This document shows, piece by piece, positions 1 to 64,000 of a DNA stretch of 64,000 nt. The stretch lies in NCBI RefSeq assembly GCF_000519005.1, contig NZ_JAER01000010.1, forward strand, positions 1 through 64,000, in the 5' to 3' direction. Numbering within the stretch: position 1 is the stretch's first letter; each line of letters opens with the position of its first letter. Source of the DNA: Nocardioides sp. J54. GTDB taxonomy: Bacteria > Actinomycetota > Actinomycetes > Propionibacteriales > Nocardioidaceae. The notes beneath the pieces were generated by a model. It did no database searches. It was not told where the DNA came from and worked only from the letters and a program-made list of their open reading frames with translations. The position numbers were made by a program, and so were the translations under genes.

Positions 1-147
1 GCTGCTAGACCCAGTGGGGAGGCACCCTCGTCTTGGTGCCGGGACGCATCTGTCTGTCAGCTCACTGATCGGCGCTCCCAGCCAGCCATCCGGTCGGCCT
101 TGGCGCACAGCCCTGTCGACGATCACGGCGTCCCGGGTGACCGCCGG

Positions 148-194
148 GCCCTGCAGAACTCATCGTGGACCTCAAGGGGTCGAGCGAGCAGGGC
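148..194 (+). other. possible structured leader upstream of ABC importer genes
   Basis: A 7-bp inverted repeat GCCCTGC (148-154) / GCAGGGC (188-194) encloses a smaller hairpin, GACCT-CAAG-GGGTC (168-181). It ends 69 bp before the GTG of the ATPase gene. The first 263 bases show no convincing gene. The nested stems would suit a structured 5' UTR or attenuator, but no known riboswitch class was recognised. Confidence 0.25.
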
Positions 195-263
195 AGTGAC
201 CCGACGGCACCTGGGGTGCATCAGCGGCCCGTCCAGGACCGCCGACACGAGGAAGGTAGTCCA

Positions 264-1037
264 GTGAGCACCACGCACGGCACCGACGGGCTCCCGAAGC
301 CCGCCCCGCCGGCCGAGCCGACCGCGGGCTTCGGCGACGTGGTCGCCTCCGCGGTCGACGTACGACGCGTCTTCGACGGCCATGTCGTGCTCGACGGCAT
401 CGACCTGGAGATCCGCACCGGCGAGTTCGTCGCGCTGCTCGGCCGTTCGGGTTGCGGGAAGTCGACGCTGCTGCGGATCCTCGCGGGCCTGGACACCGGC
501 GCCGAGGGGGCCGTGTCGGGTGGCCGCGAGCCGGCCGTCGTCTTCCAGGACCCGCGGCTGTTCCCGTGGCGCCGCGTGCTCGACAACGTCGCGCTCGGCC
601 TGCGCGGCGCCGACGCCCGGGGCCGCGCCACCGAGGTGCTGGCCGAGGTCGGCCTGGCCGGTCGCGAGCGGGCGTGGCCGCGCCAGCTCTCCGGCGGCCA
701 GCGCCAGCGCGTGGCGCTCGCCCGGGCCCTGGTCCGCGAGCCCGACCTGCTGCTGCTCGACGAGCCGTTCAGCGCCCTCGACGCGCTGACCCGGATCTCC
801 GCGCAGGCGCTGGTCAGCGACCTGGTCGCCACCCACCGGCCGGCCGTGCTGATGGTGACCCACGACGTCGAGGAGGCGCTGCTGCTCGCTGACCGCGTGC
901 TGGTGATGGACGCCGGCCGCCTGGTGCACGACGAGCGCCTCGACCTCGCACGCCCGCGCCGGCGCGACCACCCCGAGATCGTCCGCCGCCGGGTCGCCCT
1001 GCTGGGGCTGCTCGGCGTGGACGAGGCGCCGGCCTGA
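264..1037 (+). CDS. ABC transporter ATP-binding protein, sulfonate/nitrate/taurine type
   Basis: This is the cytoplasmic ATPase of an importer in the SsuB/TauB/NrtD family, 257 aa from a GTG preceded by GGAAGG. An upstream in-frame ATG at 165 would add an unlikely N-terminus. The Walker A motif GRSGCGKST lies near residues 60-68, the Q-loop is within VVFQDPRLFPW, the signature LSGGQ is near 142-146, Walker B LLLLDE near 162-167 and the H-loop is VTHD. The next gene, 54 bp downstream, encodes the matching lipoprotein, so the two form an operon. No permease gene lies between them or in the 263 bp upstream, which is unusual. The substrate (sulfonate, nitrate or thiamine precursor) cannot be fixed from sequence. 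Confidence 0.9.
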   Translation: MSTTHGTDGLPKPAPPAEPTAGFGDVVASAVDVRRVFDGHVVLDGIDLEIRTGEFVALLGRSGCGKSTLLRILAGLDTGAEGAVSGGREPAVVFQDPRLFPWRRVLDNVALGLRGADARGRATEVLAEVGLAGRERAWPRQLSGGQRQRVALARALVREPDLLLLDEPFSALDALTRISAQALVSDLVATHRPAVLMVTHDVEEALLLADRVLVMDAGRLVHDERLDLARPRRRDHPEIVRRRVALLGLLGVDEAPA

Positions 1038-1091
1038 CCTGCTTCGCCCACCTCCACCACCCCCGAGAAACCGAAGGAAGACGAAGAGTCG

Positions 1092-2069
1092 ATGCTGCAC
1101 ACCAGAAAGTCCCGCCTGCGCCGCACGGCCGCCGGCACGATCGCCGCCCTCGCCGCCCTCACCGCGCTCAGCGCCTGCGGCTCCGACGACGAGGGCAGCG
1201 ACAAGCCGGTGCTGCGCGTCGGTGTCCAGAAGGACGGCGTGCGCGCCGTGCTCGACGAGGCCGGACTGCTCGAGGACCTGCCCTACGAGATCGAGTGGGC
1301 CGAGTTCACCGCCGGCCCGCCGATCGTGGAGGCCGCCTCGGCGGACCAGATCGACGTCGCCTGGGTCGGCTCCGCCCCGCCGATCTTCGGCGCCGCCGCC
1401 GACGCGAACTTCAAGATCGTCGCGCAGGTCCAGGAGCAGGACCAGCAGGAGAACTCCATCCTCGTGCCGAAGGGCTCGTCGATCGACGACGTCAAGGACC
1501 TGTTGGGCAAGAAGGTCGCGGTCGGCAAGGGCACCTCGGCCCACGGCCTGCTGCTGCAGGCGCTCGAGCGCAACGGCCTCAGCCTGGCCGACATCGAGCC
1601 CAACTACCTGGCGCCGGCCGACGGCCTGGCCGCGTTCACCTCCGGCGAGGTCGACGCCTGGGTGGTCTGGGACCCGTTCGTGACCCAGGCGATCGAGCAG
1701 AACGACGCCGTGGAGATCGCCGGCGGCCACCCCGACGAGCAGGGCGTGCAGTTCGAGATCGCCTCCACCAGGGCGCTGGAGGACGAGGAGACCCGCGAGA
1801 ACATCAAGTACTTCGTCGGTCTGCTGCAGGAGGCGTGGGTGTGGGCGCTCGACAACTCCGACGCCTGGGGCGACGGCTGGGCCGCCGAGTCGGGCCTCTC
1901 GCCGGACATCACCCGCGTGGTGGCGAAGAACAAGGCCGCCGCCTTCGGGCCGGTGACCCCGGAGACCATCGCCGCCGAGCAGGCGCTGGCAGACGCGTTC
2001 TTCGAGGCGGGTGAGCTGCCGAAGAAGATCGACTTCGCCTCGATCGTCGAGGAGGGCCTGATCGACTGA
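1092..2069 (+). CDS. ABC transporter substrate-binding lipoprotein, SsuA/NMT1-like
   Basis: This is a 325-aa extracellular solute-binding protein. The N-terminus has Arg/Lys, a hydrophobic stretch and the lipobox LSAC with the lipidated Cys at residue 29, so it should be anchored to the outer face of the membrane. The body resembles the SsuA/TauA/NMT1 fold, with conserved-looking stretches such as DVAWVGSAPP and KGTSAHG. It starts at an ATG after a purine-rich AAGGAAGACGAAGAG. It should deliver a sulfonate-like ligand to the ATPase encoded just upstream. A strong hairpin follows the gene, so the operon probably ends here. The family is well supported; the ligand is inferred. Confidence 0.88.
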   Translation: MLHTRKSRLRRTAAGTIAALAALTALSACGSDDEGSDKPVLRVGVQKDGVRAVLDEAGLLEDLPYEIEWAEFTAGPPIVEAASADQIDVAWVGSAPPIFGAAADANFKIVAQVQEQDQQENSILVPKGSSIDDVKDLLGKKVAVGKGTSAHGLLLQALERNGLSLADIEPNYLAPADGLAAFTSGEVDAWVVWDPFVTQAIEQNDAVEIAGGHPDEQGVQFEIASTRALEDEETRENIKYFVGLLQEAWVWALDNSDAWGDGWAAESGLSPDITRVVAKNKAAAFGPVTPETIAAEQALADAFFEAGELPKKIDFASIVEEGLID

Positions 2070-2091
2070 CGTCGACCGGCCAGACGCCGCG

Positions 2092-2116
2092 GGCGGACCC
2101 GGACCGGGTCCGCCCC
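2092..2116. terminator. bidirectional hairpin terminator
   Basis: A perfect 11-bp stem, GGGCGGACCCG / CGGGTCCGCCC, has a 3-nt GAC loop. It lies between the convergent importer lipoprotein and M1 peptidase genes. There is no U-run, as is common for actinobacterial terminators. Confidence 0.7.
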
Positions 2117-2141
2117 TTCGGTGTCCCCGGTGCCGGGGTGC

Positions 2142-3629
2142 TCAGTCCCGCGGCGGCTGCTGCTCGCCGAGCAGCCACGCGTCGAAGAAGTCCGACAGCT
2201 CCTCGTCCAGGGTGTCCTCGATCCAGGCGAGGTACTCGGTGCGGTCGGCGTTGCCGTTCTCCTGCGAGGCCGGCCACTCGCGGACCAGGTCGAAGAAGAC
2301 CTCGTCGCCGACGTCCTCGCGCAGCTCGTGCCACATCAGCGCCGGACCGTAGTAGATGTTGCTGTTGCCGAACTTCGTCGGGTCGAACGCCCCCGGCGGG
2401 CCGGCGTCCTCGCGCAGGCGCGCCTCGAACATCGCCCAGTCGTCCATCTTCTGGCCGATGTGGACGCCCTCCTGCTCGGCCTCCCACATCCCCTGCAGGT
2501 ACATCGCCATGCCCTCGTTCATCCACACGTCCGACCAGTCGGCGGGGCTGACGGTGTTGCCGTACCAGTGGTGCGCGACCTCGTGCACCACGACGGCTGG
2601 CGAGAGGCTGTAGTCGTTGTTGCCGAGCGTGATCATGGTCTGGGTCTCCATGCCGCTGCTGCCGTCGACGACCACGATGCCGAGGGTGTCGAACGGGTAG
2701 GGCCCGAGCAGGTCCTCGAGCCAGTCCACCGCGTCCGGGGTGGTGCCGAGCCCGCCCGGCAGCGGCTCCTCGTCGGCGTCGGTCCAGATCTGGATCGGCA
2801 CGCCGCTCGCCGACTCGAGGTCGGTGCGCTGGTAGTCGCCGAACGCCACGGTGACGAGGTACGACGACGCGGGCTCCGCGAGGTGCCACGCGTTCGTGGT
2901 GCGGCCGCCGTCCTTCGTGCTCTTGCGGAGCTCGCCGTTGGCCACGCCCTGCAGCGGTGCCGGTGAGGTGAGGGTGAAGTCGTAGAACGCCTTGTCGGCC
3001 GGCTGGTCGTTGACGGCGTACCAGGTGAACGCGCCGTAGGGCTCCTGGAGCGTCCAGGTCTCGTGCTCGGGCGTGATGCTCCACCCGACGCCCTGCGCGA
3101 AGTCCTGGCGCTCGCTCGGGGCCGGGGCGGTCCGCGGCGTCCCGGAGTAGGTCAGCGCCAGCTCGTACTGGCCGTCCGCCTCGACGGGGTGCTCGACGGT
3201 GAGCCGGGTGCCCTCGACCGCGTGCCCGGCGGGCGTGCCGTCGACGGTGAGCTCGCTGATGGCGAGCTGCTCGTTGAAGTCGAGCGGGATGGTGGGGGAG
3301 TCCGCGGTGGCGCGGAAGGTCAGCACCTGGGTGCCGGTGAGCACGTCGCGGCTCGGGTCCCACTCGAGGCCGAGGTCGTAGTGCAACGCGTCGACGAGCG
3401 GGTCGCCGATCTCGGGGTAGACCGAGTCCTCGCGCGTGGCGCTGAACGCGTCGGCGTACTTCCCGGAGCCGGTGGGCGTGCTGCTCGGGACGTCCGGCGT
3501 CGGCGGGGTGCGCAGCGTCGGGGTGGGGTCCGCGTCCGCGTCACCCCCGGACCCGCAGGCAGCGAGCGCCGTGCCGGCGCACAGGAGGAGGGCGGTGGCG
3601 CCGGCGCGGAGGCGGCGGGTGGTGGTCAT
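2142..3629 (-). CDS. M1 family metallopeptidase, secreted lipoprotein
   Basis: This is a zinc aminopeptidase-like protein of 495 aa. It starts at the ATG preceded by AGAAGGAACG; an upstream in-frame ATG would add a non-signal extension. The signal peptide ends in lipobox ALAAC, with Cys25, followed by an Asp/Pro/Thr-rich linker. The zinc site is H349-E350-x-x-H353 with E372 exactly 18 residues later, the gluzincin arrangement HExxH-x18-E. The upstream substrate-binding motif reads SSGMETQT in place of the family's GxMEN, a variant seen in shorter bacterial M1 proteins. It probably cleaves N-terminal residues from peptides outside the cell. It is divergent from the dipeptidase-like gene, with a palindrome between them. 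Confidence 0.92.
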   Translation of the reverse strand: MTTTRRLRAGATALLLCAGTALAACGSGGDADADPTPTLRTPPTPDVPSSTPTGSGKYADAFSATREDSVYPEIGDPLVDALHYDLGLEWDPSRDVLTGTQVLTFRATADSPTIPLDFNEQLAISELTVDGTPAGHAVEGTRLTVEHPVEADGQYELALTYSGTPRTAPAPSERQDFAQGVGWSITPEHETWTLQEPYGAFTWYAVNDQPADKAFYDFTLTSPAPLQGVANGELRKSTKDGGRTTNAWHLAEPASSYLVTVAFGDYQRTDLESASGVPIQIWTDADEEPLPGGLGTTPDAVDWLEDLLGPYPFDTLGIVVVDGSSGMETQTMITLGNNDYSLSPAVVVHEVAHHWYGNTVSPADWSDVWMNEGMAMYLQGMWEAEQEGVHIGQKMDDWAMFEARLREDAGPPGAFDPTKFGNSNIYYGPALMWHELREDVGDEVFFDLVREWPASQENGNADRTEYLAWIEDTLDEELSDFFDAWLLGEQQPPRD

Positions 3630-3676
3630 GGGACGTTCCTTCTCCGGGGGTGGGCACATCATGCCTGTCGAGACGA

Positions 3677-3701
3677 ACCTGAACACGTGTCACATTCAGG
3701 T
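3677..3701. promoter_or_regulatory. candidate divergent operator
   Basis: An inverted repeat ACCTGAA (3677-3683) / TTCAGGT (3695-3701) surrounds an inner palindrome ACACGTGT (3683-3690). It lies in the 136-bp gap between two divergent genes for exported hydrolases, 48 bp from one start and 65 bp from the other. Symmetry and position suggest a regulator site; no known consensus was matched. Confidence 0.45.
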
Positions 3702-3765
3702 GTTACTCTCCGGTCGCTCGGTCGTTGAAGTGACCGGGGTCACTGCTCGGCATGGGGAGGTTGGC

Positions 3766-6291
3766 GTGGACGCACCGCGCGAGGCGGCAGCACGACGGAT
3801 CGGACTGGCCGCGGCCACGGCGCTGGCGGTGGTCGGCGTCGCGGCGCTGGTCCCTGCGACGGCACCCTCGGACGCGCCCCGCGGCGGCGCGACGAGCCTG
3901 GCTGCCGCGGCGGAGCAGGAGAAGTCCGAGCGCGGCGTGCCGCACGACGACAGCCTGCTCGCGCCGCACGACCACAACGACCCGGCGACGAAGAACGACG
4001 TCGCCCGTGGCCTGGCCGTCGACGAGGTCGCGGCGCTCGACCCGACCAGCGCCGCCGACCGGCGCAAGGCGGAGGCCTACGTCGAGCGCGAGCGTGCGCT
4101 GCCCGACCCGCGCCTGGTCCGGGTCCGCGCCTACCCGAGGCGCACCGCCGTCCCGGCGACCCGCTACGCGATGGCCGGCGGCTGCTACACCCTGACGGCA
4201 GCAGGCACGACGTTCGGGCCCTACTACTTCAAGGCCACCCGGCTCGGCGGCTACCTGCTGCACACGCGCGACGGCGAGCTCGCCGTGGTCAACGGCCAGG
4301 TGAAGCCCGCTGCGAAGCCCGGCCCGAACGCCGACTGGACCGCCCGCAAGGACGGCACCGGGTTCCGCCTCGACGTCGGCGCCGGCAGGGCGCTCACCGT
4401 CAAGGCCGGAGCGCTGGCGCCGGGAGCCGGCACCACCTTCCGCCTGCGCACGGCAAGCGGCTGCCCGTCGTACCCGGAGGCGGCCATCAACATCACCGGC
4501 AACCCCTACGCCGGCGAGACGACCTACCAGGAGGTGCGCGGCTTCGTCGACGCGCACACGCACGGGATGGCCTTCGAGTTCCTCGGCGGGAGCATCCACT
4601 GCGGCCGGCCCTGGCACGCGTACGGCGCGCCGTACGCCCTGGTCGACTGCCCCGACCACACGCTCACCCAGGGCAAGGGTGCGCTGCTGGAGTCGGTGCT
4701 GTCCGGCGAGGCGTCGCACGACCCGACCGGCTGGCCGACCTTCAAGGACTGGCCGGCGCCGGAGTCGCTGACCCACGAGGGCACCTACTACCGCTGGCTC
4801 GAGCGGGCCTGGCGCGGCGGCCAGCGGCTGTTCGTCAACCTGCTCGTCGAGAACAACAAGCTCTGCCAGCTCTACCCGATCAAGCGGAACTCCTGCGACG
4901 ACATGGACTCGATCCGCCTGCAGGCCGCCGACATGCTGAAGATGCAGGACTACATCGACGCCCAGTTCGGCGGTCCGGGCAAGGGCTTCTACCGGATCGT
5001 GAAGAACCCCTTCGAGGCCCGGCGCGTCATCAACCGCGGCAAGATGGCCGTGGTGATGGGCATCGAGACGTCCATCCCGTTCGGCTGCACCTACACCAAG
5101 CTGCTCGGCAAGGACCTCCCTGCCTGCACCAAGGCGGAGATCGACGCCAACCTCGACGAGATGCACCGGCTCGGCGTGCGCCAGATGGAGCTCGTCAACA
5201 AGTTCGACAACGCGCTCGCCGGCGTCGCGGGCGACGCCGGCGTGATCGGGCCGGTCGTCAACACCGCCAACTTCCTCGAGACCGGGTCGTTCTGGGCGAT
5301 GGAGCACTGCGAGCCCGCCGACGGCGAGTCCGCGGACAACCCGCAGCCCTCGCTGCTGCCGGACATCGACGCGGGGCAGCAGGACGCGCTCTTCGGTGCG
5401 ATCGGCAAGGTGCTCGGGCTGCTGCCGGCCACCCCGCTCTACGGCCCGCCGGCGCACTGCAACAAGCGCGGCCTCACCGAGCTCGGCGTGCACACCATCA
5501 AGGGCCTGGCGAAGCGGCAGATGGTGTTCGACCCCGACCACCTCTCGGTCAAGGCGCGCTCGGCGTCGATGGACGTCATCGAGGACCTGCGCTACCCGGG
5601 CGTGATCTCCAGCCACTCCTGGTCCACGCCGGACACCTACCCGCGGATCTACGGCGCGGGCGGGTTCATCACGCCGTACGCCGGCGACTCCACCGGCTTC
5701 GTCGAGAAGTGGCGCCGCCACCTGGGCTGGGCCGACCCCCGCTACTACTTCGGGTTCGGCTTCGGCGCCGACATCAACGGCCTCGGCGCGCAGGGCAACC
5801 CGCGCGGCGCCGACGTCGCCAACCCGGTCACCTACCCCTTCACCGGCCTCGGCGGGGTGCGGATCGACAAGCAGCGCGCCGGGAAGCGGACCTGGGACAT
5901 CAACGTCGACGGCGTCGCCCAGTACGGCCTCTACCCCGACTGGGTCGAGGACCTGCGCAAGGTCGCCGACGCCCAGCGCAAGGGCGACGGGACACGGATC
6001 GTCGACGACATGGCCCGTGGCGCGGAGGCCTACCTGCAGATGTGGGAGCGCGCGTACGGCGTGCGCCCCGACTCGTGCCGCAACCCCGGCCTGCGCAAGC
6101 GCGTTGCCGTGGTCCGGGCGGCGATCCACCGCGGCATGACCACGAAGGCCGTGCTGCGCAAGGTCGGCCAGCCCTACAAGCGGCTCGGCACGTCGTACGC
6201 GTTCTGCGCGAAGACCGCGACCCGGGCGAAGGTGCCGGTCGTCGTCACCTTCTCGAAGGCGGGGAAGGTGACCGGCCTGCGGGTCCGCTGA
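3766..6291 (+). CDS. secreted metal-dependent hydrolase, membrane dipeptidase (M19)-like
   Basis: This is a large exported protein of 841 aa. The GTG at 3766 is preceded by GGGGAGG and gives a twin-Arg-containing signal-like N-terminus (AARRIGLAAATALAVVG). The middle contains amidohydrolase/TIM-barrel landmarks: VDAHTHG (HxH), a MGIET strand, an EMHRLGVRQMEL helix, FDPDHLS and VISSHSW, which together resemble renal-dipeptidase-type M19 enzymes. The N-terminal third (to about residue 260) includes a cysteine-bearing beta-rich region, and the C-terminal end is a small basic domain, so the protein is much longer than a plain M19 enzyme of about 350-400 aa. A dipeptide or related amide substrate is inferred only. 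Confidence 0.7.
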   Translation: MDAPREAAARRIGLAAATALAVVGVAALVPATAPSDAPRGGATSLAAAAEQEKSERGVPHDDSLLAPHDHNDPATKNDVARGLAVDEVAALDPTSAADRRKAEAYVERERALPDPRLVRVRAYPRRTAVPATRYAMAGGCYTLTAAGTTFGPYYFKATRLGGYLLHTRDGELAVVNGQVKPAAKPGPNADWTARKDGTGFRLDVGAGRALTVKAGALAPGAGTTFRLRTASGCPSYPEAAINITGNPYAGETTYQEVRGFVDAHTHGMAFEFLGGSIHCGRPWHAYGAPYALVDCPDHTLTQGKGALLESVLSGEASHDPTGWPTFKDWPAPESLTHEGTYYRWLERAWRGGQRLFVNLLVENNKLCQLYPIKRNSCDDMDSIRLQAADMLKMQDYIDAQFGGPGKGFYRIVKNPFEARRVINRGKMAVVMGIETSIPFGCTYTKLLGKDLPACTKAEIDANLDEMHRLGVRQMELVNKFDNALAGVAGDAGVIGPVVNTANFLETGSFWAMEHCEPADGESADNPQPSLLPDIDAGQQDALFGAIGKVLGLLPATPLYGPPAHCNKRGLTELGVHTIKGLAKRQMVFDPDHLSVKARSASMDVIEDLRYPGVISSHSWSTPDTYPRIYGAGGFITPYAGDSTGFVEKWRRHLGWADPRYYFGFGFGADINGLGAQGNPRGADVANPVTYPFTGLGGVRIDKQRAGKRTWDINVDGVAQYGLYPDWVEDLRKVADAQRKGDGTRIVDDMARGAEAYLQMWERAYGVRPDSCRNPGLRKRVAVVRAAIHRGMTTKAVLRKVGQPYKRLGTSYAFCAKTATRAKVPVVVTFSKAGKVTGLRVR

Positions 6292-6382
6292 TCGTCCGCG
6301 GACGGTCCGCTGGTCGTCCGCTGACGGTCCGTGGGCGGTCGGCCGGCGGCCGGGGTTGAGGTCAGCGTCACATCCCCGCGAA

Positions 6383-6399
6383 GTTACCAACGGGTAGTA
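6383..6399 (+). promoter_or_regulatory. shared beta-oxidation-type operator, site 1
   Basis: The sequence GTTACCAACGGGTAGTA is a near-palindrome (TTACC-n3-GGTA core). It fits the same pattern as sites before the acyl-CoA dehydrogenase (21637) and the enoyl-CoA hydratase (29590). It lies 128 bp upstream of the etfD start. The 90 bp before it contain GTCCGC-rich direct repeats and a small CGTCCGCGGACG palindrome after the preceding gene. Confidence 0.55.
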
Positions 6400-6526
6400 T
6401 CCGCTCGGCCGTGGCTGTCGCTGTCGCAATGGTAAGGCTTGCCTTCGGTATGCCTCTTCCGTGCATGGCAATAGGCTCGGCCCGCGCACCCTGCGTGTCC
6501 TGATCCAGACGAGTGGAGAGTCGCTG

Positions 6527-9500
6527 ATGCAGACCGTTGCGATCGTGGTTTCGCTGGCCATCTCGGTGGTCGCCATCGCCCTCACGGCACGCGCCGTCGC
6601 GACGATGCTGGGCGTCATCCGCAAGGGCCAGCCGGCGCCCGGCCGCTCCGGCAACCCGGTCGGCCGCACGGTCACCATGCTCAAGGAGACCGTGCTCCAC
6701 ACGCGCATGCTGCAGTGGACCTGGGTCGGCATCCTGCACTGGTTCGCGTTCGCGGCGTTCATCGCGCTCTCCACCGCCGTCGCAGCGGCCTTCCCGCAGC
6801 TGTTCGACCCCGAGTGGACGATCCCGGTCCTCGGCAAGTTCTTCATCTACGAGTGGGTCGCCGAGCTCCTCGGCCTGCTCGGCACGATCGCGATCATCCC
6901 GCTGATCATCTACCGCCTCACGCACCGCCCCTCGGCCATCGGCCGACGCAGCCGCTTCTTCGGCTCGACCATGTGGCAGGCCTACTTCGTCGAGGCGATG
7001 GTGCTCCTCGAGAGCTCCGCGATCCTGTTCATCCGCGGTGCGGAGTACAACCTCGCCAAGGCCCACGGCGGCGAGGCCGCCGAGCACGCCGACGGCTTCC
7101 ACTTCCCGGTCTCGCAGTTCTTCGGCAACCTCTTCCCGACCGGCGAGGAGTCGATCGGGACGCTGGAGAACATCATCTACTTCATCGCGATGGTGAAGAT
7201 CACCTCCGCGATGATCTGGCTCATCGTCATCTCGACGAACCTCACCATGGGCGTGGCCTGGCACCGCTTCACCGCCTGGTTCAACATCTGGTTCAAGCGC
7301 GAGGACAGCGGTCGTACGGCGCTCGGCGCGGTCAAGCCGCTCACGTCGGGTGGCAAGCCGATCACCCTTGACGACATCGACGACCTCGACGAGGAGGCCA
7401 CCCTCGGCGCCGGGTCCATCTGGGACTTCTCCTGGAAGGACATCCTCGACTTCACGACCTGCACCGAGTGCGGTCGCTGCCAGTCGCAGTGCCCTGCGTG
7501 GAACACCGAGAAGCCGCTGTCGCCGAAGCTGATGATGATGGCGATGCGCGAGGAGGCGTACGCCGCCGCCGGTGGCGCCGAGCCGCGTGCCCTGGTCGGC
7601 AAGTCCGAGCACGAGCAGTCCGAGGGCGTCGACGACTGGTTCTACATGCCCGAGGGCGGCGACTTCGTCGTCGACGAGGACGCCCTGTGGGCCTGCACCA
7701 ACTGCGGTGCCTGCGTCCAGCAGTGCCCGGTCGACATCGAGCACGTCGACCACTTCATCGACATGCGCCGCTACCAGGTGCTCGTCGAGTCGAACTTCCC
7801 CTCCGAGCTCAACGGCCTCTTCAAGGGCCTCGAGAACAAGGGCAACCCGTGGAACATGTCGGCCACGGCCCGCCTCGACTGGGCGAAGGACCTGCCCTTC
7901 GAGGTCAAGGTCGTCGGCGACACCATCGAGGACCTCGAGTCCGTCGACTGGCTGTTCTGGGTCGGCTGCGCCGGTGCCTACGAGGACCGTGCCAAGAAGA
8001 CGACCCGCGCGGTCGCCGAGCTGCTCGACCTGGCCGGCGTCTCCTTCGGCGTCCTGGGCAACGGCGAGACCTGCACCGGTGACTCCGCCCGCCGCGCCGG
8101 CAACGAGTTCGTGTTCCAGGGCCTGGCCCAGCAGAACATCGAGGTGCTGACCGAGGCGAAGGCCAAGAAGGTCGTCTCCACCTGCCCGCACTGCATGAAC
8201 ACCCTCAAGAACGAGTACCGCCAGCTCGGTCTCGAGCTCGAGGTCATCCACCACACCCAGCTGCTCAACCGCCTCGTGCGCGAGGGCAAGCTGACGCCGG
8301 TGGCGCAGGGCGAGGGCGCGCACGCCCGCAGGATCACCTACCACGACCCGTGCTTCCTGGGTCGCCACAACCAGGTCTACACGCCGCCGCGCGACCTGCT
8401 GCAGATCCTCCCCGGCGCCGAGTTCGCCGAGATGGAGCGCAACTCCGAGCGGTCCTTCTGCTGCGGCGCCGGTGGTGCCCGCATGTGGATGGAGGAGAAG
8501 GTCGGCGAGCGGATCAACCTCAACCGCACCGCCGAGGCGGTCGGGACCGGCGCCGACCAGGTCGCCGTCGGCTGCCCGTTCTGCCGCGTCATGCTCTCCG
8601 ACGGCCTGACCAAGATGCAGGCCGACGGCGAGGCCCGCGAGGAGGTCGAGGTCCTCGACGTCGCGCAGATGCTGCTCGCCTCCGTCAAGGGCGAGCAGGC
8701 CACCAAGCTCAAGCCGGGCGAGGGTGCGCCGCTGCAGCCGAAGGGTGCCGCCGCGCCCGCCGAGGCGAAGCAGTCCGTCGAGACCAAGGCCGAGCCCGAG
8801 GCCGGCGACGTCACGCTGACCGAGGACACCGTCGCCGACACCGAGGACGTCGGCCCCGCTGCGAAGGCGTCGGGCGGCTCGTCGATGTTCGACGACCCGG
8901 GCTCGATGTTCGACTCGCCCGCGCCGGCCGCCCCGGCGGAGAAGAAGGCCGAGCCCGCCGGCGGCGGCTCGCTCTTCGACGACGCCGGCTCGCTGTTCGA
9001 CGAGGCCCCGGCCGAGGCCAAGGCGGAGCCGGCCACGCCCGCCCAGCAGCCCGCTGAGCAGGCTGCCGAGAAGTCCGGCGGTTCGCTCTTCGACGAGGGC
9101 GGCTCGCTCTTCGACACCCCGGCCCCGGCTGCCCCGGCTGCGCCGGCTGCCAAGGAGGAGCCGAAGGCCGAGGAGAAGCCGGCCGCGAAGGCCGAGCCGG
9201 TCGCCGACCTGGGCTCGGGTGGGTCGCTCTTCGACATCGCCCCCGCCGAGGAGGCGCCGAAGGCCGCCACGTCCCAGCCGTCCGCCCCGGAGGCGAGCAC
9301 GCCCGCCGAGGACCTGGCCTCGGCTCCGAAGCCGACCGAGGAGAAGGTCGTCCAGGCCGAGGCCGAGGGTGGTGTCGCGGCCGCTGCGCCGCAGGCCCCG
9401 ACCGTCGACCTCAACGCCGGCGGCTCGCTCTTCGACATCGAGGCCCCGGAGCCGGCCGCCCCGGCCGCCAAGGCCGCCGAGGCCCCCGCCCCGGCGCCGA

Positions 9501-10018
9501 CCCCCGAGGCGCAGCCGGTGGAGGCCGACGCGCGTGCCGAGGAGGCCGCGGTCGTCGGTGAGTCGCCCGCCGCCGAGCCGGTCGAGCCGACCGCGCCGGC
9601 TGCCCCGGCCGAGGAGCCGGGGGCTCCCGCGCGGGCGGCGTCCTCGACCGGTGCCGCCAGCACGCCGAAGACCGACGTCGACATCAACGCCGTCAGCTCG
9701 CTCTTCGACATCGAGGCGCCCGAGGCCGCCACGGTGGCGCGTCCGGCCGCCCCGGCTGCCGAGCCCGCCCCGGCCGCGGAGGCTGCTCCGGCGCCCGAGC
9801 CCGAGCCGGCCGTCGAGGAGCCCGCGGAGGCGCCCGCCGAGGCGACCACCGGGGAGCCTGCGGCGGAGGAGCCTGTTGCGGAGGAGGAGCCGGCCCCGGC
9901 CGACCCCGCCCCGGCAGCCCCGGCCCAGGCGAGCGCGCCGGCGTCGTACTCCGGCGAGGCGCACGAGCCCCGTCGCGACGTCGACATCAACGCCGCGGAG
10001 TCCCTCTTCGACCTCTGA
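6527..10018 (+). CDS. etfD: EtfD-like membrane (Fe-S) oxidoreductase (ETF:menaquinone oxidoreductase) with repeat tail
   Basis: This 1163-aa protein starts at the ATG after GTGGAGAG; a GTG at 6461 is an unlikely alternative. Residues 1 to about 260 form a NarI-like multi-helix membrane domain. Two 4Fe-4S motifs follow, CTECGRCQSQCP near 312 and CTNCGACVQQCP near 390, then two CCG domains with HDPCFLGRHN near 606 and FCCGAGG near 644. This is the architecture of Rv0338c (EtfD), which passes electrons from ETF in beta-oxidation to menaquinone. From about residue 722 the protein is a disordered Ala/Pro/Glu tail with ten SLFD/SMFD motifs, about 440 residues beyond the catalytic body and ending ESLFDL. 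The upstream operator-like site suggests co-regulation with fadE5. Confidence 0.88.
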   Translation: MQTVAIVVSLAISVVAIALTARAVATMLGVIRKGQPAPGRSGNPVGRTVTMLKETVLHTRMLQWTWVGILHWFAFAAFIALSTAVAAAFPQLFDPEWTIPVLGKFFIYEWVAELLGLLGTIAIIPLIIYRLTHRPSAIGRRSRFFGSTMWQAYFVEAMVLLESSAILFIRGAEYNLAKAHGGEAAEHADGFHFPVSQFFGNLFPTGEESIGTLENIIYFIAMVKITSAMIWLIVISTNLTMGVAWHRFTAWFNIWFKREDSGRTALGAVKPLTSGGKPITLDDIDDLDEEATLGAGSIWDFSWKDILDFTTCTECGRCQSQCPAWNTEKPLSPKLMMMAMREEAYAAAGGAEPRALVGKSEHEQSEGVDDWFYMPEGGDFVVDEDALWACTNCGACVQQCPVDIEHVDHFIDMRRYQVLVESNFPSELNGLFKGLENKGNPWNMSATARLDWAKDLPFEVKVVGDTIEDLESVDWLFWVGCAGAYEDRAKKTTRAVAELLDLAGVSFGVLGNGETCTGDSARRAGNEFVFQGLAQQNIEVLTEAKAKKVVSTCPHCMNTLKNEYRQLGLELEVIHHTQLLNRLVREGKLTPVAQGEGAHARRITYHDPCFLGRHNQVYTPPRDLLQILPGAEFAEMERNSERSFCCGAGGARMWMEEKVGERINLNRTAEAVGTGADQVAVGCPFCRVMLSDGLTKMQADGEAREEVEVLDVAQMLLASVKGEQATKLKPGEGAPLQPKGAAAPAEAKQSVETKAEPEAGDVTLTEDTVADTEDVGPAAKASGGSSMFDDPGSMFDSPAPAAPAEKKAEPAGGGSLFDDAGSLFDEAPAEAKAEPATPAQQPAEQAAEKSGGSLFDEGGSLFDTPAPAAPAAPAAKEEPKAEEKPAAKAEPVADLGSGGSLFDIAPAEEAPKAATSQPSAPEASTPAEDLASAPKPTEEKVVQAEAEGGVAAAAPQAPTVDLNAGGSLFDIEAPEPAAPAAKAAEAPAPAPTPEAQPVEADARAEEAAVVGESPAAEPVEPTAPAAPAEEPGAPARAASSTGAASTPKTDVDINAVSSLFDIEAPEAATVARPAAPAAEPAPAAEAAPAPEPEPAVEEPAEAPAEATTGEPAAEEPVAEEEPAPADPAPAAPAQASAPASYSGEAHEPRRDVDINAAESLFDL

Positions 10019-10030
10019 GGGTCCTGCTTA

Positions 10031-10105
10031 GTGGCCGCTTCCCGAGGTTGTTGACCGCTGCAGCGGCCACCAACCTCGGGAATCGCCGCCCAGGCGGTGA
10101 TTCCC
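10031..10105 (-). repeat. 75-bp double-palindrome repeat, copy A
   Basis: Read on the minus strand, two abutting palindromes share a CCC: GGGAATCACCGCC...GGCGATTCCC, then CCCGAGGTTG...CAACCTCGGG centred on CTGCAG. Copies also occur at 20550 and 36140 in the opposite orientation. It lies in the gap after etfD. Confidence 0.85.
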
Positions 10106-10118
10106 GGCCCGCCTCCCG

Positions 10119-10137
10119 CACCCCCTTTCGGGGGGTG
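10119..10137. other. short GC hairpin upstream of acyl-CoA synthetase gene
   Basis: CACCCCC / GGGGGTG form a 7-bp stem with a TTTCG loop, 34 bp before the acyl-CoA synthetase ATG. It could terminate read-through from etfD or lie in the 5' leader. Confidence 0.35.
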
Positions 10138-10170
10138 TGACCCCGCTCACCTGCGGGGCACGATGGGGCC

Positions 10171-11799
<1,629 letters not shown>

Positions 11800-11826
11800 G
11801 TCGGCGCCGGCCCCGTCCCCGCAGGG

Positions 11827-12597
11827 TCAGGTGAGGGGCGAGCCGACGACCCGGCTCACCTCGAGCACCGGCACGTCGGCGGGGTCACCGCCCTCGTCGG
11901 GGAAGTCGAACACGGCGAGGATCAGCATCATCGGGTAGTCCGGCGCCTGGGAGCAGGTGCGGGTGACCTGGCCGTCGACGCTGAGCTCGACGGCGCCGCG
12001 CGACCAGCGCACGGCGTAGCGGTGCCACTGCGCCACGTCGAGCGAGCGCCGCTCGGCGGTGAAGTCGTCGACCAGGCCCGGGTCGCGGAACGGGTGGATG
12101 CCCTGCCCCAGCGCGACCGTGCCGTCGTCGCCGATGCTGTTGCCGAACACCTCGACCAGGCAGATCTCCCCGGAGCGCTCAGGTCGGTCCTCGAGGCCGA
12201 CCATCCACGCGGAGAACATCGAGCGGCCGGTCACGTGGGCCCGGCAGGTCACCTCGACGACCCCGAAGTGCGGGGCGAAGCCGACCATCGTGGGCTGCTC
12301 CTCACGCACGCGCAGGCCCGCGGCGAACGGCTGGGGCGCATCGGTCGACCCGACCGGCCCGGACCGGTTCGCGCTGTGGATGCCCGAGACCCGCAGCGGC
12401 GTCTCGTGCGTGTCCGGGCACCAGCGCGGGTGGCCGGGCGGGATCGACAGGCGCAGCCCACCCGGCCCGATGTCGTACGCCGCAGCGGCCGCGGCGCGCG
12501 AGCTCCACGCCGGCAGGTACGACGAGGTCCACCGCGTCGGGTCGAGCCGCTCGAAGCGTTCGTCGAAGTGTCCGTCGAAGTGTCCGTCGAGGTCCAC
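11827..12597 (-). CDS. glycoside hydrolase family 16-like protein with altered active site
   Basis: This is a concanavalin A-like lectin/glucanase-fold protein of about 256 aa. The GTG start at 12597 is the best in-frame choice but lacks a strong ribosome site. The GH16 signature E-I-D-x-x-E appears as E144-I-C146-L-V-E149: both catalytic glutamates are kept, but the usual central Asp is Cys. Other family-like stretches are FGVVEVTCRAH and WHRYAVRWSRGAVELSVDG. No signal peptide is visible, so it is either cytoplasmic or the start is wrong. The N-terminus contains a short repeat, DGHFDGHFDERF. It is convergent with the acyl-CoA synthetase and divergent from the CocE gene. Confidence 0.72.
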   Translation of the reverse strand: MDLDGHFDGHFDERFERLDPTRWTSSYLPAWSSRAAAAAAYDIGPGGLRLSIPPGHPRWCPDTHETPLRVSGIHSANRSGPVGSTDAPQPFAAGLRVREEQPTMVGFAPHFGVVEVTCRAHVTGRSMFSAWMVGLEDRPERSGEICLVEVFGNSIGDDGTVALGQGIHPFRDPGLVDDFTAERRSLDVAQWHRYAVRWSRGAVELSVDGQVTRTCSQAPDYPMMLILAVFDFPDEGGDPADVPVLEVSRVVGSPLT

Positions 12598-12729
12598 GGG
12601 CGGTGACGCTAGCCACGGCCACCGACAGCGGCCCGGGTGGAACCGGTTCCGGTCTCGGGCGTGACGCACGGGCCGGGCGGCTCGTTGCTCCCCCGGGCCC
12701 GGGAGGGCCCGGAGGAGAGGGAGATCCAC

Positions 12730-14658
12730 ATGCACGTCCGCCTGCCCCGCCGCGCCGCCGCCCTGGTCGCGGCCGCCGTCGCCGCCACCACCCTCGCGCC
12801 CGCGAGCGGGCCGGCCGCCGCCGCACCGGCACCGACCGCTGCGACGGCCGCGGCCACCCCTGCGGCCGCGGCGACCGGAGCGCCGGTGAAGGCGGCCACG
12901 ACGGCGTGGAAGCCGCGCGCCGAGCAGTACCGCGCCACGCACACCACCCGCGACCTCGTCATCCGGATGGACGACGGCGTCGAGCTGCGCGCCGACCTGG
13001 TCCGCCCGGCCACCGCCGCCGGCACCCCGGTGGGCACCCGGCTGCCGGTGATCATCACGATCACCGCCTACAACAAGACCGTCCTCGCCGCCGGCGGGGG
13101 AGCGGTGCTCGCCGGCGCCGACCCCGCCTACCTGGTCAAGCGCGGCTACGCCCAGCTGACCGTCGACGCCCGCGGCACCGGCTCCTCGGAGGGCACCTGG
13201 GCGGCGTTCAGCGCCCGCGAGGGCAAGGACGCCGCGGCGGTCGTGGCGTGGGCGGCGAAGCAGCCGTGGAGCAACGGCAAGGTCGGCATGACCGGGGCGT
13301 CGTACATGGGCATCTCGCAGCTCTTCGCCGCCGCCCGCCAGCCGAAGGGCCTCAAGGCGATCTTCCCGCAGGTCCCCGCCGCCGACGTCTACCGCGACGT
13401 CGTCGCCTCGGGTGGCCAGATCGACGTCGGCTTCATCCCGCTCTGGATGGGCCTGGTCACCGCGACCGGTGTGATCCCGCCGGCCTACGGCCTGCAGGAG
13501 CCGGTCGCCGGCTTCAAGGCGCTCACCGACCACCTGCAGGGCGCCCTCGGGTTCACCCTGCCGCTGATGCTGCAGGCCGTGCTCGGCGGCGAGCCGGCGT
13601 ACGACGGCCCGTTCTACCGCGAGCGCTCGCCGATCACGACCATCGACAAGGTGAAGGTGCCGACCTTCCTCGTCGGCGGCGAGTTCGACCTCTTCCAGCG
13701 CGGCACCCCGCTCGTCTTCGAGCGCCTGCAGCGCAACAAGGTGCCGGTGAAGATGATCTTCGGCCCGTGGGACCACCTGCAGGGCTCCTCGGGCGCGGAG
13801 GTCGGCCGGGCCGGCTACGGCAGCCTGGCCGAGCTCCAGCTGCGCTGGTTCGACCACTGGATCAAGGGCCGCGACGGCAAGCTCGGCACGATCGCGCCGC
13901 TCACCTACTACGAGCAGGGCTCGGGGCGCTGGGTGAAGAAGCCGCGCTGGATCGCCTCCGACCTTTCCGCCCGCGTGCTCAAGCTGTCCGGCACCTCTGC
14001 CGTCGGCGGCAAGGCCGGTCGCCTCGTCGGGGGCAAGCCCGCCGCCGGGTCCTCGATCGTCCCGCCCGTGCCGGTCACCGGCCTCTGCACGCGCTCGGCC
14101 AACCAGTGGACCGCCGGCCTGCCGGCCGCGCTGCTGAAGGACCTGCCCTGCTTCACCGACAATCGCCTCAACGACCTCGGTGGGCTGACCTTCGACACTG
14201 CCCCGCTCGCGAGGCCGATCCGCTTCCAGGGCCCGGTCAACGCGCGTCTCTTCGTCTCCTCGCCGACCGGCGACGGCATGCTGTCGGTCGCGATCGAGGA
14301 CGTCGCTCCCAACGGCAAGGTCACGCGTCTCACCGGTGGCTGGCAGGTCATCTCCCACCGCACCCTGGACAAGAAGAGGTCGCGCTACCTCGACGGCAAG
14401 CTGCTGCAGGCCTGGCACCCGTTCACGAAGGCCACGCAGAAGAACCTGCCGGGCGGCAAGGTCGCCGCGGTCGACGTCGAGGTCTTCCCGACCGGCGCCG
14501 TCGTCAAGCGCGGCCACAAGCTGCGGATCGCGGTGCAGGCCTTCGACGTCCCGCACCTGCTGTCCCCGCTGACCAGCCTGCTCGGACAGCTCGTGCCGGT
14601 GACGGTGCGCACCGGTCCGTCGTACCCGTCGTCGATCACGCTGGCCGTGCGTCGCTGA
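12730..14658 (+). CDS. secreted CocE/NonD family alpha/beta hydrolase (X-Pro dipeptidyl-peptidase-like)
   Basis: This 642-aa exported serine hydrolase starts at the ATG after GGAGAGGGAG. Residues 1 to about 55 are an Ala-rich signal peptide and linker. The nucleophile elbow is GASYMG in the context GMTGASYMGISQ, the acid is in VGGEFDLFQRG and the His is in GPWDHLQG, so the S15/CocE triad is complete. The C-terminal third (from about residue 450) is the jelly-roll domain of X-Pro dipeptidyl-peptidases and cocaine esterase, with the LRIAVQAFDVPH-type motif. The natural ester or peptide substrate is unknown. A hairpin overlaps the stop codon. Confidence 0.9.
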   Translation: MHVRLPRRAAALVAAAVAATTLAPASGPAAAAPAPTAATAAATPAAAATGAPVKAATTAWKPRAEQYRATHTTRDLVIRMDDGVELRADLVRPATAAGTPVGTRLPVIITITAYNKTVLAAGGGAVLAGADPAYLVKRGYAQLTVDARGTGSSEGTWAAFSAREGKDAAAVVAWAAKQPWSNGKVGMTGASYMGISQLFAAARQPKGLKAIFPQVPAADVYRDVVASGGQIDVGFIPLWMGLVTATGVIPPAYGLQEPVAGFKALTDHLQGALGFTLPLMLQAVLGGEPAYDGPFYRERSPITTIDKVKVPTFLVGGEFDLFQRGTPLVFERLQRNKVPVKMIFGPWDHLQGSSGAEVGRAGYGSLAELQLRWFDHWIKGRDGKLGTIAPLTYYEQGSGRWVKKPRWIASDLSARVLKLSGTSAVGGKAGRLVGGKPAAGSSIVPPVPVTGLCTRSANQWTAGLPAALLKDLPCFTDNRLNDLGGLTFDTAPLARPIRFQGPVNARLFVSSPTGDGMLSVAIEDVAPNGKVTRLTGGWQVISHRTLDKKRSRYLDGKLLQAWHPFTKATQKNLPGGKVAAVDVEVFPTGAVVKRGHKLRIAVQAFDVPHLLSPLTSLLGQLVPVTVRTGPSYPSSITLAVRR

Positions 14659-14667
14659 CGCACGGCC
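14643..14667. terminator. hairpin terminator overlapping stop codon
   Basis: A perfect 11-bp stem, GGCCGTGCGTC / GACGCACGGCC, has a 3-nt loop. It spans the TGA of the CocE-type gene and can serve both that gene and the convergent siderophore-interacting gene. Confidence 0.65.
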
Positions 14668-14682
14668 GGGTCGGTCCCCGGG

Positions 14683-15666
14683 TCAGGAGCGCATGGAGAC
14701 GCCCTCGCGCCAGTAGCCCATGAACGCGACCTGGCCGCGGTCGAGGCCGAGGTCCTTGACGAGCTTGCGGCGCAGGCCGGTCACGACCTTCGACTCGCCG
14801 GCGATCCAGGCGTAGAGCCCGGCGAAGGGGGAGTCGTCGGTGGGTACGGCGGTCGCCTCGACCACCTGCTCGCCCGAGGACGAGTAGACGGGGGTCTCCC
14901 ACAGGTCGGGGTCGACCTCCTCCTCGTCGACCGCGATCGGCTCGGCAGGTGCGGTGCCGGTGAGGTGGGCGAGCACGGCGGCGTGCAGGTCCTCCCCGCG
15001 GGCGCCGCCGTTGCGGGGCAGCCAGGTCACCGAGACACCCGCCGGGGCGGCGACGTCGTCGAGCACGTCGGCGTCGACCGGCACCTCGAGGAAGGCCGCT
15101 CCGCGGGCGTCGGACGGGAGGTCGCGCAGGATGCCACGGATCGCCGGCACGGCGGTCTCGTCTCCGACGAGCAGCAGCCGGGTCGCGTTGCCCGGCGACC
15201 ACTCGATGCCGCCGAACTCGTGGCCCTTGCGGGGGGCCAGCACGACGAGTCGCTGGCCGGCCTGCGCCTGCAGTGCCCAGCGGTTGCCCGCGCCGTCCAA
15301 CGGGTCGTCCTCGTGCGCCTCGTGGACGACGATGTCGACGACCAGGCGGGTGTCGGTGCCCTCGCCGACGACGTCGCGCACGGTGTAGGTCCGCATCGAG
15401 CCGCGCTCGTCCTCGGGGATCTCGATCCACGTGGTCCACCAGCTGTCGTCCATCGCGGCGAAGGACGGTAGCGTGCCGGCCGCGTTGGGGAAGATCAGCT
15501 TGATCCGCTGGTCGAACACCGGACCCGGGGTCCCGAACTCGGCGAGCTCGTCGCCGGCCAGCTCGATCCGCACGAATGACGGGGAGACCCGCTCGACCCG
15601 CGCCACCTCGAGCTCGGCGAGGACCAGCGGCAGGGTGGCGACGTACGTGCTCTCCTCGGCGGTCAT
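14683..15666 (-). CDS. siderophore-interacting protein (FAD/NAD(P)H ferric-siderophore reductase)
   Basis: This 327-aa cytoplasmic flavoprotein of the ViuB/YqjH family releases iron from imported siderophores by reduction. The FAD-binding beta-barrel includes RTYTVRD (RxYTxR signature), a following VDIVVHE strand and WALQAQAGQRLVVLAPRKG. The NAD(P)H half contains LLLVGDETAVPAIRGIL, and the C-terminus ends in the family-typical GYWREG. It is slightly longer than the usual 250-280 aa because of an extra segment around VDEEEVDPDLWETP. An iron box abuts the start codon, so iron-dependent repression by a DtxR/IdeR-type regulator is likely. Confidence 0.92.
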   Translation of the reverse strand: MTAEESTYVATLPLVLAELEVARVERVSPSFVRIELAGDELAEFGTPGPVFDQRIKLIFPNAAGTLPSFAAMDDSWWTTWIEIPEDERGSMRTYTVRDVVGEGTDTRLVVDIVVHEAHEDDPLDGAGNRWALQAQAGQRLVVLAPRKGHEFGGIEWSPGNATRLLLVGDETAVPAIRGILRDLPSDARGAAFLEVPVDADVLDDVAAPAGVSVTWLPRNGGARGEDLHAAVLAHLTGTAPAEPIAVDEEEVDPDLWETPVYSSSGEQVVEATAVPTDDSPFAGLYAWIAGESKVVTGLRRKLVKDLGLDRGQVAFMGYWREGVSMRS

Positions 15667-15685
15667 GGAAGCAAGGCTAACCTAA
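15667..15685 (-). promoter_or_regulatory. DtxR/IdeR-type iron box
   Basis: Read on the minus strand the site is TTAGGTTAGCCTTGCTTCC. It matches the classical 19-bp iron-box consensus TTAGGTTAGCCTAACCTAA at 14 of 19 positions, with a perfect left half. It lies immediately before the ATG of the siderophore-interacting gene. Confidence 0.75.
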
Positions 15686-15737
15686 CTTCTTGACGTCGCC
15701 CCATCGGCACACTCCCGGGCCCGATCGGGCGGCCGGG

Positions 15738-16313
15738 TCAGATCTGCGTGCGGTGGAAGTTCTGGAACGAGCGCGACGGCGTCGGGCCACGCTGGCCCTG
15801 GTAGCGCGAGCCGTACTTCTCCGAGCCGTACGGGTGCTCGCTCGGCGAGGACAGCCGGAAGAAGCAGAACTGCCCGATCTTCATCCCCGGGTAGAGCTTG
15901 ATCGGCAGCGTCGCCACGTTCGCCAGCTCCAGGGTCACGTGTCCGGAGAAGCCCGGGTCCACGAAGCCGGCGGTCGCGTGCGTCAGCAGGCCCAGCCGCC
16001 CCAGCGACGACTTGCCCTCGACGCGCGCCGCGATGTCGTCGGGCAGCGTGACGACCTCGTACGTCGACCCGAGCACGAACTCGCCCGGGTGCAGGATGAA
16101 CGGCTCGTCACCCTCCGGCTCCACCACCCGGGTCAGGTCCGACTGGTCCGCCGCCGGGTCGATCGAGGGGTACTTGTGGTTGTCGAAGACCCGGAAGAAC
16201 CGGTCGAGCCGGAAGTCCACCGAGGACGGCTGCATCAGGCCCGGGTCGTAGGGGTCGAGGCCGATCCGGCCGGCGTCGATCTCGGCGGTGATGTCGCGGT
16301 CGCTGAGCAGCAC
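15738..16313 (-). CDS. dcd: dCTP deaminase
   Basis: This 191-aa enzyme deaminates dCTP for dTTP synthesis; many actinobacterial homologues also hydrolyse the dUTP product. The GTG start gives VLLSDRDI, matching the conserved N-terminus of the family. Landmarks are [25 protein letters not shown], the nucleotide loop [10 protein letters not shown], and [21 protein letters not shown] carrying the catalytic Glu. Length fits the 190-aa mycobacterial enzyme. It is divergent from the SGNH hydrolase gene, with 64 bp between starts. Confidence 0.96.
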
Positions 16314-16377
16314 GCTCGGCACCCTAGCCGCCCCGGCGCCGCCCGGCACCGCGTGGGCCGGATCACGGGCGCACAAT

Positions 16378-17157
16378 ATGCGCGTGAGCTTCAGCAAGTA
16401 CGTCGCACTCGGAGACTCCTTCACCGAAGGCGTCGGTGACCCGGACCCGGAGCGCCCCAACGGCTGGCGCGGCTGGGCGGACCGGTTCGCCGAAGCCCTG
16501 GCCGCCGACGCGGCCGCGGCCGGCCGCGACTTCGGCTACGCCAACCTCGCCATCCGCGGGCGCAAGCTCCCCGCCATCCTCGAGGAGCAGGTCGAGCCCG
16601 CCCTCGCCCTGAAGCCCGACCTGGTCAGCATCCACGGCGGCGGCAACGACGTGCTCCGCCCCAAGGTCGACCTCGACGTCCTCGCTGCGTCGTACGACGA
16701 CGCCATCGGCCGCCTGACCGCCAGCGGCGCCCACGTCGTCATGTTCACCATCGCCGACACGGGCAACTCCGGCGTCATGAAGATGATCCGCGGCCGCACC
16801 GCCATCTTCAACGAGTGGGCCCGCGAGATCGCGGAGAAGCACGGCGCCACCCTCGTCGACATGTGGCGCATGCGCGGCTGGACCGTCGAGGAGGTCATGG
16901 ACGAGGACCGCCTCCACCTCAACGCCGTCGGCCACCAGGCCATCGCCATCGCGGTCGCCGACGCCCTCGGCCTCCGGCACGACCTCCAGCCCCTCCCGCC
17001 CGTCGAGGTCCCCGTCCTCACCCCGCGCGAGCGCCGCGCCGCCGACCTCGCCTGGGCCCGCAGCCACCTCGCCCCCTGGGTCCATCGCCGCATCACCGGC
17101 CGTTCCTCCGGCGACGGGGTGGAGCCGAAGCGCCCGGCCCTCGAGCCCATCGGGTAA
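16378..17157 (+). CDS. SGNH/GDSL hydrolase
   Basis: This 259-aa esterase-family protein starts at ATG 16378. Block I is GDSFTEG with the nucleophile Ser, block III is GGGNDV (oxyanion Asn), and block V is [10 protein letters not shown] with the catalytic Asp and His, so the active site is complete. There is no signal peptide, so it should act in the cytoplasm. The last 50 residues are basic and proline-rich. The substrate is unknown. The tRNA-Gly gene begins 31 bp after the stop codon. Confidence 0.9.
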
Positions 17158-17188
17158 CATCCTCGATCGCACGGGGGAACCCGTGCAG

Positions 17189-17261
<73 letters not shown>

Positions 17262-17330
17262 CGTATTGAATGGCGCGAGACGCGTCTCCGCTCCGGCGGC
17301 GGCAGCAAGCTGCAGTCGCTTCGCTCCCGC

Positions 17331-17725
17331 CGCGCTGCCGCGCCGCGGTTGCCTCCGGCAGATGGCTGGGTTGGCCTGGCGGCAAGCCGACAGCGTTGGT
17401 TCGGGCGCGAGCGCGTCGCCCTGTCGAGGGCTGCGCGCAGGCACTCGCTCCGCTCGGCCCACGCTTGCCCCCGACGCGGCTTCGCCGCGGGGCGCCGCGC
17501 TGCCGCGCCGCGGTTGCCTTCGGTGGATGGCTGGGTTGGCCTGGCGGCAAGCCGACAGCGTTGGTTCGGGCGCGAGCGCGTCGCCCTGTCGAGGGCGGCG
17601 CGCAGGCGCTCGCTCCGCTCGGCCCACGCTTGCCCCCGACGCGGCTTCGCCGCGGGGCGCCGCGCTGCCGCGCCGCGGTTGCCTCCGGCAGATGGCTGGT
17701 TTGGTCTGGCGGCAAGACGGCCGTA
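17331..17725. repeat. 165-bp tandem repeat, 2.4 copies
   Basis: Unit starts at 17331, 17496 and 17661 give an exact 165-bp period, each beginning CGCGCTGCCGCGCCGCGGTT. The first two units are almost identical and the third is partial. All six frames stay largely open because of GC content, but no family-like protein results. A 64-bp inverted copy lies at 20841-20904. The 17262-18262 stretch holds only repeats: this array, a 145-bp element and a long palindrome. Confidence 0.9.
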
Positions 17726-17803
17726 GGGGTCCGAGCGTGGCTGCCGGTGGGCAAGGCGGGTGTAGGTGGCCCGAGCGTGCCTGCCGGTGGCGCGAGCGTT
17801 GCT

Positions 17804-17948
17804 CCCGGTGGTTGAGGTGCGAGGCGCCCCGGCGCCGAGCCTCGAAACCTCCGGGCGATGCGGGCGGACTGTGCCCGCCACAGTCCGCTCGGCAGGTCCG
17901 GTGGTTTCGAGGCTCCTCGCTGGCGCTCGTCGCACCTCAACCACCGGG
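17804..17948. repeat. 145-bp MITE-like element with perfect 19-bp terminal inverted repeats
   Basis: The ends CCCGGTGGTTGAGGTGCGA (17804-17822) and TCGCACCTCAACCACCGGG (17930-17948) are exact inverse complements. Inner segments GAGCCTCGAAACC and GGTTTCGAGGCTC also pair. No ORF is inside and no clear target-site duplication was seen. The left 52 bp recur, inverted and identical, at 20685-20736. Confidence 0.75.
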
Positions 17949-18066
17949 AGACTCGCCTCGATCGGGCAGGAACTGCACGGTCCGAGGCGGATTCCCTGCC
18001 GTTGGTGACCAATCGGTGGCCGCGCAGCGCGGCGCGGACGCAGTCCGTGCCGGCAAGCGCGCCGCC

Positions 18067-18159
18067 AGCCGTCCGTCAGGGCCCCGGGGTCAAGGATCGC
18101 GAAGCGACCGCGTAGCGGCGGAGCGGAGCGACGTCCTTGACGGCGGGGGACGGACGGCT
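18067..18159. repeat. 93-bp imperfect palindrome
   Basis: Outer arms AGCCGTCCGTC (18067-18077) / GACGGACGGCT (18149-18159) and inner arms TCAAGGA / TCCTTGA flank a CGAAGCGACCGCGTAGCGG-type core. It could fold as one long hairpin. No second copy is present in the window. Confidence 0.5.
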
Positions 18160-18262
18160 ACGGTGCGCGGCCGCCGAGAACCACCACGAAGCAGAGCCAG
18201 GTGCCGCAGCAGACCTGAGTCACCCCGCGGGACCGACCCCGCGCGACCAGCCCCGAGCGAGA

Positions 18263-18490
18263 TCAGGCCGAGCGCCGACCCTTCACGAAGTAGACCACCG
18301 GCAGGATCCCGCCGGAGCTGACCAGCGAGAGGGCGACGCCCCAGGCCTTGCGGGAGCCGCGCACCTGGGCCGGCGTACGACGCTTGAGGTCGCGCAGGGC
18401 GAGGGTGCGCAGGACGCCGTCCACGGCGCCGGCGACCATGATCGCCTTGCGGGTGCTCGGGTCGAGTTCGTTCCAGCGGGTCGTGGGCAT
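18263..18490 (-). CDS. small conserved actinobacterial membrane protein
   Basis: This 75-aa protein starts at an ATG preceded by the strong site GAGGGAGGAACC. The N-terminal part (LDPSTRKAIMVAGAVDGVLRTLALRDLKRR) resembles small actinobacterial proteins of unknown function. One hydrophobic segment near 49-68 (WGVALSLVSSGGILPVVYFV) should span the membrane, followed by a basic KGRRSA tail. It is divergent from the DUF2461 gene, with 59 bp between starts. No function is known. Confidence 0.7.
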   Translation of the reverse strand: MPTTRWNELDPSTRKAIMVAGAVDGVLRTLALRDLKRRTPAQVRGSRKAWGVALSLVSSGGILPVVYFVKGRRSA

Positions 18491-18549
18491 GGTTCCTCCC
18501 TCGTCGGTCTCCCTGCGGAGCGTAGCGGCCGCCGCCGTACCCTCTCGAC

Positions 18550-19179
18550 GTGGAGTTCACCGGTTTCCCCGTCGCCGCCCTCGACTTCTACGACGACCTC
18601 GAGGTCGTCAACACGAAGTCGTTCTGGGAGGCACACAAGCAGGTGTACGCCGAGCAGGTGCGGGCGCCGATGGAGGCGCTGACCGAGGCCCTGGCGCAGG
18701 AGTTCGGGCCGGCGAAGGTGTTCCGGCCCTACCGTGACGTGCGCTTCGCGAAGGACAAGACGCCGTACAAGACCCACCAGGGCGCGTTCGTCGGAGTCGC
18801 GCCGGCGACCGGGTGGTACGTCGAGGTGGCGGCGCCGGGGGTGCGGGTCGGTGGCGGCATCTACGAGGCCAGCGGCGAGCGGCTCGCTGCGCTGCGCGAG
18901 GCGATGGCCGACGACAAGGCCGGCAAGCGGCTGCAGCGCATCCTGCGCGACCTGGAGAAGGGCGGCTTCGAGGTCGCGGGGGAGCGGCTGAAGACCGCGC
19001 CGCGCGGCTACGAGAAGAATCACCCGCGCATCGACCTGCTGCGGATGAAGACCGTGCTCGGGATGCGTTCCTACGGCTTCGAGCCGTTCGTGCACACCGC
19101 CGAGCTGCTCGACCGGGTCCGCGAGGACTGGCGCCGGCTGCGCCCGCTGGTCAACTGGATCGAGGCCGCGACGTCCTGA
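18550..19179 (+). CDS. DUF2461 domain protein
   Basis: This 209-aa cytoplasmic protein belongs to the DUF2461/TIGR02453 family. Typical landmarks are FYDDLEVVNTKSFWEAHK near the N-terminus, the FRPYRDVRFAKDKTPYKTHQG block and a late YGFEPFVHTAELLDRV segment. The family is widespread in actinobacteria and has no defined biochemical role. The GTG start has no good ribosome site, but TACCCT ends 6 nt before it (18538-18543), as expected for a leaderless mRNA. It converges on the FBP-domain gene with an 18-bp gap. Confidence 0.88.
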   Translation: MEFTGFPVAALDFYDDLEVVNTKSFWEAHKQVYAEQVRAPMEALTEALAQEFGPAKVFRPYRDVRFAKDKTPYKTHQGAFVGVAPATGWYVEVAAPGVRVGGGIYEASGERLAALREAMADDKAGKRLQRILRDLEKGGFEVAGERLKTAPRGYEKNHPRIDLLRMKTVLGMRSYGFEPFVHTAELLDRVREDWRRLRPLVNWIEAATS

Positions 19180-19196
19180 CCCGGACGGGACCGGGC

Positions 19197-19691
19197 TCAG
19201 CCGACGCGACGCAGGAAGGTCGCGAGGTTCTCGTTGAGCCGCGCCACCTTCTGCTCCTGCGTCAGCGACTCCGGGAGCTTGCCCTGGTCGCTGACCTTCT
19301 TGCCGCGGGTGTAGAGAGAGCACTGCAGGTCGGCGCACACGTAGGTGCCGACGGAGTCGCCGTTCGCCCCGGCCTTGCCGGCCCGGGACGCCACCAGCAG
19401 GGCGACGCCGCCGGCGGAGTGCGGGGTGAGGCACAGGGTGCAGAGGTTCTTGCGCGGCACCCCGCCCGCGTTGTCGGTCGCGCGCAGCACCACGCCGACC
19501 GGGGCGCCGTCCACCTCGGCGACGAGGTAGGCGCGGGTGCGCGACTGCGGGTCGCGCCAGCCCAGGAAGTCGAGGTCGTCCCACGGCTGGGCCGCCAGCT
19601 CGCGGGGGACGTTCAACCGCTTGGCCTCACCCTTCGAGCAGTTGATGAAGGAGGCGCGGATCTGTTGCTCAGTCAGGGGGCTCACGTGCAT
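19197..19691 (-). CDS. FBP-domain (EF-G-binding, FusB-like zinc finger) protein
   Basis: This 164-aa protein resembles the FBP/FusB family, whose C-terminal treble-clef zinc finger binds elongation factor G and can rescue stalled or drug-bound EF-G. The four-Cys pattern is visible: CTLC near residues 84-87 and CADLQC near 119-124. Other family-like stretches are RASFINCSKGEAKRLNVP and WDDLDFLGWRDP. The start may be ATG 19691 or GTG 19685. Whether it confers fusidic acid tolerance is unknown; chromosomal actinobacterial copies are usually uncharacterised. Confidence 0.82.
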   Translation of the reverse strand: MHVSPLTEQQIRASFINCSKGEAKRLNVPRELAAQPWDDLDFLGWRDPQSRTRAYLVAEVDGAPVGVVLRATDNAGGVPRKNLCTLCLTPHSAGGVALLVASRAGKAGANGDSVGTYVCADLQCSLYTRGKKVSDQGKLPESLTQEQKVARLNENLATFLRRVG

Positions 19692-19719
19692 CCACTGTAC
19701 GAACCCGCGCCACCGATTT

Positions 19720-20175
19720 TCAGCCTGCGGCGGTGAAGCTCGCCATCGTGCGATCCGGCTCCCAGTACGCCTTCATCGACGTCACGCGGCCCTCGTCGTC
19801 CACGACGTAGACCATGATCAGGTCGGTCGTCGTGTGCGAGCCGTCCGGGAAGGACGTCTTGATCCGGCCGATGTTGGCGCACGTGTTGCTGCCCGGGTTG
19901 GCGAACGAGTCGTTGATCTGGAACTCGAACGTCGCGATGGGGGCGATCGCCTTCTCCCAGAACGCCGAGATGCCCTCGTGCCCGTGGTGGCCCTTGCCCT
20001 CGGGGTCGAACATCGACGGACCGACCGGGTCCTCGAGGACCGCGTCCTCGGCGTACACGGTCAGCCACTCGGCGAGGTCGCCCTTGGCCACGGCCGAGTA
20101 CGAGCGCTGCGAGGCCGTACGGGCGGGGTGCGGGTCGTTCGGCGCGTTCCAGACGATGGCGTCGGAGGTGATCAT
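19720..20175 (-). CDS. SnoaL-like/NTF2-fold protein (ketosteroid isomerase-like)
   Basis: This 151-aa protein has the SnoaL/NTF2 cone fold pattern. An early helix SYSAVAKGDLAEWLTVYAEDAVLEDPVG is followed by a FWEKAIAP helix and terminal strands ending MKAYWEPDRTM. The Asp in YAEDAVLEDP is where ketosteroid isomerase-like proteins hold a polar catalytic residue, but activity cannot be assigned. A perfect KstR-type palindrome lies 22 bp upstream of the ATG, which links it to steroid metabolism. Confidence 0.8.
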   Translation of the reverse strand: MITSDAIVWNAPNDPHPARTASQRSYSAVAKGDLAEWLTVYAEDAVLEDPVGPSMFDPEGKGHHGHEGISAFWEKAIAPIATFEFQINDSFANPGSNTCANIGRIKTSFPDGSHTTTDLIMVYVVDDEGRVTSMKAYWEPDRTMASFTAAG

Positions 20176-20197
20176 GGGCGCCAGCGTAGGACGAATC

Positions 20198-20211
20198 TAG
20201 AACATGTTCTA
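20198..20211. promoter_or_regulatory. KstR-type operator
   Basis: TAGAACATGTTCTA matches the KstR consensus TnnAACnnGTTnnA exactly and is part of a 16-bp perfect palindrome (20197-20212). It lies just upstream of the SnoaL-like gene. Confidence 0.75.
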
Positions 20212-20231
20212 GGTCCGGGTCTGCGGCGTGG

Positions 20232-20384
20232 TCAGTGGTGCCTGCAACCAGCGGAGATCGTCATGTCGCCGGCGGAGGGGCACGCCTGCTGCACGGGCGC
20301 GTCGGAGAAGCGGGTGAAGGCGGACGGCACGCCGAACGCGAGTCCCAGCGCGACCGCGACGAGCGCACGGCGCAGCAGTGCCAC
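20232..20384 (-). CDS. small secreted two-Cys protein
   Basis: This 50-aa product starts at a GTG with AGGGAGG 8 nt upstream. The N-terminus (LLRRALVAVALGLAFGVPSAF) is a convincing signal peptide. The remaining about 28 residues contain two Cys (in QQACPSAG and SAGCRHH), which may form a disulfide outside the cell, and end in His-His. It lies on the other side of the KstR-type site from the SnoaL-like gene but reads in the same direction, so that site is downstream of it. No family was recognised. Confidence 0.55.
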   Translation of the reverse strand: MALLRRALVAVALGLAFGVPSAFTRFSDAPVQQACPSAGDMTISAGCRHH

Positions 20385-20549
20385 GGTGTCACCCTCCCTG
20401 GCGACGTGGCCCCCGCGCATCCTGCGCCGGTGGTCCCGCGGGGGACCGTGGCCGTTGGCTGTCCGATCGGAGGATGGGGGCGGGGGCTGAGGGGTGGGCC
20501 CGAAGTCGTGACCGGGTCCCGGGTGGCTGCTCTGACCGTTCCTGCGGCC

Positions 20550-20610
20550 GGGAATCACCGCCTGGGCGGCGATTCCCGAGGTTGGTGGCTGCTGCAGCGG
20601 CCAACAAGTC
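20550..20610 (+). repeat. 75-bp double-palindrome repeat, copy B (3' end degenerate)
   Basis: The first palindrome (GGGAATCACCGCCTGGGCGG...) and the left half of the second match copies A and C. The right half has decayed to GGCCAACAAGT, and that 11-mer recurs 25 bp on as GGCCAACAAGTACC. The gene-free stretch 20385-20997 holds only repeats: this copy, the 52-bp half element, 40-bp tandem units and the inverted 165-bp-unit copy. Confidence 0.8.
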
Positions 20611-20684
20611 CCAGAGGCGGCCAACAAGTACCGCCCACTCGGGCCTCGCCGGCGGACTGTCGCCGGTCGAGGCCGGCAGAAGGG

Positions 20685-20736
20685 CCCGGAGGTTTCGAGG
20701 CTCGGCGCCGGGGCGCCTCGCACCTCAACCACCGGG
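20685..20736 (-). repeat. 52-bp half copy of the MITE-like element
   Basis: This segment is the exact reverse complement of 17804-17855, including one 19-bp terminal repeat. The other half of the 145-bp element is absent or strongly decayed here (a GGCGGACTGT remnant lies at about 20651). Confidence 0.85.
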
Positions 20737-20840
20737 AGTCACACTCGGACCACCTCCGCCGGCGGCCCTTCCCGGGAGTCACACTCGGACCACTTATGAC
20801 GGCGGCCCTGCCCGGGAGTCACGCTCGGGCCACCTACGCC
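20737..20840. repeat. 40-bp tandem repeat, about 2.6 copies
   Basis: Units start at 20737, 20777 and 20817, each beginning AGTCAC(A/G)CTCGG(A/G)CCAC; the first two end in CCCGGG and the third runs into the next element. Related units occur on the opposite strand at about 17725-17805 (CCGAGCGTG-CTGCCGGTGG). Confidence 0.75.
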
Positions 20841-20904
20841 CGTCTTGCCGCCAGACCAACCCAGCCATCCGCCGGAGGCAACCGCGGCGCGGCAGCGCGG
20901 CGCC
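20841..20904 (-). repeat. inverted copy of the 165-bp unit core
   Basis: This 64-bp stretch is the reverse complement of about 17656-17719, with 62 of 64 bases matching by eye. Weaker similarity continues to about 20995 (GCGCGAGCGCGTCGCC on the minus strand). Together with the 52-bp copy it makes two composite repeat blocks in inverted orientation about 3 kb apart. Confidence 0.8.
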
Positions 20905-20997
20905 CGCGCCGAAGGCGCGTCGTGCGACGCCCGCGGGCCGAGCGCCAGCGAGGTCCGTGCGGCGAGCACGACAGGCGACGCGCTCGCGCAATCCGGG

Positions 20998-21456
20998 CTA
21001 GTGCGGGGCCCAGGCGTCCTCGTCCGCCGTACGGCTGGTGACGGTCTCGGGGAGCTGGCCGTCGGCGAGCTGCTGGATGCTGACGTCCTCGAAGACCTCG
21101 CGCAGGGCGCGGCGGGCGGCGATCCAGACGTGCTGGAGGACCTCGGCGTCGTCGTTGTAGTTGACCGCCTCGGGGCGGAGGCCGTAGACGGAGACGAGGG
21201 GGCCGTCGACGGCGCGGATCACGTCGGCGACGGAGACGCTGTCCGCGGTGCGGGCCATGCGCCAGCCGCCGGACTGGCCGCGCTGCGACATCACGATCCC
21301 GGCGCGGCGGAGGTCGGCGAGGATCGCCTGGAGGAAGCCGTGCGGGATGTCCTGGAGGCGGCCGAGCTCCTCGGCGCTGATGGCGCGGCCGTCGGAGCGC
21401 CCGGTCATCGCGATGAGGGCGCGCAGTGCGTAGTCGGACTTGGCGGAGACGCGCAT
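20998..21456 (-). CDS. Rrf2-family transcriptional regulator without cysteines
   Basis: This 152-aa DNA-binding protein has the Rrf2 N-terminal winged helix-turn-helix: [44 protein letters not shown] and [13 protein letters not shown]. IscR, NsrR and RsrR sense through Fe-S clusters held by Cys or other residues, but this sequence contains no cysteine at all. It therefore either uses another ligand or is a non-cluster member. It is divergent from the FadE5-like gene, with 253 bp between starts, and could regulate it. The start fits the family N-terminus. Confidence 0.9.
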
Positions 21457-21636
21457 GGGGCCAGTCTCTCAGATAGGTCGATCGAATCGCTCGACCAAGT
21501 CGTTCCGCTGGCGTTTGCAGGCCGCGGCAGGTCCGGGCCGGGCGGAGCCGGTGCCCGACGGCGTACGGCGCAGCCGTGTGAGCCATTCGTTCCCGGCATC
21601 TGCTTGCCGCCTGTTAGCACCCCCCGTATCATGTAA

Positions 21637-21653
21637 GTTACTGGCGAGTAGCA
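21637..21653 (+). promoter_or_regulatory. shared beta-oxidation-type operator, site 2
   Basis: GTTACTGGCGAGTAGCA is a near-palindrome of the same pattern as the sites at 6383 and 29590. It lies 56 bp upstream of the acyl-CoA dehydrogenase GTG, where a repressor could block transcription. Confidence 0.6.
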
Positions 21654-21709
21654 GCCAACAGATCGCAGCTAACAGATCAAGTTCTGTCGAACCTGGAACG
21701 GTGGGAACA

Positions 21710-23572
21710 GTGAGCCACTACAAGAGCAACCTGCGCGACATCGAGTTCAACCTCTTCGAGCTCTTCAACGTGCAGGAGTACCTCGGCACCGGCATCTACG
21801 AGGAGATGGACGCCGACACCGCGCGCGACATCCTCGCCGAGGTCGAGCGGATCGCCCGCGAGGACCTCGCGGCCTCCTTCGTCGACGCCGACCGGAACCC
21901 GCCGGTGTTCGACCCCGCGACCAACACCGCGCCCGTCCCGGCGTCGTTCAAGAAGTCGTACGACACCTGGATGGAGGCCGGCTTCTGGAGCCTCGGCGTC
22001 CCGGAGGAGATCGGCGGCACCACCGCTCCGCCGTCGCTGGTGTGGACCACCGGCGAGATGATCCTCGGCGCGCACGCCCCGATCTGGATGTACTGCACCG
22101 GCCCGTTCATGGGCTCGGTCGTGTTCAAGAACGCCAACGGCGTCGAGCGCGACATCAAGATCGCCAAGCACATGGTCGAGCGCCAGTGGGGCGCCACCAT
22201 GGTCCTCACCGAGCCCGACGCGGGCTCCGACGTGGGTGCGGGCAAGACCTTCGCCACCCCGAACGAGGACGGCACCTGGAACATCTCCGGCGTCAAGCGC
22301 TTCATCACCAGCGCCGAGTCGGACCTGCAGGAGAACATCGTCCACCTCGTCCTCGCCCGCCCGAAGGGCGTCGAGGGCGTCGGCGGCCCGGGCACCAAGG
22401 GCCTCTCGCTCTTCCTCGTCCCGAAGTACCACTTCGACGTCGAGTCCGGTGAGCTGACCGGCGAGCGCAACGGCGTCTACGTCACCAACGTCGAGCACAA
22501 GATGGGCCTCAAGATCTCCAACACCTGCGAGGTCACCTTCGGCGACCCGCAGGTCGGTGGCGGCGAGCCGGCCCGCGGCTGGCTCCTCGGCGAGGTCCAC
22601 GACGGCATCCGCCAGATGTTCGACGTCATCGAGAACGCCCGCATGATGGTCGGCACGAAGGCCATCGCGACCCTCTCGACCGGCTACCTCAACGCGCTCG
22701 AGTACGCCAAGGAGCGGGTCCAGGGCGCCGACCTGACCCAGGCGTCGGACAAGACCGCGCCGCGCGTCACCATCACGCACCACCCCGACGTGCGCCGCTC
22801 GCTGATGACCCAGAAGTCGTTCGCCGAGGCGATGCGCTCGCTGGTCGTCTACACCTCCACGTGGCAGGACAAGGTCCAGATCGCGAAGGCCGCCGGCGAG
22901 AAGGACGAGCTGGCCGAGGCCGTCAACGACCTGCTCCTCCCGATCGTCAAGGGCTACGGCTCGGAGCGGTCGTGGGTGCTGCTGGGCACCGAGTCGCTGC
23001 AGACCTTCGGTGGCTCGGGCTTCCTGCAGGAGTACCCGATCGAGCAGTACGTCCGCGACGCCAAGATCGACACCCTATACGAGGGCACCACCGCGATCCA
23101 GGGCCAGGACTTCTTCTTCCGCAAGATCGTCAAGGACCAGGGCAAGGCGCTGGGCCACCTCGCCGGCGAGATCAAGGCGTTCATCGAGTCCGGTGCGGGC
23201 AACGGCCGGCTCAAGAACGAGCGCGAGCTGCTCGCGACCGCCCTCGCCGACGCCGAGGCGATGGTCGGCCTGATGATCAACGACCTCATGTCCGCCCAGG
23301 ACGAGATCAAGAACATCTACAAGGTCGGCCTCAACACCACCCGCCTGCTGATGGCGCTTGGTGACGTGGTCTGCGCCTGGCTGCTGCTCCGTGGCGCCGA
23401 GGTCGCGCTCGAGAAGCTCTCCGGCGACACCGCCGACAAGGCCTTCTACGAGGGCAAGGTCGCCGCCGCCCAGTGGTTCGCACAGCTCAACCTGCCGCGG
23501 ATCTCGGCCGAGCTGAAGATCGCCCAGGACGCCAGCCTGGACGTCATGGAGCTCGACGAGGCGGCGTTCTGA
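21710..23572 (+). CDS. fadE5: FadE5-like acyl-CoA dehydrogenase
   Basis: This 620-aa FAD enzyme introduces the first double bond in acyl-CoA beta-oxidation. The chosen GTG gives [19 protein letters not shown], the N-terminus typical of FadE5-type proteins; a GTG 9 nt upstream is possible. Landmarks are the FAD/substrate motif [14 protein letters not shown], a [23 protein letters not shown] block and the catalytic base E458 in LYEGTTAIQ. The C-terminal 120 residues form the extra domain found in the 600-aa class (FadE5 and DmdC-like). Electrons should go to ETF and then EtfD, whose gene carries the same upstream site. A strong terminator follows. Confidence 0.92.
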
Positions 23573-23592
23573 TCCGCTGACGCCCCGCTCGT

Positions 23593-23628
23593 ACGACGGC
23601 CGCCCCGCTCACCCGGGGCGGCCGTCGT
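23593..23628 (+). terminator. strong hairpin terminator after fadE5
   Basis: A perfect 15-bp stem, ACGACGGCCGCCCCG / CGGGGCGGCCGTCGT, has a 6-nt loop. It begins 21 bp after the acyl-CoA dehydrogenase stop and is followed by CGTTCTCG. Confidence 0.8.
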
Positions 23629-23681
23629 CGTTCTCGCGCGACCGTGACTGGTCAGGTGCGCAGCGGGGTAGGAGGCGTGGC

Positions 23682-24239
23682 GTGACGCAGCCGCCGTACC
23701 CGGAGCCGCCCCCGCAGCCGCACCCGCACCAGCCGTGGGCCGCCCCGCCGCCGTCCAGCGGGAGCGGTCGGACGATCGCCCTGGCCGTCGGCGGCGTCGC
23801 GATCGTCGTGCTGCTCCTGTGCGCCGGTGTCATCACCGCGCTCGTGGTCATCGGCAGGGACATCGGCGAGAACATCAGCGACGCGCTCGCCGACTGGGAC
23901 CCCGAGCGGCCCGGCGGGCGGGACAACCCCCTGACGGTCGGGGAGGGGGAGGGCTTCGAGATCGACGGGATCGAGTACCAGCCCGGCTGGCGCCTCGAGC
24001 TGAATCCACGCGACCAGCACACGATCACCGGCCTGGAGGGGCACAACGACCGCGAGGACGGAGCACCGGAGTACGTCTTCCTCGACTTCGCGTTCGTCAC
24101 CGCGGCCGGCGTGGAGGTCGGTGAGGTGACCTGCTCGAGCGGGGCCACCATCAACCACGGCGCCACCAAGCTGCTCCGCTGCAGCGGCTACGACCGGATC
24201 GCCCCCGGCCACGACCGGATCAGGGTGTCGGCCCGGTGA
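23682..24239 (+). CDS. Pro-rich single-pass membrane protein of unknown function
   Basis: This 185-aa protein starts at a GTG after GTAGGAGG. Residues 1-30 are Pro/His-rich and cytoplasmic, residues about 32-58 are one membrane helix (TIALAVGGVAIVVLLLCAGVITALVVI), and the rest is an extracellular domain. That domain contains two Cys (EVTCSSGA and LLRCSGYD), likely a disulfide, in a compact beta-rich region. The layout resembles actinobacterial proteins with a DUF4352-type exterior domain, but the match is only by shape. No function is assigned. Confidence 0.7.
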   Translation: MTQPPYPEPPPQPHPHQPWAAPPPSSGSGRTIALAVGGVAIVVLLLCAGVITALVVIGRDIGENISDALADWDPERPGGRDNPLTVGEGEGFEIDGIEYQPGWRLELNPRDQHTITGLEGHNDREDGAPEYVFLDFAFVTAAGVEVGEVTCSSGATINHGATKLLRCSGYDRIAPGHDRIRVSAR

Positions 24240-24293
24240 GCCCGCACCGTGGGACGCCCGTCGCGCGAGGCTGGGCCCACTAGCATCGGGCGC

Positions 24294-25109
24294 GTGAGCG
24301 ATGCGGAGCTGCTGGCGGGGTACGTCGACGCGTGGTGGAGCTCGGTGCAGGACTTCGTCCGGCTCCTCGACGAGCTCGGTCCCGATGACTGGTCCCGGCC
24401 CACCGACCTGCCCGGGTGGGACGTCAAGGCGATCGCCGCGCACACCGCGCACCTCGAGTCGCTGCTCGCCGGCGGCCCCCACGAGGAGGCCGACATCGGC
24501 GACCCTCCGCACGTGACCAGCCCGATGGGCCAGTTCACCGAGATCGGCGTCGTCACCCGCCGCGACACCGAGCCGGCCGCGATCGTCGAGGAGATCCGCC
24601 AGCGCACGGCCGAGCGGCACGCGGCGCTCACCGCCGCCCCGCCCACCGACGGCGCCGCGCCGGCGCCCGGTGTCTTCGGCGCGATCGGCTGGAACATGCG
24701 CACGCTGCTGCGCAACCGTCCCCTCGACGTGTGGATGCACGAGCAGGACATCCGCCGCGCGGTCGGCCGGCCCGGCGGGCTCGACACCCCGGGCGCCCAG
24801 CACACCGCTGACTACCTCGTCGAGACCTTCGGCTACGTCCTCGGCAAGCGCGTCTCCCCGCCGGCCGGTACGACGGCCGTGCTGGTCGTCGAGGGCAGTG
24901 ACCCGGTCGCGGTCGAGGTCGGCGAGGACGGTCGCGGACGCCCGCTTCCAGCCGTCCCGGACGAGCCGGCGGTGCGGCTGGACATGGACCGCGAGACGTT
25001 CATCCTCCTCGCCGGTGGCCGCCGCACGCCCGGGGCGGACGCCGTGCGGATCAGCGGCGACGCCGACCTCGGGCAGCGCATCGTCGACCACCTGGCCACC
25101 ACCCCCTGA
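24294..25109 (+). CDS. maleylpyruvate isomerase-family (DinB-like, mycothiol-dependent type) enzyme
   Basis: This 271-aa protein has the MDMPI/DinB four-helix fold. LLDELGPDDWSRPTDLPGWDVKAIAAHTAHLESLL is the typical N-terminal metal-site segment (the His in AHTAHL), and DVWMHEQDIRRAVGRPGG carries the second conserved His. Members use a metal and often mycothiol in isomerase or transferase reactions; the substrate here is unknown. The GTG lacks a ribosome site but TAGCAT (24281-24286) ends 7 nt before it, suggesting a leaderless mRNA. The SDR gene follows 8 bp downstream in the same operon. Confidence 0.85.
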   Translation: MSDAELLAGYVDAWWSSVQDFVRLLDELGPDDWSRPTDLPGWDVKAIAAHTAHLESLLAGGPHEEADIGDPPHVTSPMGQFTEIGVVTRRDTEPAAIVEEIRQRTAERHAALTAAPPTDGAAPAPGVFGAIGWNMRTLLRNRPLDVWMHEQDIRRAVGRPGGLDTPGAQHTADYLVETFGYVLGKRVSPPAGTTAVLVVEGSDPVAVEVGEDGRGRPLPAVPDEPAVRLDMDRETFILLAGGRRTPGADAVRISGDADLGQRIVDHLATTP

Positions 25110-25117
25110 GGAGCCTG

Positions 25118-26047
25118 ATGCCCGAGAAGTGGGACGTCGCCGACCTTCCCGACCAGAGCGGCCGCACGGTCGTCGTGACCGGGCCGACCGTCGGCGGGCT
25201 CGGCCACCACACCGCGCTCGAGCTCACCCGTCGTGGTGCGCGCGTCGTGCTCGCCGGTCGCAACCCGGCCAAGGTCGAGGAGACCGCCGCGACGATCCGC
25301 GCCGAGGTGCCCGACGCCGCCCTGGAGGCCCTGCACCTGGACCTGGCCAGCCTCGCCTCGGTGCGCGCCGCGGCGGAGGCGGCCGCGCAGATCGGGCCGA
25401 TCGACGTGCTCGTCAACAACGCAGGAGTCATGGCGCCGCCGTACTCCCGCACCGCCGACGGCCTCGAGCTGCAGATGGCGACCAACCACTTCGGGCCGTT
25501 CCTGCTCACCGGCTTGCTGCTGCCGCAGCTGGTGGAGAGCGGCGACGGCCGGGTGGTGACGGTGTCGTCGCGGTTCCACTCGCTGGCCGGCAAGGCGCCG
25601 CTGGGGGACCCGCGCGAGCAGCTCGGCCGCTACCACCGCTGGCTGGTCTACGGGCAGACGAAGCTGGCCAACCTCTACTTCACCGCCGAGCTCGAGCGCC
25701 GGCTGCGGGCCGCCGACCTGCCGGTGCGGGCGCTGGCCGCCCACCCGGGCTTCGCAGGCACGCACCTGGCCGCGAACGGGCAGTACGGCCGCTCGTCCGG
25801 CGGCGTCGCGTCCATCGTGGACGCCGGCGTGCGCGCCGTCTCGCAGTCCGCGGCGGCCGGCGCCTGGCCCACCCTGATGGCCGCCACCGCCGACCTGCCC
25901 GGGAACACCTACGTCGGCCCCGGCGGGCCGGGCGAGATGGCCGGACGTCCCCGCACGGTCGGCCGCAGCCGCCTGGCGCGCAACGAGCGCGCCGCCCAGC
26001 GGCTGTGGGAGATCAGCGAGGAGACCGTCGACCTGCGGTACCCCTGA
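25118..26047 (+). CDS. short-chain dehydrogenase/reductase (retinol dehydrogenase/WWOX-like group)
   Basis: This 309-aa NAD(P)-dependent oxidoreductase starts at an ATG after TGAGGAGCCTG. The cofactor motif reads TGPTVGGLG (TGxxxGxG spacing with Pro-Thr), the NNAG motif is NNAGVMAPPY, and the active site is S-x12-YxxxK with VSSRFHSL and YGQTKLANL. Length and the LEALHLDLASLASV motif fit the larger SDR group that acts on lipophilic alcohols. It lies in an operon with the upstream MDMPI-type gene. The substrate is unknown. Confidence 0.9.
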   Translation: MPEKWDVADLPDQSGRTVVVTGPTVGGLGHHTALELTRRGARVVLAGRNPAKVEETAATIRAEVPDAALEALHLDLASLASVRAAAEAAAQIGPIDVLVNNAGVMAPPYSRTADGLELQMATNHFGPFLLTGLLLPQLVESGDGRVVTVSSRFHSLAGKAPLGDPREQLGRYHRWLVYGQTKLANLYFTAELERRLRAADLPVRALAAHPGFAGTHLAANGQYGRSSGGVASIVDAGVRAVSQSAAAGAWPTLMAATADLPGNTYVGPGGPGEMAGRPRTVGRSRLARNERAAQRLWEISEETVDLRYP

Positions 26048-26226
26048 GGATCGCCGGCGGGCGCTGGTGCCCGGGCGGGGGACCAAGCGGTGGACCAGGC
26101 GGCGGCAGGACCTTCTCCTGCGGTTCCGGGCCGGGCCGCGGGACCGTCTCGTCATAACCCGGCTTTTGGTAAAGGAATTTTCGTCGCCCTTCGTGGGGTC
26201 GGACGGATCTCCTACCCTGTTGCCCG

Positions 26227-28053
26227 GTGCAGGACGGCCAGCGTGGGGCTGCCGGACTGCCGTGGGGTTCGGGGGGCCAGGAAGTGGTGGGGATAGTCCA
26301 ATTGCTCGTCGACGAGGGGCTCGTCGGCGAGGACGACGCTGCCCAGGCGCTCGAGCAGCAGCGCCGCAGTGGCGGGTACCTCGGTGAGCACCTGGTCCGG
26401 GTCGGGGCGCTGACGCCCGAGGCGTTCTACGACGCGCTGACGCGGTCCTGGCGCGAGAACCTGCGCGACCTCGTCGCCGAGCCGCCGCCGCCCCTGCTGC
26501 TGGTCGAGGTCGATGTCGAGCGCACCATCGAGCTCGGCTGGGTCGCCTGTGAGCTGACCCCGGACGGCGACCTCGTCGTCGCCTCGTCCGTGCCGCCGTC
26601 CGAGGACCTCGTCGCCGAGGTGCTGGAGTACTTCCCCGCGCGCCACGTCGAGTTCGTCTCCTGCACGCGCGACGACCTCGACCGCCTGGTGCTCGACGTG
26701 CGGGTCGCACGGCAGGACGTCGCCGGCCGGCCCTCGCCGCACCACGTCCACCCGATCCACGTCGGGCTCGCCGTCGTCAGCGCCGGGATCGTCGTGATGG
26801 GCGCCCTGACGCTGCCCGTCGGCGCCCTCGCGGTGCCGCTCCTCGTCGCGTCGGTGCTCTTCCTCGTCGGCGGCCTCATCCAGGCGCTGAGCGGCTACGT
26901 GCTGCTCGCCGAGCCCGACGAGGCCCCGCAGGACGTCCCGGACGAGCGCATCGACGACGCCGCGCTGCCGCTCTACTCCGTCATCCTGCTGCTCGGCGGC
27001 GGTGCGCCCGGCCTCGAGCGCCTGCTGCGGAACTTCGAGGCCGTCGACTACCCGCGCGAGCGCACCGACGCGATCCTCGTCGTCGACCGCGACGACGAGG
27101 AGACCATCGCGGCGCTGCGCGAGAGCGCCCCGCGCAGCTGGGTGCGGGTCGCCCGCGTGCCGTCGCAGGACTTCGCGGACGTCGTACCCGCCTGCGACCA
27201 CGCCCTCGCGCTCGCCCGGGGCCGTTACGTCGTCGCGTTCCGGCAGGACGACCGCCCGGACGCCGACCAGCTGCGGCGTGCGGTCGCGACCTTCGAGGCC
27301 GACCTCGCCGCGCGGCTCGCCGAGGACCGGCCGGCCCAGCCCTACCTCGGCCTGCGGGTGGCGCGCCGCGGGGGACCGTCGCCCATCGGGCTGGAGCGGA
27401 TCGCCGCAGCCGACGAGGCGGTGCTGCTCAACGGCCTCTCCGGGCACGGCTCGACCGACGTCACCGAGGTGCACTGCAACATGCGCCTGCTGCGCAGGTA
27501 CGGCGGCTTCGCGGCCCTGCTGCCCGGCTCCGCCCAGCGGGGCACGGCCGAGCGGCCCCCGCGGATCGGCACGCTGGACTCCAGCTCGCAGCACGCCTCG
27601 ATCCGGCTCAACCGCAGCTGGTGGGACCAGCAGGCCGAGGCCTTCGCCCGCGACGTCCTCGAGGTCGCCGCGCGGGTGCACGCCTTGCTGCGAGGCAGCA
27701 ATGCCGGTCCCCGCATGTTCGCCTCCGCGATCGCCGCCCGGCTGTCGGCGATCGCGCTGCTGCTCAGCTACCCGGTCGTGCTCGGCGGCACGGTCGTGGT
27801 GATGGCACGCAGCCCGCTCGCCGAGGACACCCTGGTCAACCACGTCGTCTGGGTCTCGCTCGGTGGCCTGGTGCTCGTCGTCGGCACGATCACCGTGGTG
27901 GTCGGGCTGCTGCTGGTGCGGCAGCGCGGCTGGCGCACCGCCGTCGACGCCCTCACGGTGCCGGCGCTGTGGATGCTCTACTCGCTCGCGGCGTGGGCCG
28001 CGGTGTTCGCCGCGGTGCTGCGCCGCAGCGAGCCCGCCGGCGAGGCCGGGTAG
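26227..28053 (+). CDS. MshEN-domain membrane protein with degenerate GT2 glycosyltransferase fold
   Basis: This protein of up to 608 aa has three parts. Residues about 25-165 resemble the MshEN/GspE N-terminal domain (VDEGLVGEDDAAQALEQQ and GGYLGEHLVRVGAL). Two membrane helices follow near 178-220. A GT2-like domain runs to about 490, and three more helices lie near 500-600. The layout is that of NfrB-type MshEN-GT2 proteins, but the metal site where family members read DAEDRPDPDQL is RQDDRPDADQL, so the first Asp is Arg. No TED or QxxRW motif is visible, so it may be a non-catalytic scaffold or receptor. The start is uncertain: GTG 26227 lies 8 nt after TACCCT, and GTGs at 26284/26287 follow AGGA. 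Confidence 0.65.
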   Translation: MQDGQRGAAGLPWGSGGQEVVGIVQLLVDEGLVGEDDAAQALEQQRRSGGYLGEHLVRVGALTPEAFYDALTRSWRENLRDLVAEPPPPLLLVEVDVERTIELGWVACELTPDGDLVVASSVPPSEDLVAEVLEYFPARHVEFVSCTRDDLDRLVLDVRVARQDVAGRPSPHHVHPIHVGLAVVSAGIVVMGALTLPVGALAVPLLVASVLFLVGGLIQALSGYVLLAEPDEAPQDVPDERIDDAALPLYSVILLLGGGAPGLERLLRNFEAVDYPRERTDAILVVDRDDEETIAALRESAPRSWVRVARVPSQDFADVVPACDHALALARGRYVVAFRQDDRPDADQLRRAVATFEADLAARLAEDRPAQPYLGLRVARRGGPSPIGLERIAAADEAVLLNGLSGHGSTDVTEVHCNMRLLRRYGGFAALLPGSAQRGTAERPPRIGTLDSSSQHASIRLNRSWWDQQAEAFARDVLEVAARVHALLRGSNAGPRMFASAIAARLSAIALLLSYPVVLGGTVVVMARSPLAEDTLVNHVVWVSLGGLVLVVGTITVVVGLLLVRQRGWRTAVDALTVPALWMLYSLAAWAAVFAAVLRRSEPAGEAG

Positions 28054-28132
28054 CGACGCGCCCGACGACCGGACGCATCGTCGGCCGGGCAACGGCACGC
28101 CCTAGCCTGTGGTCATCTCGGGACGAAAGGGA

Positions 28133-28282
28133 ATGACGATGTCGTTCTTCGACCAGCAGGCCATCCACTCGGCACCGGCCGGACCGCCGGCCATGCCGCG
28201 GCGCATCCAGAACCGCATCTGGGCCGGCCTCGTCCTGCTGCTCCTGGTCGCCGCCGTGCTCGGCTCCGCGATGCTCTTCTGA
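28133..28282 (+). CDS. small single-pass membrane protein
   Basis: This 49-aa product starts at ATG 28133, with a second ATG two codons on, after GAAAGGGA. Residues 1-29 are polar with Pro-Ala-Gly, and residues 30-49 are one hydrophobic helix (WAGLVLLLLVAAVLGSAMLF) running to the stop, so it is a C-tail-anchored or single-span protein. It follows the degenerate glycosyltransferase gene by 79 bp. A TAGCCT hexamer at 28103 may give it its own promoter. No homologue was recognised. Confidence 0.6.
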   Translation: MTMSFFDQQAIHSAPAGPPAMPRRIQNRIWAGLVLLLLVAAVLGSAMLF

Positions 28283-28381
28283 CCCTCGGTCGCACCTCCT
28301 CGGGCCGTCGGCCGCCCCGACGCCTGTGGATGACGTGCGCCCGTACGGCGCCCTGTGGACAGCTGGTGGACGCCGTCGCGG

Positions 28382-28440
28382 TAGTCCCGGGTCAAAAGCA
28401 CCGCGACACGCCGGTCCAGGGTGCTTTTGGCCCGGGACTA
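28382..28440 (-). repeat. hairpin repeat (59-63 bp family), variant copy
   Basis: The 21-nt arms at 28382-28402 and 28420-28440 pair with a single G-U. The arm core reads AGTCCCGGG...AAAAGCACC, where the other copies have AGTCCCTGACGAAAAGCACC. The asymmetric loop GGCGTGTCGCGG is on the minus strand, so this copy is inverted relative to those at 44454, 45673 and 61337. Confidence 0.85.
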
Positions 28441-28508
28441 TCCCGACGCGACGGGACCGGGGCACCCGGTCGCGGGTCCCCGGGCGCGCGGTCACGGGGC
28501 CGGGGATG

Positions 28509-28658
28509 TCAGGCCGCGACCGGCATGCCACCCGGCAGGACGGTCGGTGCGCAGTCGCAGCTGTCGCTGCAGGCCAGGTAGGTGTGCACGGCGTGGCCGC
28601 ACGCGGGGCACGGCAGGTCGTGGCTGAGGTGTTGCTGCTGGGTGGTGTCGGTCCACAT
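28509..28658 (-). CDS. small Cys-rich zinc-ribbon-like protein
   Basis: This 49-aa protein starts at an ATG preceded by a strong GAAGGAGA site. It has a CPACGH knuckle at residues 17-22 followed by a CSDSCDC cluster near 30-36, so five Cys and one or two His could bind zinc. The N-terminus is rich in Thr, Gln and His. Cysteine content of about 10% and the excellent ribosome site argue that it is real. The role is unknown; it may be a small zinc-binding regulator or a metal-buffering peptide. Confidence 0.72.
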   Translation of the reverse strand: MWTDTTQQQHLSHDLPCPACGHAVHTYLACSDSCDCAPTVLPGGMPVAA

Positions 28659-28724
28659 CGCCCTGTCTCCTTCGGCGGTCTCGGGTGGCTCTCACTAGGA
28701 CCACGTAGGAGATCGGCGGAATAC

Positions 28725-28767
28725 GACATCGTCCGAGAAATCCTCAGCGGATTTCCCGGACGACGTC
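28725..28767 (-). terminator. hairpin terminator after enoyl-CoA hydratase gene
   Basis: Arms of 19 nt (28725-28743 and 28749-28767), with two mismatches and a TCAGC loop, form a long hairpin. It begins 20 bp beyond the stop codon of the crotonase gene and precedes the small Cys-rich gene on the same strand. Confidence 0.65.
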
Positions 28768-28787
28768 GGAGCAGGGCGGGTCGGGCG

Positions 28788-29582
28788 TCAGCGGCCGCGG
28801 GGGCCGTACACCGCCTCGGCCTTCTTGAACGCCGCCTCGCGGGCCGCCCGGGTGTTGCGGGCGGCCAGCAGGAAGAGCTGCTCGACCCGCTCGCGGGCGA
28901 ACGTACGACGGGGCGAGGCCGTCCAGGTGTCGTTGAAGAGGCGCTTGGCCGCGGCGACGGCGTCGGGCGACTTGCGGGAGATCTCGTTGGCGATCTGGAG
29001 CGCGCCGGTGAGCGGGTCGTTGTCGACGCGGGTCACGAGGCCGAGCTCGTGGGCGCGGGTGCCGTCGAAGACGTCGGCGGTCATCGTGAGGAGCTTGGCC
29101 TGATCGATGCCGACCAGCTCCTTGAGGGCCTGGATCCCCGACATGTCCGGGATCAGGCCCCACTTGCCCTCGAGCACCGACCAGCGTGAGTCGGGGGTCG
29201 CGACGCGGAAGTCGGCCGCGAGAGCGATCTGGAGGCCGCCGCCGAGGCAGTGCCCGTGCACGGCCGCGATGACCGGCACCGGGATCCGGCGGAACGCCCA
29301 CGGCGCCTCCTGGAAGAGGTTCGTGCCACGCAGCGGGTTCGGGACGAACGCCTTCGCGATGCCGCTGGGCTTGCGCAGCACCGAGGCGAAGTCGAGGCCG
29401 GCGCAGAAGGCGTCCCCGTCGCCGCTGATGACCACGGCGCGCAGGGTGCGGTCCTTGCGCAGGCGCCGGGCGGTCGCGACGAGCTCCTCCAGCATCTCGA
29501 GGGTGATCGCGTTGAGCTTGTCCGGCCGGGACAGCCGGACGTGGGCGATGCCGTCGGTGATCGTGCAGGTCACGGTGCTCAT
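28788..29582 (-). CDS. crotonase/enoyl-CoA hydratase family protein
   Basis: This 264-aa protein acts on acyl-CoA intermediates. Crotonase landmarks are LSRPDKLNAITLEML, the first oxyanion-hole segment GDGDAFCAGLDF, and the second HGHCLGGGLQIALAADFRVA. The usual hydratase Glu pair is not obvious. Instead GKWGLIPDMSG places an Asp where dienoyl-CoA isomerases have their catalytic Asp, so Delta3,5-Delta2,4-dienoyl-CoA isomerase or a related activity is possible. The operator-like site GTTACCGGCCGGTAGCA lies 8 bp before the start, as in etfD and fadE5. The C-terminus is the normal helical trimerisation end. Confidence 0.88.
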   Translation of the reverse strand: MSTVTCTITDGIAHVRLSRPDKLNAITLEMLEELVATARRLRKDRTLRAVVISGDGDAFCAGLDFASVLRKPSGIAKAFVPNPLRGTNLFQEAPWAFRRIPVPVIAAVHGHCLGGGLQIALAADFRVATPDSRWSVLEGKWGLIPDMSGIQALKELVGIDQAKLLTMTADVFDGTRAHELGLVTRVDNDPLTGALQIANEISRKSPDAVAAAKRLFNDTWTASPRRTFARERVEQLFLLAARNTRAAREAAFKKAEAVYGPRGR

Positions 29583-29589
29583 GGCGTCA

Positions 29590-29606
29590 TGCTACCGGCC
29601 GGTAAC
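29590..29606 (-). promoter_or_regulatory. shared beta-oxidation-type operator, site 3
   Basis: On the minus strand it reads GTTACCGGCCGGTAGCA, the most symmetric of the three sites (TTACCGGCCGGTA is a near-perfect palindrome). It lies 8 bp upstream of the crotonase-family ATG. Confidence 0.6.
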
Positions 29607-29670
29607 CTGCGTGTCGTCCCGACGCCCGCAGTCGGCCCGGGCCCGCCGTGTCCGTCCCCCGGACGCCACA

Positions 29671-29698
29671 CGAGCCGCGGGCTCAGGCCCGCGGCTCG
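29671..29698 (-). terminator. hairpin terminator after desaturase gene
   Basis: A perfect 12-bp stem, CGAGCCGCGGGC / GCCCGCGGCTCG, has a TCAG loop and lies 23 bp beyond the desaturase stop. Confidence 0.75.
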
Positions 29699-29720
29699 TC
29701 CGGTGTCTGGTGGGGTGCGC

Positions 29721-30956
29721 TCAGGCGGCCTGGGCCAGCTTGCGCGCCTCGCCCTCGAGCAGGCGCTGCATGACGCGACGCTTGCGCTTGTCGGCGGTGG
29801 CCATCGCGAACAGCAGCTTGAGCTGGCTGGGCAGGTTCTTCGCGTTGGTCGTGGCGAGCCACCCGTTCGGGAAGGACAGGCGGACCACCCGGTGCCAGGC
29901 GCTGTAGACCTGCTGCGGCAGCGGCGCCTCGTGGTAGTTGAGGTCGTACTTCTCGAACAGCGCCTTCACCTTCGGCGCCACCTCGGCGTACCGGCTGCTG
30001 GGCAGGTCGGGGAAGAGGTGGTGCTCGATCTGGTGCGACAGGTTGCCGGTCATGATGTGCATCAGCTTCGAGCCGGAGATGTTCGCCGAGCCGAGCATCT
30101 GGCGCAGGTACCACTCGCCCCGCGTCTCCTTCTCGGGGATCGACTTGAGCTCGAAGGTCTCGACGCCCTCGGGGAAGTGGCCGCACATGATGACCGAGTG
30201 CGACCACAGGTTGCGGATCAGGTTCGCGGTGAAGTTCGCGGCCAGGGCCGGCAGGAACGAACCGGTCGGCGCGGCGAGGACCGGGTTGACGACGTAGTCC
30301 TTCGTCGCCTGCTTGCGGACCTTCTTCAGCGTCGCCTTGAGGTTCCGCTTGAACTCCTCGCTGCGCTTCTCCTTCGGCAGGCGCAGGTTGCGGCCCAGCT
30401 CGAGGTCGTACGCCGCGATGCCGTACTCGAAGAAGCAGGCGTTGATGAAGTTCCACAGCGGCTGTGCGAGGTAGGCGGGGTACCAGCGCTGCTCCTCGTC
30501 GACGCGCATGATGCCGTAGCCGAGGTCGTTGTCCTTGCCGACGATGTTCGTGTAGGTGTGGTGGACCTCGTTGTGCGAGTGCTTCCAGCCGTCGGCGGTG
30601 GAGGCGTTGTCCCACTCCCACGTGGTCGAGTGGATCTTCGGGTCACGCATCCAGTCCCACTGGCCGTGCATGACGTTGTGGCCGATCTCCATGTTCTCGA
30701 GGATCTTGGCCACCGCGAGGCCGGCGGTGCCGAGCACCCACGCGGGCGGGAAGACGCTGGCGAGCAGCACGGCGCGGGAGCCGAGCTCGAGCTTGCGCTG
30801 GACGTCCACCATCTTGCGGATGTACGCCGCGTCCTTCTCGCCGCGGGCGTCGAGCACCTCCTGGCGGATGGCGTCGAGCTCGGCGCCGATGGCCTCGATG
30901 TCCTCGGGGGTGAGGTGCGCGATCGGGTTGTCGACCTTGTTGGTCACAGTGGTCAT
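29721..30956 (-). CDS. membrane fatty acid (acyl-CoA) desaturase, DesA3-like
   Basis: This 411-aa integral membrane di-iron desaturase has three histidine boxes: HNVMH in GHNVMHGQWDW, HSHNEVHH, and HQIEHH near the C-terminus. Hydrophobic stretches near 85-110 and 165-190 and in the middle fit the family. DesA3-type enzymes make oleoyl-CoA from stearoyl-CoA using electrons from a partner reductase, and that partner is encoded 27 bp upstream, as in the mycobacterial desA3/Rv3230c pair. The ATG start MTTVTNKVDNP is well placed. Delta-9 specificity is inferred from the family only. Confidence 0.93.
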   Translation of the reverse strand: MTTVTNKVDNPIAHLTPEDIEAIGAELDAIRQEVLDARGEKDAAYIRKMVDVQRKLELGSRAVLLASVFPPAWVLGTAGLAVAKILENMEIGHNVMHGQWDWMRDPKIHSTTWEWDNASTADGWKHSHNEVHHTYTNIVGKDNDLGYGIMRVDEEQRWYPAYLAQPLWNFINACFFEYGIAAYDLELGRNLRLPKEKRSEEFKRNLKATLKKVRKQATKDYVVNPVLAAPTGSFLPALAANFTANLIRNLWSHSVIMCGHFPEGVETFELKSIPEKETRGEWYLRQMLGSANISGSKLMHIMTGNLSHQIEHHLFPDLPSSRYAEVAPKVKALFEKYDLNYHEAPLPQQVYSAWHRVVRLSFPNGWLATTNAKNLPSQLKLLFAMATADKRKRRVMQRLLEGEARKLAQAA

Positions 30957-30983
30957 GTGTCAGTCCTGGAGGTCTCGTGAGGT

Positions 30984-32126
30984 TCAGTGGTCGATCTGGC
31001 AGTCGCCGGCAGCGGCGCTGATACACGTCTGGATCTTCACGCCACCCGGGTCGGTCTCGCCCGGGACGGCGACGGTGAGCTCGCCGTTGCGCAGGTCGCG
31101 CACGGCGCCGGAGGTCATCGGCAGCACGCAGCCCATGCAGATGCCCATCCGGCACCCGCTCGGCATCAGCACGCCCGACGACTCGGCAGCGTCGAGGATC
31201 GGCACCGACCCGTCGGCCTCGACGGTGGCGCCGGACGGCCCGGTGAAGGTGACCGTCCCGCCCTCGGCGTCCACGTCGACGACCGTCGGGCGGAAGCGCT
31301 CGGTGTGCAGGGTGAGGCGGCGCTCGTCGTAGAACGCCTCCAGGGTGTCGAGCAGCCCGGCCGGGCCGCAGGCGTACGCCGTGCGCTCGGCCAGGTCGGG
31401 GACCTCGGCCTCGAGGTCGTCGGTGGTGAGCAGCCCGTCGGTGTCGGTGTGCCGCTCGACGAGGCGCAGCCGGCCGGCCTCGGCGTGGGCGCGCAGCTCG
31501 GCTCCGAAGATCACCTCGTCGCGCTTCATCGCCGAGTGGACCAGCACGATGTCGTACGCCGCGCGGGCGACCGACTCGTTGCGGGAGTAGAGGTTGCGCA
31601 GCATCCCGATGACCGGGGTGATGCCCGAGCCCGCCGTCACCATCAGCAGCTTCTGCTTCTCGGCACGCGGCGGGGCGAGGACGAAGTCGCCCTCGGCCTG
31701 GGCGAGGTGGAGCATCTGGCCGACCCGGGCCTGGTGGACGAGGTACTGCGAGACCGCCCCGCCGGGGATCGCCTTGACGGTGATCGAGATCCGGCCGTCG
31801 GGGCGCGGGCCGTGGGTCAGGGAGTAGGTGCGCCACAGGCGCACGCCGTCGACGTCGATCCCGACCCGGACGTACTGGCCGGGGATGTGCCCGGCCCAGT
31901 CGCGGCCGGGCTTGATGACGATCGTGGCGGCGTCGGCGGTCTCGGCCTCGACGGCCTCGATGCGGCCCTTGAGGCCGGACGCGGCGCCGGGGCGGAGCGG
32001 GGCGAAGTGGTCGAGCAGGTCGTCGACCGTCAGCGGGGTGACCGCTGCGTCGAGCAGGCTGCGCAGGCGGTTCGGGAGGCGCCCGGTGCGGGCAGCCGAA
32101 CGAGGGCCGGCGGTTGTGGAACTCAC
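30984..32126 (-). CDS. flavin/2Fe-2S oxidoreductase, desaturase electron donor (Rv3230c-like)
   Basis: This 380-aa cytoplasmic reductase has an FAD domain (residues about 50-150), an NAD(P)H domain with LLMVTAGSGITPVIGML, and a C-terminal plant-type 2Fe-2S ferredoxin domain. The cluster Cys are in SGCRMGICMGCVLP, with the fourth in IQTCISAAAGDC. This is the architecture of Rv3230c, which feeds electrons to DesA3. The desaturase gene follows 27 bp downstream, so the pair forms one operon. A PucR-type regulator is encoded divergently 95 bp away and may control it. Confidence 0.93.
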   Translation of the reverse strand: MSSTTAGPRSAARTGRLPNRLRSLLDAAVTPLTVDDLLDHFAPLRPGAASGLKGRIEAVEAETADAATIVIKPGRDWAGHIPGQYVRVGIDVDGVRLWRTYSLTHGPRPDGRISITVKAIPGGAVSQYLVHQARVGQMLHLAQAEGDFVLAPPRAEKQKLLMVTAGSGITPVIGMLRNLYSRNESVARAAYDIVLVHSAMKRDEVIFGAELRAHAEAGRLRLVERHTDTDGLLTTDDLEAEVPDLAERTAYACGPAGLLDTLEAFYDERRLTLHTERFRPTVVDVDAEGGTVTFTGPSGATVEADGSVPILDAAESSGVLMPSGCRMGICMGCVLPMTSGAVRDLRNGELTVAVPGETDPGGVKIQTCISAAAGDCQIDH

Positions 32127-32221
32127 TCCACCACACTCGCAACTCCGGCCGCTAAACTCATGACCACAGTCGGTGAATCTGCCGACGGTTTTTGTTCGCC
32201 AGGAGTGAAGAAGGCGGATCC

Positions 32222-33412
32222 ATGCCGCGTCGATCCCTGCGCCGGCCGCGTGCCGACCGGAGCGTCCTGCTGCCCCCGGAGACGGTGGCCGCGATCCGCA
32301 GCGACCTGGCGACGGTCGCCGACGACGTCGTCGACCAGATCATCCGTGAGGTGCCACCCTACGAGGACGCGTTCAGCGGCCCGATGGGCGAGACCATCCG
32401 CGGAGCGGTGCAGGTCGCCCTCGGCGGCTTCCTCTCCCTGATCAGCGACCGCCGCGGCCCCGACGCGCTCGCCCCGCGGGCCTCCGCCGTCGACGGCGCC
32501 TACGAGCTGGGGCGGGGCGAGGTCCGCAGCGGCCGGACGACGGACGCCCTGCTCTCGGCGTACCGGATCGGCGCCCGGGTGTCGTGGCAGCACCTGTCCG
32601 CGAAGGCCGTGCAGCAGGGCATCGACCCGGCCACGATGGCCTCCTTTGCCGAGCTGGTGTTCGCCTACATCGACGAGCTGTCGGCCGCGAGCGTCGCCGG
32701 CCACCGCGACGAGTCCGCCGCCGAGGGGCGGATCCGGCAGCGCATGGTCGAGCGCCTCGCCCGGCACCTGCTCACCGGCGCTCCGGAGGCCACCGTGCTC
32801 GCGTCGGCCGAGCGGGCCGAGTGGTCGCCCCCGACCACGCTGACCGCCGTCCTCGTCCCGGAGGCGCAGGCCGGCACCCTGCAGGGCGTGCTGCGCCGCG
32901 GCACGCTGCTCACCACCGACCTGCCCGACCTGGACGGCCACGCGTTGCTGATGGTGCCCGACGCCCACGACCGCGCCCGGGTGCCGCTGCTGCGGGCCGT
33001 GCAGGGGCGCGACGCGCTCGTCGGCCCGCCGCGGCCGTGGCTGGACGTGCGCGAGTCCTACGAGCGTGCCCTGCGGGCCAGGGTCCTTGGCCTCACCGGC
33101 GACACCGAGCGGCACCTGCCGCTGCTGGTGCTGACTGCGGACCCCCGGGCGCTGGAGGACCTGCGAGCCGTGGTGCTGTCGCCGCTGGCCGACCTGCGTC
33201 CCTCCACTGCCGCGAAGCTGCGGGAGACCCTGCGCGCCTGGCTGCTCCACCAGGGCCGCCGTGACGACGTGGCCGCCGCCCTCTTCGTGCACCCGCAGAC
33301 CATCCGCTACCGCATGACCCAGCTGCGCGACCTCTACGGGGAGCGTTTGGAGGATCCCGATACGGTCCTCGCGCTGACCCTTGCGCTCGGTGTGGAGGAG
33401 GAGTCCGGATGA
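32222..33412 (+). CDS. PucR-type helix-turn-helix transcriptional regulator
   Basis: This 396-aa protein starts at ATG 32222 after GAAGAAGGCGG. The N-terminal two thirds is the helical sensory region seen in actinobacterial PucR-like proteins (VVDQIIREVPPYEDAF, DALLSAYRIGARVSW). The C-terminus has the PucR HTH motif HPQTIRYRMTQLRDLYG, followed by ALTLALG. It is divergent from the desaturase operon and overlaps the next gene by 4 bp (ATGA), so it is co-translated with an SGNH lipoprotein. It is related to the regulator at 39281. The effector is unknown. Confidence 0.88.
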   Translation: MPRRSLRRPRADRSVLLPPETVAAIRSDLATVADDVVDQIIREVPPYEDAFSGPMGETIRGAVQVALGGFLSLISDRRGPDALAPRASAVDGAYELGRGEVRSGRTTDALLSAYRIGARVSWQHLSAKAVQQGIDPATMASFAELVFAYIDELSAASVAGHRDESAAEGRIRQRMVERLARHLLTGAPEATVLASAERAEWSPPTTLTAVLVPEAQAGTLQGVLRRGTLLTTDLPDLDGHALLMVPDAHDRARVPLLRAVQGRDALVGPPRPWLDVRESYERALRARVLGLTGDTERHLPLLVLTADPRALEDLRAVVLSPLADLRPSTAAKLRETLRAWLLHQGRRDDVAAALFVHPQTIRYRMTQLRDLYGERLEDPDTVLALTLALGVEEESG

Positions 33413-34311
33413 GGTCGTGGGCCGTGCGGCTGGTGCCGCTGGCAGTGCTGCCTGCGCTCGTCGCCGCGCTCGCGGGGTGCCAGTCTGCGCGGAAGGCCGA
33501 CCCCGACGCGACCCCGAGCCGCAAGCCGGTCGTCGCCGGCGACAGGTACGTCGCGCTGGGCGACTCCTACACCTCGGCGCCCGCGGTCGGGGAGCCGACC
33601 GGGCCGCCCGCCTGCCAGCAGACCGACCGCAACTACCCGCACCTGCTGGCCGAGGCGCTGGACCTCGACCTGGTCGACGTCAGCTGCGGCGGTGCGAAGA
33701 CGCCCAACATGACCACCCAGCCGCAGGTCGCCGGCACCGACCGCCTGCCACCCCAGGTCGAGGCCGTCACCGAGGACACCGCGCTGGTCACCATCAGCAT
33801 CGGGGCCAACAACGGCTCGGTCTACGGCAACCTGGTCATCCGGTGCGCGCAGCTCGCGCTCGCCGACCCCGACGGGGCCCCCTGCTCCGACCTGGCCCAG
33901 CAGAACGACGACGTGCTGCCCACGGTCTTCGACGGCGTCGTCGAGGGGATCGTCGAGACCGTCGACGCCGTCCTCGAGCGCGCCCCGGACGCGCGGGTCG
34001 TCGTGGTCGGCTACCCGCAGATCTTCCCGGCCGAGGGCACCTGTCCCGAGCTCCCGCTCGCCGAGGGCGACTACCCCTTCGGGCGCGGCGTGATCGAGGC
34101 GTTCGTGCAGGCGCAGGCGCGGGCGGCGACCGAGTCGGGCGCGGAGTACGTCGACGTGTGGGCCGCCACGGAGGGCCACGACATCTGTGCCGACGAGCCG
34201 TGGATCGCCGGGTTCGAGCCGGCGAAGGCGGCGACGCCGTACCACCCCTACGCCGAGGAGCAGGAGGCCGTCGCCGGCCTGCTCGAGGACCTGGTCGCCC
34301 GGCAGGGCTGA
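33409..34311 (+). CDS. SGNH/GDSL lipase-like lipoprotein
   Basis: This 300-aa exported hydrolase overlaps the preceding regulator gene by ATGA. The signal peptide ends in lipobox AALAGC with Cys near residue 23. Block I is GDSYTS with the nucleophile Ser, block III reads SIGANNG in place of GGND, and the C-terminal His is in PYHPYAEEQ. Cysteine pairs (PPACQQ/VSCGG, RCAQ/PCSD, GTCPE/DICAD) fit the disulfide pattern of secreted SGNH lipases of the Streptomyces type. It should cleave an ester, possibly lipid, outside the cell. Confidence 0.9.
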   Translation: MRSWAVRLVPLAVLPALVAALAGCQSARKADPDATPSRKPVVAGDRYVALGDSYTSAPAVGEPTGPPACQQTDRNYPHLLAEALDLDLVDVSCGGAKTPNMTTQPQVAGTDRLPPQVEAVTEDTALVTISIGANNGSVYGNLVIRCAQLALADPDGAPCSDLAQQNDDVLPTVFDGVVEGIVETVDAVLERAPDARVVVVGYPQIFPAEGTCPELPLAEGDYPFGRGVIEAFVQAQARAATESGAEYVDVWAATEGHDICADEPWIAGFEPAKAATPYHPYAEEQEAVAGLLEDLVARQG

Positions 34312-34334
34312 CCTCGCCGCCGGCCCGCGCGCCG

Positions 34335-34364
34335 GTTTGTCTCAGGGATCGTGTTGCGACAAAC
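34335..34364. promoter_or_regulatory. candidate GntR operator
   Basis: The inverted repeat GTTTGTC (34335-34341) / GACAAAC (34358-34364) overlaps the -35 region of the promoter whose -10 is TAGCAT (34375-34380), which ends 6 nt before the ATG at 34387. The regulator encoded second in this operon is the natural candidate to bind it. Confidence 0.5.
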
Positions 34365-34386
34365 GGGACTTGTGTAGCATATCCGG

Positions 34387-35289
34387 ATGGATCCGGCCGA
34401 GGTGCTCGCGCTCGTCGCCGTCGCGGCGGTGGCCGCCCTGCTGCTCGCGGGCGGGCCGGCGCCCGGCGCCTCCGCGCGGCAGTTCGCCGACGAGTACCTC
34501 CTCGCCGTCGAGGAGACGCACGCGGGCCTGGTCGAGCAGGCCCATCGCGTCGACCGGCGGTTGCTGGGCCTCGCGACCCTCGCCGGCCTGGTGGGTTACG
34601 CCGCCGCCCGCCTCCTCGTCGAGCCCGGCGTGGCCGTGTGGGTGGCGGTGCCGGCCCTCGCCGCCACCGTCGGTGCACTGAGGCTGTGGCGCGCCGGGCA
34701 GGACCTCGCGCCCGAGCCCGGCTCGCCCGTGGTGGCGCGGGTGCGGGCCGTGCGGCTGGCCGACTACCTGCCCCCGGTGGGCCTGGTCGTCCTCGTCGCG
34801 AGCCCGGTGCTGGCGCTCGGCTGCCTCGTCGCCGGGATCGAGGCGGTGCGTCGCGACGTGCCCGACGTCGAGGCGGTGTGGCTGGTCGTCGGCCTCGGTG
34901 CCGCCATGGCGGTCCTCGGGGTCGCGGCGCCGTGGTGGGCGGCCGCCACGGTCCGCCGGCCGCAGCCGTCCGCGGACACCGGCCAGCTGTACCTGCACGA
35001 CGCCTGGCGGGCGCGCCAGCTGTCCGGGGTGCTGTGGTTCCAGCTCAGCGCCGGCTTCGTGCTCGGGCTCGAGGCCGCCGCGCTGCTCGACCTCGACGCC
35101 ACCTGGCTGCTCTTCGGCTGGGCCCTGTCCGTCGGCGCGGTGATCATGCTGCGTCGCGGCGAGCACACCTTCCGCCGCCGGCTCTGGCCCGACCTCGGCC
35201 CGGCCGTGCGGGTCCGGGTCGGCGAGCCGGCCGGCACCGTCGGGACGGCCGGCACCGGCGGGACGGGCGGGACCGGCGGGACGCCGTGA
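34387..35289 (+). CDS. polytopic membrane protein paired with GntR regulator
   Basis: This 300-aa protein has about seven predicted membrane helices, near 6-22, 60-80, 84-100, 125-150, 160-185, 216-236 and 240-256. The N-terminal helix is followed by a soluble stretch (QFADEYLLAVEETHAGLVEQAHRVDRR), and the C-terminus ends in a Gly-Thr-rich tail encoded by imperfect GGGAC repeats. It resembles no named family that I recognise. TAGCAT ends 6 nt before the ATG, so the mRNA is probably leaderless. The stop overlaps the GTG of the GntR-family gene (GTGA), implying coupled expression. Confidence 0.75.
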   Translation: MDPAEVLALVAVAAVAALLLAGGPAPGASARQFADEYLLAVEETHAGLVEQAHRVDRRLLGLATLAGLVGYAAARLLVEPGVAVWVAVPALAATVGALRLWRAGQDLAPEPGSPVVARVRAVRLADYLPPVGLVVLVASPVLALGCLVAGIEAVRRDVPDVEAVWLVVGLGAAMAVLGVAAPWWAAATVRRPQPSADTGQLYLHDAWRARQLSGVLWFQLSAGFVLGLEAAALLDLDATWLLFGWALSVGAVIMLRRGEHTFRRRLWPDLGPAVRVRVGEPAGTVGTAGTGGTGGTGGTP

Positions 35290-35648
35290 TCGTCCTCGAC
35301 CCGCGGTCCGTCACTCCGCCGTACGAGCAGGTCCGCTCGCAGCTCGCGGCGCTGGTCGAGGCCGGCGAACTGGGCGCCGGCGACCGGCTGCCCACCGTGC
35401 GGAGGCTGGCGAAGGACCTCGGCCTCGCCGTCAACACCGTCGCCCGCGCCTACCGCGAGCTCGAGGCGGCCGGGCTGATCGAGACCCGCGGCCGGGCCGG
35501 CAGCTTCGTCACCGGCTCGGGCGTCGAGCGGGCGGCCCGCGAGGCCGCGCTGGCGTACGTCGAGCGGGCCCGCGCGCTCGGCCTCTCCGACCGTGCCGCG
35601 CTCGAGGTGGTCGCCGGGGTGCTGGGGATCAGTCGGCGAGGAAGCTGA
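35286..35648 (+). CDS. GntR-family regulator, YtrA-like short form
   Basis: This 120-aa repressor consists of the GntR winged helix (PPYEQVRSQLAALVEAGELGAGDRLPTVRRLAKDLGLAVNTVARAYRELEAAGLIETRGRAGSFV) and a short helical dimerisation tail, as in YtrA proteins, which usually control membrane transporters. The GTG overlaps the stop of the membrane protein gene by 4 bp. An inverted repeat in that gene's promoter suggests autoregulation. Its last 20 bp overlap the 3' end of the convergent yjbQ-like gene. Confidence 0.9.
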   Translation: MIVLDPRSVTPPYEQVRSQLAALVEAGELGAGDRLPTVRRLAKDLGLAVNTVARAYRELEAAGLIETRGRAGSFVTGSGVERAAREAALAYVERARALGLSDRAALEVVAGVLGISRRGS

Positions 35649-36033
35649 ACCGCACCTCGCGCTCGTCGTTGTCGACGTTGAGGTCGACCAGGCAGATGCT
35701 CTGCCACGTGCCGAGGGCGAGCCGACCCTCGAGGACCGGGACGGTGGCGTACGGCGGGACCAGGGCCGGCATGACGTGGGAGCGGCCGTGCCCGGGGGAG
35801 CCGTGGCGGTGCCGCCACCGGTCGTCGGCGGGCAGCAGGTCGCCGAGCGCGGAGAGCAGGTCGTCGTCGCTGCCGGCGCCGGTCTCCAGGATCGCCAGCC
35901 CGGCGGTCGCGTGCGGCACGAACAGGTGCAGGATCCCGTCGCCGCGGCCGGAGGCGAACGCCGCGCAGTCGCGGGTCAGGTCGAGGACGACCTCGCGGTC
36001 GCCCGTGCGGTAGGTGCGGGTCTCGCTGTCCAT
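35629..36033 (-). CDS. YjbQ/UPF0047 family (secondary thiamine-phosphate synthase) protein
   Basis: This 134-aa protein has the UPF0047 signature: LFVPHATAGLAILE with the conserved His, a WRHRHGSPGHGRSHV loop, and LGTWQSICLVDLN near the C-terminus. Members bind a metal and show weak thiamine-phosphate synthase activity in vitro; the true role is unclear. Start ATG 36033 is chosen over an upstream in-frame ATG within repetitive DNA. The 3' ends of this gene and the GntR gene overlap by 20 bp tail to tail, which is uncommon. Confidence 0.9.
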   Translation of the reverse strand: MDSETRTYRTGDREVVLDLTRDCAAFASGRGDGILHLFVPHATAGLAILETGAGSDDDLLSALGDLLPADDRWRHRHGSPGHGRSHVMPALVPPYATVPVLEGRLALGTWQSICLVDLNVDNDEREVRFSFLAD

Positions 36034-36075
36034 CCGGCCATCATGACGGGCCGGGCATGACGGGCCGGGCACGAC

Positions 36076-36139
36076 GGCGGGGCGGGCCGGCGGGGCGGGC
36101 CGGCGGGGCGGGCCGGCGGGGCGGGCCGGCGGGGCGGGC
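36076..36139. repeat. 13-bp tandem repeat, about 4.9 copies
   Basis: The unit GGCGGGGCGGGCC repeats at 36076, 36089, 36102, 36115 and 36128, ending directly against the 75-bp repeat. It is noncoding and likely length-variable. Confidence 0.85.
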
Positions 36140-36214
36140 GGGAATCACCGCCTGGGCGGCGATTCCCGAGGTTGGTGGCCGCTGCAGCAGCCACCAACCT
36201 CGGGAACCGGCCAC
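36140..36214 (+). repeat. 75-bp double-palindrome repeat, copy C
   Basis: This is the intact copy: GGGAATCACCGCCTGGGCGG...ATTCCC, then CCCGAGGTTGGTGGCCGCTG and its complement, ending in CCGGCCACG. It matches copy A (reverse strand, 10031-10105) closely. It lies between the yjbQ-like gene and the CitE pair. Confidence 0.87.
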
Positions 36215-36253
36215 GAAGTGACAGGCGTCAACGCCTGTCAGATCGGCGGGGGC

Positions 36254-37129
36254 TCAGGCCTGCAGGGCCTGGATCGCGTCGTGGATCGCCAGCGTGCGCT
36301 CGGCGGACTCCACGTGCAGGCTCTCGACCATCTTGCCGTTGTAGGTGACGACGCCGGAGCCCTTGCCGTCCTCCCAGGCCTGGATCAGGCCGCGGGCGTC
36401 CTCGACCGCCTGAGCGCTCGGGGCGAAGCCCTCGTTGGCGCCCTCGACCTGACCGGGGTGGATGAGGGTCTTGCCGTCGAAGCCCATCTGCCGGCCCTGC
36501 TCGACCTCGGCGAGGAAGCCCTCGACGTTCTTCACGTCGTTGTAGACGCCGTCGATGATCACGATGCCGGCGGCACGGGCGGCGAGCAGCGCGAGCCCGA
36601 GGCCGGTGATCACCGGCTGGCGGCCGGGCACGTGCTCGGCGTACAGCTCCTTGACCAGGTCGTTGGTGCCCATCACGAATCCGGTCAGGCGCGGCGAGGC
36701 CTGCGCGATCGAGAGAGCGTTGAGCATCGCGATCGGGGTCTCGACCATCGCCCACAGCGTGGTCTTCTCCGGAGCGCCGGCGGCCTCGAGGGCGGCGACG
36801 AGCTGGCGGACCTCGTCGGCGGAGTTCACCTTCGGGACGAGCACGACGTCCGGGCCGGCAGCGGCGGCCGCCTTGATGTCGTCGTCGTGCCACTCGGTGC
36901 CGATGCCGTTGACCCGGATGACCAGGTGGCGCCGGCCGTACTCACCGGACGCGACCGCGGCAGCGGCGGCCTCCCGGGCGGCGGGCTTGGCGTCCGGTGC
37001 GACGGCGTCCTCGAGGTCGAAGATGATCGCGTCGGCCGGCAGCGTCTTGGCCTTCTCCAGCGCCCGCTCGTTCGAGCTGGGCATGTAGAGGACGGAGCGC
37101 AGGGGCTTGAAGGTGGTCGTCTCGGTCAT
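36254..37129 (-). CDS. HpcH/HpaI aldolase/citrate lyase (CitE)-family protein
   Basis: This 291-aa TIM-barrel lyase is CitE-like. Landmarks are RSVLYMPSSNERALEKA, DAIIFDLEDAVAP (metal-binding Glu/Asp), the Arg strand LVIRVNGIGT, VLVPKVNSADEV and ETPIAMLNALSI. Enzymes of this family cleave or form acyl-CoA C-C bonds such as malyl-CoA or citramalyl-CoA. It lies 3 bp after another CitE-family gene and the two surely form one operon, perhaps one complex or consecutive steps in a C4/C5-CoA or glyoxylate pathway. The substrate is not identifiable. Confidence 0.88.
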   Translation of the reverse strand: MTETTTFKPLRSVLYMPSSNERALEKAKTLPADAIIFDLEDAVAPDAKPAAREAAAAAVASGEYGRRHLVIRVNGIGTEWHDDDIKAAAAAGPDVVLVPKVNSADEVRQLVAALEAAGAPEKTTLWAMVETPIAMLNALSIAQASPRLTGFVMGTNDLVKELYAEHVPGRQPVITGLGLALLAARAAGIVIIDGVYNDVKNVEGFLAEVEQGRQMGFDGKTLIHPGQVEGANEGFAPSAQAVEDARGLIQAWEDGKGSGVVTYNGKMVESLHVESAERTLAIHDAIQALQA

Positions 37130-37132
37130 GGC

Positions 37133-38224
37133 TCAGGCCTCCTCGGCCGCGGGGATGGCGTCGTACAGCTTCTTCAGCTCGGGGTCGATCTCGGCGAGCT
37201 GCTCCGCGAGCTCGACGAGGACGAGGCACTGCTTGAGGGAGGCGTCGTCCTCCATCTTTCCGTCGATCATCACCGCGCCGGTGCCGTCACCCATCGCGGC
37301 CACGACCCGGCGGGCGTGGGCGATGTCCTCGACGCTCGGGGAGAAGACGCGGTTGGCGATCGCGATCTGCTTCGGGTGCAGCGACCAGGTGCCGACGCAG
37401 CCGAGCAGGAACGCGTTGCGGAACTGGTCCTCGCACGCGACGACGTCGGCGATGTCGCCGAACGGGCCGTAGTAGGGGTAGATCCCGTGGGTCGCGCAGG
37501 CGTCGACCATCTTCGCGATCGTGTAGTGCCACAGGTCCTGCTGGAAGACGTTGCGCTGCGCGTCGACCTGCGCGGTGCCGTCCTCGCCGCGGGGCGGGTC
37601 CTGGCGGACCAGGTAGCCCGGGTGGCCGCCGCCGACGCGGGTGGTCTTCATCTTGCGGTCGGCCGCGAGGTCGGCCGGGCCGAGGGAGAGGCCCTGCATG
37701 CGCGGGGAGGCGCCGCAGATCTCCTCGACGTTGGCCACGCCGCGGGCGGTCTCGAGGATCGCGTGGATGAGGATCGGGCGGGTCAGCCCGGCCTTCGCCT
37801 CGAGCTGCGCGAGCAGCCGGTCGACGTAGTGGATGTCCTCGGCGCCCTGCACCTTCGGGACCATGATCACGTCGAGCTTGTCGCCGATCGCCGGGACCAG
37901 CGTGGTGAGGTCGTCGAGCACCCAGGGGCTGTCGAGCGCGTTGATGCGCGTCCACAGCTGGGTCGGCCCGAAGTCGGTCGACTGGGCGATCCGCACCAGG
38001 CCCTCGCGCGCGGCGACCTTGTTGTCGGCCTTGACCGCGTCCTCGAGGTTGCCGAGCAGCACGTCGACGGTGCCGACCATGGCGGGGATCTTGGCCGCCA
38101 TCTTCTCGTTGCTCGGGTCGAAGAAGTGGATGGCCCGGCTGGGACGGGCGGGGATCTCGCGCAGCGGGGCCGGGGCACCCACGGCGAGCGGTCGGAAGAA
38201 GTCCTTGGCGCTCTTGTGACTCAC
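37133..38224 (-). CDS. malyl-CoA lyase-type HpcH/HpaI aldolase (long form)
   Basis: This 363-aa CitE-superfamily enzyme carries the long-form features of malyl-CoA/beta-methylmalyl-CoA lyases: [21 protein letters not shown], the acidic metal site in [33 protein letters not shown] and [12 protein letters not shown]. The C-terminal lid is present ([13 protein letters not shown]). It is the first gene of the two-gene operon. The pairing suggests catabolism of a dicarboxyl-CoA such as mesaconyl- or citramalyl-CoA, but no other ethylmalonyl-CoA pathway gene is in the window. Start ATG is well placed. Confidence 0.88.
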
Positions 38225-38315
38225 GTCTGCTGAACCTACCCGTGAGTCACCGCGCGCGGGTATGACGGACGTCTCCCCGAGACGAGGTGGTACGGCGACC
38301 GGCTGGTCGTACCGC

Positions 38316-38882
38316 TCAGCGCCGCCGGCGCAGCCACCGCCGCAGCCGCCCGCGCGCGGCGGCCGCGGCCTCCTCCTCGGCAGCCCGGCGGGCAGCCCGC
38401 TCGGCGGCCTCCGCGAGCCGCGCCGACTGCCGCTCGCGCCAGCGCGCGACCGTCTCCTCGACGTCGCGGGGCATGGTGACGAGCGGCGGGCCGTCGACCG
38501 GGGTGTAGCGGGCGCGGATGACCCGGGCGTTGAAGTCCTCGACGTCGCGGCGCACCTCGCGCTCGGACCCGAGGGTGTCGAGGTGCGCGTCCAGCTCGGC
38601 GTCGTCCTTGCGCAGCTGCAGCGCGGGCGGGAGGACGGTGATGTGCTCGCGCTCGACGAGCTTCTTCACCCACCAGTCCGGGTCGTGGGTCGCGCCGAGG
38701 CCCTCGATCGGCTTGCCCGCGCCGGGCAGGTCGTCGAACTCGCCGCGCTCCATCGCCTGGCGCACCTGCAGGTCGACCCAGGTGTGCTGCTGCTCGATGC
38801 GGGCGCGCGCGGCCTTCCGCTCGGCCTTCCGCTCCTCCGAGGGATCGGTGACCGGCTCCTGGTCCCGGGGCGTCCCGCTCAT
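38316..38882 (-). CDS. DUF1992 (DnaJ-homologue C28-like) domain protein
   Basis: This 188-aa cytoplasmic protein contains the DUF1992 core: [39 protein letters not shown] and [18 protein letters not shown]. The domain occurs in DnaJ-subfamily C member 28 proteins without the J-domain. A charged N-terminal helix precedes it and a long Ala/Arg/Glu-rich helix ending in RRWLRRRR follows, possibly a coiled coil with a basic end. Function is unknown. Start ATG 38882 is chosen because upstream sequence is not protein-like. Confidence 0.87.
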
Positions 38883-39026
38883 CGCCCTCCCAGCGTACGT
38901 GCGGGTCGCGCTTGGTCGTGCTTTCAGCTCGAGCCCGACAGAGCCCCTTGTGCGGGCCCCGGCCGGCGAGCATGGTGGGAGGTGTGGCCCGCAGCAGGGT
39001 CGCGGGCCCGTCGTGGGAGGTGTCGC

Positions 39027-39215
39027 ATGCAGGCCAAGGTGGGAGACCGGCTGGTCGTCGAGAGCCACTCCGACTCGCAGCACCGGCGCGAGGCCGAGGT
39101 GGTCGAGGTGCGCGGGCACGACGGGGCGCCGCCGTACCTCGTGCGCTGGGCGGACGGCCACGAGTCGCTGGCGTTCCCGGGCCCCGACGCGCACGTGGTG
39201 CCGGCCGGGTCCTGA
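39027..39215 (+). CDS. DUF1918 small protein
   Basis: This 62-aa protein matches the DUF1918 family of actinobacteria: [49 protein letters not shown]. It is predicted to form a small SH3-like beta barrel. The ATG follows GGGAGG with good spacing. It is often encoded next to stress or regulatory genes; here it precedes a PucR-type regulator by 65 bp. The biochemical role is unknown. Confidence 0.9.
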
Positions 39216-39280
39216 ACGCACGCGCCGGCCGGTCCGGTGTGCGCACGACCGGTGGCCGGCGCGGCACTACGCTCGACCGC

Positions 39281-40462
39281 GTGGACGGGCTGACGGTGGT
39301 GCCGGAGGTGCGGGCGCTGTGCCTGCGCCTGCTGCCGGAGTCTGACGACCTGGGCGCCGCGATGGCGGCCCGGATCCGCCGCGAGATCCCCGTGTACGAC
39401 GACGGCGACGTCGTGCCGCACGACGAGCTCGTCGGGTCCTGCCAGGTCAACGCGCGCTACATCCTGGCGACCATCGCCGGGGAGCCCGCGGCGGAGGCGA
39501 CCCCGACCGAGACCGGCATCCTGCGCGCCGAGCAGGGGGTGCCGTACGCGATGGTGCTGCAGGCGTTCCGGGTCGGCTCGCGCTTCCTGTGGGAGGTGCT
39601 CGTCGAGCGGGCCGACCCCGAGCACCGCGACACCCTGCTGCTCGCGGCCGCCGACATCTGGGCGGTCAGCGACCAGCTGGCGGCCGACGTGACCGACGCC
39701 TACCGCCGATCGATCGCGGATCGGGCCCGTCGCGACGCGGAGGCCCGCGCGGTGCTGGTCGGCGCGCTGCTCGACGGCGAGCCGGACGCGGTCACCCACG
39801 TCGGCCGCGCCGCCGGCATGCTCGACCTCGGCCGGGCCAGCGGGTACGTCGTGGTGTCGGCCGAGTCGCCGGCGCCGGGTGCCGAGGGCCTGGTCGACGT
39901 GGAGCGCGTGCTGCGCCGGGCGAACGTGCGCTCGGCCTGGCGCCTGGACCACGACCGCCACGAGGGCGTCGTCGCGCTGCGCCTCGGCTTCGGGCTCGAC
40001 CAGCTGGTGGCTGCGCTCGAGGGCGTCGCGGACGCACGGGTCGGCGTCAGCCGCGAGGTCGGCCGGCTCGATGAGGTGCCCGAGGCGCGGCGCCAGGCGC
40101 GGGTCGCCTGCGCGGCGGTGTCGCCCGGTGCGGCCGCCGTGGGGCGGTTCGGCAGCGACCCGCTCGCCGTGCTGCTGGCCAGCAGCCCCGACCAGGCGCG
40201 GGCCCTGGTCGACGCCGTGCTCGCCCCCGTCCTCGCGCTGCCCGAGGACGACCGGTCGGTCGTCATCGACACCGCCCGCGCGTGGCTCGCGGCGGGCGGC
40301 TCCACCTCGACCGCGGCGCAGCAGCTGCACGTGCACCGCAACACCGTGCGCTACCGGATCCGCCGCCTCGAGGAGGCCACCGGTCGCGACCTGGCCCGCC
40401 CCGTCGACGCCGCGGAGCTCTACGTCGCACTGGAGTGCGTCCGGATCCTCGGCCTGGCCTGA
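39281..40462 (+). CDS. PucR-family transcriptional regulator
   Basis: This 393-aa regulator has the same plan as the one at 32222. A helical N-terminal sensory region ([34 protein letters not shown]) is followed by a GGDEF-related/CdaR-like middle region and the C-terminal PucR HTH ([27 protein letters not shown]). The GTG lacks a ribosome site, but TACGCT (39268-39273) ends 7 nt before it, consistent with a leaderless mRNA. It converges on the transporter operon with a 13-bp gap. The target is unknown. Confidence 0.9.
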
Positions 40463-40475
40463 GCTGCCCCGCGCG

Positions 40476-41768
40476 TCACAGGACGAAGTAGCGGACGTAG
40501 ACCCACAGCCAGGCCGCAGCCACCGTCGCGACGGTGGTGACGATGCCGTACTTGGTGAACTGCCAGAAGCTGATCGGCTCCCCGGCCCTGGCGGCGATGC
40601 CGAGCACCACCACGTTGGCGCCCGCCGCCACCGCTGTCGAGTTGCCACCGAGGTCCGCACCGAACACGAACGCCCACCACAGCGGGCTGTCCGCGCCCGT
40701 CGTACCCGTCGCGGCGACGAGATCCTGGACGATCGGCACCGTCGCGGTCGTGTACGGGATGTTGTCGACGAAGGCGCCGACGATCCCGGACCCGAACAGC
40801 AGCACCGTCGCGGCGAGCAGCTCCTGGTCGCCGAACGCCTCGGCCGCGAGCTCGCCGATGCGGCCGATGACGCCGACCTGCACCAGCGAGCCGACGAGCA
40901 CGAAGAGCGCCATGAAGAAGGCGAGGGTGCCCCACTCGACCTCCTCGAGGAACTCCTCGGGCTCGCTGCGCGAGACCAGCACGGTCGCCCCGGCGCCGAG
41001 CATCGCCACCATCGACGGGTCGAGGTGCAGCAGGGTGTGGAGGCTGAACGCCACCATCACCAAGGTGAGCACGACCAGGCAGCGCACCAGCAGCCGCATG
41101 TTGGTGATCGCCTCGCGCGGGTGGATGTCACCGAGCACGTGGTGGACGTCGATCTGGTGCCCGAAGGTCTCGCGGAACATCCAGCGCGCCATCACCACGA
41201 ACAGCGCCAGCAGCACGACGGTCAGCGGCAGCGAGTGGACGAGGAAGTCCGAGAAGGACAGGCCCGCGCGGCTGCCGATGATGATGTTGGGCGGGTCGCC
41301 GATGAGCGTCGCCGTACCGCCGATGTTGGAGGCGAGGATCAGCGAGATGAGGTACGGCGCCGAGGGGAGCCCGAGCTGCCGGCACACCGAGATCGTCACC
41401 GGCGCGACGAGCAGGACGCAGGTGACGTTGTCGAGGATCGGCGCCACCGTGGCGCCGATGAGCACCAGCAGCACGAGCAGCCGGTAGGGGTGGCCGCCGG
41501 ACCTGCGGGCCGCCCACAGGGCGAGGAACTCGAAGAGCCCGGTCTGCTTGAGGACGCCGACGATGACCATCATCCCGAACAGCAGGAAGATGACGTTCCA
41601 GTCGATGCCGGTGTGCTGGTCGAAGAACGCCGACTCCGCGTCGACGAGGCCGATGACCGCCATCCCGGCCACCCCGCCCAGAGCGGCGGCGACGCGGTGG
41701 ACCCGCTCGGTCGCGATGAGGGCGTAGCTGACGATGAAGATGGAGATGGCGGCCGACGTGAGGATCAC
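40476..41768 (-). CDS. ArsB/NhaD-type (SLC13-like) ion transporter
   Basis: This 430-aa membrane protein of the ion-transporter superfamily has about 11-12 helices. Landmarks are WNVIFLLFGMMVIVGVLKQTG, LDNVTCVLLVAPVT, the SNIGGTATLIGDPPNIIIG motif and the late DNIPYTTATVPIV and GADLGGNSTAVAAGAN. The two NxxP/NxGG re-entrant regions are typical of ArsB/NhaD/CitM permeases. The GTG overlaps the stop of the RCK_C-type gene (GTGA). Together with that regulator it may be a Na+/H+ or K+/H+ antiporter; arsenite is less likely because no ars genes are nearby. Confidence 0.87.
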   Translation of the reverse strand: MILTSAAISIFIVSYALIATERVHRVAAALGGVAGMAVIGLVDAESAFFDQHTGIDWNVIFLLFGMMVIVGVLKQTGLFEFLALWAARRSGGHPYRLLVLLVLIGATVAPILDNVTCVLLVAPVTISVCRQLGLPSAPYLISLILASNIGGTATLIGDPPNIIIGSRAGLSFSDFLVHSLPLTVVLLALFVVMARWMFRETFGHQIDVHHVLGDIHPREAITNMRLLVRCLVVLTLVMVAFSLHTLLHLDPSMVAMLGAGATVLVSRSEPEEFLEEVEWGTLAFFMALFVLVGSLVQVGVIGRIGELAAEAFGDQELLAATVLLFGSGIVGAFVDNIPYTTATVPIVQDLVAATGTTGADSPLWWAFVFGADLGGNSTAVAAGANVVVLGIAARAGEPISFWQFTKYGIVTTVATVAAAWLWVYVRYFVL

Positions 41769-42241
41769 GCGGCGCTCCGTCCGGGCGGGCCGAGCGCGGC
41801 CCGGGCGCCCTCCGGCTCGATCGACTCGTACCACCCGGCGAGCCGGCCGAAGCGGCTCACCGACATCAGCCGCGCCTCGACGCTGGTGACCTGGCCGAGG
41901 GCGCTGACGACGAGGACCTGGTCACCGGTGCGCAGCTGGGTGCGCCCGCCGGGGACCAGCACGTCCTTGCCGCGGGTGACCAGCGAGACCGCGGCGCCCT
42001 CCGGCAGCCGCAGCTCGTCGACCTCGACCCCTGCGAGGTGCGAGCCCTCCTCGACCTCGAAGCGCAGCAGCACCGCGTCGAGCCGGTCGAGGGTGGCGAA
42101 GCCGATCGACACCTTGTGCACGAAGCTGCCGCGCTCCACCCAGCGGGGCTGGCGGCCGCGGCCGACGGCGAGCCCGATCGCGAAGCCGACGGCCGCGCAG
42201 ATCATCCCCGTCGAGATGGCGACCTCGAGCGTGGCACTCAC
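41765..42241 (-). CDS. membrane-anchored TrkA-C (RCK_C) domain protein
   Basis: This 158-aa protein has one N-terminal membrane helix (TLEVAISTGMICAAVGFAIGLAVG). A soluble linker and an RCK_C/TrkA-C domain near 78-125 follow (VEEGSHLAGVEVDELRLPEGAAVSLVTRGKDVLVPGGRTQLRTGDQVLVVS), the module that gates K+ channels and antiporters in response to nucleotides. It overlaps both neighbours by 4 bp, so it is translated together with the transporter and is probably its regulatory subunit. The GTG start follows from the GTGA overlap. Confidence 0.85.
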   Translation of the reverse strand: MSATLEVAISTGMICAAVGFAIGLAVGRGRQPRWVERGSFVHKVSIGFATLDRLDAVLLRFEVEEGSHLAGVEVDELRLPEGAAVSLVTRGKDVLVPGGRTQLRTGDQVLVVSALGQVTSVEARLMSVSRFGRLAGWYESIEPEGARAALGPPGRSAA

Positions 42242-42720
42242 CGCGCACCACCCTCTCGGGGCGGCTCACCGGCCTCGACGTCGTGCGGATGCTCGGGAAG
42301 CTCCTCGGGGTCGGCCGACCGCGAGGCGATCAGGTGCTCGACCGACTCCACGTCGAAGCGCAGCAGGCGCAGGTCGAGCTCGTCGAACTCGTCGCGGACG
42401 GCGGCCTCCATCGAGTCGCGGGCCGACGGCAGCGCGTCGCGCAGCTCCGCGAGGTCGTGCTCGGCCAGCCAGCGGCGCGCGGCGGCGAGCAGGAGCGCGT
42501 GCGCGACCCGCTCGGGCTCGGCCGGGGCGGACGGGCCGCCGTCGAGCAGCACCTCGACCAGGAGCCGCACGTCCTCGCCGTCGGCCGTCGGGCCGCGGAC
42601 CGTCATCGGCAGCTCCACGTGCTGGGTGCCGCCGACCCCGCCCCGGGGACGTTGTCCACCGCCCCCGACGGAGAGTGAACGTCCGAGGGTGCGACGGAGA
42701 CGGGCGAGGGTCAGCGGCAT
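42238..42720 (-). CDS. SPFH-like soluble protein, first gene of transporter operon
   Basis: This 160-aa protein starts at ATG 42720. The middle (VELPMTVRGPTADGEDVRLLVEVLLD, then VAHALLLAAARRWLAEHDLAELRDALPSARDSMEAAVRDEFDELDLRLLRFDVESVEHL) has the strand-helix pattern of an SPFH/band-7 domain, but there is no membrane helix or palmitoylation-type anchor. The assignment is by pattern only. It overlaps the RCK_C gene by GTGA, so the three genes are one translationally coupled operon. It is divergent from a sensor kinase gene, with 86 bp between starts. Confidence 0.6.
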   Translation of the reverse strand: MPLTLARLRRTLGRSLSVGGGGQRPRGGVGGTQHVELPMTVRGPTADGEDVRLLVEVLLDGGPSAPAEPERVAHALLLAAARRWLAEHDLAELRDALPSARDSMEAAVRDEFDELDLRLLRFDVESVEHLIASRSADPEELPEHPHDVEAGEPPREGGAR

Positions 42721-42806
42721 GCTTCCAGACAACCCGACCCGCGCCGGCGACGGTATGGGGTCCACCCCCCATTTCCTCCGCCCATCCGATCGGGGATGGT
42801 GGGGTC

Positions 42807-43760
42807 GTGCAGCCCGTCAACACGTCCCTGTACTGGAAGGTGTGCCTGATCAACGGCGCCGTCCTGTGCACCGCGGTCGTGGTCCTCCTGCTCTCGCCCG
42901 CGCGCGTCTCGCGGCAGGTGGTCGTGTCCGAGGCACTGGTGCTCGTGGCCGGCCTCGGGCTCGTGCTGCTCGTGACCGCCGTGCTGCTGCGCCGGGCGCT
43001 GGCGCCGGTCGACGAGGTGATCCGGGAGATGGCGACCGTCCAGCTCGGCGGGGAGGGCCGCCAGCTGGAGGCCGCGGGGGACGGCCCCGGGGCGCAGCTG
43101 GTGCGCAGCTACAGCGCGATGCTGGAGCGGCTCGAGACCGAACGGCGCTCCAGCAGCGCCCGCGCCCTCGCCGCCCAGGAGGCCGAGCGCGACCGCATCG
43201 CCCGCGAGCTGCACGACCAGGTCGGGCAGAGCCTGACCGTGGTGCTGCTCGGGCTCAAGCAGCTCGAGGACCGCGCGCCGGCCGACCTGTGCGGCGAGCT
43301 GTCCCTGCTGCGCGAGAGCGCCCGCGCCGGCCTCGACGACGTGCGCCGGGTGGCCCGGGAGCTCCGGCCCGGCGTGCTGGAGGACCTCGGGCTGCAGGCC
43401 GCCCTGTCGGCCCTGGCGAACGACGTCGCGGCGTACGGCGGACCGGCGGTCCGTCGTACCTTCGGGCAGGGGTTGCCCGAGCTCGGCCACGACGCCGAGG
43501 TCGTGATCTACCGCGTCGCGCAGGAGGCGCTGACCAACGTGGTGCGCCACGCGGGCGCGAGCCGGGTCGAGCTGTCGCTGCTGCGCTTCGGGCCCGACGT
43601 CGTGCTCGAGGTGGGCGACGACGGCGGCGGGATCAGGCCCGGGACGCCCGACGGGACGGGGATCCGCGGCATGCGCGACCGGGCGGCCCTCGTCGGCGGC
43701 ACGGTCGAGGTCGTCTCCGGTGACCGCGGCACCATGGTGCGCCTGCGGGTGCCGGCATGA
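42807..43760 (+). CDS. sensor histidine kinase, NarL/DesK class (HisKA_3)
   Basis: This 317-aa kinase has two N-terminal membrane helices (about 10-32 and 42-64) with almost no extracellular loop, then a HAMP-like linker. The H-box is ERDRIARELHDQVGQSLTVV, with His about 138. The ATPase domain has QEALTNVVRHAGAS (N-box) and VGDDGGGIRPG / GIRGMRDRAALVGG (G-boxes). The short sensor suggests a membrane-embedded or intracellular signal. The GTG start is supported by the helix beginning at once. The gene overlaps its response regulator by ATGA and is divergent from the ion-transporter operon. Confidence 0.93.
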   Translation: MQPVNTSLYWKVCLINGAVLCTAVVVLLLSPARVSRQVVVSEALVLVAGLGLVLLVTAVLLRRALAPVDEVIREMATVQLGGEGRQLEAAGDGPGAQLVRSYSAMLERLETERRSSSARALAAQEAERDRIARELHDQVGQSLTVVLLGLKQLEDRAPADLCGELSLLRESARAGLDDVRRVARELRPGVLEDLGLQAALSALANDVAAYGGPAVRRTFGQGLPELGHDAEVVIYRVAQEALTNVVRHAGASRVELSLLRFGPDVVLEVGDDGGGIRPGTPDGTGIRGMRDRAALVGGTVEVVSGDRGTMVRLRVPA

Positions 43761-44425
43761 GCGAGGCTGCCGTGACCGCCCCGATCCGCGTCCTGCTCGC
43801 CGACGACCACGCGCTGGTCCGCCGGGGCGTGCGGCTGATCCTCGAGCAGCAGCCCGACATCGAGGTCGTCGCCGAGGCCGCCGACGGCGCCGAGGTGCTC
43901 ACCCTGCTGCGGCAGGTCGAGGTCGACCTCGTCGTGCTCGACATCGCGATGCCGACGATGACCGGCCTCCAGGCCGCGCGGGAGATCTCCCGGCGCCGCA
44001 ACCCGCCGCGGGTGCTGATGCTGTCGATGCACGACAACGAGCAGTACTTCTTCTCCGCCCTCCGCTTCGGCGCCAGCGGCTACGTCCTCAAGTCGGTCGT
44101 CGACGAGGACCTCGTCGAGGCCTGCCGTGCGGCCATGCGCGGCGAGGCGTTCGTCTACCCCGGCGCCATGGGCGCCATCGTGCGCGACCACCTCGACCGC
44201 CTCGCCCGCGGCGAACGCGTCCCCGACGCCGTGCTCACCCCCCGCGAGGATGAGGTGCTCAAGCTCATCGCCGAGGGCCGCACCACCCGCGAGATCGCCC
44301 GCATCCTCTCCATCAGCGAGAAGACCGTCGAGAAGCACCGCTCCAACATCCTCGCCCGCCTCGGCATGAACGACCGCACCCAGCTCACCCGCTACGCCAT
44401 CCGTGCCGGCCTGATCGAGCCGTAG
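43757..44425 (+). CDS. LuxR/NarL-family response regulator
   Basis: This 222-aa regulator has a receiver domain with IRVLLADDHALVRRGV (acidic pair), phosphoacceptor Asp in DLVVLDIAMPTMTGL and switch Lys in GYVLKSVVD. The C-terminal LuxR HTH is LTPREDEVLKLIAEGRTTREIARILSISEKTVEKHRSNILARLGM. It overlaps the kinase gene by 4 bp, so the two form a coupled two-component system. Likely targets are its own operon and the divergent transporter operon, but no operator is proved. Confidence 0.95.
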   Translation: MSEAAVTAPIRVLLADDHALVRRGVRLILEQQPDIEVVAEAADGAEVLTLLRQVEVDLVVLDIAMPTMTGLQAAREISRRRNPPRVLMLSMHDNEQYFFSALRFGASGYVLKSVVDEDLVEACRAAMRGEAFVYPGAMGAIVRDHLDRLARGERVPDAVLTPREDEVLKLIAEGRTTREIARILSISEKTVEKHRSNILARLGMNDRTQLTRYAIRAGLIEP

Positions 44426-44453
44426 GTGGGTCGCGGGCTGGGGCGGGGGCTGG

Positions 44454-44516
44454 GGTAGTCCCTGACGAAAAGCACCGTTGTACGGCGTGTCGCGGTGCTT
44501 TTCGTCAGGGACTACC
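44454..44516 (+). repeat. hairpin repeat (63 bp), copy
   Basis: The 24-nt arms at 44454-44477 and 44493-44516 are perfect complements (core AGTCCCTGACGAAAAGCACC) around the loop TTGTACGGCGTGTCG. It begins 28 bp after the response regulator stop and could act as its terminator. Confidence 0.92.
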
Positions 44517-44635
44517 GCCCGGAGAAACTTCCAATCGGCCACCTCCGGCAAGCTGACCTGTGGACGAGCGGCGTTCGTCCACAGGCGCTGGGGCGGGCGG
44601 CCACGGCTGGGGCTGGCCCGGTCGATCCTGTCGGG

Positions 44636-45664
44636 ATGGAGTGGTGGGACGGCCCGCGGCCGGGGTTGGTGCGTCCGGTGCGTCTCGACCCGTCCGGCCA
44701 GCGGGGTCCGACGAGGGGGCAGGCCCGCAACCGCAACAGGTACCGCCGGTCCAGCTCGGGCTACTACACCCCGGCGTGGGTGGACGGGAGCGACGTCGAG
44801 CAACGCATCCTCGAGGCGTCGGTCGTGCTTCGCTCCGGCCACGCCGTCACCGGCTGGGCGGCGCTGCGCTGGTGCGGCGGTGCGTGGTTCTCGGGCGTCG
44901 ACGCTGCGGGCGCCCAGGTCCCGGTGGACCTGTTGATCAGCACCCACGACATCCGTCCGCAGGCCGGCTTCGCCCTCAGCGGCGAAGGCACCGGCCCGGA
45001 GCACATCGAGGTCGTCGACACCGTCCCGGTCACCTCTGCCGCGTGGTCGGTCTCCTTCGCGATGAGGTACGCCGGCTCCGTCCGTCGAGCTGTCGAGGTG
45101 GTCGACATGGCGGCCTACTCGGACCTGGTCTCCGTCGCAGAGGTCGCCGACGTCGTGTCCGGGCAGTCGTCGTGGACCGGGGTACCCCTGGCACGCGATG
45201 CGGTCGCACTGGCCGATGAGAACGCATGGTCACCCCGGGAGGTCGCGATGCGCATGACGTGGCAGGGAAGCATCGAGGGCTCGCGACCCCGCGCCAACAT
45301 CCCGCTGTTCGACAGCTCGGGGCGCCACCTCGGAACCCCCGACCTCGTCGACGTCGATGCCGGTGTCGCGGCCGACTACGACGGTCTGGTGCACCTCGGG
45401 CGCGAGCAGCGGCGTGCGGACCGCTCCCGCGACGAGGTGTTCTCAGACCACGGCATCGAGATGGTGCGGTGGCTCTCGGGGGACCGCCCGGCCGACTTCC
45501 TCGCACGGCTTCACGTCGCCTACCAGGCCGCCTCCCGTCGTACCGGCCCGAGGCGATGGACGGCCGACCCGCCGTCCTGGTGGATCTCGACGACCACCGT
45601 CGCCGCGCGCCGAACCCTTACCGAGGACCAGCGGGAGAGGCTGCTTCGGTACCGGATCGCCTGA
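44636..45664 (+). CDS. DUF559/AbiEi-like protein with possible nuclease C-terminus
   Basis: This 342-aa protein starts at ATG 44636. The N-terminal half resembles the AbiEi-like regulator region often fused to a restriction-endonuclease-like domain in actinobacteria (RSGHAVTGWAALRWCGG, then a VVDTVPVTS strand). The C-terminal part shows the DUF559-type pattern: GVAADYDGLVHLGREQRRADRSRDEVFSDHGIEMVRW, where the usual E-Y-D-G is A-D-Y-D-G. Codon use is less GC-extreme than in neighbouring genes. Near-identical 63-bp hairpins stand 120 bp before and 9 bp after it, suggesting it moved or inserted as a cassette. No antitoxin partner is visible. Confidence 0.6.
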   Translation: MEWWDGPRPGLVRPVRLDPSGQRGPTRGQARNRNRYRRSSSGYYTPAWVDGSDVEQRILEASVVLRSGHAVTGWAALRWCGGAWFSGVDAAGAQVPVDLLISTHDIRPQAGFALSGEGTGPEHIEVVDTVPVTSAAWSVSFAMRYAGSVRRAVEVVDMAAYSDLVSVAEVADVVSGQSSWTGVPLARDAVALADENAWSPREVAMRMTWQGSIEGSRPRANIPLFDSSGRHLGTPDLVDVDAGVAADYDGLVHLGREQRRADRSRDEVFSDHGIEMVRWLSGDRPADFLARLHVAYQAASRRTGPRRWTADPPSWWISTTTVAARRTLTEDQRERLLRYRIA

Positions 45665-45672
45665 CACCTTGG

Positions 45673-45735
45673 GGTAGTCCCTGACGAAAAGCACCGTCGT
45701 AGGGCGTGTCGCGGTGCTTTTCGTCAGGGACTACC
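45673..45735 (+). repeat. hairpin repeat (63 bp), copy
   Basis: The 24-nt arms at 45673-45696 and 45712-45735 are identical to those of the copy at 44454; the loop differs by two bases (TCGTAGGGCGTGTCG). It lies between the DUF559-like gene and the convergent ABC exporter. Confidence 0.92.
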
Positions 45736-45775
45736 GCCGGGTGCGACGTGACCCGGGACTACCGCAGCGGGACGG

Positions 45776-47803
45776 CTAGAGCGAGATGTCGGCGCGGCGG
45801 GAGTCGCAGGCGGGGCGGCCGTGGGGCTCGCGGGAGAACTGCTCGTCGTACAGGCGCTTGTAGAGGCCGCCGTCGGCCATCAGCTGCTCGTGGGTGCCGT
45901 GCTCGACGAGGCGGCCGTCCTCGAGGCCGAAGATGACGTCGGCGGAGCGGATGGTGGAGAGGCGGTGGGCGATGGCGATGGTGGTGCGCGAGCGGGTGGC
46001 GCGCTCGAGGGCCTCCTGCACCAGCCGCTCGGTCTCGTTGTCGAGCGCGGAGGTGGCCTCGTCGAGGATGAGGATCCGCGGGTCCTTCAGCAGCACCCGC
46101 GCGATCGCGAGGCGCTGCTTCTCGCCGCCCGAGAGGCGGTAGCCGCGCTCGCCGGTGATCGTCTCGTAGCCCTCGGGGAAGCTCATGATCCGGTCGTGGA
46201 TGTTGGCGTCCCGCGCGGCCTGCTCGATCTCCTGGGCGGTCGCGTCCGGCTTGGCGTAGGCGATGTTGTCGCGGATGGTGCCGTGGAAGAGGTACGGCTC
46301 CTGGGTGACCATCCCGACCGCGTCCGCGAGCGAGGACAGGGTGAGGTCGCGGACGTCGTTGCCGTCGATGAGCACGGCGCCCTCGGTGACGTCGTAGAAG
46401 CGCGGGACGAGGTACGTCGCCGTGGTCTTGCCGCTGCCCGACGGACCCACGATCGCGGCGAGCTGCCCCGGCTCGACCACCAGGGAGACGTCGTCCAGCG
46501 CCCAGCCCGGCGTGGGCGCCTCGGCCGTCTCCCCGACCTCCCGTGCCTCGACTGCGTCGACAGCGTCGACGCCCTCGACGACGTCGCCCCGGTCACCCTC
46601 GATGCGCACCCCGCTGTCGCCGAAGCGGTCGCGGTGGGTGGTGCCGGACAGGGCCCGCGGCTCGGGGTAGCGGAAGCGCACGCCGCGCATCTCCACACGG
46701 CCCTCGAGGGTGGCGGGGTCGAGCGCGACCGCGCCGGGACGCTCGGTGATCGCGGGCTCGAGGTCGAGGTACTCGAAGATCCGGCGGAACAGCGCCAGTG
46801 ACGTCTGCACGTCGAGGGTGACCCGCATCAGCTGCAGCAGCGGCATCTGCAGCCGGCCCTGCAGCGTGGTGAACGCGACCAGGGTGCCGGCCGTCAGCGC
46901 GCCCTCGCCGGCGCCGACCGGGGCGCCGCCGGTGATCAGCCAGCCGCTGAAGAGGTAGATCAGCGCCGGCGTGATCGCGAAGAAGGTCTGCACGACGGCG
47001 AAGAAGGTGCGCCCGGTCATCGCCTGCTCGACCTGGAGCCGGGTCTGGCGGCGGTTGGCCTCGCGGTAGCGCTCGACCTCGGAGTCGGCGCGGTTGAAGA
47101 CCTTCGCGAGCAGGATCCCCGAGACGCTCAGCGACTCCTCGGTGATCGCGGTCATCTCCGACAGCGACTCCTGGGTGCGCCGCGCGAGCCGCTGCCGGAT
47201 CCGCCCGACCCGGAACTGCATGACCACGAAGAGCGGCATCAGGAACAGGGTGATCACGGTGAGCTGCCACGACAGCACCAGCATCGACACCAGCGCCGCG
47301 GCGACGGTGACGGAGTTCTGCACGATGGTGGTCGCGGTGTCGGTGAGCACGGTCCGCACGCCGGCGACGTCGTTGGCCAGGCGCGACTGGATCGCCCCGG
47401 TCTTGGTGGCGGTGAAGAACGCCAGCTCCATCTTCTGCAGGTGCTCGAAGAGGTCGCCGCGCAGGTCGGCCATCGCGGAGTTCCCGACCGTCGAGGTCAG
47501 CCACATCTGGTAGATCCCGATCAGCGCCGTGGCGATCGGGATCGCGCACAGCCCCGCGACCAGCCAGCCGAGCAGCCCGAGGTCCGGCCCGCCACCGTCG
47601 AGGGGGAAGAGCGCGTCGTCGAACACCGCCCGGGTCAGGAACGGCGCCAGTGCCTGCAGCGACGCGGCCGCCACGACGGCGACCAGCACCATCGCGATCT
47701 TGCCGCGGTACGGCCGAAGCAGCGACGCGATCCGCGGCACCACCGGGTCGCGCTGCTCCAAGTCCTCCGCGGTGAGGTGGGTGACCACCGGGCCGGGCCT
47801 CAT
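45776..47803 (-). CDS. ABC exporter half-transporter (permease-ATPase fusion) with NBD insertion
   Basis: This 675-aa type IV ABC half-transporter has six membrane helices within residues about 35-320, then an ATPase domain with Walker A GPSGSGKTT, Q-loop VTQEPYLFHGT, signature LSGGEKQRLAIARVLL, Walker B ILILDEATSALD and H-loop IAHRLST. Between the first NBD strands (VEMRGVRFRYPEPRALSGT and WALDDVSL) is an acidic insertion of about 45 residues (GDVVEGVDAVDAVEAREVGE within) that is absent from ordinary homologues. It probably works as a homodimer, exporting a lipid or drug-like compound. The ATG overlaps the stop of the nitroreductase gene (ATGA). Confidence 0.92.
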   Translation of the reverse strand: MRPGPVVTHLTAEDLEQRDPVVPRIASLLRPYRGKIAMVLVAVVAAASLQALAPFLTRAVFDDALFPLDGGGPDLGLLGWLVAGLCAIPIATALIGIYQMWLTSTVGNSAMADLRGDLFEHLQKMELAFFTATKTGAIQSRLANDVAGVRTVLTDTATTIVQNSVTVAAALVSMLVLSWQLTVITLFLMPLFVVMQFRVGRIRQRLARRTQESLSEMTAITEESLSVSGILLAKVFNRADSEVERYREANRRQTRLQVEQAMTGRTFFAVVQTFFAITPALIYLFSGWLITGGAPVGAGEGALTAGTLVAFTTLQGRLQMPLLQLMRVTLDVQTSLALFRRIFEYLDLEPAITERPGAVALDPATLEGRVEMRGVRFRYPEPRALSGTTHRDRFGDSGVRIEGDRGDVVEGVDAVDAVEAREVGETAEAPTPGWALDDVSLVVEPGQLAAIVGPSGSGKTTATYLVPRFYDVTEGAVLIDGNDVRDLTLSSLADAVGMVTQEPYLFHGTIRDNIAYAKPDATAQEIEQAARDANIHDRIMSFPEGYETITGERGYRLSGGEKQRLAIARVLLKDPRILILDEATSALDNETERLVQEALERATRSRTTIAIAHRLSTIRSADVIFGLEDGRLVEHGTHEQLMADGGLYKRLYDEQFSREPHGRPACDSRRADISL

Positions 47804-48462
47804 CGCGCACCCTCCCAGCCGGCGCCCCAGCGGCCGCGGTGGGCCACCTCCTGCCACGGGGTACGACGCCTCCGGCTCGCCGACCCGCGGGCGCCGGTCG
47901 CGGGGTCGGCCGGGTGCCCGATCGTGATCGCGCCGATGGGGTGCGGCGCCTCCTCGTCGACGGTGTCCACCAGCCCGAGGTGCTCCTTGACCGCGTCGAC
48001 CCGGTCCGGTACCAGGCCGAAGAAGCAGGCGCCGAGCCCGGCGTCGGTCACCGACTGCAGGACCAGCAGCGAGGCCATCGCGGTGTCGAGGTGCCAGTAG
48101 GGCATCGCCCAGCGGCTCTCGTCGTGCTCGTGGAGCCCGGCGCGACGCTTGTCGGCCTCCGCGTAGCGGTCGAGGTAGGCCGAGCGGCGGCTGCACGGAA
48201 CCACCACCACGGGAGCCGACATCATCCCCGCGAGCCACCGGTCCGGGCTGCCGCCCTCGGCCGCCGCGTCGGTCTGCGCCCGCCAGAACCCGCGGACCGT
48301 GTCGGGGGTGTCCAGCACGATGAACGCCCAGCCCTGGGAGAAGCCCGCGCTGGGGGCGCGGGTCGCGTTCGCCAGCGCGGTCTCCACGACGGAGGGGTCC
48401 ACCGGGTCGGGTGCGTACGCGCGCGTCATCCGGCGTCGTCGTACGACCTCTGCGAACTCCAC
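47800..48462 (-). CDS. nitroreductase-family FMN protein
   Basis: This 220-aa flavoprotein is of the NfsA/FRase-like nitroreductase fold. Landmarks are FAEVVRRRRMTRAY (FMN-binding Arg), NATRAPSAGFSQGWAFIVLD and the late LGACFFGLVP with GAITIGHPA. It may reduce nitro groups, quinones or flavins; the substrate is unknown. The GTG start aligns with the usual family N-terminus. It is the first gene of a coupled pair with the ABC exporter, so it may modify the exported compound. The last 30 residues are basic and atypical. Confidence 0.88.
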   Translation of the reverse strand: MEFAEVVRRRRMTRAYAPDPVDPSVVETALANATRAPSAGFSQGWAFIVLDTPDTVRGFWRAQTDAAAEGGSPDRWLAGMMSAPVVVVPCSRRSAYLDRYAEADKRRAGLHEHDESRWAMPYWHLDTAMASLLVLQSVTDAGLGACFFGLVPDRVDAVKEHLGLVDTVDEEAPHPIGAITIGHPADPATGARGSASRRRRTPWQEVAHRGRWGAGWEGAR

Positions 48463-48664
48463 CCGGCCTCCTCGTCTTCGGCCCTCGTCGTCGGCCCTCG
48501 TCGTCGGCCCGCACGGGCCCGCGCCTGCCCTCGCACTATCCCACCCCGACCGGCCCGACCTCTCAGGTGAGGTGGGGAGGGGCTGCGGAATGAGGCGTCT
48601 CCAGGGCCGACCTAGGGAGGTTGCCCGATGTGGGGGACTACCTCAGGCGACGAACCTTGAGGCC

Positions 48665-48817
48665 ATGAGCAACCAGTACTACGTCAACGCAGAGACCGAC
48701 TACCGCCGGCAGCGGGCCGCCCAGGGCGTGGCCGCGAGCCGGGCCGGCCGCAGCCGCTCCTCCTGGCTGCGCCGGATCGCCGCCGCCGACCCGGCCGTCG
48801 AGCGCCACTCGCGCTGA
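48665..48817 (+). CDS. small basic protein of unknown function
   Basis: This 50-aa product starts at an ATG after CCTTGAGG. It is polar and Arg-rich in the middle (YRRQRAAQGVAASRAGRSRSSWLRRIAAADP) with no membrane helix or Cys. It sits alone between the nitroreductase gene and the large LuxR regulator. Length, start site and base composition are plausible for a real gene, but no family was recognised. Confidence 0.5.
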   Translation: MSNQYYVNAETDYRRQRAAQGVAASRAGRSRSSWLRRIAAADPAVERHSR

Positions 48818-48886
48818 CGGCCGGGCGACGGTCCACCACCACCACGACCGAGGTACCGCTCCTGAGGTACCTCAGACGGGGCGAGT

Positions 48887-51800
48887 GTGATCCGTCCGCG
48901 ACCCGACCGGAGAGACCGGACCGAGGACCAGGCAGAGGACCAGGCAGAGGACCAGGCAGAGGACCAGGCTGAGAAATTGACGACGACCCTGTCGGCGCCG
49001 GGCGCCATGATGGTGCCCGTGGCAGCACACAGCAGCACGACGATGGTCGGGCGCGACGCCGAGCTGGCCGAGCTGGCCCGGATCGTCGGGCTCGACGCGG
49101 CCGGCGGTCCCTCCGCGGGCCGCCCCGATGCCGTGCTGCTCTCCGGCGACGCCGGGGTGGGCAAGACCCGCCTGCTCATCGAGCTGCGCGACCGGGCCCG
49201 CGCCGCCGGCTGGCACGTGTACGCCGGCCACTGCCTCGACTTCGGCGAGAGCGCCCTGCCCTACCTCCCCTTCAGCGAGGTCGTCGGCCGCATCGTCGAC
49301 GACCTGCCCGGGCTGGCCGACCACGTCGCCGCCCATCCCGCCATCGCCCGCCTGCAGCCCGGCCGCCGCGTCCGGGCCGGCGACCAGCCGCACGAGACGG
49401 ACACCGCCACGGAGGTCCCCGGCCACGACGGCGACCGGGCCGGGCTGTTCGAGGCCGTGCACGCGCTGCTCGACGCCGCGGCCGCGGACGCCCCCGTCCT
49501 GCTCGTCATCGAGGACACCCACTGGGCCGACCAGTCCACCCGCGACCTGGTCGGCTTCCTGTGCACCCGCGCCTTCAACCACCCGGTCTCCGTCGTCGTC
49601 TCCTACCGCTCCGACGACCTGCACCGCCGGCACCCGTTGCGCCGCCAGGTCGCGGAGTGGTCGCGCATCCCCAACGTCGACCGCCTCGCGCTCTCCCCGC
49701 TGCCCGAGGACTCCGTGCGCGCCCTGGTCCGCGAGCTCGCCCCCTCCGGCCTCGACGAGCGCGCCGTCGCCTCCATCGTCGCCCGCGCGGAGGGCAACGC
49801 GTTCTTCGTCGAGGAGCTCGTCGCCTCCAACCAGGACTGCGACTGCGACGACGTGCCCGGCGACCTCGCCGACGTGCTGCTCGTCCGCCTGGACCGGCTC
49901 TCCGAGGAGGCGCGCCAGGTGGTCCGCGTCGCCAGCGCGGCAGGCCGCCGGGTCACCCACGACCTGCTGGCCGCCGCCGCCGACATGCCGTCCGACGCGT
50001 TCGAGGCCGGCGTGCGGCAGGCCGTCGAGATGCACGTGCTCGAGGCCGGGGCCCGGCACTACTCCTTCCGCCACGCCCTCCTCGGGGAGGCCGTCTACGA
50101 CGACCTGCTGCCCGGTGAGCGGGTGCGCCTGCACGCCCGCTACGTCGCCGCGCTCGCCGAGTCGGCCGGCCGCGGCACCGCCGCCGAGCTCGCCCGCCAC
50201 GCCCGCCGCAGCATGGACCTCGACCGTGCCGTCACCGCCGGCATCGAGGCCGGCGACGAGGCGATGGCGGTCGGCGGCCCCGACGAGGCCGCCGACCACT
50301 ACCAGCAGGCCCTCGAGCTGCTCGAGGGCGGCGACCGCGCCGAGCGCCTCGGCATCGACCCGTCCAAGGTGGCGGCGCGCGCCTCCGACGCCCTCGTCGC
50401 CGGCGGCGACCCGCAGCGCGCCTGCCAGCTGCTGCGCGAGCACCTCGACCGCACGCCCGCCGACCGCGCACCGGTCGCCCGCAGCCGGCTGCTCAGCCAG
50501 TACGCCGAGCTGCTGACCGTCACCGAGAACGACCTGGACCCCGTCGCGCTCTCCGAGGAGGCCGTCGCGCTGGCGCCGGAGGGGGAGAGCCCGCTGCGGG
50601 CGCGGATCCTGGTCACCCACGCCCGGGTGCTGGCCAACGTCGGCCGCGAGGACGAGGCAGAGCCGTTCGCCACCGAAGCACTCGGGCTCGCCGAGCGGCT
50701 CTCGCGGCCGGTGCTCGCCTCCGACGTGATGACCACGCTCAGCGGGCTGCACGTCAAGACCGCCGTCGGCAGCGAGCAGGAGGCGCTGCGCACAGCGCTG
50801 GAGGCCGCCGTCGTCCGCTCCCAGGAGACCGGCGCGCTCAACGCCGAGCTCCGCGGGCGCTTCCTGCTGGGCCGCAGCCACCAGGACGACGGCGAGTGGG
50901 ACGTCGCCGCGCGCTGGTTCGCCTCCTGCCTGGAGGCCGGCACCCGCGCGGGGACCCCCTGGGCGCCGTACGTCATGGAGTCGCGCTGGCAGCTCGCCTC
51001 GATCCGCCACCTCCAGGGCGCCTGGGACGAGGTGCTCGCGCTGACCGCTGCGGTCGACGACAGCGCCGGGCCGCCCATCCCGGTCGGCATCGTCGCCCCG
51101 ACCCGGTTCGCGGTCCTCGCCGCCCGCGGCGAGGACGTCCTCGACCGGGTCCGCGCCCTGCGCGCGCTGTGGGAGGACGAGGGCACCGTCGGCGTCTTCA
51201 GCGCCGGCGTCGAGATCGACGTCCACGGCAGCCACGGCGACGCCTCGGCCGCGCTCGCGGCCTACGACGAAGTCGTCGACGTGCTCTCCCGGCTGTGGCG
51301 CAAGCACTTCGGCGGCCGGGTCCGCCTCGCCGCGGTCACCCTCGCCGCCGTCGCGGCCGGACTGCCCGCCGCCAGCGCCGCCGAACGCCGCGCCCTCGCG
51401 CAGCGCGCCGACCAGCTGCTCGCCGAGGGCCGCACCGTCGTCGAGGACTTCCGCTCGCGCCCCGGCGGCTGGGGCCCCGAGGGCCAGATGTGGGAGGCCC
51501 GGCTCGACGCCGAGCACCTGCGCGTGCGCTGGCTGGCCGGTGAGGACGCCCCGACCCGCGACGAGCTGGTCGCCGGCTGGGCGGCCGCGCTCGAGGCGGT
51601 CACCAAGCTCGGCCACGTGCCCGAGGAGGCGCGGGTGCGCGCGTCGTACTCCCAGATCCTCCGCCTGCTCGGCGAGACCGGCGCCGCCGACGAGGAGGCC
51701 ACGGCCGCGCGCGGCATCGCCGGCCGGCTCGGCGCCCCCGCCCTGGTCGGCGACCTCGGCGGGTCCCGCACCCAGCGGGGTACGACGCCCGCAGGCTCCG

Positions 51801-52033
51801 CGACGGCTGCGGGCGCGGCGGCGGGTGGTTCGCCGGTGCGGCTCACCGCTCGCGAGCTGGAGATCCTCGCCCTGGTCGCCGAGGGCCGCTCCAACGGCGA
51901 GATCGGCAAGCAGCTGTTCATCAGCACCAAGACCGTCAGCGTCCACGTCTCCAACATCCTCGGCAAGCTCGACGCCGCCAGCCGCACCGAGGCGGCCGCG
52001 ATCGCGCGACGCGACGGGCTGCTGCCCGGCTGA
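48887..52033 (+). CDS. LuxR-family AAA ATPase transcriptional regulator (LAL/MalT-like)
   Basis: This regulator is up to 1048 aa. An N-terminal AAA/STAND ATPase has Walker A LLSGDAGVGKTRLL and Walker B VLLVIEDTHWADQ. A long helical TPR-like middle follows (about residues 420-900). The C-terminal LuxR HTH is LTARELEILALVAEGRSNGEIGKQLFISTKTVSVHVSNILGKL. Such LAL proteins act as ATP-dependent switches at catabolic or secondary-metabolism promoters. The start is uncertain: GTG 48887 includes a four-fold EDQA repeat, while ATG 49007 would remove it. Two GAGGTACC repeats lie just upstream (48850-48872). Confidence 0.88.
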   Translation: MIRPRPDRRDRTEDQAEDQAEDQAEDQAEKLTTTLSAPGAMMVPVAAHSSTTMVGRDAELAELARIVGLDAAGGPSAGRPDAVLLSGDAGVGKTRLLIELRDRARAAGWHVYAGHCLDFGESALPYLPFSEVVGRIVDDLPGLADHVAAHPAIARLQPGRRVRAGDQPHETDTATEVPGHDGDRAGLFEAVHALLDAAAADAPVLLVIEDTHWADQSTRDLVGFLCTRAFNHPVSVVVSYRSDDLHRRHPLRRQVAEWSRIPNVDRLALSPLPEDSVRALVRELAPSGLDERAVASIVARAEGNAFFVEELVASNQDCDCDDVPGDLADVLLVRLDRLSEEARQVVRVASAAGRRVTHDLLAAAADMPSDAFEAGVRQAVEMHVLEAGARHYSFRHALLGEAVYDDLLPGERVRLHARYVAALAESAGRGTAAELARHARRSMDLDRAVTAGIEAGDEAMAVGGPDEAADHYQQALELLEGGDRAERLGIDPSKVAARASDALVAGGDPQRACQLLREHLDRTPADRAPVARSRLLSQYAELLTVTENDLDPVALSEEAVALAPEGESPLRARILVTHARVLANVGREDEAEPFATEALGLAERLSRPVLASDVMTTLSGLHVKTAVGSEQEALRTALEAAVVRSQETGALNAELRGRFLLGRSHQDDGEWDVAARWFASCLEAGTRAGTPWAPYVMESRWQLASIRHLQGAWDEVLALTAAVDDSAGPPIPVGIVAPTRFAVLAARGEDVLDRVRALRALWEDEGTVGVFSAGVEIDVHGSHGDASAALAAYDEVVDVLSRLWRKHFGGRVRLAAVTLAAVAAGLPAASAAERRALAQRADQLLAEGRTVVEDFRSRPGGWGPEGQMWEARLDAEHLRVRWLAGEDAPTRDELVAGWAAALEAVTKLGHVPEEARVRASYSQILRLLGETGAADEEATAARGIAGRLGAPALVGDLGGSRTQRGTTPAGSATAAGAAAGGSPVRLTARELEILALVAEGRSNGEIGKQLFISTKTVSVHVSNILGKLDAASRTEAAAIARRDGLLPG
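48923..48970 (+). repeat. 12-bp in-frame tandem repeat, 4 copies
   Basis: Four near-perfect copies of GAGGACCAGGCA start at 48923, 48935, 48947 and 48959 (the last ends in T). If translation starts at 48887 they encode (EDQA)4, so copy number can change without a frameshift. Confidence 0.9.
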
Positions 52034-52131
52034 CGCAGCCGGTGGGTCCGTCAGCGAGCGCGCGAGCGCGCGGGGGCGCGGTCGGTGCAGGAGCGCGACG
52101 GCGGTGGGGGCCGCGGCGTACCGTCGGCGCT

Positions 52132-53535
52132 GTGACGATCGAGGCCGACCGCACCACGCCCGACACCCGCGAGCTGACCATGCGCCGGTTCCGGCACACC
52201 AGCGTGGTCGGCGGGCGCGGCCTCCCGGCGGTGCCGGTCGACGCGTTGCCGCCGGGTCCGCGCTGGCCGGCGATCGTGCAGACGGTCGCCCTGATGAGGT
52301 TCCGCCACCAGTTCCACCCGTGGCTGCACCGCCGCTACGGCGACGCGTACACGGTGAACCTCGTCCCCGGCGGGCGGCCGCTGGTGCTGTTCACCCGTCC
52401 GGAGGTGACGAAGGAGATCTTCGCCGGCGACCCCGAGGTCTTCCACGCCGGCAAGGGCAACGCCGTCCTCGGCCCGATCATGGGGGAGCACTCGCTGCTG
52501 CTGCAGGACGGCGGTGAGCACCACCGGGCCCGCAAGCTGCTGATGCCGGCCTTCCTCGGCCACGCGTTGCGGGGCTACCGCTCGATGGTCGCCGAGGTCG
52601 CCGCCGCCGAGGTCGAGGGCTGGCCGGAGGACCAGCCGTTCCGGGCGCTGGAGCGGATGAACGCGCTCACCCTGGAGGTGATCCTGCGGGTCGTCTTCGG
52701 CGTGACCGACGAGCAGCGGCTCGCCCGCCTGCGGCCGGCGGTCAACAGGACCGTCGAGATCAGCCCGGCGATCCTGCTCGGCTGGGCCTACCCGCGGTTG
52801 CAGCGGCTCGGGCCGTGGCGCCGCACGGTGGAGAACCAGGTCGAGCTCGACCGGCTGATGTACGCCGAGATCCGCGAGCGCCGTGGCGCCGCCGACCTGG
52901 CCGAGCGCAGCGACGTGCTATCGCGGCTGCTCGCGGCCACCGACCCGGACGAGCCGGGCAGCGGCCTGGACGACACCGAGCTGCGCGACCAGCTCGTCAC
53001 CCTGCTGCTGGCCGGGCACGAGACCACGGCGTCGGCGCTGTCGTGGGCGCTCGTGGAGGTCGGCCGCAGCGCGGACCTGCTGGCGCGCACCCAGCGGGCG
53101 GCGGACGAGGGTGACGACGCGTGGCTGGAGGCGGTGCTCAAGGAGTCGATGCGGCTGCACCCGATCATCCCGATGGTCGTGCGCACGCTGATGGCGCCGG
53201 CGACGGTCGGCGGCTGGGACCTGCCTGCCGGCACCACCGTGGGCCCGTCGATCATCATGAGCCACCAGCAGGAGTCGAACTTCGCGGACCCCGAGGTGTT
53301 CCGGCCCGAGCGCTTCCTCGGCGACGACGTGCCGGCGCTCACCGTGTGGATCCCGTTCGGCGGCGGCGTGCGCCGCTGCATCGGCGCGGGCTTCTCGCTG
53401 ATGGAGGGCGTCGAGGTGCTGCGCGAGGTGTTCCGCAGGTACGACGTCGGTGCGGTCGGTCACGACGTGCCCAAGGTCCGCAACATCACCAGCGTGCCCC
53501 GGCGAGGAGCGCGGGTCCGGGTGCGTCGCCGCTGA
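52132..53535 (+). CDS. cytochrome P450 (CYP135/CYP138-like)
   Basis: This 467-aa P450 has the I-helix motif LAGHETTASAL, the ExxR motif in KESMRLHP, and the haem-binding loop FGGGVRRCIGAG with the axial Cys. The N-terminus has no membrane anchor, so it is a soluble bacterial enzyme needing ferredoxin partners encoded elsewhere. The LRDQ-, HHRARKLLMPAF- and YTVNLVPGG-type segments recall mycobacterial CYP135/138 proteins. The GTG has TACCGT (52119-52124) 7 nt before it, suggesting a leaderless mRNA. It follows the LuxR regulator by 98 bp. Its 3' end overlaps the convergent gene by 50 bp. The substrate is unknown. Confidence 0.93.
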   Translation: MTIEADRTTPDTRELTMRRFRHTSVVGGRGLPAVPVDALPPGPRWPAIVQTVALMRFRHQFHPWLHRRYGDAYTVNLVPGGRPLVLFTRPEVTKEIFAGDPEVFHAGKGNAVLGPIMGEHSLLLQDGGEHHRARKLLMPAFLGHALRGYRSMVAEVAAAEVEGWPEDQPFRALERMNALTLEVILRVVFGVTDEQRLARLRPAVNRTVEISPAILLGWAYPRLQRLGPWRRTVENQVELDRLMYAEIRERRGAADLAERSDVLSRLLAATDPDEPGSGLDDTELRDQLVTLLLAGHETTASALSWALVEVGRSADLLARTQRAADEGDDAWLEAVLKESMRLHPIIPMVVRTLMAPATVGGWDLPAGTTVGPSIIMSHQQESNFADPEVFRPERFLGDDVPALTVWIPFGGGVRRCIGAGFSLMEGVEVLREVFRRYDVGAVGHDVPKVRNITSVPRRGARVRVRRR

Positions 53536-53941
53536 TCTCCACGGTCGCCGCGACCTCCTCGAACAGCTCGCAGTAGTCCGGGTAGTCGGCCCGCGCCACG
53601 GTCCCGGCCAGGACCACGGCCCGGTCGTCGAGGAGCCAGGTCCAGCGCTCGGTCACGACGTCCGTCGAACCGGTGCGGTGGCCGAGGCGCTCGTAGCGCA
53701 CCGGCCGCCCGGACAGCTCGAGGTCCTCGGCGTCCTCCACGTCGAGCCCGGCCACCGGCGGCGCCAGGTCGTCGAGCGCGACGGCGCGCAGCACGATCTC
53801 GGGGACGAAGCCGCCGCGTGGCACGACCGGTGAGCGGGCGGCGACCACGACGCCGGGTCCGGGGTCGCGCAGGGTGGCCCACCGGTGCGGCAGGCAGAGG
53901 CTGAGGTCGATGTCGGCGACGGTGCGGTGCAGGACGGTCAT
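53486..53941 (-). CDS. LpqN/DUF1795-like PsbP-fold protein
   Basis: This 151-aa protein starts at ATG 53941, giving MTVLHRTVADIDLSLCLPHRW; upstream sequence is low-complexity. Strand patterns such as LCLPHRWATLRDPGPGVVVAARSP, ERLGHRTGSTDVVTERWTWLLDDRAVVLAGTVARADYPDY and FEEVAATVEI fit the DUF1795/PsbP-like fold of LpqN/DcrB-type proteins, but there is no lipobox here. The role is unknown. The 3' end overlaps the P450 gene tail to tail by 50 bp, so one transcript is antisense to the other there. Confidence 0.6.
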   Translation of the reverse strand: MTVLHRTVADIDLSLCLPHRWATLRDPGPGVVVAARSPVVPRGGFVPEIVLRAVALDDLAPPVAGLDVEDAEDLELSGRPVRYERLGHRTGSTDVVTERWTWLLDDRAVVLAGTVARADYPDYCELFEEVAATVEISGDAPGPALLAGARW

Positions 53942-54143
53942 GCCGGCAGCGTGGACCCCGGCGAGCCCCGTGGGAACCCGCCCTCCTCCGGCCTGTGGAC
54001 GGCCGCGTGACGAACCGGGTCGTTCGCGCACGCAGGGGTCGCAGGCCGTGTCGCCTGGGCTGCCGGAGCTCCCGGGGAGCTCGGTGCGAGGGGTCGGGGA
54101 GCCGTCGGCGGCCGATGTCGGTGGGGGCACCTAGCGTCGTGGC

Positions 54144-54506
54144 ATGGCCATCGCACGCAACCCCCAGTTCGTCATCGACTGCCCGGAGCCGAACTCCCTG
54201 GCAGAGTTCTACGCCGCCATCCTCGGCTGGCCGGCGAAGACCGACCCCGACGGCGGCTGGGCGACCGTCTCCTCCGGCGACCACTTCATCCACTTCCAGC
54301 GGGTGGAGGACTTCCGACCGCCGCAGTGGCCGGGCCAGGCGCACCCGCAGCAGGTGCACCTCGACGTCGACGTCGACGACCTCGACGAGGGAGAGGCGGC
54401 CGTCGTCGGGATCGGCGCCCGCAAGCACGAGCACCAGCCCGGCGAGACCTTCCGGGTCTTCCTCGACCCGGCGGGCCACACCTTCTGCCTCGTCAAGGCG
54501 GACTGA
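54144..54506 (+). CDS. VOC (glyoxalase/bleomycin-resistance-like) family protein
   Basis: This 120-aa protein has the paired beta-alpha-beta-beta-beta modules of the vicinal oxygen chelate fold: ARNPQFVIDCPEPNSLAEFYAAILGW and QQVHLDVDVDDLDEGEAAVVGIGA, ending GHTFCLVKAD. Potential metal ligands include His in QVHLDV and Glu/Asp in FLDPAGHTFCL. The reaction is unknown. TAGCGT (54132-54137) ends 6 nt before the ATG, consistent with a leaderless mRNA. It converges on the sulfotransferase operon. Confidence 0.87.
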   Translation: MAIARNPQFVIDCPEPNSLAEFYAAILGWPAKTDPDGGWATVSSGDHFIHFQRVEDFRPPQWPGQAHPQQVHLDVDVDDLDEGEAAVVGIGARKHEHQPGETFRVFLDPAGHTFCLVKAD

Positions 54507-54538
54507 GGGCGGACCGGCCCGGGACGGCCACGCTCGCC

Positions 54539-55696
54539 TCAGCGGGCGAACGACTCCCGCACCTGCTCCTCGGTGAGCCCGTAGTCCGCCAGGTCGTAGC
54601 GGTGCGACGGCCGGCGCGGGCCGGTGCGCGACTCCTCGTCGAGCCGGCGCACGGCGTCCTGCGCCGCCTGGCTCCACTCCAGCCCGAAGGCGTCGTAGAT
54701 CCCGCCGACGGTGCCCACGGGGTCGGCCACGAACGCGCGGTAGTCGATGTCGTGGAACTGGCGCTCGTCGTACTTCTCGCGCGCCTGCCAGAACGCGTGC
54801 CACTGCCGGGTCAGGTGCCCGAGCTGGTCGCGGCCGAGGGTCTCGCCGACGAAGGTCGTCGAGTGCCCGTCGGTCGCCTCGGCCGACAGCGAGCAGGCCG
54901 ACGCCACGGAGGTGACCGGGTCGCGCTGCGTCATCACGACGAGCGCGTCGGGGTAGACCTCCATCAGCGCGTCGAGCGCGATCAGGTGGGAGGGGTTCTT
55001 CAGCACCCACCGCTTGTCCTGGTCGTGGAGACCGATCAGCTGCAGGTTGCGGCGGTGCCGCTCGTAGGCGTCGGTCCAGTCCTGGCTGGCCAGCCAGGAG
55101 GAGTACGTCGGCACGTGGGCCAGCGACTCGAAGCCGATCGACTTGCCCGTCTGGCGCAGCACGCGCCAGCACTCCTCAGGCTCGGCCGCGTCGGAGTAGT
55201 GGATCCCCATGAACTCGGGGTTGGTGACGTGGTGCTCGCGGAAGGCCGCCTGCATGGCGGTGAAGATCGGGTCGGATTCCCACGTCTCCCGCGGCGGGCG
55301 CGGCTGGGGGAACTCCGTCAGCCACATCTCCAGGCCCTGGTGCGCGGGGTCGGCGCACAGCAGCCGGCTCAGTGCCGTCGTCCCGGTGCGGGGGAGGCCG
55401 AGGACGATGATCGGCCGCTCGATGCGGACCTGCTCGAGCTCGGGGTGCTCCGCGAACCGCGCCTGCGTCAGCAGCCGGGCGACGAGCGCACTCTTGACCT
55501 GCGAGCGCATGAAGTAGTTGCCGACGCCGGTGAGGCCGGCCTCGGGGGAGGCGAGGTCCTCGACGAGGATCCGGAACGCTTCCTCGTGGCCGGGGGCCTC
55601 GGCGAAGCCGAAGTCGGTGAGGCCGGTGGTGCGGGTGGCGGCGGCGCAGATGTCCTCGAAGGACCCGACGTCCGGGCGCTGGCGGGGCTCGCTCAT
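54539..55696 (-). CDS. sulfotransferase-family protein, Rv3529c-like
   Basis: This 385-aa protein has the PAPS-binding loop LGLPRTGTTALSRLL (near residues 98-112) and the 3'-phosphate segment TQRDPVTSVASA, which define the Stf-like sulfotransferase fold. Length and position match Rv3529c (about 384 aa) of the mycobacterial steroid catabolic region. The acceptor is unknown. Its ATG overlaps the stop of the SDR gene upstream by 4 bp, as expected for a co-translated pair under the KstR-type site at 56499. No signal peptide is present. Confidence 0.88.
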   Translation of the reverse strand: MSEPRQRPDVGSFEDICAAATRTTGLTDFGFAEAPGHEEAFRILVEDLASPEAGLTGVGNYFMRSQVKSALVARLLTQARFAEHPELEQVRIERPIIVLGLPRTGTTALSRLLCADPAHQGLEMWLTEFPQPRPPRETWESDPIFTAMQAAFREHHVTNPEFMGIHYSDAAEPEECWRVLRQTGKSIGFESLAHVPTYSSWLASQDWTDAYERHRRNLQLIGLHDQDKRWVLKNPSHLIALDALMEVYPDALVVMTQRDPVTSVASACSLSAEATDGHSTTFVGETLGRDQLGHLTRQWHAFWQAREKYDERQFHDIDYRAFVADPVGTVGGIYDAFGLEWSQAAQDAVRRLDEESRTGPRRPSHRYDLADYGLTEEQVRESFAR

Positions 55697-56487
55697 GCGT
55701 GGAACTCGCCGCAGTCGACGTTGAGCATCTGGCCGGTGACCGCGGAGGCGAGGTCGGAGGCGAGGAAGAGGGCGGCGCGGGCGACCTCGTCCGGCGTGGC
55801 GAGCCGCTTGAGGTCGGTGGGCTCCGCCTTCTCGGCGTACACCTCCTCGTGGGTGCGGCCGGTCTCGGAGGCGATCCAGTCGAAGTACGCCTTGTTGACG
55901 TCCTCGTAGATGTAGGACGGCGCGACGCTGTTGACCCGGATGCCGCGCGGGCCGAGCTCGGTGGCGAGAGACTGGGCGAGGTGCTCGAGGGTGCCCTTGG
56001 AGAGCTTGTAGCCGGAGTACTCGGGCTGGCTGGAGTAGATGACGCAGGAGTTGACCATGATGATCGACCCGCCCGGCTTGTCGTCGGTCGCGGCGAGGGC
56101 GTCGGCGAAGAGCGCCGAGAGGCGCAGCGGCGCGAAGACGTTGGTCTCCTGGGCGGTGCGCAGGCCCTCGAGGTCGAGGGTGGTGATCGGGTCCATCGGC
56201 GGGATGCCGAAGGCGTTGTTGATCAGGCAGTCGACCCGGCCGAACTCGGCGAGTGCGGCGTCGACGAGCTGCTGGCGCTGCTCCTCGTCGGTGATGTCGG
56301 TCGGGACGACGAGGGCGCGGCGACCGTGGGCCCGCACGGCCTCGGCCATCTTCTCCAGCCGCCTGGGCGTGCGGGAGGCGAGGACGAGGTCCGCCCCCAT
56401 CCGCGCCGCCTCCTCGCCGAGGGCCCGGCCCAGGCCGGGTCCGACACCGGAGAGCACGACGACCTTGTCGGTCAGCAGGTCCACCAT
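55693..56487 (-). CDS. short-chain dehydrogenase/reductase, Rv3530c-like
   Basis: This 264-aa NAD(P) oxidoreductase has VVLSGVGPGLGRALGEEAA (G-x-GPGLG cofactor motif), LINNAFGIPP where most SDRs have NNAG, and the active site Ser in VNSC with YSGYKLSKG. The C-terminus ends in the NVDCGEFHA element. Length and overlap with a sulfotransferase gene match Rv3530c of the cholesterol regulon. Start ATG 56487 gives MVDLLTDKVV. A KstR-type palindrome lies 11 bp upstream of the start. It should act on a hydroxyl or keto group of a steroid-derived intermediate, which is an inference. Confidence 0.9.
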   Translation of the reverse strand: MVDLLTDKVVVLSGVGPGLGRALGEEAARMGADLVLASRTPRRLEKMAEAVRAHGRRALVVPTDITDEEQRQQLVDAALAEFGRVDCLINNAFGIPPMDPITTLDLEGLRTAQETNVFAPLRLSALFADALAATDDKPGGSIIMVNSCVIYSSQPEYSGYKLSKGTLEHLAQSLATELGPRGIRVNSVAPSYIYEDVNKAYFDWIASETGRTHEEVYAEKAEPTDLKRLATPDEVARAALFLASDLASAVTGQMLNVDCGEFHA

Positions 56488-56498
56488 GGCGGACACAG

Positions 56499-56512
56499 TA
56501 GAACGTGTTTCA
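56499..56512. promoter_or_regulatory. KstR-type operator
   Basis: TAGAACGTGTTTCA fits TnnAACnnGTTnnA and lies 11 bp upstream of the SDR start. It is less symmetric in its outer bases than the sites at 20198 and 59667. Confidence 0.7.
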
Positions 56513-56622
56513 GTTTTCGGGAAGGGCTTGCGGGATTCCGCCTGCCGCACGGTCCCGTCGGCCGGCCCGCGGTCTCACGGGCTGTCCCGGAATAGTCCTG
56601 CCCTTCGCCGGTTGAGCCTGGG

Positions 56623-57471
56623 GTGAGCACTCCCCGGATCGAACTCAACGACCAGACGTCCATCCCCCAGCTCGGCCTCGGCGTGTGGCAGGTGCCGGCT
56701 GACGAGACCGAGCGCGTCGTGACCGATGCCTTCGAGATCGGCTACCGCCACGTCGACACCGCGCAGATGTACGGCAACGAGGAGGGCGTCGGCGCCGCCA
56801 TCGCCGCCTCCGGCCTCGCGCGCGACGAGCTCTACGTGACCACCAAGGTCAACAACAACCGGCACCGCCCCGCCGACGCGAAGGACTCCGCCCGGGTCTC
56901 GCTCGAGAAGCTCGGGCTCGACCGCGTCGACCTCCTGCTCATCCACTGGCCCCTGCCGACGCAGTACGACGGCGAATTCGTCTCCACCTGGGAGGCCCTG
57001 CTCGAGCTGCGCGAGGAGGGCCTGGCCACTTCTGTCGGCGTCTCGAACTTCCAGCCCGCCCACCTCGACCGGGTCGTCGAGGCGACCGGCGTCGTCCCGG
57101 CGGTCAACCAGGTCGAGGTCCACCCCTACTTCGCCAACGAGGCCGTCCGCGCCGCCACGACCCGCCACGGCGCCGTCGTCGAGGCCTGGTCGCCGCTGGG
57201 CCAGGGTGGCGGCGAGCTCGAGGACCCGGCCGTCCTCGCCGTGGCCGAGCGCCACGGCAAGACCCCCGCGCAGGTGCTGCTGCGGTGGGCCCTCGACCGC
57301 GGCGACGTCGTCTTCCCGAAGTCGATGAGCAAGGCGCGCCTGGCCGAGAACTTCGACGTCCTCGACTTCGCGCTCGGCGCGGACGAGGTCGCGGCGATCG
57401 CCGCGCTCGACAAGGGCGAGGCGGGTCGTCAGGGCCCGAACCCCGACACCTTCGACTGGATCCCCGCCTGA
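56623..57471 (+). CDS. aldo/keto reductase (AKR5-like)
   Basis: This 282-aa NADPH-dependent carbonyl reductase has the complete AKR tetrad: Asp and Tyr in HVDTAQMYGNE, Lys in YVTTKV and His in LLIHWPLP. Cofactor binding is in VFPKSMSKARLAENFDV. The family (2,5-diketogluconate reductase-like) reduces a wide range of aldehydes and ketones. The GTG start is 111 bp from the KstR-type site on the opposite side from the SDR gene, so co-regulation is possible but unproven. A perfect 12-bp hairpin follows. Confidence 0.93.
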   Translation: MSTPRIELNDQTSIPQLGLGVWQVPADETERVVTDAFEIGYRHVDTAQMYGNEEGVGAAIAASGLARDELYVTTKVNNNRHRPADAKDSARVSLEKLGLDRVDLLLIHWPLPTQYDGEFVSTWEALLELREEGLATSVGVSNFQPAHLDRVVEATGVVPAVNQVEVHPYFANEAVRAATTRHGAVVEAWSPLGQGGGELEDPAVLAVAERHGKTPAQVLLRWALDRGDVVFPKSMSKARLAENFDVLDFALGADEVAAIAALDKGEAGRQGPNPDTFDWIPA

Positions 57472-57500
57472 TCCAGACCTGATCCCAGCACCGGCAGCAC

Positions 57501-57537
57501 AGCGCCCGCCGGTGACCCACGGTCGCCGGCGGGCGCT
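57501..57537 (+). terminator. hairpin terminator after aldo/keto reductase gene
   Basis: A perfect 12-bp stem, AGCGCCCGCCGG / CCGGCGGGCGCT, has a 13-nt loop. It is followed by a CTG/TTGCTCG-rich low-complexity stretch (57536-57585) before the convergent gene. Confidence 0.75.
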
Positions 57538-57596
57538 GCTGCTCGTGCTGCTGTCCTGCTGTTGCTCGTGCTGTTGCTCGTGCTACCCGGCGGGGC

Positions 57597-58766
57597 CTAG
57601 GAGAGCATCCGCCGCGCCACCGCCCGCTGCCGCGCGGCGATCCGGCGGGCGTACTGCTCGGGCGACAGGCCGACCAGGCCGGGCAGTCGCTTGGCCACCT
57701 GGTCGACCGGCACCACCTCGACGCTGGGCCCGTCCTCGGCGGTGAGGTCGCGGGTGAGTCGCTGCCAGCGCAGCATGACCGGCCCGGTGCGGTGCCCGGT
57801 GGTCTCGAGCCAGTTCGCGGCCGGGGCGGGGGAGCCGTCGAGCAGGGCTGGCGGGCGCTCGGAGACGACGAAGCGCATGACGCCGTCGTCGTCGCAGTGC
57901 GCCTGGGCCTTGGTCAACGAGGTCTGGTGCGTCTCGTAGTCGGTGGAGGCGTACCAGTCCGAGCCGATCTGGATCGCCTGGTAGGTGCAGTCGTCGCAGC
58001 GCGGCACGGAGACGATCATCGCCTCGTCCTCGGCCAGCTCGTAGTGACCGATCGAGGAGAACTGCGAGGACAGGCCGCCGGGGGTGCGGGAGGGCACGGT
58101 CAGCGTGTTGACCGGCTCCTTGTACTGGAAGAAGTGGGGGAAGGCGAACCACGTCTGGATCGAGCCGGTGAGCGAGCGCGCGGCCACCTCGTACTTCTTG
58201 CGCAGCACGGCCTCGGTCAGCGCGCGACGCGGGTGGCCGATGGTGTCGGTGCGCTCGATGGTCAGCGTTCCGCGCTCCTCGGTGTCCCAGTCGTTGAACA
58301 CCTCGCGCACGATCATCGTCTTCGCCCCCGGCTCGGCGACGTAGGTGAACTCGAACGTCCCGTCGGCCGCGATCGTCAGCTCCCGGTCGTCGAACGCCAT
58401 CAGCGAGGTCGCCGTCGAGTCGGCGCTGTAGCTGCCGCCCATCACCTGGAAGGACAGGTCCGCCGACGTCCCCCGCTGCCCGCGTACGACGTACTCGACC
58501 CCCTCGCGCAGGTAGGCGTGGAAGTAGACCGCGTCGGGGTTGTCGAGCCCCTGGCGCGAGAACTGGTGGGTGGGGTTGATGAACAGGGGTTGCTCGAGGT
58601 CGTAGTCGAACGCGGTCTGCAGCGCCATCCGGATCCGCCCGGAGAGGTAGTCGTAGCCCTCGAGCCGGTCGGCCTCGGTGCGGATGAAGGGGGCGTTCGC
58701 GATCAGCTCCTCGGCCTCCGCGATCGCGGCCTGCAGCGGCTCGGTCAGGCCGAGTGCGGCGCTCAT
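57597..58766 (-). CDS. conserved protein of the steroid-regulon cluster, Rv3531c-like
   Basis: This 389-aa protein is of unknown biochemical function. It contains YDYLSGRIRMALQTAFDYDLEQP near the N-terminus, a beta-rich middle (FEFTYVAEPGAKTMIVREVFNDWDTEERGTLTIERTD) and a late CDDCTYQAIQIGSDWYASTDYETHQTSL region, loosely like DUF1214 proteins. Length and neighbours recall Rv3531c, which lies beside the sulfotransferase/SDR pair in the mycobacterial cholesterol regulon. Its ATG overlaps the stop of the oxidoreductase gene by 1 bp (TGATG), so both depend on the KstR-type promoter at 59667. Confidence 0.75.
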   Translation of the reverse strand: MSAALGLTEPLQAAIAEAEELIANAPFIRTEADRLEGYDYLSGRIRMALQTAFDYDLEQPLFINPTHQFSRQGLDNPDAVYFHAYLREGVEYVVRGQRGTSADLSFQVMGGSYSADSTATSLMAFDDRELTIAADGTFEFTYVAEPGAKTMIVREVFNDWDTEERGTLTIERTDTIGHPRRALTEAVLRKKYEVAARSLTGSIQTWFAFPHFFQYKEPVNTLTVPSRTPGGLSSQFSSIGHYELAEDEAMIVSVPRCDDCTYQAIQIGSDWYASTDYETHQTSLTKAQAHCDDDGVMRFVVSERPPALLDGSPAPAANWLETTGHRTGPVMLRWQRLTRDLTAEDGPSVEVVPVDQVAKRLPGLVGLSPEQYARRIAARQRAVARRMLS

Positions 58767-59656
58767 CAGCCGTTCACCTTCGCGATCACGTTCTCGGCGT
58801 ACTGCTCGAGGTGCTTGACCTTGGTCTCGAGCGGCTCGGTGTCCGGCCCCTTGATGTAGGGGATGCGGAAGCCGACGATGCAGTCGGTGACGCCCTTCTC
58901 CTCCAGTCGCTTCACGCCGTCGGGGGTGTAGGCGTCGTAGGAGATGACGTGGACCTCGAAGTCCTCGCGGGTGTCGCCCTCCTCCTTGCGGATCTCTGCG
59001 AGCCGGGCCAGGAGGCGGTCGAGCTCCTCGCCGTCGCCGCCGGCGTGCATCCAGCCGTCGCCCTTGCGCACCGCACGGCGCAGTGCGGCGTCGGAGTGGC
59101 CGCCGACGAGGATCGGGATCCGCTCGGTCGGCGCCGGGCACTGCTGCAGCGGCTCGAAGGAGTGGAACTCGCCCTGGTAGCCGAAGAAGGTCGGCTCGTC
59201 GCCGGGCTGGGTCAGCCCGCGCAGGATGTCGATGCACTCGTCCATCCGCTTGCCGCGCCGCTCCCACGGCACGCCCATCGCGGCGAAGTCCTCCGGCCAC
59301 GGCGACAGGCCGACGCCGAGCCCGAGCCGGTTGCCGGAGAGGAACGCCAGCGACGAGGCCTGCTTGGCGACGAGCACCGGCGGGCGGATCGGCAGCTTGA
59401 GCACGAAGGGCGTCAGCCGCAGCGTCGAGGTGACCGCGAACAGGTGCGCGCAGAGGACGAAGGTCTCGATGAACTCCTTGCCGAGCAGGAACTCGCGGTC
59501 CCCGGTGTCGGTGTAGGGGTACTTCGAGTCCGACTCCTGCGGGTAGATCAGGCTGTCCGCGATGGTCATCGAGGTGTAGCCCGCCGCCTCGCAGGCCTGG
59601 GCGAGCGGGGCGTAGTACGACGCGTGGGTCATGCCCTCGGCGAAGGAGAAGCGCAT
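58766..59656 (-). CDS. LLM-class F420-dependent-type oxidoreductase
   Basis: This 296-aa TIM-barrel protein of the luciferase-like monooxygenase family has ADSLIYPQ near the N-terminus, the core FLSGNRLGLGVGLSPWPEDF and ERIPILVGGHSDAALRRAV. LLM proteins of this actinobacterial group generally use coenzyme F420 rather than FMN. The substrate may be a steroid-ring or side-chain fragment, given the perfect KstR-type palindrome 11 bp upstream of the ATG. The next gene overlaps by one base. Confidence in family is high; cofactor and substrate are inferred. Confidence 0.9.
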   Translation of the reverse strand: MRFSFAEGMTHASYYAPLAQACEAAGYTSMTIADSLIYPQESDSKYPYTDTGDREFLLGKEFIETFVLCAHLFAVTSTLRLTPFVLKLPIRPPVLVAKQASSLAFLSGNRLGLGVGLSPWPEDFAAMGVPWERRGKRMDECIDILRGLTQPGDEPTFFGYQGEFHSFEPLQQCPAPTERIPILVGGHSDAALRRAVRKGDGWMHAGGDGEELDRLLARLAEIRKEEGDTREDFEVHVISYDAYTPDGVKRLEEKGVTDCIVGFRIPYIKGPDTEPLETKVKHLEQYAENVIAKVNG

Positions 59657-59666
59657 GCGGTCACAG

Positions 59667-59680
59667 TAGAACGCGTTCTA
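59667..59680. promoter_or_regulatory. KstR-type operator in divergent promoter
   Basis: TAGAACGCGTTCTA, within the 16-bp perfect palindrome GTAGAACGCGTTCTAC (59666-59681), matches the KstR consensus. It lies between the divergent F420-type oxidoreductase and Ddn-like genes and can control both. Confidence 0.8.
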
Positions 59681-59702
59681 CATTTGTGCCAGAGTGTCGC
59701 CC

Positions 59703-60191
59703 ATGCCTGCACTGCCCAAGGAGCGTCCGGACGGGCTGGACAAGCCGGTCGTCGCGAAGATCATCAAGTACGGCGCCCGGGCGAACGTCTTCCTCTACCG
59801 GCTCACCAACGGCCGGGTCGGCGCGAAGTGGCGCATCGGCGCAGGCTGGAGGAAGCCGGTGCCCGTGCTGCTGCTCGACCACGTCGGGCGCAGGAGCGGC
59901 CGCACCTTCACCACCCCGCTGCTCTACCTCGACGACGCACCGAACCTGGTCGTCGTCGCCTCCCAGGGCGGGCTGCCCCGGCACCCCCAGTGGTTCCACA
60001 ACCTCGTGGCCAACCCGGACACCGCCGTCGCCGTCCCCGGCGAGCGCCACCGGCCGGTGCGCGCCCGGGTCGCCGGCCCCGAGGAGCGGGCGGCGCTGTG
60101 GCCGCGCCTGGTCGACCTCTACGCCGACTTCGACAGCTACCAGGCCTGGACCGACCGCGAGATCCCGGTCGTCGTCCTCGAGCCCCGCTGA
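59703..60191 (+). CDS. Ddn-like deazaflavin (F420)-dependent nitroreductase-family protein
   Basis: This 162-aa split-beta-barrel protein is related to Ddn: LDHVGRRSGRTFTTPLLYLDD, LVVVASQGGLPRHPQWFHNLVANPDTAV and a late WPRLVDLYADFDSYQAWTDREIPVVVLEPR are the family hallmarks. Such proteins use F420H2 to reduce quinones, fatty acids or nitro compounds. ATG 59703 is chosen; GTG 59694 is possible. No ribosome site is seen for either. It is divergent from an LLM-type F420 enzyme gene, with the KstR-type site between, so two F420-type enzymes share one operator. A SnoaL-like gene follows 30 bp on. Confidence 0.9.
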   Translation: MPALPKERPDGLDKPVVAKIIKYGARANVFLYRLTNGRVGAKWRIGAGWRKPVPVLLLDHVGRRSGRTFTTPLLYLDDAPNLVVVASQGGLPRHPQWFHNLVANPDTAVAVPGERHRPVRARVAGPEERAALWPRLVDLYADFDSYQAWTDREIPVVVLEPR

Positions 60192-60221
60192 CCCGAGCCG
60201 CCCGACCGCCGAGGAGCCCCC

Positions 60222-60653
60222 GTGGACCTGCAGGACCTGATCGACCGCGCCGAGATCACCGACGCCATCACCCGCTACACCCTCGCCATCGACGAGGGCG
60301 ACTTCGACCGCCTCGACACGGTCTTCACCCCCGACGCCCACATCGACTACACCGAGAGCGGCGGCGTCTCCGATAGCTACCCCGTGGTGAAGGCGTGGCT
60401 GGCCGAGGCGCTGCCGGCGTTCTCCGCCCACCGCGTCCACATGCTCGGACAGGTCGCCATCGAGCTCGACGACGCCAACGAGGCGGCCGAGGTGACGGCG
60501 TACTTCCACAACCCGATGCGGATCTCCGACGGCAAGGGCGGCGAGCGGGTCGTCGAGGTCGGCGGCACCTACCACCACTCCTTCGTGCGCACCCCGGACG
60601 GCTGGCGCTCGCGCCGGCTGCACGAGCGCGTGGCGTGGACCCGAGGTTTCTGA
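60222..60653 (+). CDS. SnoaL-like (NTF2-fold) protein
   Basis: This 143-aa protein starts at a GTG after GAGGAG. LQDLIDRAEITDAITRYTLAIDEGDFDRLDTVFTPDAHIDYTES is the classic SnoaL_4 N-terminus with the Asp/His/Tyr group (DAHIDYT), and it ends with HHSFVRTPDGWRSRRLHERVAW. Members act as isomerases, hydratases or dehydratases, often on polycyclic substrates. The 30-bp gap puts it in an operon with the Ddn-like gene under the KstR-type operator, so a steroid-related substrate is likely but unproven. Confidence 0.88.
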   Translation: MDLQDLIDRAEITDAITRYTLAIDEGDFDRLDTVFTPDAHIDYTESGGVSDSYPVVKAWLAEALPAFSAHRVHMLGQVAIELDDANEAAEVTAYFHNPMRISDGKGGERVVEVGGTYHHSFVRTPDGWRSRRLHERVAWTRGF

Positions 60654-60682
60654 TTTCTTCGGGCGACCCGGACAATGGTCGG

Positions 60683-61294
60683 GTGAGCGACCAGAACGAT
60701 CCCCAGTACGACCGCCCCGTGCTCAACGGGCTGGTGGCGCTGGTCGCCGTCGGCCTCGGGGTCGGCCTCGTCCTGGCCCTGGTGGCCCTCGTGGGCACCA
60801 AGGTCCTCGGGCTGGACGGCGACGGCGGCGGCTCCGCCGCGGGCGGCTCGACCGCCCGCGAGTCGATGTATCTGCCCAGCCCCGTCGAGACCACCGGGTC
60901 CAGCGGCCCGCTCATCACGCTGCACACCGAGGACCCGAACGCCGTCGAGACCGAGAGCTCCGACGCCGAGGAGAGCGAGGAGCCGGAGGAGACCGAGTCT
61001 CCGGAGTCGGAGTCTCCGAAGCCCGGCGAGATCTCGCTCCAGGCCGCCAAGACCAACGTCAGCTCCGGCGAGCGCATCTACTTCAGCGGCGTCTACCCCG
61101 GCGGCGAGGGTGCGATCCTGTGGGTCCAGCGCTGGCAGGACGGCTCGTGGGCCGACTTCCCCGCCAGTGTCGGCGTCACCAACGGCACCTTCTCCAGCTA
61201 CATCTTCACCGGCGTCAGCGGCCTCAACCGGTTCCGCGTGATCGACCGCGACGACGGCACCGTCAGCAACGAGATCCGCGTCCGCGTCGGCTGA
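60683..61294 (+). CDS. single-pass membrane protein with acidic linker and Ig-like domain
   Basis: This 203-aa protein starts at a GTG with GACAAT ending 6 nt upstream. Residues about 16-41 form one membrane helix (LNGLVALVAVGLGVGLVLALVAL). A strongly acidic Ser/Glu/Pro linker follows (SSDAEESEEPEETESPESES). The last 85 residues (ISLQAAKTNVSSGERIYFSGVYPGGEGAILWVQRWQDGSWADFP...) form an Ig/bacterial adhesion-like beta sandwich outside the cell. Function is unknown. It ends the rightward gene run before the repeat and the dnaK region. Confidence 0.75.
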   Translation: MSDQNDPQYDRPVLNGLVALVAVGLGVGLVLALVALVGTKVLGLDGDGGGSAAGGSTARESMYLPSPVETTGSSGPLITLHTEDPNAVETESSDAEESEEPEETESPESESPKPGEISLQAAKTNVSSGERIYFSGVYPGGEGAILWVQRWQDGSWADFPASVGVTNGTFSSYIFTGVSGLNRFRVIDRDDGTVSNEIRVRVG

Positions 61295-61336
61295 CCGCGC
61301 CTCTCCTTTACCTGAGACGTCCTGTCACGGCAAAGC

Positions 61337-61399
61337 GGTAGTCCCTGACGAAAAGCACCGTCGTACGGCGTGTCCCGGTGCTTTTCGTCAGGGACTACC
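61337..61399 (+). repeat. hairpin repeat (63 bp), copy
   Basis: The 24-nt arms at 61337-61360 and 61376-61399 are identical to those of the copies at 44454 and 45673; the loop is TCGTACGGCGTGTCC. The gene-free stretch 61295-62056 contains this repeat, a transposase-like remnant and the dnaK promoter region; nothing else was recognised. Confidence 0.92.
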
Positions 61400-61556
61400 G
61401 CCCTTCCGTGCCCCGGAAGGTGTCCCCTCGGCACCGCCCGACCTACCCCATCCTGTGGTTGGCAGGGGCGGCGGGCGGCGTGACCATGGGGCATGGGGGA
61501 AGTGGGGGGGGGCCGGGTCGGTGGCGCCCGGGGAACATGCAGGGGCCGGTGCAGGG

Positions 61557-61703
61557 GTCGACCTCGAGCTCGACCTGTGGCTGAGGATCCTGGCCCGCGC
61601 CTGGCTCGGCGTGATCTGGCGATGCTGGCAGAACCAGACCGCCTACGACCCTCACCAGCACGGCGCCCTCCAGGCACTGCTCAGCGGTGTCGAAGCGGCC
61701 TGA
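61557..61703 (+). pseudogene. possible transposase C-terminal remnant
   Basis: The last about 48 codons of an open frame read LELDLWLRILARAWLGVIWRC then WQNQTAYDPHQHGALQALL. This resembles the C-terminal end of actinobacterial transposases (WRCWQD...YDPxxHxALQ pattern). The preceding codons are low-complexity Gly/Ala and no catalytic domain is present. It may be the stub of a lost insertion sequence; identification is from memory of the pattern only. Confidence 0.4.
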
Positions 61704-61984
61704 CGTTGACACAGGGCTACTCATCGGCCGTCCCCCATGTCGCGCCGGGGTCAGGTGGCACCCCCGGCCCCTCGATCGTAGGCCGGGCGGGTGGTGCCGC
61801 CCATGGTCAGAATGGGGGATTCCCGCCTTGTCGGAACCGCTGCCGGGACGCTGCCCGGACCGCTTCCCGACCCACTGGGCGGACCCGTGGCGGGTTCCAC
61901 GGAGGAACCACCGAGGGACCACGCAGAAAATCGTTGCGCCCGGGAACAAACCCGCCGCCGGCCCCCGTTGTGCCCTGTGTCAGA

Positions 61985-62005
61985 CTTGAGTCGATCCGGC
62001 TCAAG
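61985..62005. promoter_or_regulatory. HAIR element (HspR operator)
   Basis: CTTGAGT-CGATCCG-GCTCAAG matches the HAIR consensus CTTGAGT-N7-ACTCAAG at 13 of 14 conserved bases. It lies 51 bp before the dnaK start and overlaps the likely promoter (TATCTT at 62007), so HspR should repress dnaK without heat stress. Confidence 0.9.
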
Positions 62006-62056
62006 TATCTTTAAACCACGAGCTGCAGACCAGCACACAGACGGAGGGCACAACAC

Positions 62057-63912
<1,856 letters not shown>

Positions 63913-63916
<4 letters not shown>

Positions 63917-64000
63917 CCGAGGACCACCTCACCCCGGAGGGGGAGCCGCAGGAGGCTGCGGCTCCCTCGCCCGGGGGCGACCCTGCCCCGGACACCGCTG
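63913..64000 (+). CDS. grpE: GrpE nucleotide exchange factor, N-terminal fragment
   Basis: Only the first 29 codons are in the window, starting at GTG overlapping the dnaK stop (GTGA). The sequence is the acidic, Pro/Glu/Ala-rich disordered N-terminus expected for actinobacterial GrpE ([19 protein letters not shown]). Identity rests mainly on position: the dnaK-grpE-dnaJ-hspR order is conserved in actinobacteria. The structural core lies beyond the window. Confidence 0.8.

Follow-up and report, generated by a model that had tools for sequence, protein, structure and literature searches.

An SLFD motif array in the disordered tail of a Nocardioides EtfD and its covariation with a hairpin of EtfB

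Mycobacterial EtfD (Rv0338c / MSMEG_0690, PDB 9ojn) is, over its folded body, of the same family as the Nocardioides EtfD described here. For its tail repeats, Szekely 2020 is the paper cited. Like the protein of Nocardioides, it has a long disordered tail with interspersed repeats; in the portion of PMC13083937 available to us these are termed 'conserved interspersed repeats', the tail varies in length by species, and an AlphaFold3 model has ETF and EtfD interacting through it (Discussion), with no experiment on the tail seen in that portion. The 2026 structure showed neither bound ETF nor the disordered tail (PMC13083937, same portion). The homologues FadF (B. subtilis) and DgcB (P. aeruginosa) are likewise thought to accept electrons from ETF, but their disordered C-terminal region is shorter or absent (< 3 kDa) and they lack the cysteines of cluster D1, a linear [3Fe-4S] cluster held in M. 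smegmatis EtfD by C503, C538, C581 and C584 (PMC13083937, same portion). In M. tuberculosis, of the two ETF subunits only EtfB was found with immunoprecipitated EtfD (PMC8593149, available part), and as of 2014 human ETF had not been described in complex with its quinone oxidoreductase (PMC4148887, available part).

The first-pass annotation of the window (the whole 64,000-nucleotide stretch of Nocardioides sp. J54 DNA analysed here) had considered such a tail to be without a described function. This is only partly right: the repeats and the modelled contact with ETF of the mycobacterial tail are in print, whereas neither the SLFD code nor its correlation with EtfB was found in the EtfD, SLFD, disordered-repeat and Nocardioides literature, and within the available portion of PMC13083937 the words SLFD and LFD are absent from the main text and the EtfB hairpin was likewise not seen.

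The gene and its ten-motif tail

The gene product is an actinobacterial EtfD by its sequence matches, with a predicted role in coupling ETF to menaquinone, and the genome contains a single EtfD alongside a single EtfBA pair (family search). Pfam CCG matches it in two stretches (120.3 bits), Fer4 families score above cut-off, and it aligns with M. smegmatis EtfD (9ojn_A, E 6.9e-192) over stretches 5–349 and 381–758; in this comparison the cysteines of VGCAGAYEDR, GETCTGDSARR and TCPHC align with those of cluster D1. Long N-terminal helices are present in the AlphaFold2 model. Although the mechanical open reading frame begins at a GTG at 6461, we set the start at the ATG at 6527, because relatives begin with MQ there. 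The features are as follows.

6527..10018, + strand: etfD, 1163 aa, predicted ETF:menaquinone oxidoreductase (family and structure matches)
6527..8674, + strand: folded body with N-terminal transmembrane part, [4Fe-4S] dicluster and two CCG domains (Pfam CCG, Fer4; PDB 9ojn_A)
7460..7492, + strand: first Fe-S motif, CTECGRCQSQC
7694..7726, + strand: second Fe-S motif, CTNCGACVQQC
8675..10015, + strand: disordered tail of 447 residues, rich in Ala/Pro/Glu, with a net charge of -60
8786..8878, + strand: conserved element KAEPEAGDVTLTEDTVADTEDVGPAAKASGG adjoining the body, also recognisable in some relatives without SLFD
8882..8893, + strand: motif 1, SMFD
8903..8914, + strand: motif 2, SMFD
8969..8980, + strand: motif 3, SLFD
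8990..9001, + strand: motif 4, SLFD
9083..9094, + strand: motif 5, SLFD
9104..9115, + strand: motif 6, SLFD
9224..9238, + strand: motif 7, SLFDI
9425..9439, + strand: motif 8, SLFDI
9698..9712, + strand: motif 9, SLFDI, long form DVDINAVSSLFDI
10001..10015, + strand: motif 10, SLFDL, long form DVDINAAESLFDL, the C-terminus

The codon starts of the ten motifs (8882, 8903, 8969, 8990, 9083, 9104, 9224, 9425, 9698 and 10001) were obtained by arithmetic. The motifs lie where the first-pass annotation had placed them (SMFDD, SMFDS, SLFDD, SLFDE twice, SLFDT, SLFDI three times and a terminal SLFDL that ends the protein), and its long disordered tail beyond the Fe-S/CCG body was likewise borne out: mean pLDDT is 24–47 in ten-residue blocks beyond residue 730, in an AlphaFold2 model built from 22 aligned sequences whose body is itself poor (pTM 0.40). 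The first few tail residues still lie in the last helix of this model.

All 10 phenylalanines of the tail fall inside the ten S[LM]FD motifs. Among 20,000 shuffles of the tail, one such motif appeared in 28 and two in none, against ten in the real tail. The regular spacing that had been claimed for the motifs was not found; rather, the gaps widen towards the C-terminus, both in the window's tail (7, 22, 7, 31, 7, 40, 67, 91 and 101 residues between successive motifs) and in a set of 71 tails including it, where the median distances counted from the C-terminus are 129, 74, 58, 44, 38.5, 27, 21 and 19.5 residues, the last two being drawn from 46 and 22 tails.

Conservation and distribution of the motif

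Three of 80 EtfD loci were cut by contig ends, and among the remaining 77 open reading frames, which end at a stop codon, 71 carry a terminal SLFD[LI] and 5–11 motif copies each; motif-context counts were made on these 71. Of the six others, four (L006, L011, L049, L073) seem frame-shifted or enter masked bases, and two (L078, L080) have tails without the SLFD array. Codon changes and spacings were taken from 71 tails, with the window's included and L069 left out. In 35 pairs of near relatives, amino-acid changes affect 45 of 1100 aligned motif codons (4.1%) and 5013 of 13164 codons in the rest of the tail (38%), about a ninefold difference, while synonymous changes number 179 and 3062 in the same two sets of codons. 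Between species, the first-pass view of an LF-D core kept in a drifting background is confirmed, and selection for multivalent binding has good support.

That the repeats are neutral and spread by duplication could seem plausible from the internal duplication visible in the tail (long forms DVDINAVSSLFDI and DVDINAAESLFDL) and from tail lengths that differ among relatives, but we hold this reading to be very improbable, and as far as selection on the motif is concerned it is already refuted, both by the rarity of amino-acid relative to synonymous change in motif codons and by the exact C-terminal motif in 71 of 77 frames.

SLFD does not mark actinobacterial EtfD proteins as a whole. The tails read from genomes provisionally named Aeromicrobium-like (g2), Kribbella-like (f3, one tail), Streptomyces-like (f22) and Micromonospora-like (f23) are without it.

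Elsewhere in the Nocardioides genome, no second motif array was seen with the patterns tried. [S]LFD[LI] followed by a stop matched solely the EtfD C-terminus; a profile of the C-terminal region gave seven matches, strong only on EtfD (E 1.4e-13 and 1.1e-8), the third (E 0.5) covering positions 4–14 without SLFD; and a GG-S-L-F-D-hydrophobic DNA pattern hit EtfD twice and one site reading GCFFDL. A narrow pattern also found one SLFDV, which occurs just once within a folded enzyme resembling undecaprenyl-diphosphate synthase (family named by eye).

Covariation with a hairpin of EtfB

We compared 54 genomes with at least three SLFD motifs with 35 that have a complete tail and no SLFD, both genes having been read in each. 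The sets began with 33 and 31 genomes, to which G566 and G557 were added, and a further 20 and 3 were read after the hypothesis had been fixed. Six genomes were re-read separately, with tails read in G566 and G557 and the other four without a tail read. Four genomes with cut tails (G025, G739, G747, G091) and one with two SLFD motifs (G161) were left out of the presence/absence counts.

The first strand of the EtfB hairpin reads E-x-Q-G in 52 of the 54 SLFD genomes (18 of the 20 read after the hypothesis was fixed) and in none of the 35 without SLFD. At EtfB positions 148, 152 and 170, 53 of the 54 have no acidic residue, whereas the SLFD-free genomes have three (20 genomes), two (13) or one (2). 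The ancestral, acidic face of the hairpin in SLFD-free genomes is mostly E148, S/T150, D/E152, R159, T168 and E170; in SLFD lineages it is neutral and partly hydrophobic, mostly V148, E150, Q152, K159, V168 and G170. Positions 148/150/152 and 168/170 alternate like one face of a sheet, given the fold inferred for this segment. Exceptions to E-x-Q-G are the sister genomes G097 (four SLFD) and G106 (six), whose patch REKQVI has Arg/Lys instead; G738, the one SLFD genome with an acidic residue at the three positions, has six SLFD beside the patch VEQRIE.

Several single genomes may be mentioned here. G161 speaks for a link between motif and hairpin, with more acidic motifs (DDLFADD, SLFDDDD and a terminal DDLWDD) and Arg at EtfB 152 and 168. 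The Kribbella-like G031 is an exception to it: although its one EtfD has an open frame of just 724 residues, an extra, probably transferred EtfB keeps V148, E150 and G170. Hairpins were also read in G242, G582–G584, G742, G744, G745, G748, G752 and G754, that of G752 (VVEQQDG..EVIEG) being intermediate. G747 has a cut tail with three SLFG and one SLFD and an ancestral-like hairpin, and G739 has the E-x-Q-G strand and a tail cut after 49 residues.

Positions diagnostic for SLFD number 8 of 262 in EtfB (32 SLFD and 31 SLFD-free genomes), six of them within 148–170, as against 3 of 320 in EtfA (33 and 25) and, for the body of EtfD, 3 of 725 (33 and 31); an even spread of these 14 positions would put about 0.25 in the hairpin. 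With the 54 and 35 genomes, EtfB has ten diagnostic positions, seven of them in the hairpin. The hairpin is variable in general, since in g4, a control clade made up of two sequences, 6 of the 21 diagnostic positions fall there as well, and contact with the EtfD body or with dehydrogenases may be another cause of its change.

Trees were built from EtfB and EtfA with the hairpin removed. Five genomes of groups g5 and g7 (G109, G193, G741, G743, G581) have no SLFD and ancestral-type hairpins and fall between or beside SLFD groups; on this placement, SLFD and the hairpin each change more than once. Parsimony gives three changes per trait, and a model of dependent change is favoured (LR 23.2, p 1e-4), a weak test despite the small p because the independent changes are few (two to three). 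Its labels and positions were picked after the data had been seen; in it, G161 was scored as having no SLFD, G097 and G106 stood outside, and the hairpin state was scored by position. The earlier tree set carried the EtfB locus L209 as g1 when it is really g3, a duplicate of G236 (L240). The placement of g6 conflicts between trees: it joined g5/g7 in the earlier one (95/92), whereas the later one excludes it from the node (0.988) that unites the main SLFD clade with g5/g7, the g5/g7 group itself having support 0.0. A forecast for g7 had been made on G242, of which G581, with no SLFD and an ancestral-type hairpin, is the genus mate.

Possible roles of the array and comparison with known systems

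The array, its conservation and its gain and loss are accompanied by a matching change in EtfB, and the way in which SLFD presence goes with the changed patch suggests that the tail is a multivalent catcher for ETF. We give a probability of about 0.58 to the reading that the repeats serve as multivalent docking sites by which a flexible membrane tether binds ETF at its EtfB hairpin. The tail would catch soluble ETF and hold this carrier near the electron-accepting Fe-S clusters of membrane EtfD, each S-L-F-D(-I/L) acting as a weak docking peptide for a proposed site on the EtfB beta-hairpin 148–170, whose neutral, partly hydrophobic face would suit a hydrophobic peptide with an acid. Since the motifs are densest beside the body and sparse far out, captured ETF could move inward, and while passing it would exchange quickly with the many dehydrogenases that it serves. 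We thus infer an SLFD–hairpin contact and weak multivalent binding, with faster turnover as the likely purpose. For the basic reaction the tail is dispensable, as Kribbella-like genomes have ETF together with EtfD open frames of 721–733 residues.

The first-pass annotation had named ETF, acyl-CoA dehydrogenases or other membrane complexes as partners, and the covariation favours ETF, EtfB in particular. The recovery of EtfB with immunoprecipitated M. tuberculosis EtfD and the AlphaFold3 placement of ETF on the mycobacterial tail speak for the same partner. That the array instead binds another partner (acyl-CoA dehydrogenases, respiratory complexes, or a quality-control or localisation factor), with EtfD as a hub and the EtfB change reflecting another contact, strikes us as unlikely: such a motif, highly conserved and in many copies, could hold several proteins, and 49 proteins came down with mycobacterial EtfD, 41 of which belong to the membrane or cell wall (PMC8593149, available part), yet a hub of this kind predicts neither the clustering of diagnostic positions in one EtfB hairpin nor the joint changes. 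Much less probable is that the motifs dock in cis, on the body of EtfD or on the membrane, for instance to gate the site where electrons enter; while the L-F pair could conceivably enter a groove or the bilayer, the tail is unstructured in the AlphaFold2 model, albeit one with a poor body, and few body positions track the SLFD state. We see hardly better prospects, indeed slightly worse ones, for an array that drives EtfD clustering or phase separation by stickers and spacers with ETF recruitment secondary, since the strict, selected S-L-F-D order exceeds what generic aromatic stickers need and the genome has no second array by the patterns tried, even though a long low-complexity spacer bearing about eight aromatic stickers, with copy number kept at 5–11 in 71 tails, would lend itself to it.

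Docking of ETF on the array might extend to lineage-specific codes. We consider it possible, if at somewhat less than even odds, that the tails carry private docking codes for ETF, with the EtfB hairpin as co-evolving receptor in the SLFD lineages and the motif gradient funnelling ETF: hydrophobic-acidic SLFD in Nocardioides and near relatives, basic GLGMK..KAPG in mycobacteria-like genomes and SPIERAKLKAKG in Propionibacteriaceae-like ones. The mycobacteria-like tails L156–L158 have a basic GLGMKGAAKAPG-type repeat where the Nocardioides tail has ten S[LM]FD, and each ends in a variant copy of its own lineage's motif. Should such lineage codes prove true, core energy metabolism would offer a clear example of a private recognition code that changes; in any case, the co-change of SLFD and the EtfB patch names both sides of a possible ETF–EtfD interface at residue level.

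The SSB C-terminal tip and the FtsZ C-terminal peptide likewise end a disordered linker in a conserved short peptide; the EtfD tail differs in adding many upstream copies, and its partner is proposed from covariation alone. With its repeated copies of a single conserved short motif along a disordered chain, the tail resembles a scaffold, and binding of a folded client, as in recruitment scaffolds, is a candidate property to which the covariation with EtfB points. CsoS2 and EPYC1 hold a soluble partner in this way, through weak multivalent contacts of repeated short motifs; here, in contrast, binding is proposed, and it is the electron acceptor of the partner itself that carries the array as its tail.

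The EtfD gene, its tail and the repeated motif

Two features of the ETF:menaquinone oxidoreductase (EtfD) concern us here:

6527–10018, + strand: etfD open reading frame of 1163 residues, from ORF reading
8786–8878: second conserved tail element, AEP..D.T.TEDTV..TEDVGP.A.A, between the body and the SLFD array

EtfD identity spans residues up to about 716, comprising two CCG stretches and a 4Fe-4S dicluster domain (Pfam). At E 0.001 the PDB gave a single match, M. smegmatis EtfD (9ojn; E = 6.9e-192), and the cysteines of its linear [3Fe-4S] cluster are aligned in the window EtfD. The genome gave one EtfD match and, in a family search, one EtfB–EtfA pair, which lies on a different contig from etfD. 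The 447-residue tail is Ala/Pro/Glu rich, with a net charge of -60, and is disordered in an AlphaFold2 model from 22 aligned sequences (pLDDT blocks 24–47), in which the body is modest too (pTM 0.40). Antisense to etfD runs a 1198-residue open frame (6368–9964, - strand), probably a by-product of high G+C (up to 81% per 500-base window) and not a gene; just 3' of etfD (10171–11799, + strand) lies an acyl-CoA synthetase-like gene, by eye of the AMP-binding family.

The first-pass annotation proposed that ten S[LM]FD motifs in this tail are selected for multivalent binding, perhaps to ETF, acyl-CoA dehydrogenases or other membrane complexes. The ten motifs account for all 10 tail Phe, and 20 000 shuffles of the tail never gave more than one motif. 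Among 80 loci fetched from relatives, 75 of them Nocardioides or Pimelobacter, the EtfD frame ends at a stop in 77, and 71 of these terminate in SLFD[LI]. Those 71 tails carry 5–11 copies (median 8), with 574 of their 614 Phe inside S[LMI]FD. Across 35 near-relative pairs, motif codons showed 45 amino-acid versus 179 synonymous changes (1100 aligned codons), as against 5013 versus 3062 in the non-motif tail codons (13 164 aligned codons), so the motif is under protein-level selection while the spacer drifts. Motif distances grow outward, the medians counted from the C-terminus being 129, 74, 58, 44, 38.5, 27 and 21 residues in the 71 tails, with later medians based on fewer tails (the seventh on 46). 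The following residue also varies with position: T (65/142) or D (35/142) after the first two motifs, mostly I or L after middle ones, and L (68/71) or I (3/71) after the C-terminal one. The 8786–8878 element is recognizable in some SLFD-less family members (e.g. loci L144 and L258) and could be an older binding site.

Elsewhere in the genome, [S]LFD[LI] directly before a stop matched EtfD alone, and a C-terminal profile 24 positions long gave good E-values only for EtfD's two long-form copies. A GGSLFD-hydrophobic pattern found EtfD twice and one unrelated place, and a lone SLFDV sits in a different, folded enzyme, as expected by chance; these genome-wide patterns covered motifs other than those followed by D, E or T.

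A hairpin of EtfB that differs with the motif

EtfB, EtfA and the EtfD body were compared between 33 genomes with at least three SLFD and 31 whose tail is complete but has none (used for EtfB, 32 versus 31; for EtfA, 33 versus 25). Positions were called diagnostic where a residue was common to at least 85% of the SLFD group and present in at most 15% of the other. There were eight in EtfB (of 262), three in EtfA (of 320) and three in the EtfD body (of 725). EtfB 148–170 holds six of these 14, versus about 0.25 expected if evenly spread (simple arithmetic, uncorrected for relatedness), and positions 148, 150, 152 and 168, 170 alternate, as on one face of a hairpin. The stretch aligns to human ETF-beta at about 152–174, 15–37 residues ahead of the recognition loop, given as residues 189–198 in PMC4148887. 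In a smaller clade-controlled comparison, with the hairpin taken as 141–171, its share was 8/11 for SLFD versus 0/16 (genus g2), 2/28 (family f3), 1/13 (f4), 2/20 (f2) and 2/18 (g2 plus g4) in control clades, and 6/21 (g4) and 2/10 (g5) in control clades of two sequences.

An enlarged set (54 SLFD genomes versus 35 without) gave 10 diagnostic EtfB positions, seven within 148–170, among them V148 in 49/54 versus 0/35, E150 in 54/54 versus 3/35, Q152 in 52/54 versus 0/35 and G170 in 51/54 versus 0/35. Acidic residues at 148, 152 and 170 were absent from 53 of the 54 SLFD genomes, the other (G738) having one, whereas all 35 others had one to three. The derived E-x-Q-G strand was present in 18 of the 20 last-read SLFD genomes, the exceptions being G097 and G106.

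Motif, clade and exceptions

Trees of EtfB plus EtfA were built with the hairpin removed. Genomes of g5 and g7 that lack SLFD and have ancestral-type (acidic) hairpins group with g6 in one tree (95/92) and adjoin the main SLFD clade in the second (node 0.988; the g5/g7 group itself 0.0). In g6, the derived hairpin goes together with SLFD in G210 and G746. Under either tree, both characters change more than once, with three parsimony changes each. A dependent-change model beat an independent one (LR 23.2, p 1e-4; 59 genomes, G097 and G106 excluded), a test that overstates when changes are few, as here. The g7 case was forecast for G242; G581, of the same genus, lacks SLFD and carries a hairpin of the ancestral type. 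The G581 tail (L268) contains a VAETWSGLDVESILEGDEVDISEFKTKLKAELKAEVLAEIKQELAGAL stretch resembling an amphipathic helix.

Several single genomes bear on this pattern. Two count against a match of hairpin and motif: G738 has six SLFD, yet only half of its six-residue hairpin patch is changed (VEQRIE), and G031 (Kribbella-like, as with all such names a guess) has an extra EtfB that keeps V148, E150 and G170 alongside an EtfD without a tail. This extra EtfB was probably acquired by transfer; it (L346) is 73% like that of the window genome, with an FAD-dependent oxidoreductase-like ORF among its surrounding genes. G097 and G106, sisters in the EtfD tree, have R148, K152, Q159 and I170 in a basic EtfB hairpin (L367, L368; SRIERKENQ..AQRDGD.[SA]T[DE]VVIG) of a type found in no other genome read, and the residue next to their inner SLFD motifs is A, S, T, E or V; they may represent another variant of the motif–hairpin pair, or may simply speak against a fixed receptor. 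G161 shows a further change: the motifs are altered to DDLFADD, SLFDDDD and a terminal DDLWDD, and the hairpin has Arg at 152 and 168, which is suggestive of a charge match. G236 (g3; L240) has a derived EtfB hairpin and a best EtfD match of only E 2.8e-6, with none in another listing, perhaps owing to an assembly gap.

Other tails and a proposed docking role

Among the matches listed from 245 genomes of the order, the shortest EtfD open frames are those of f3 (Kribbella-like, large genomes; 721–733 residues), and the longest reach about 1500. In the tails read, SLFD arrays occur in g1, g3, g6 and g160; g2 tails are long and acidic without SLFD, those of g4 and g5 are short, and those of f3, f4 and f23 are about 8–31 residues long. 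As tails are short in some families, the EtfD reaction itself seems not to need one. Other tails carry other repeats: KGLGMKGAAKAPG-type in mycobacteria-like genomes (L156–L158) and, in Propionibacteriaceae-like f2 (L152, L153), SPIERAKLKAKG, a third, basic code with the ending SPIxRAKRLAAERRAKG; a variant copy of its own motif closes each of these five tails. NDVADPWDDDD, repeated in the tail of a class-level relative (L155), is perhaps a fourth. Eight Aeromicrobium-like loci (L118, L120, L124, L125, L127–L130) have long acidic tails that lack SLFD but share other recurring pieces, for example ANPSG.DLS..AT close to the C-terminal end; some of them also carry WANVGPVNTDL. SGADLSQAA-like versions occur in some Nocardioides tails.

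These sequence comparisons are best explained by a docking role for the SLFD motifs, which would bind ETF with the hairpin of EtfB as the putative receptor. Where a lineage has the acidic peptide, a hairpin surface that was acidic and would repel it may have turned neutral or basic, and an array thinning outward could hand ETF inward. In the literature searched on EtfD, the SLFD motif and Nocardioides we found neither the SLFD array nor the matching EtfB change, and both appear to be new. Docking fits with EtfB being reported as the only ETF subunit identified with immunoprecipitated mycobacterial EtfD (PMC8593149), with the structure authors' view that ETF binding to EtfD is possibly only weak, and with an AlphaFold3 model that puts ETF on the EtfD tail (both PMC13083937); a disordered, repeat-bearing EtfD tail as such is known, that of mycobacterial EtfD having interspersed repeats (PMC13083937).
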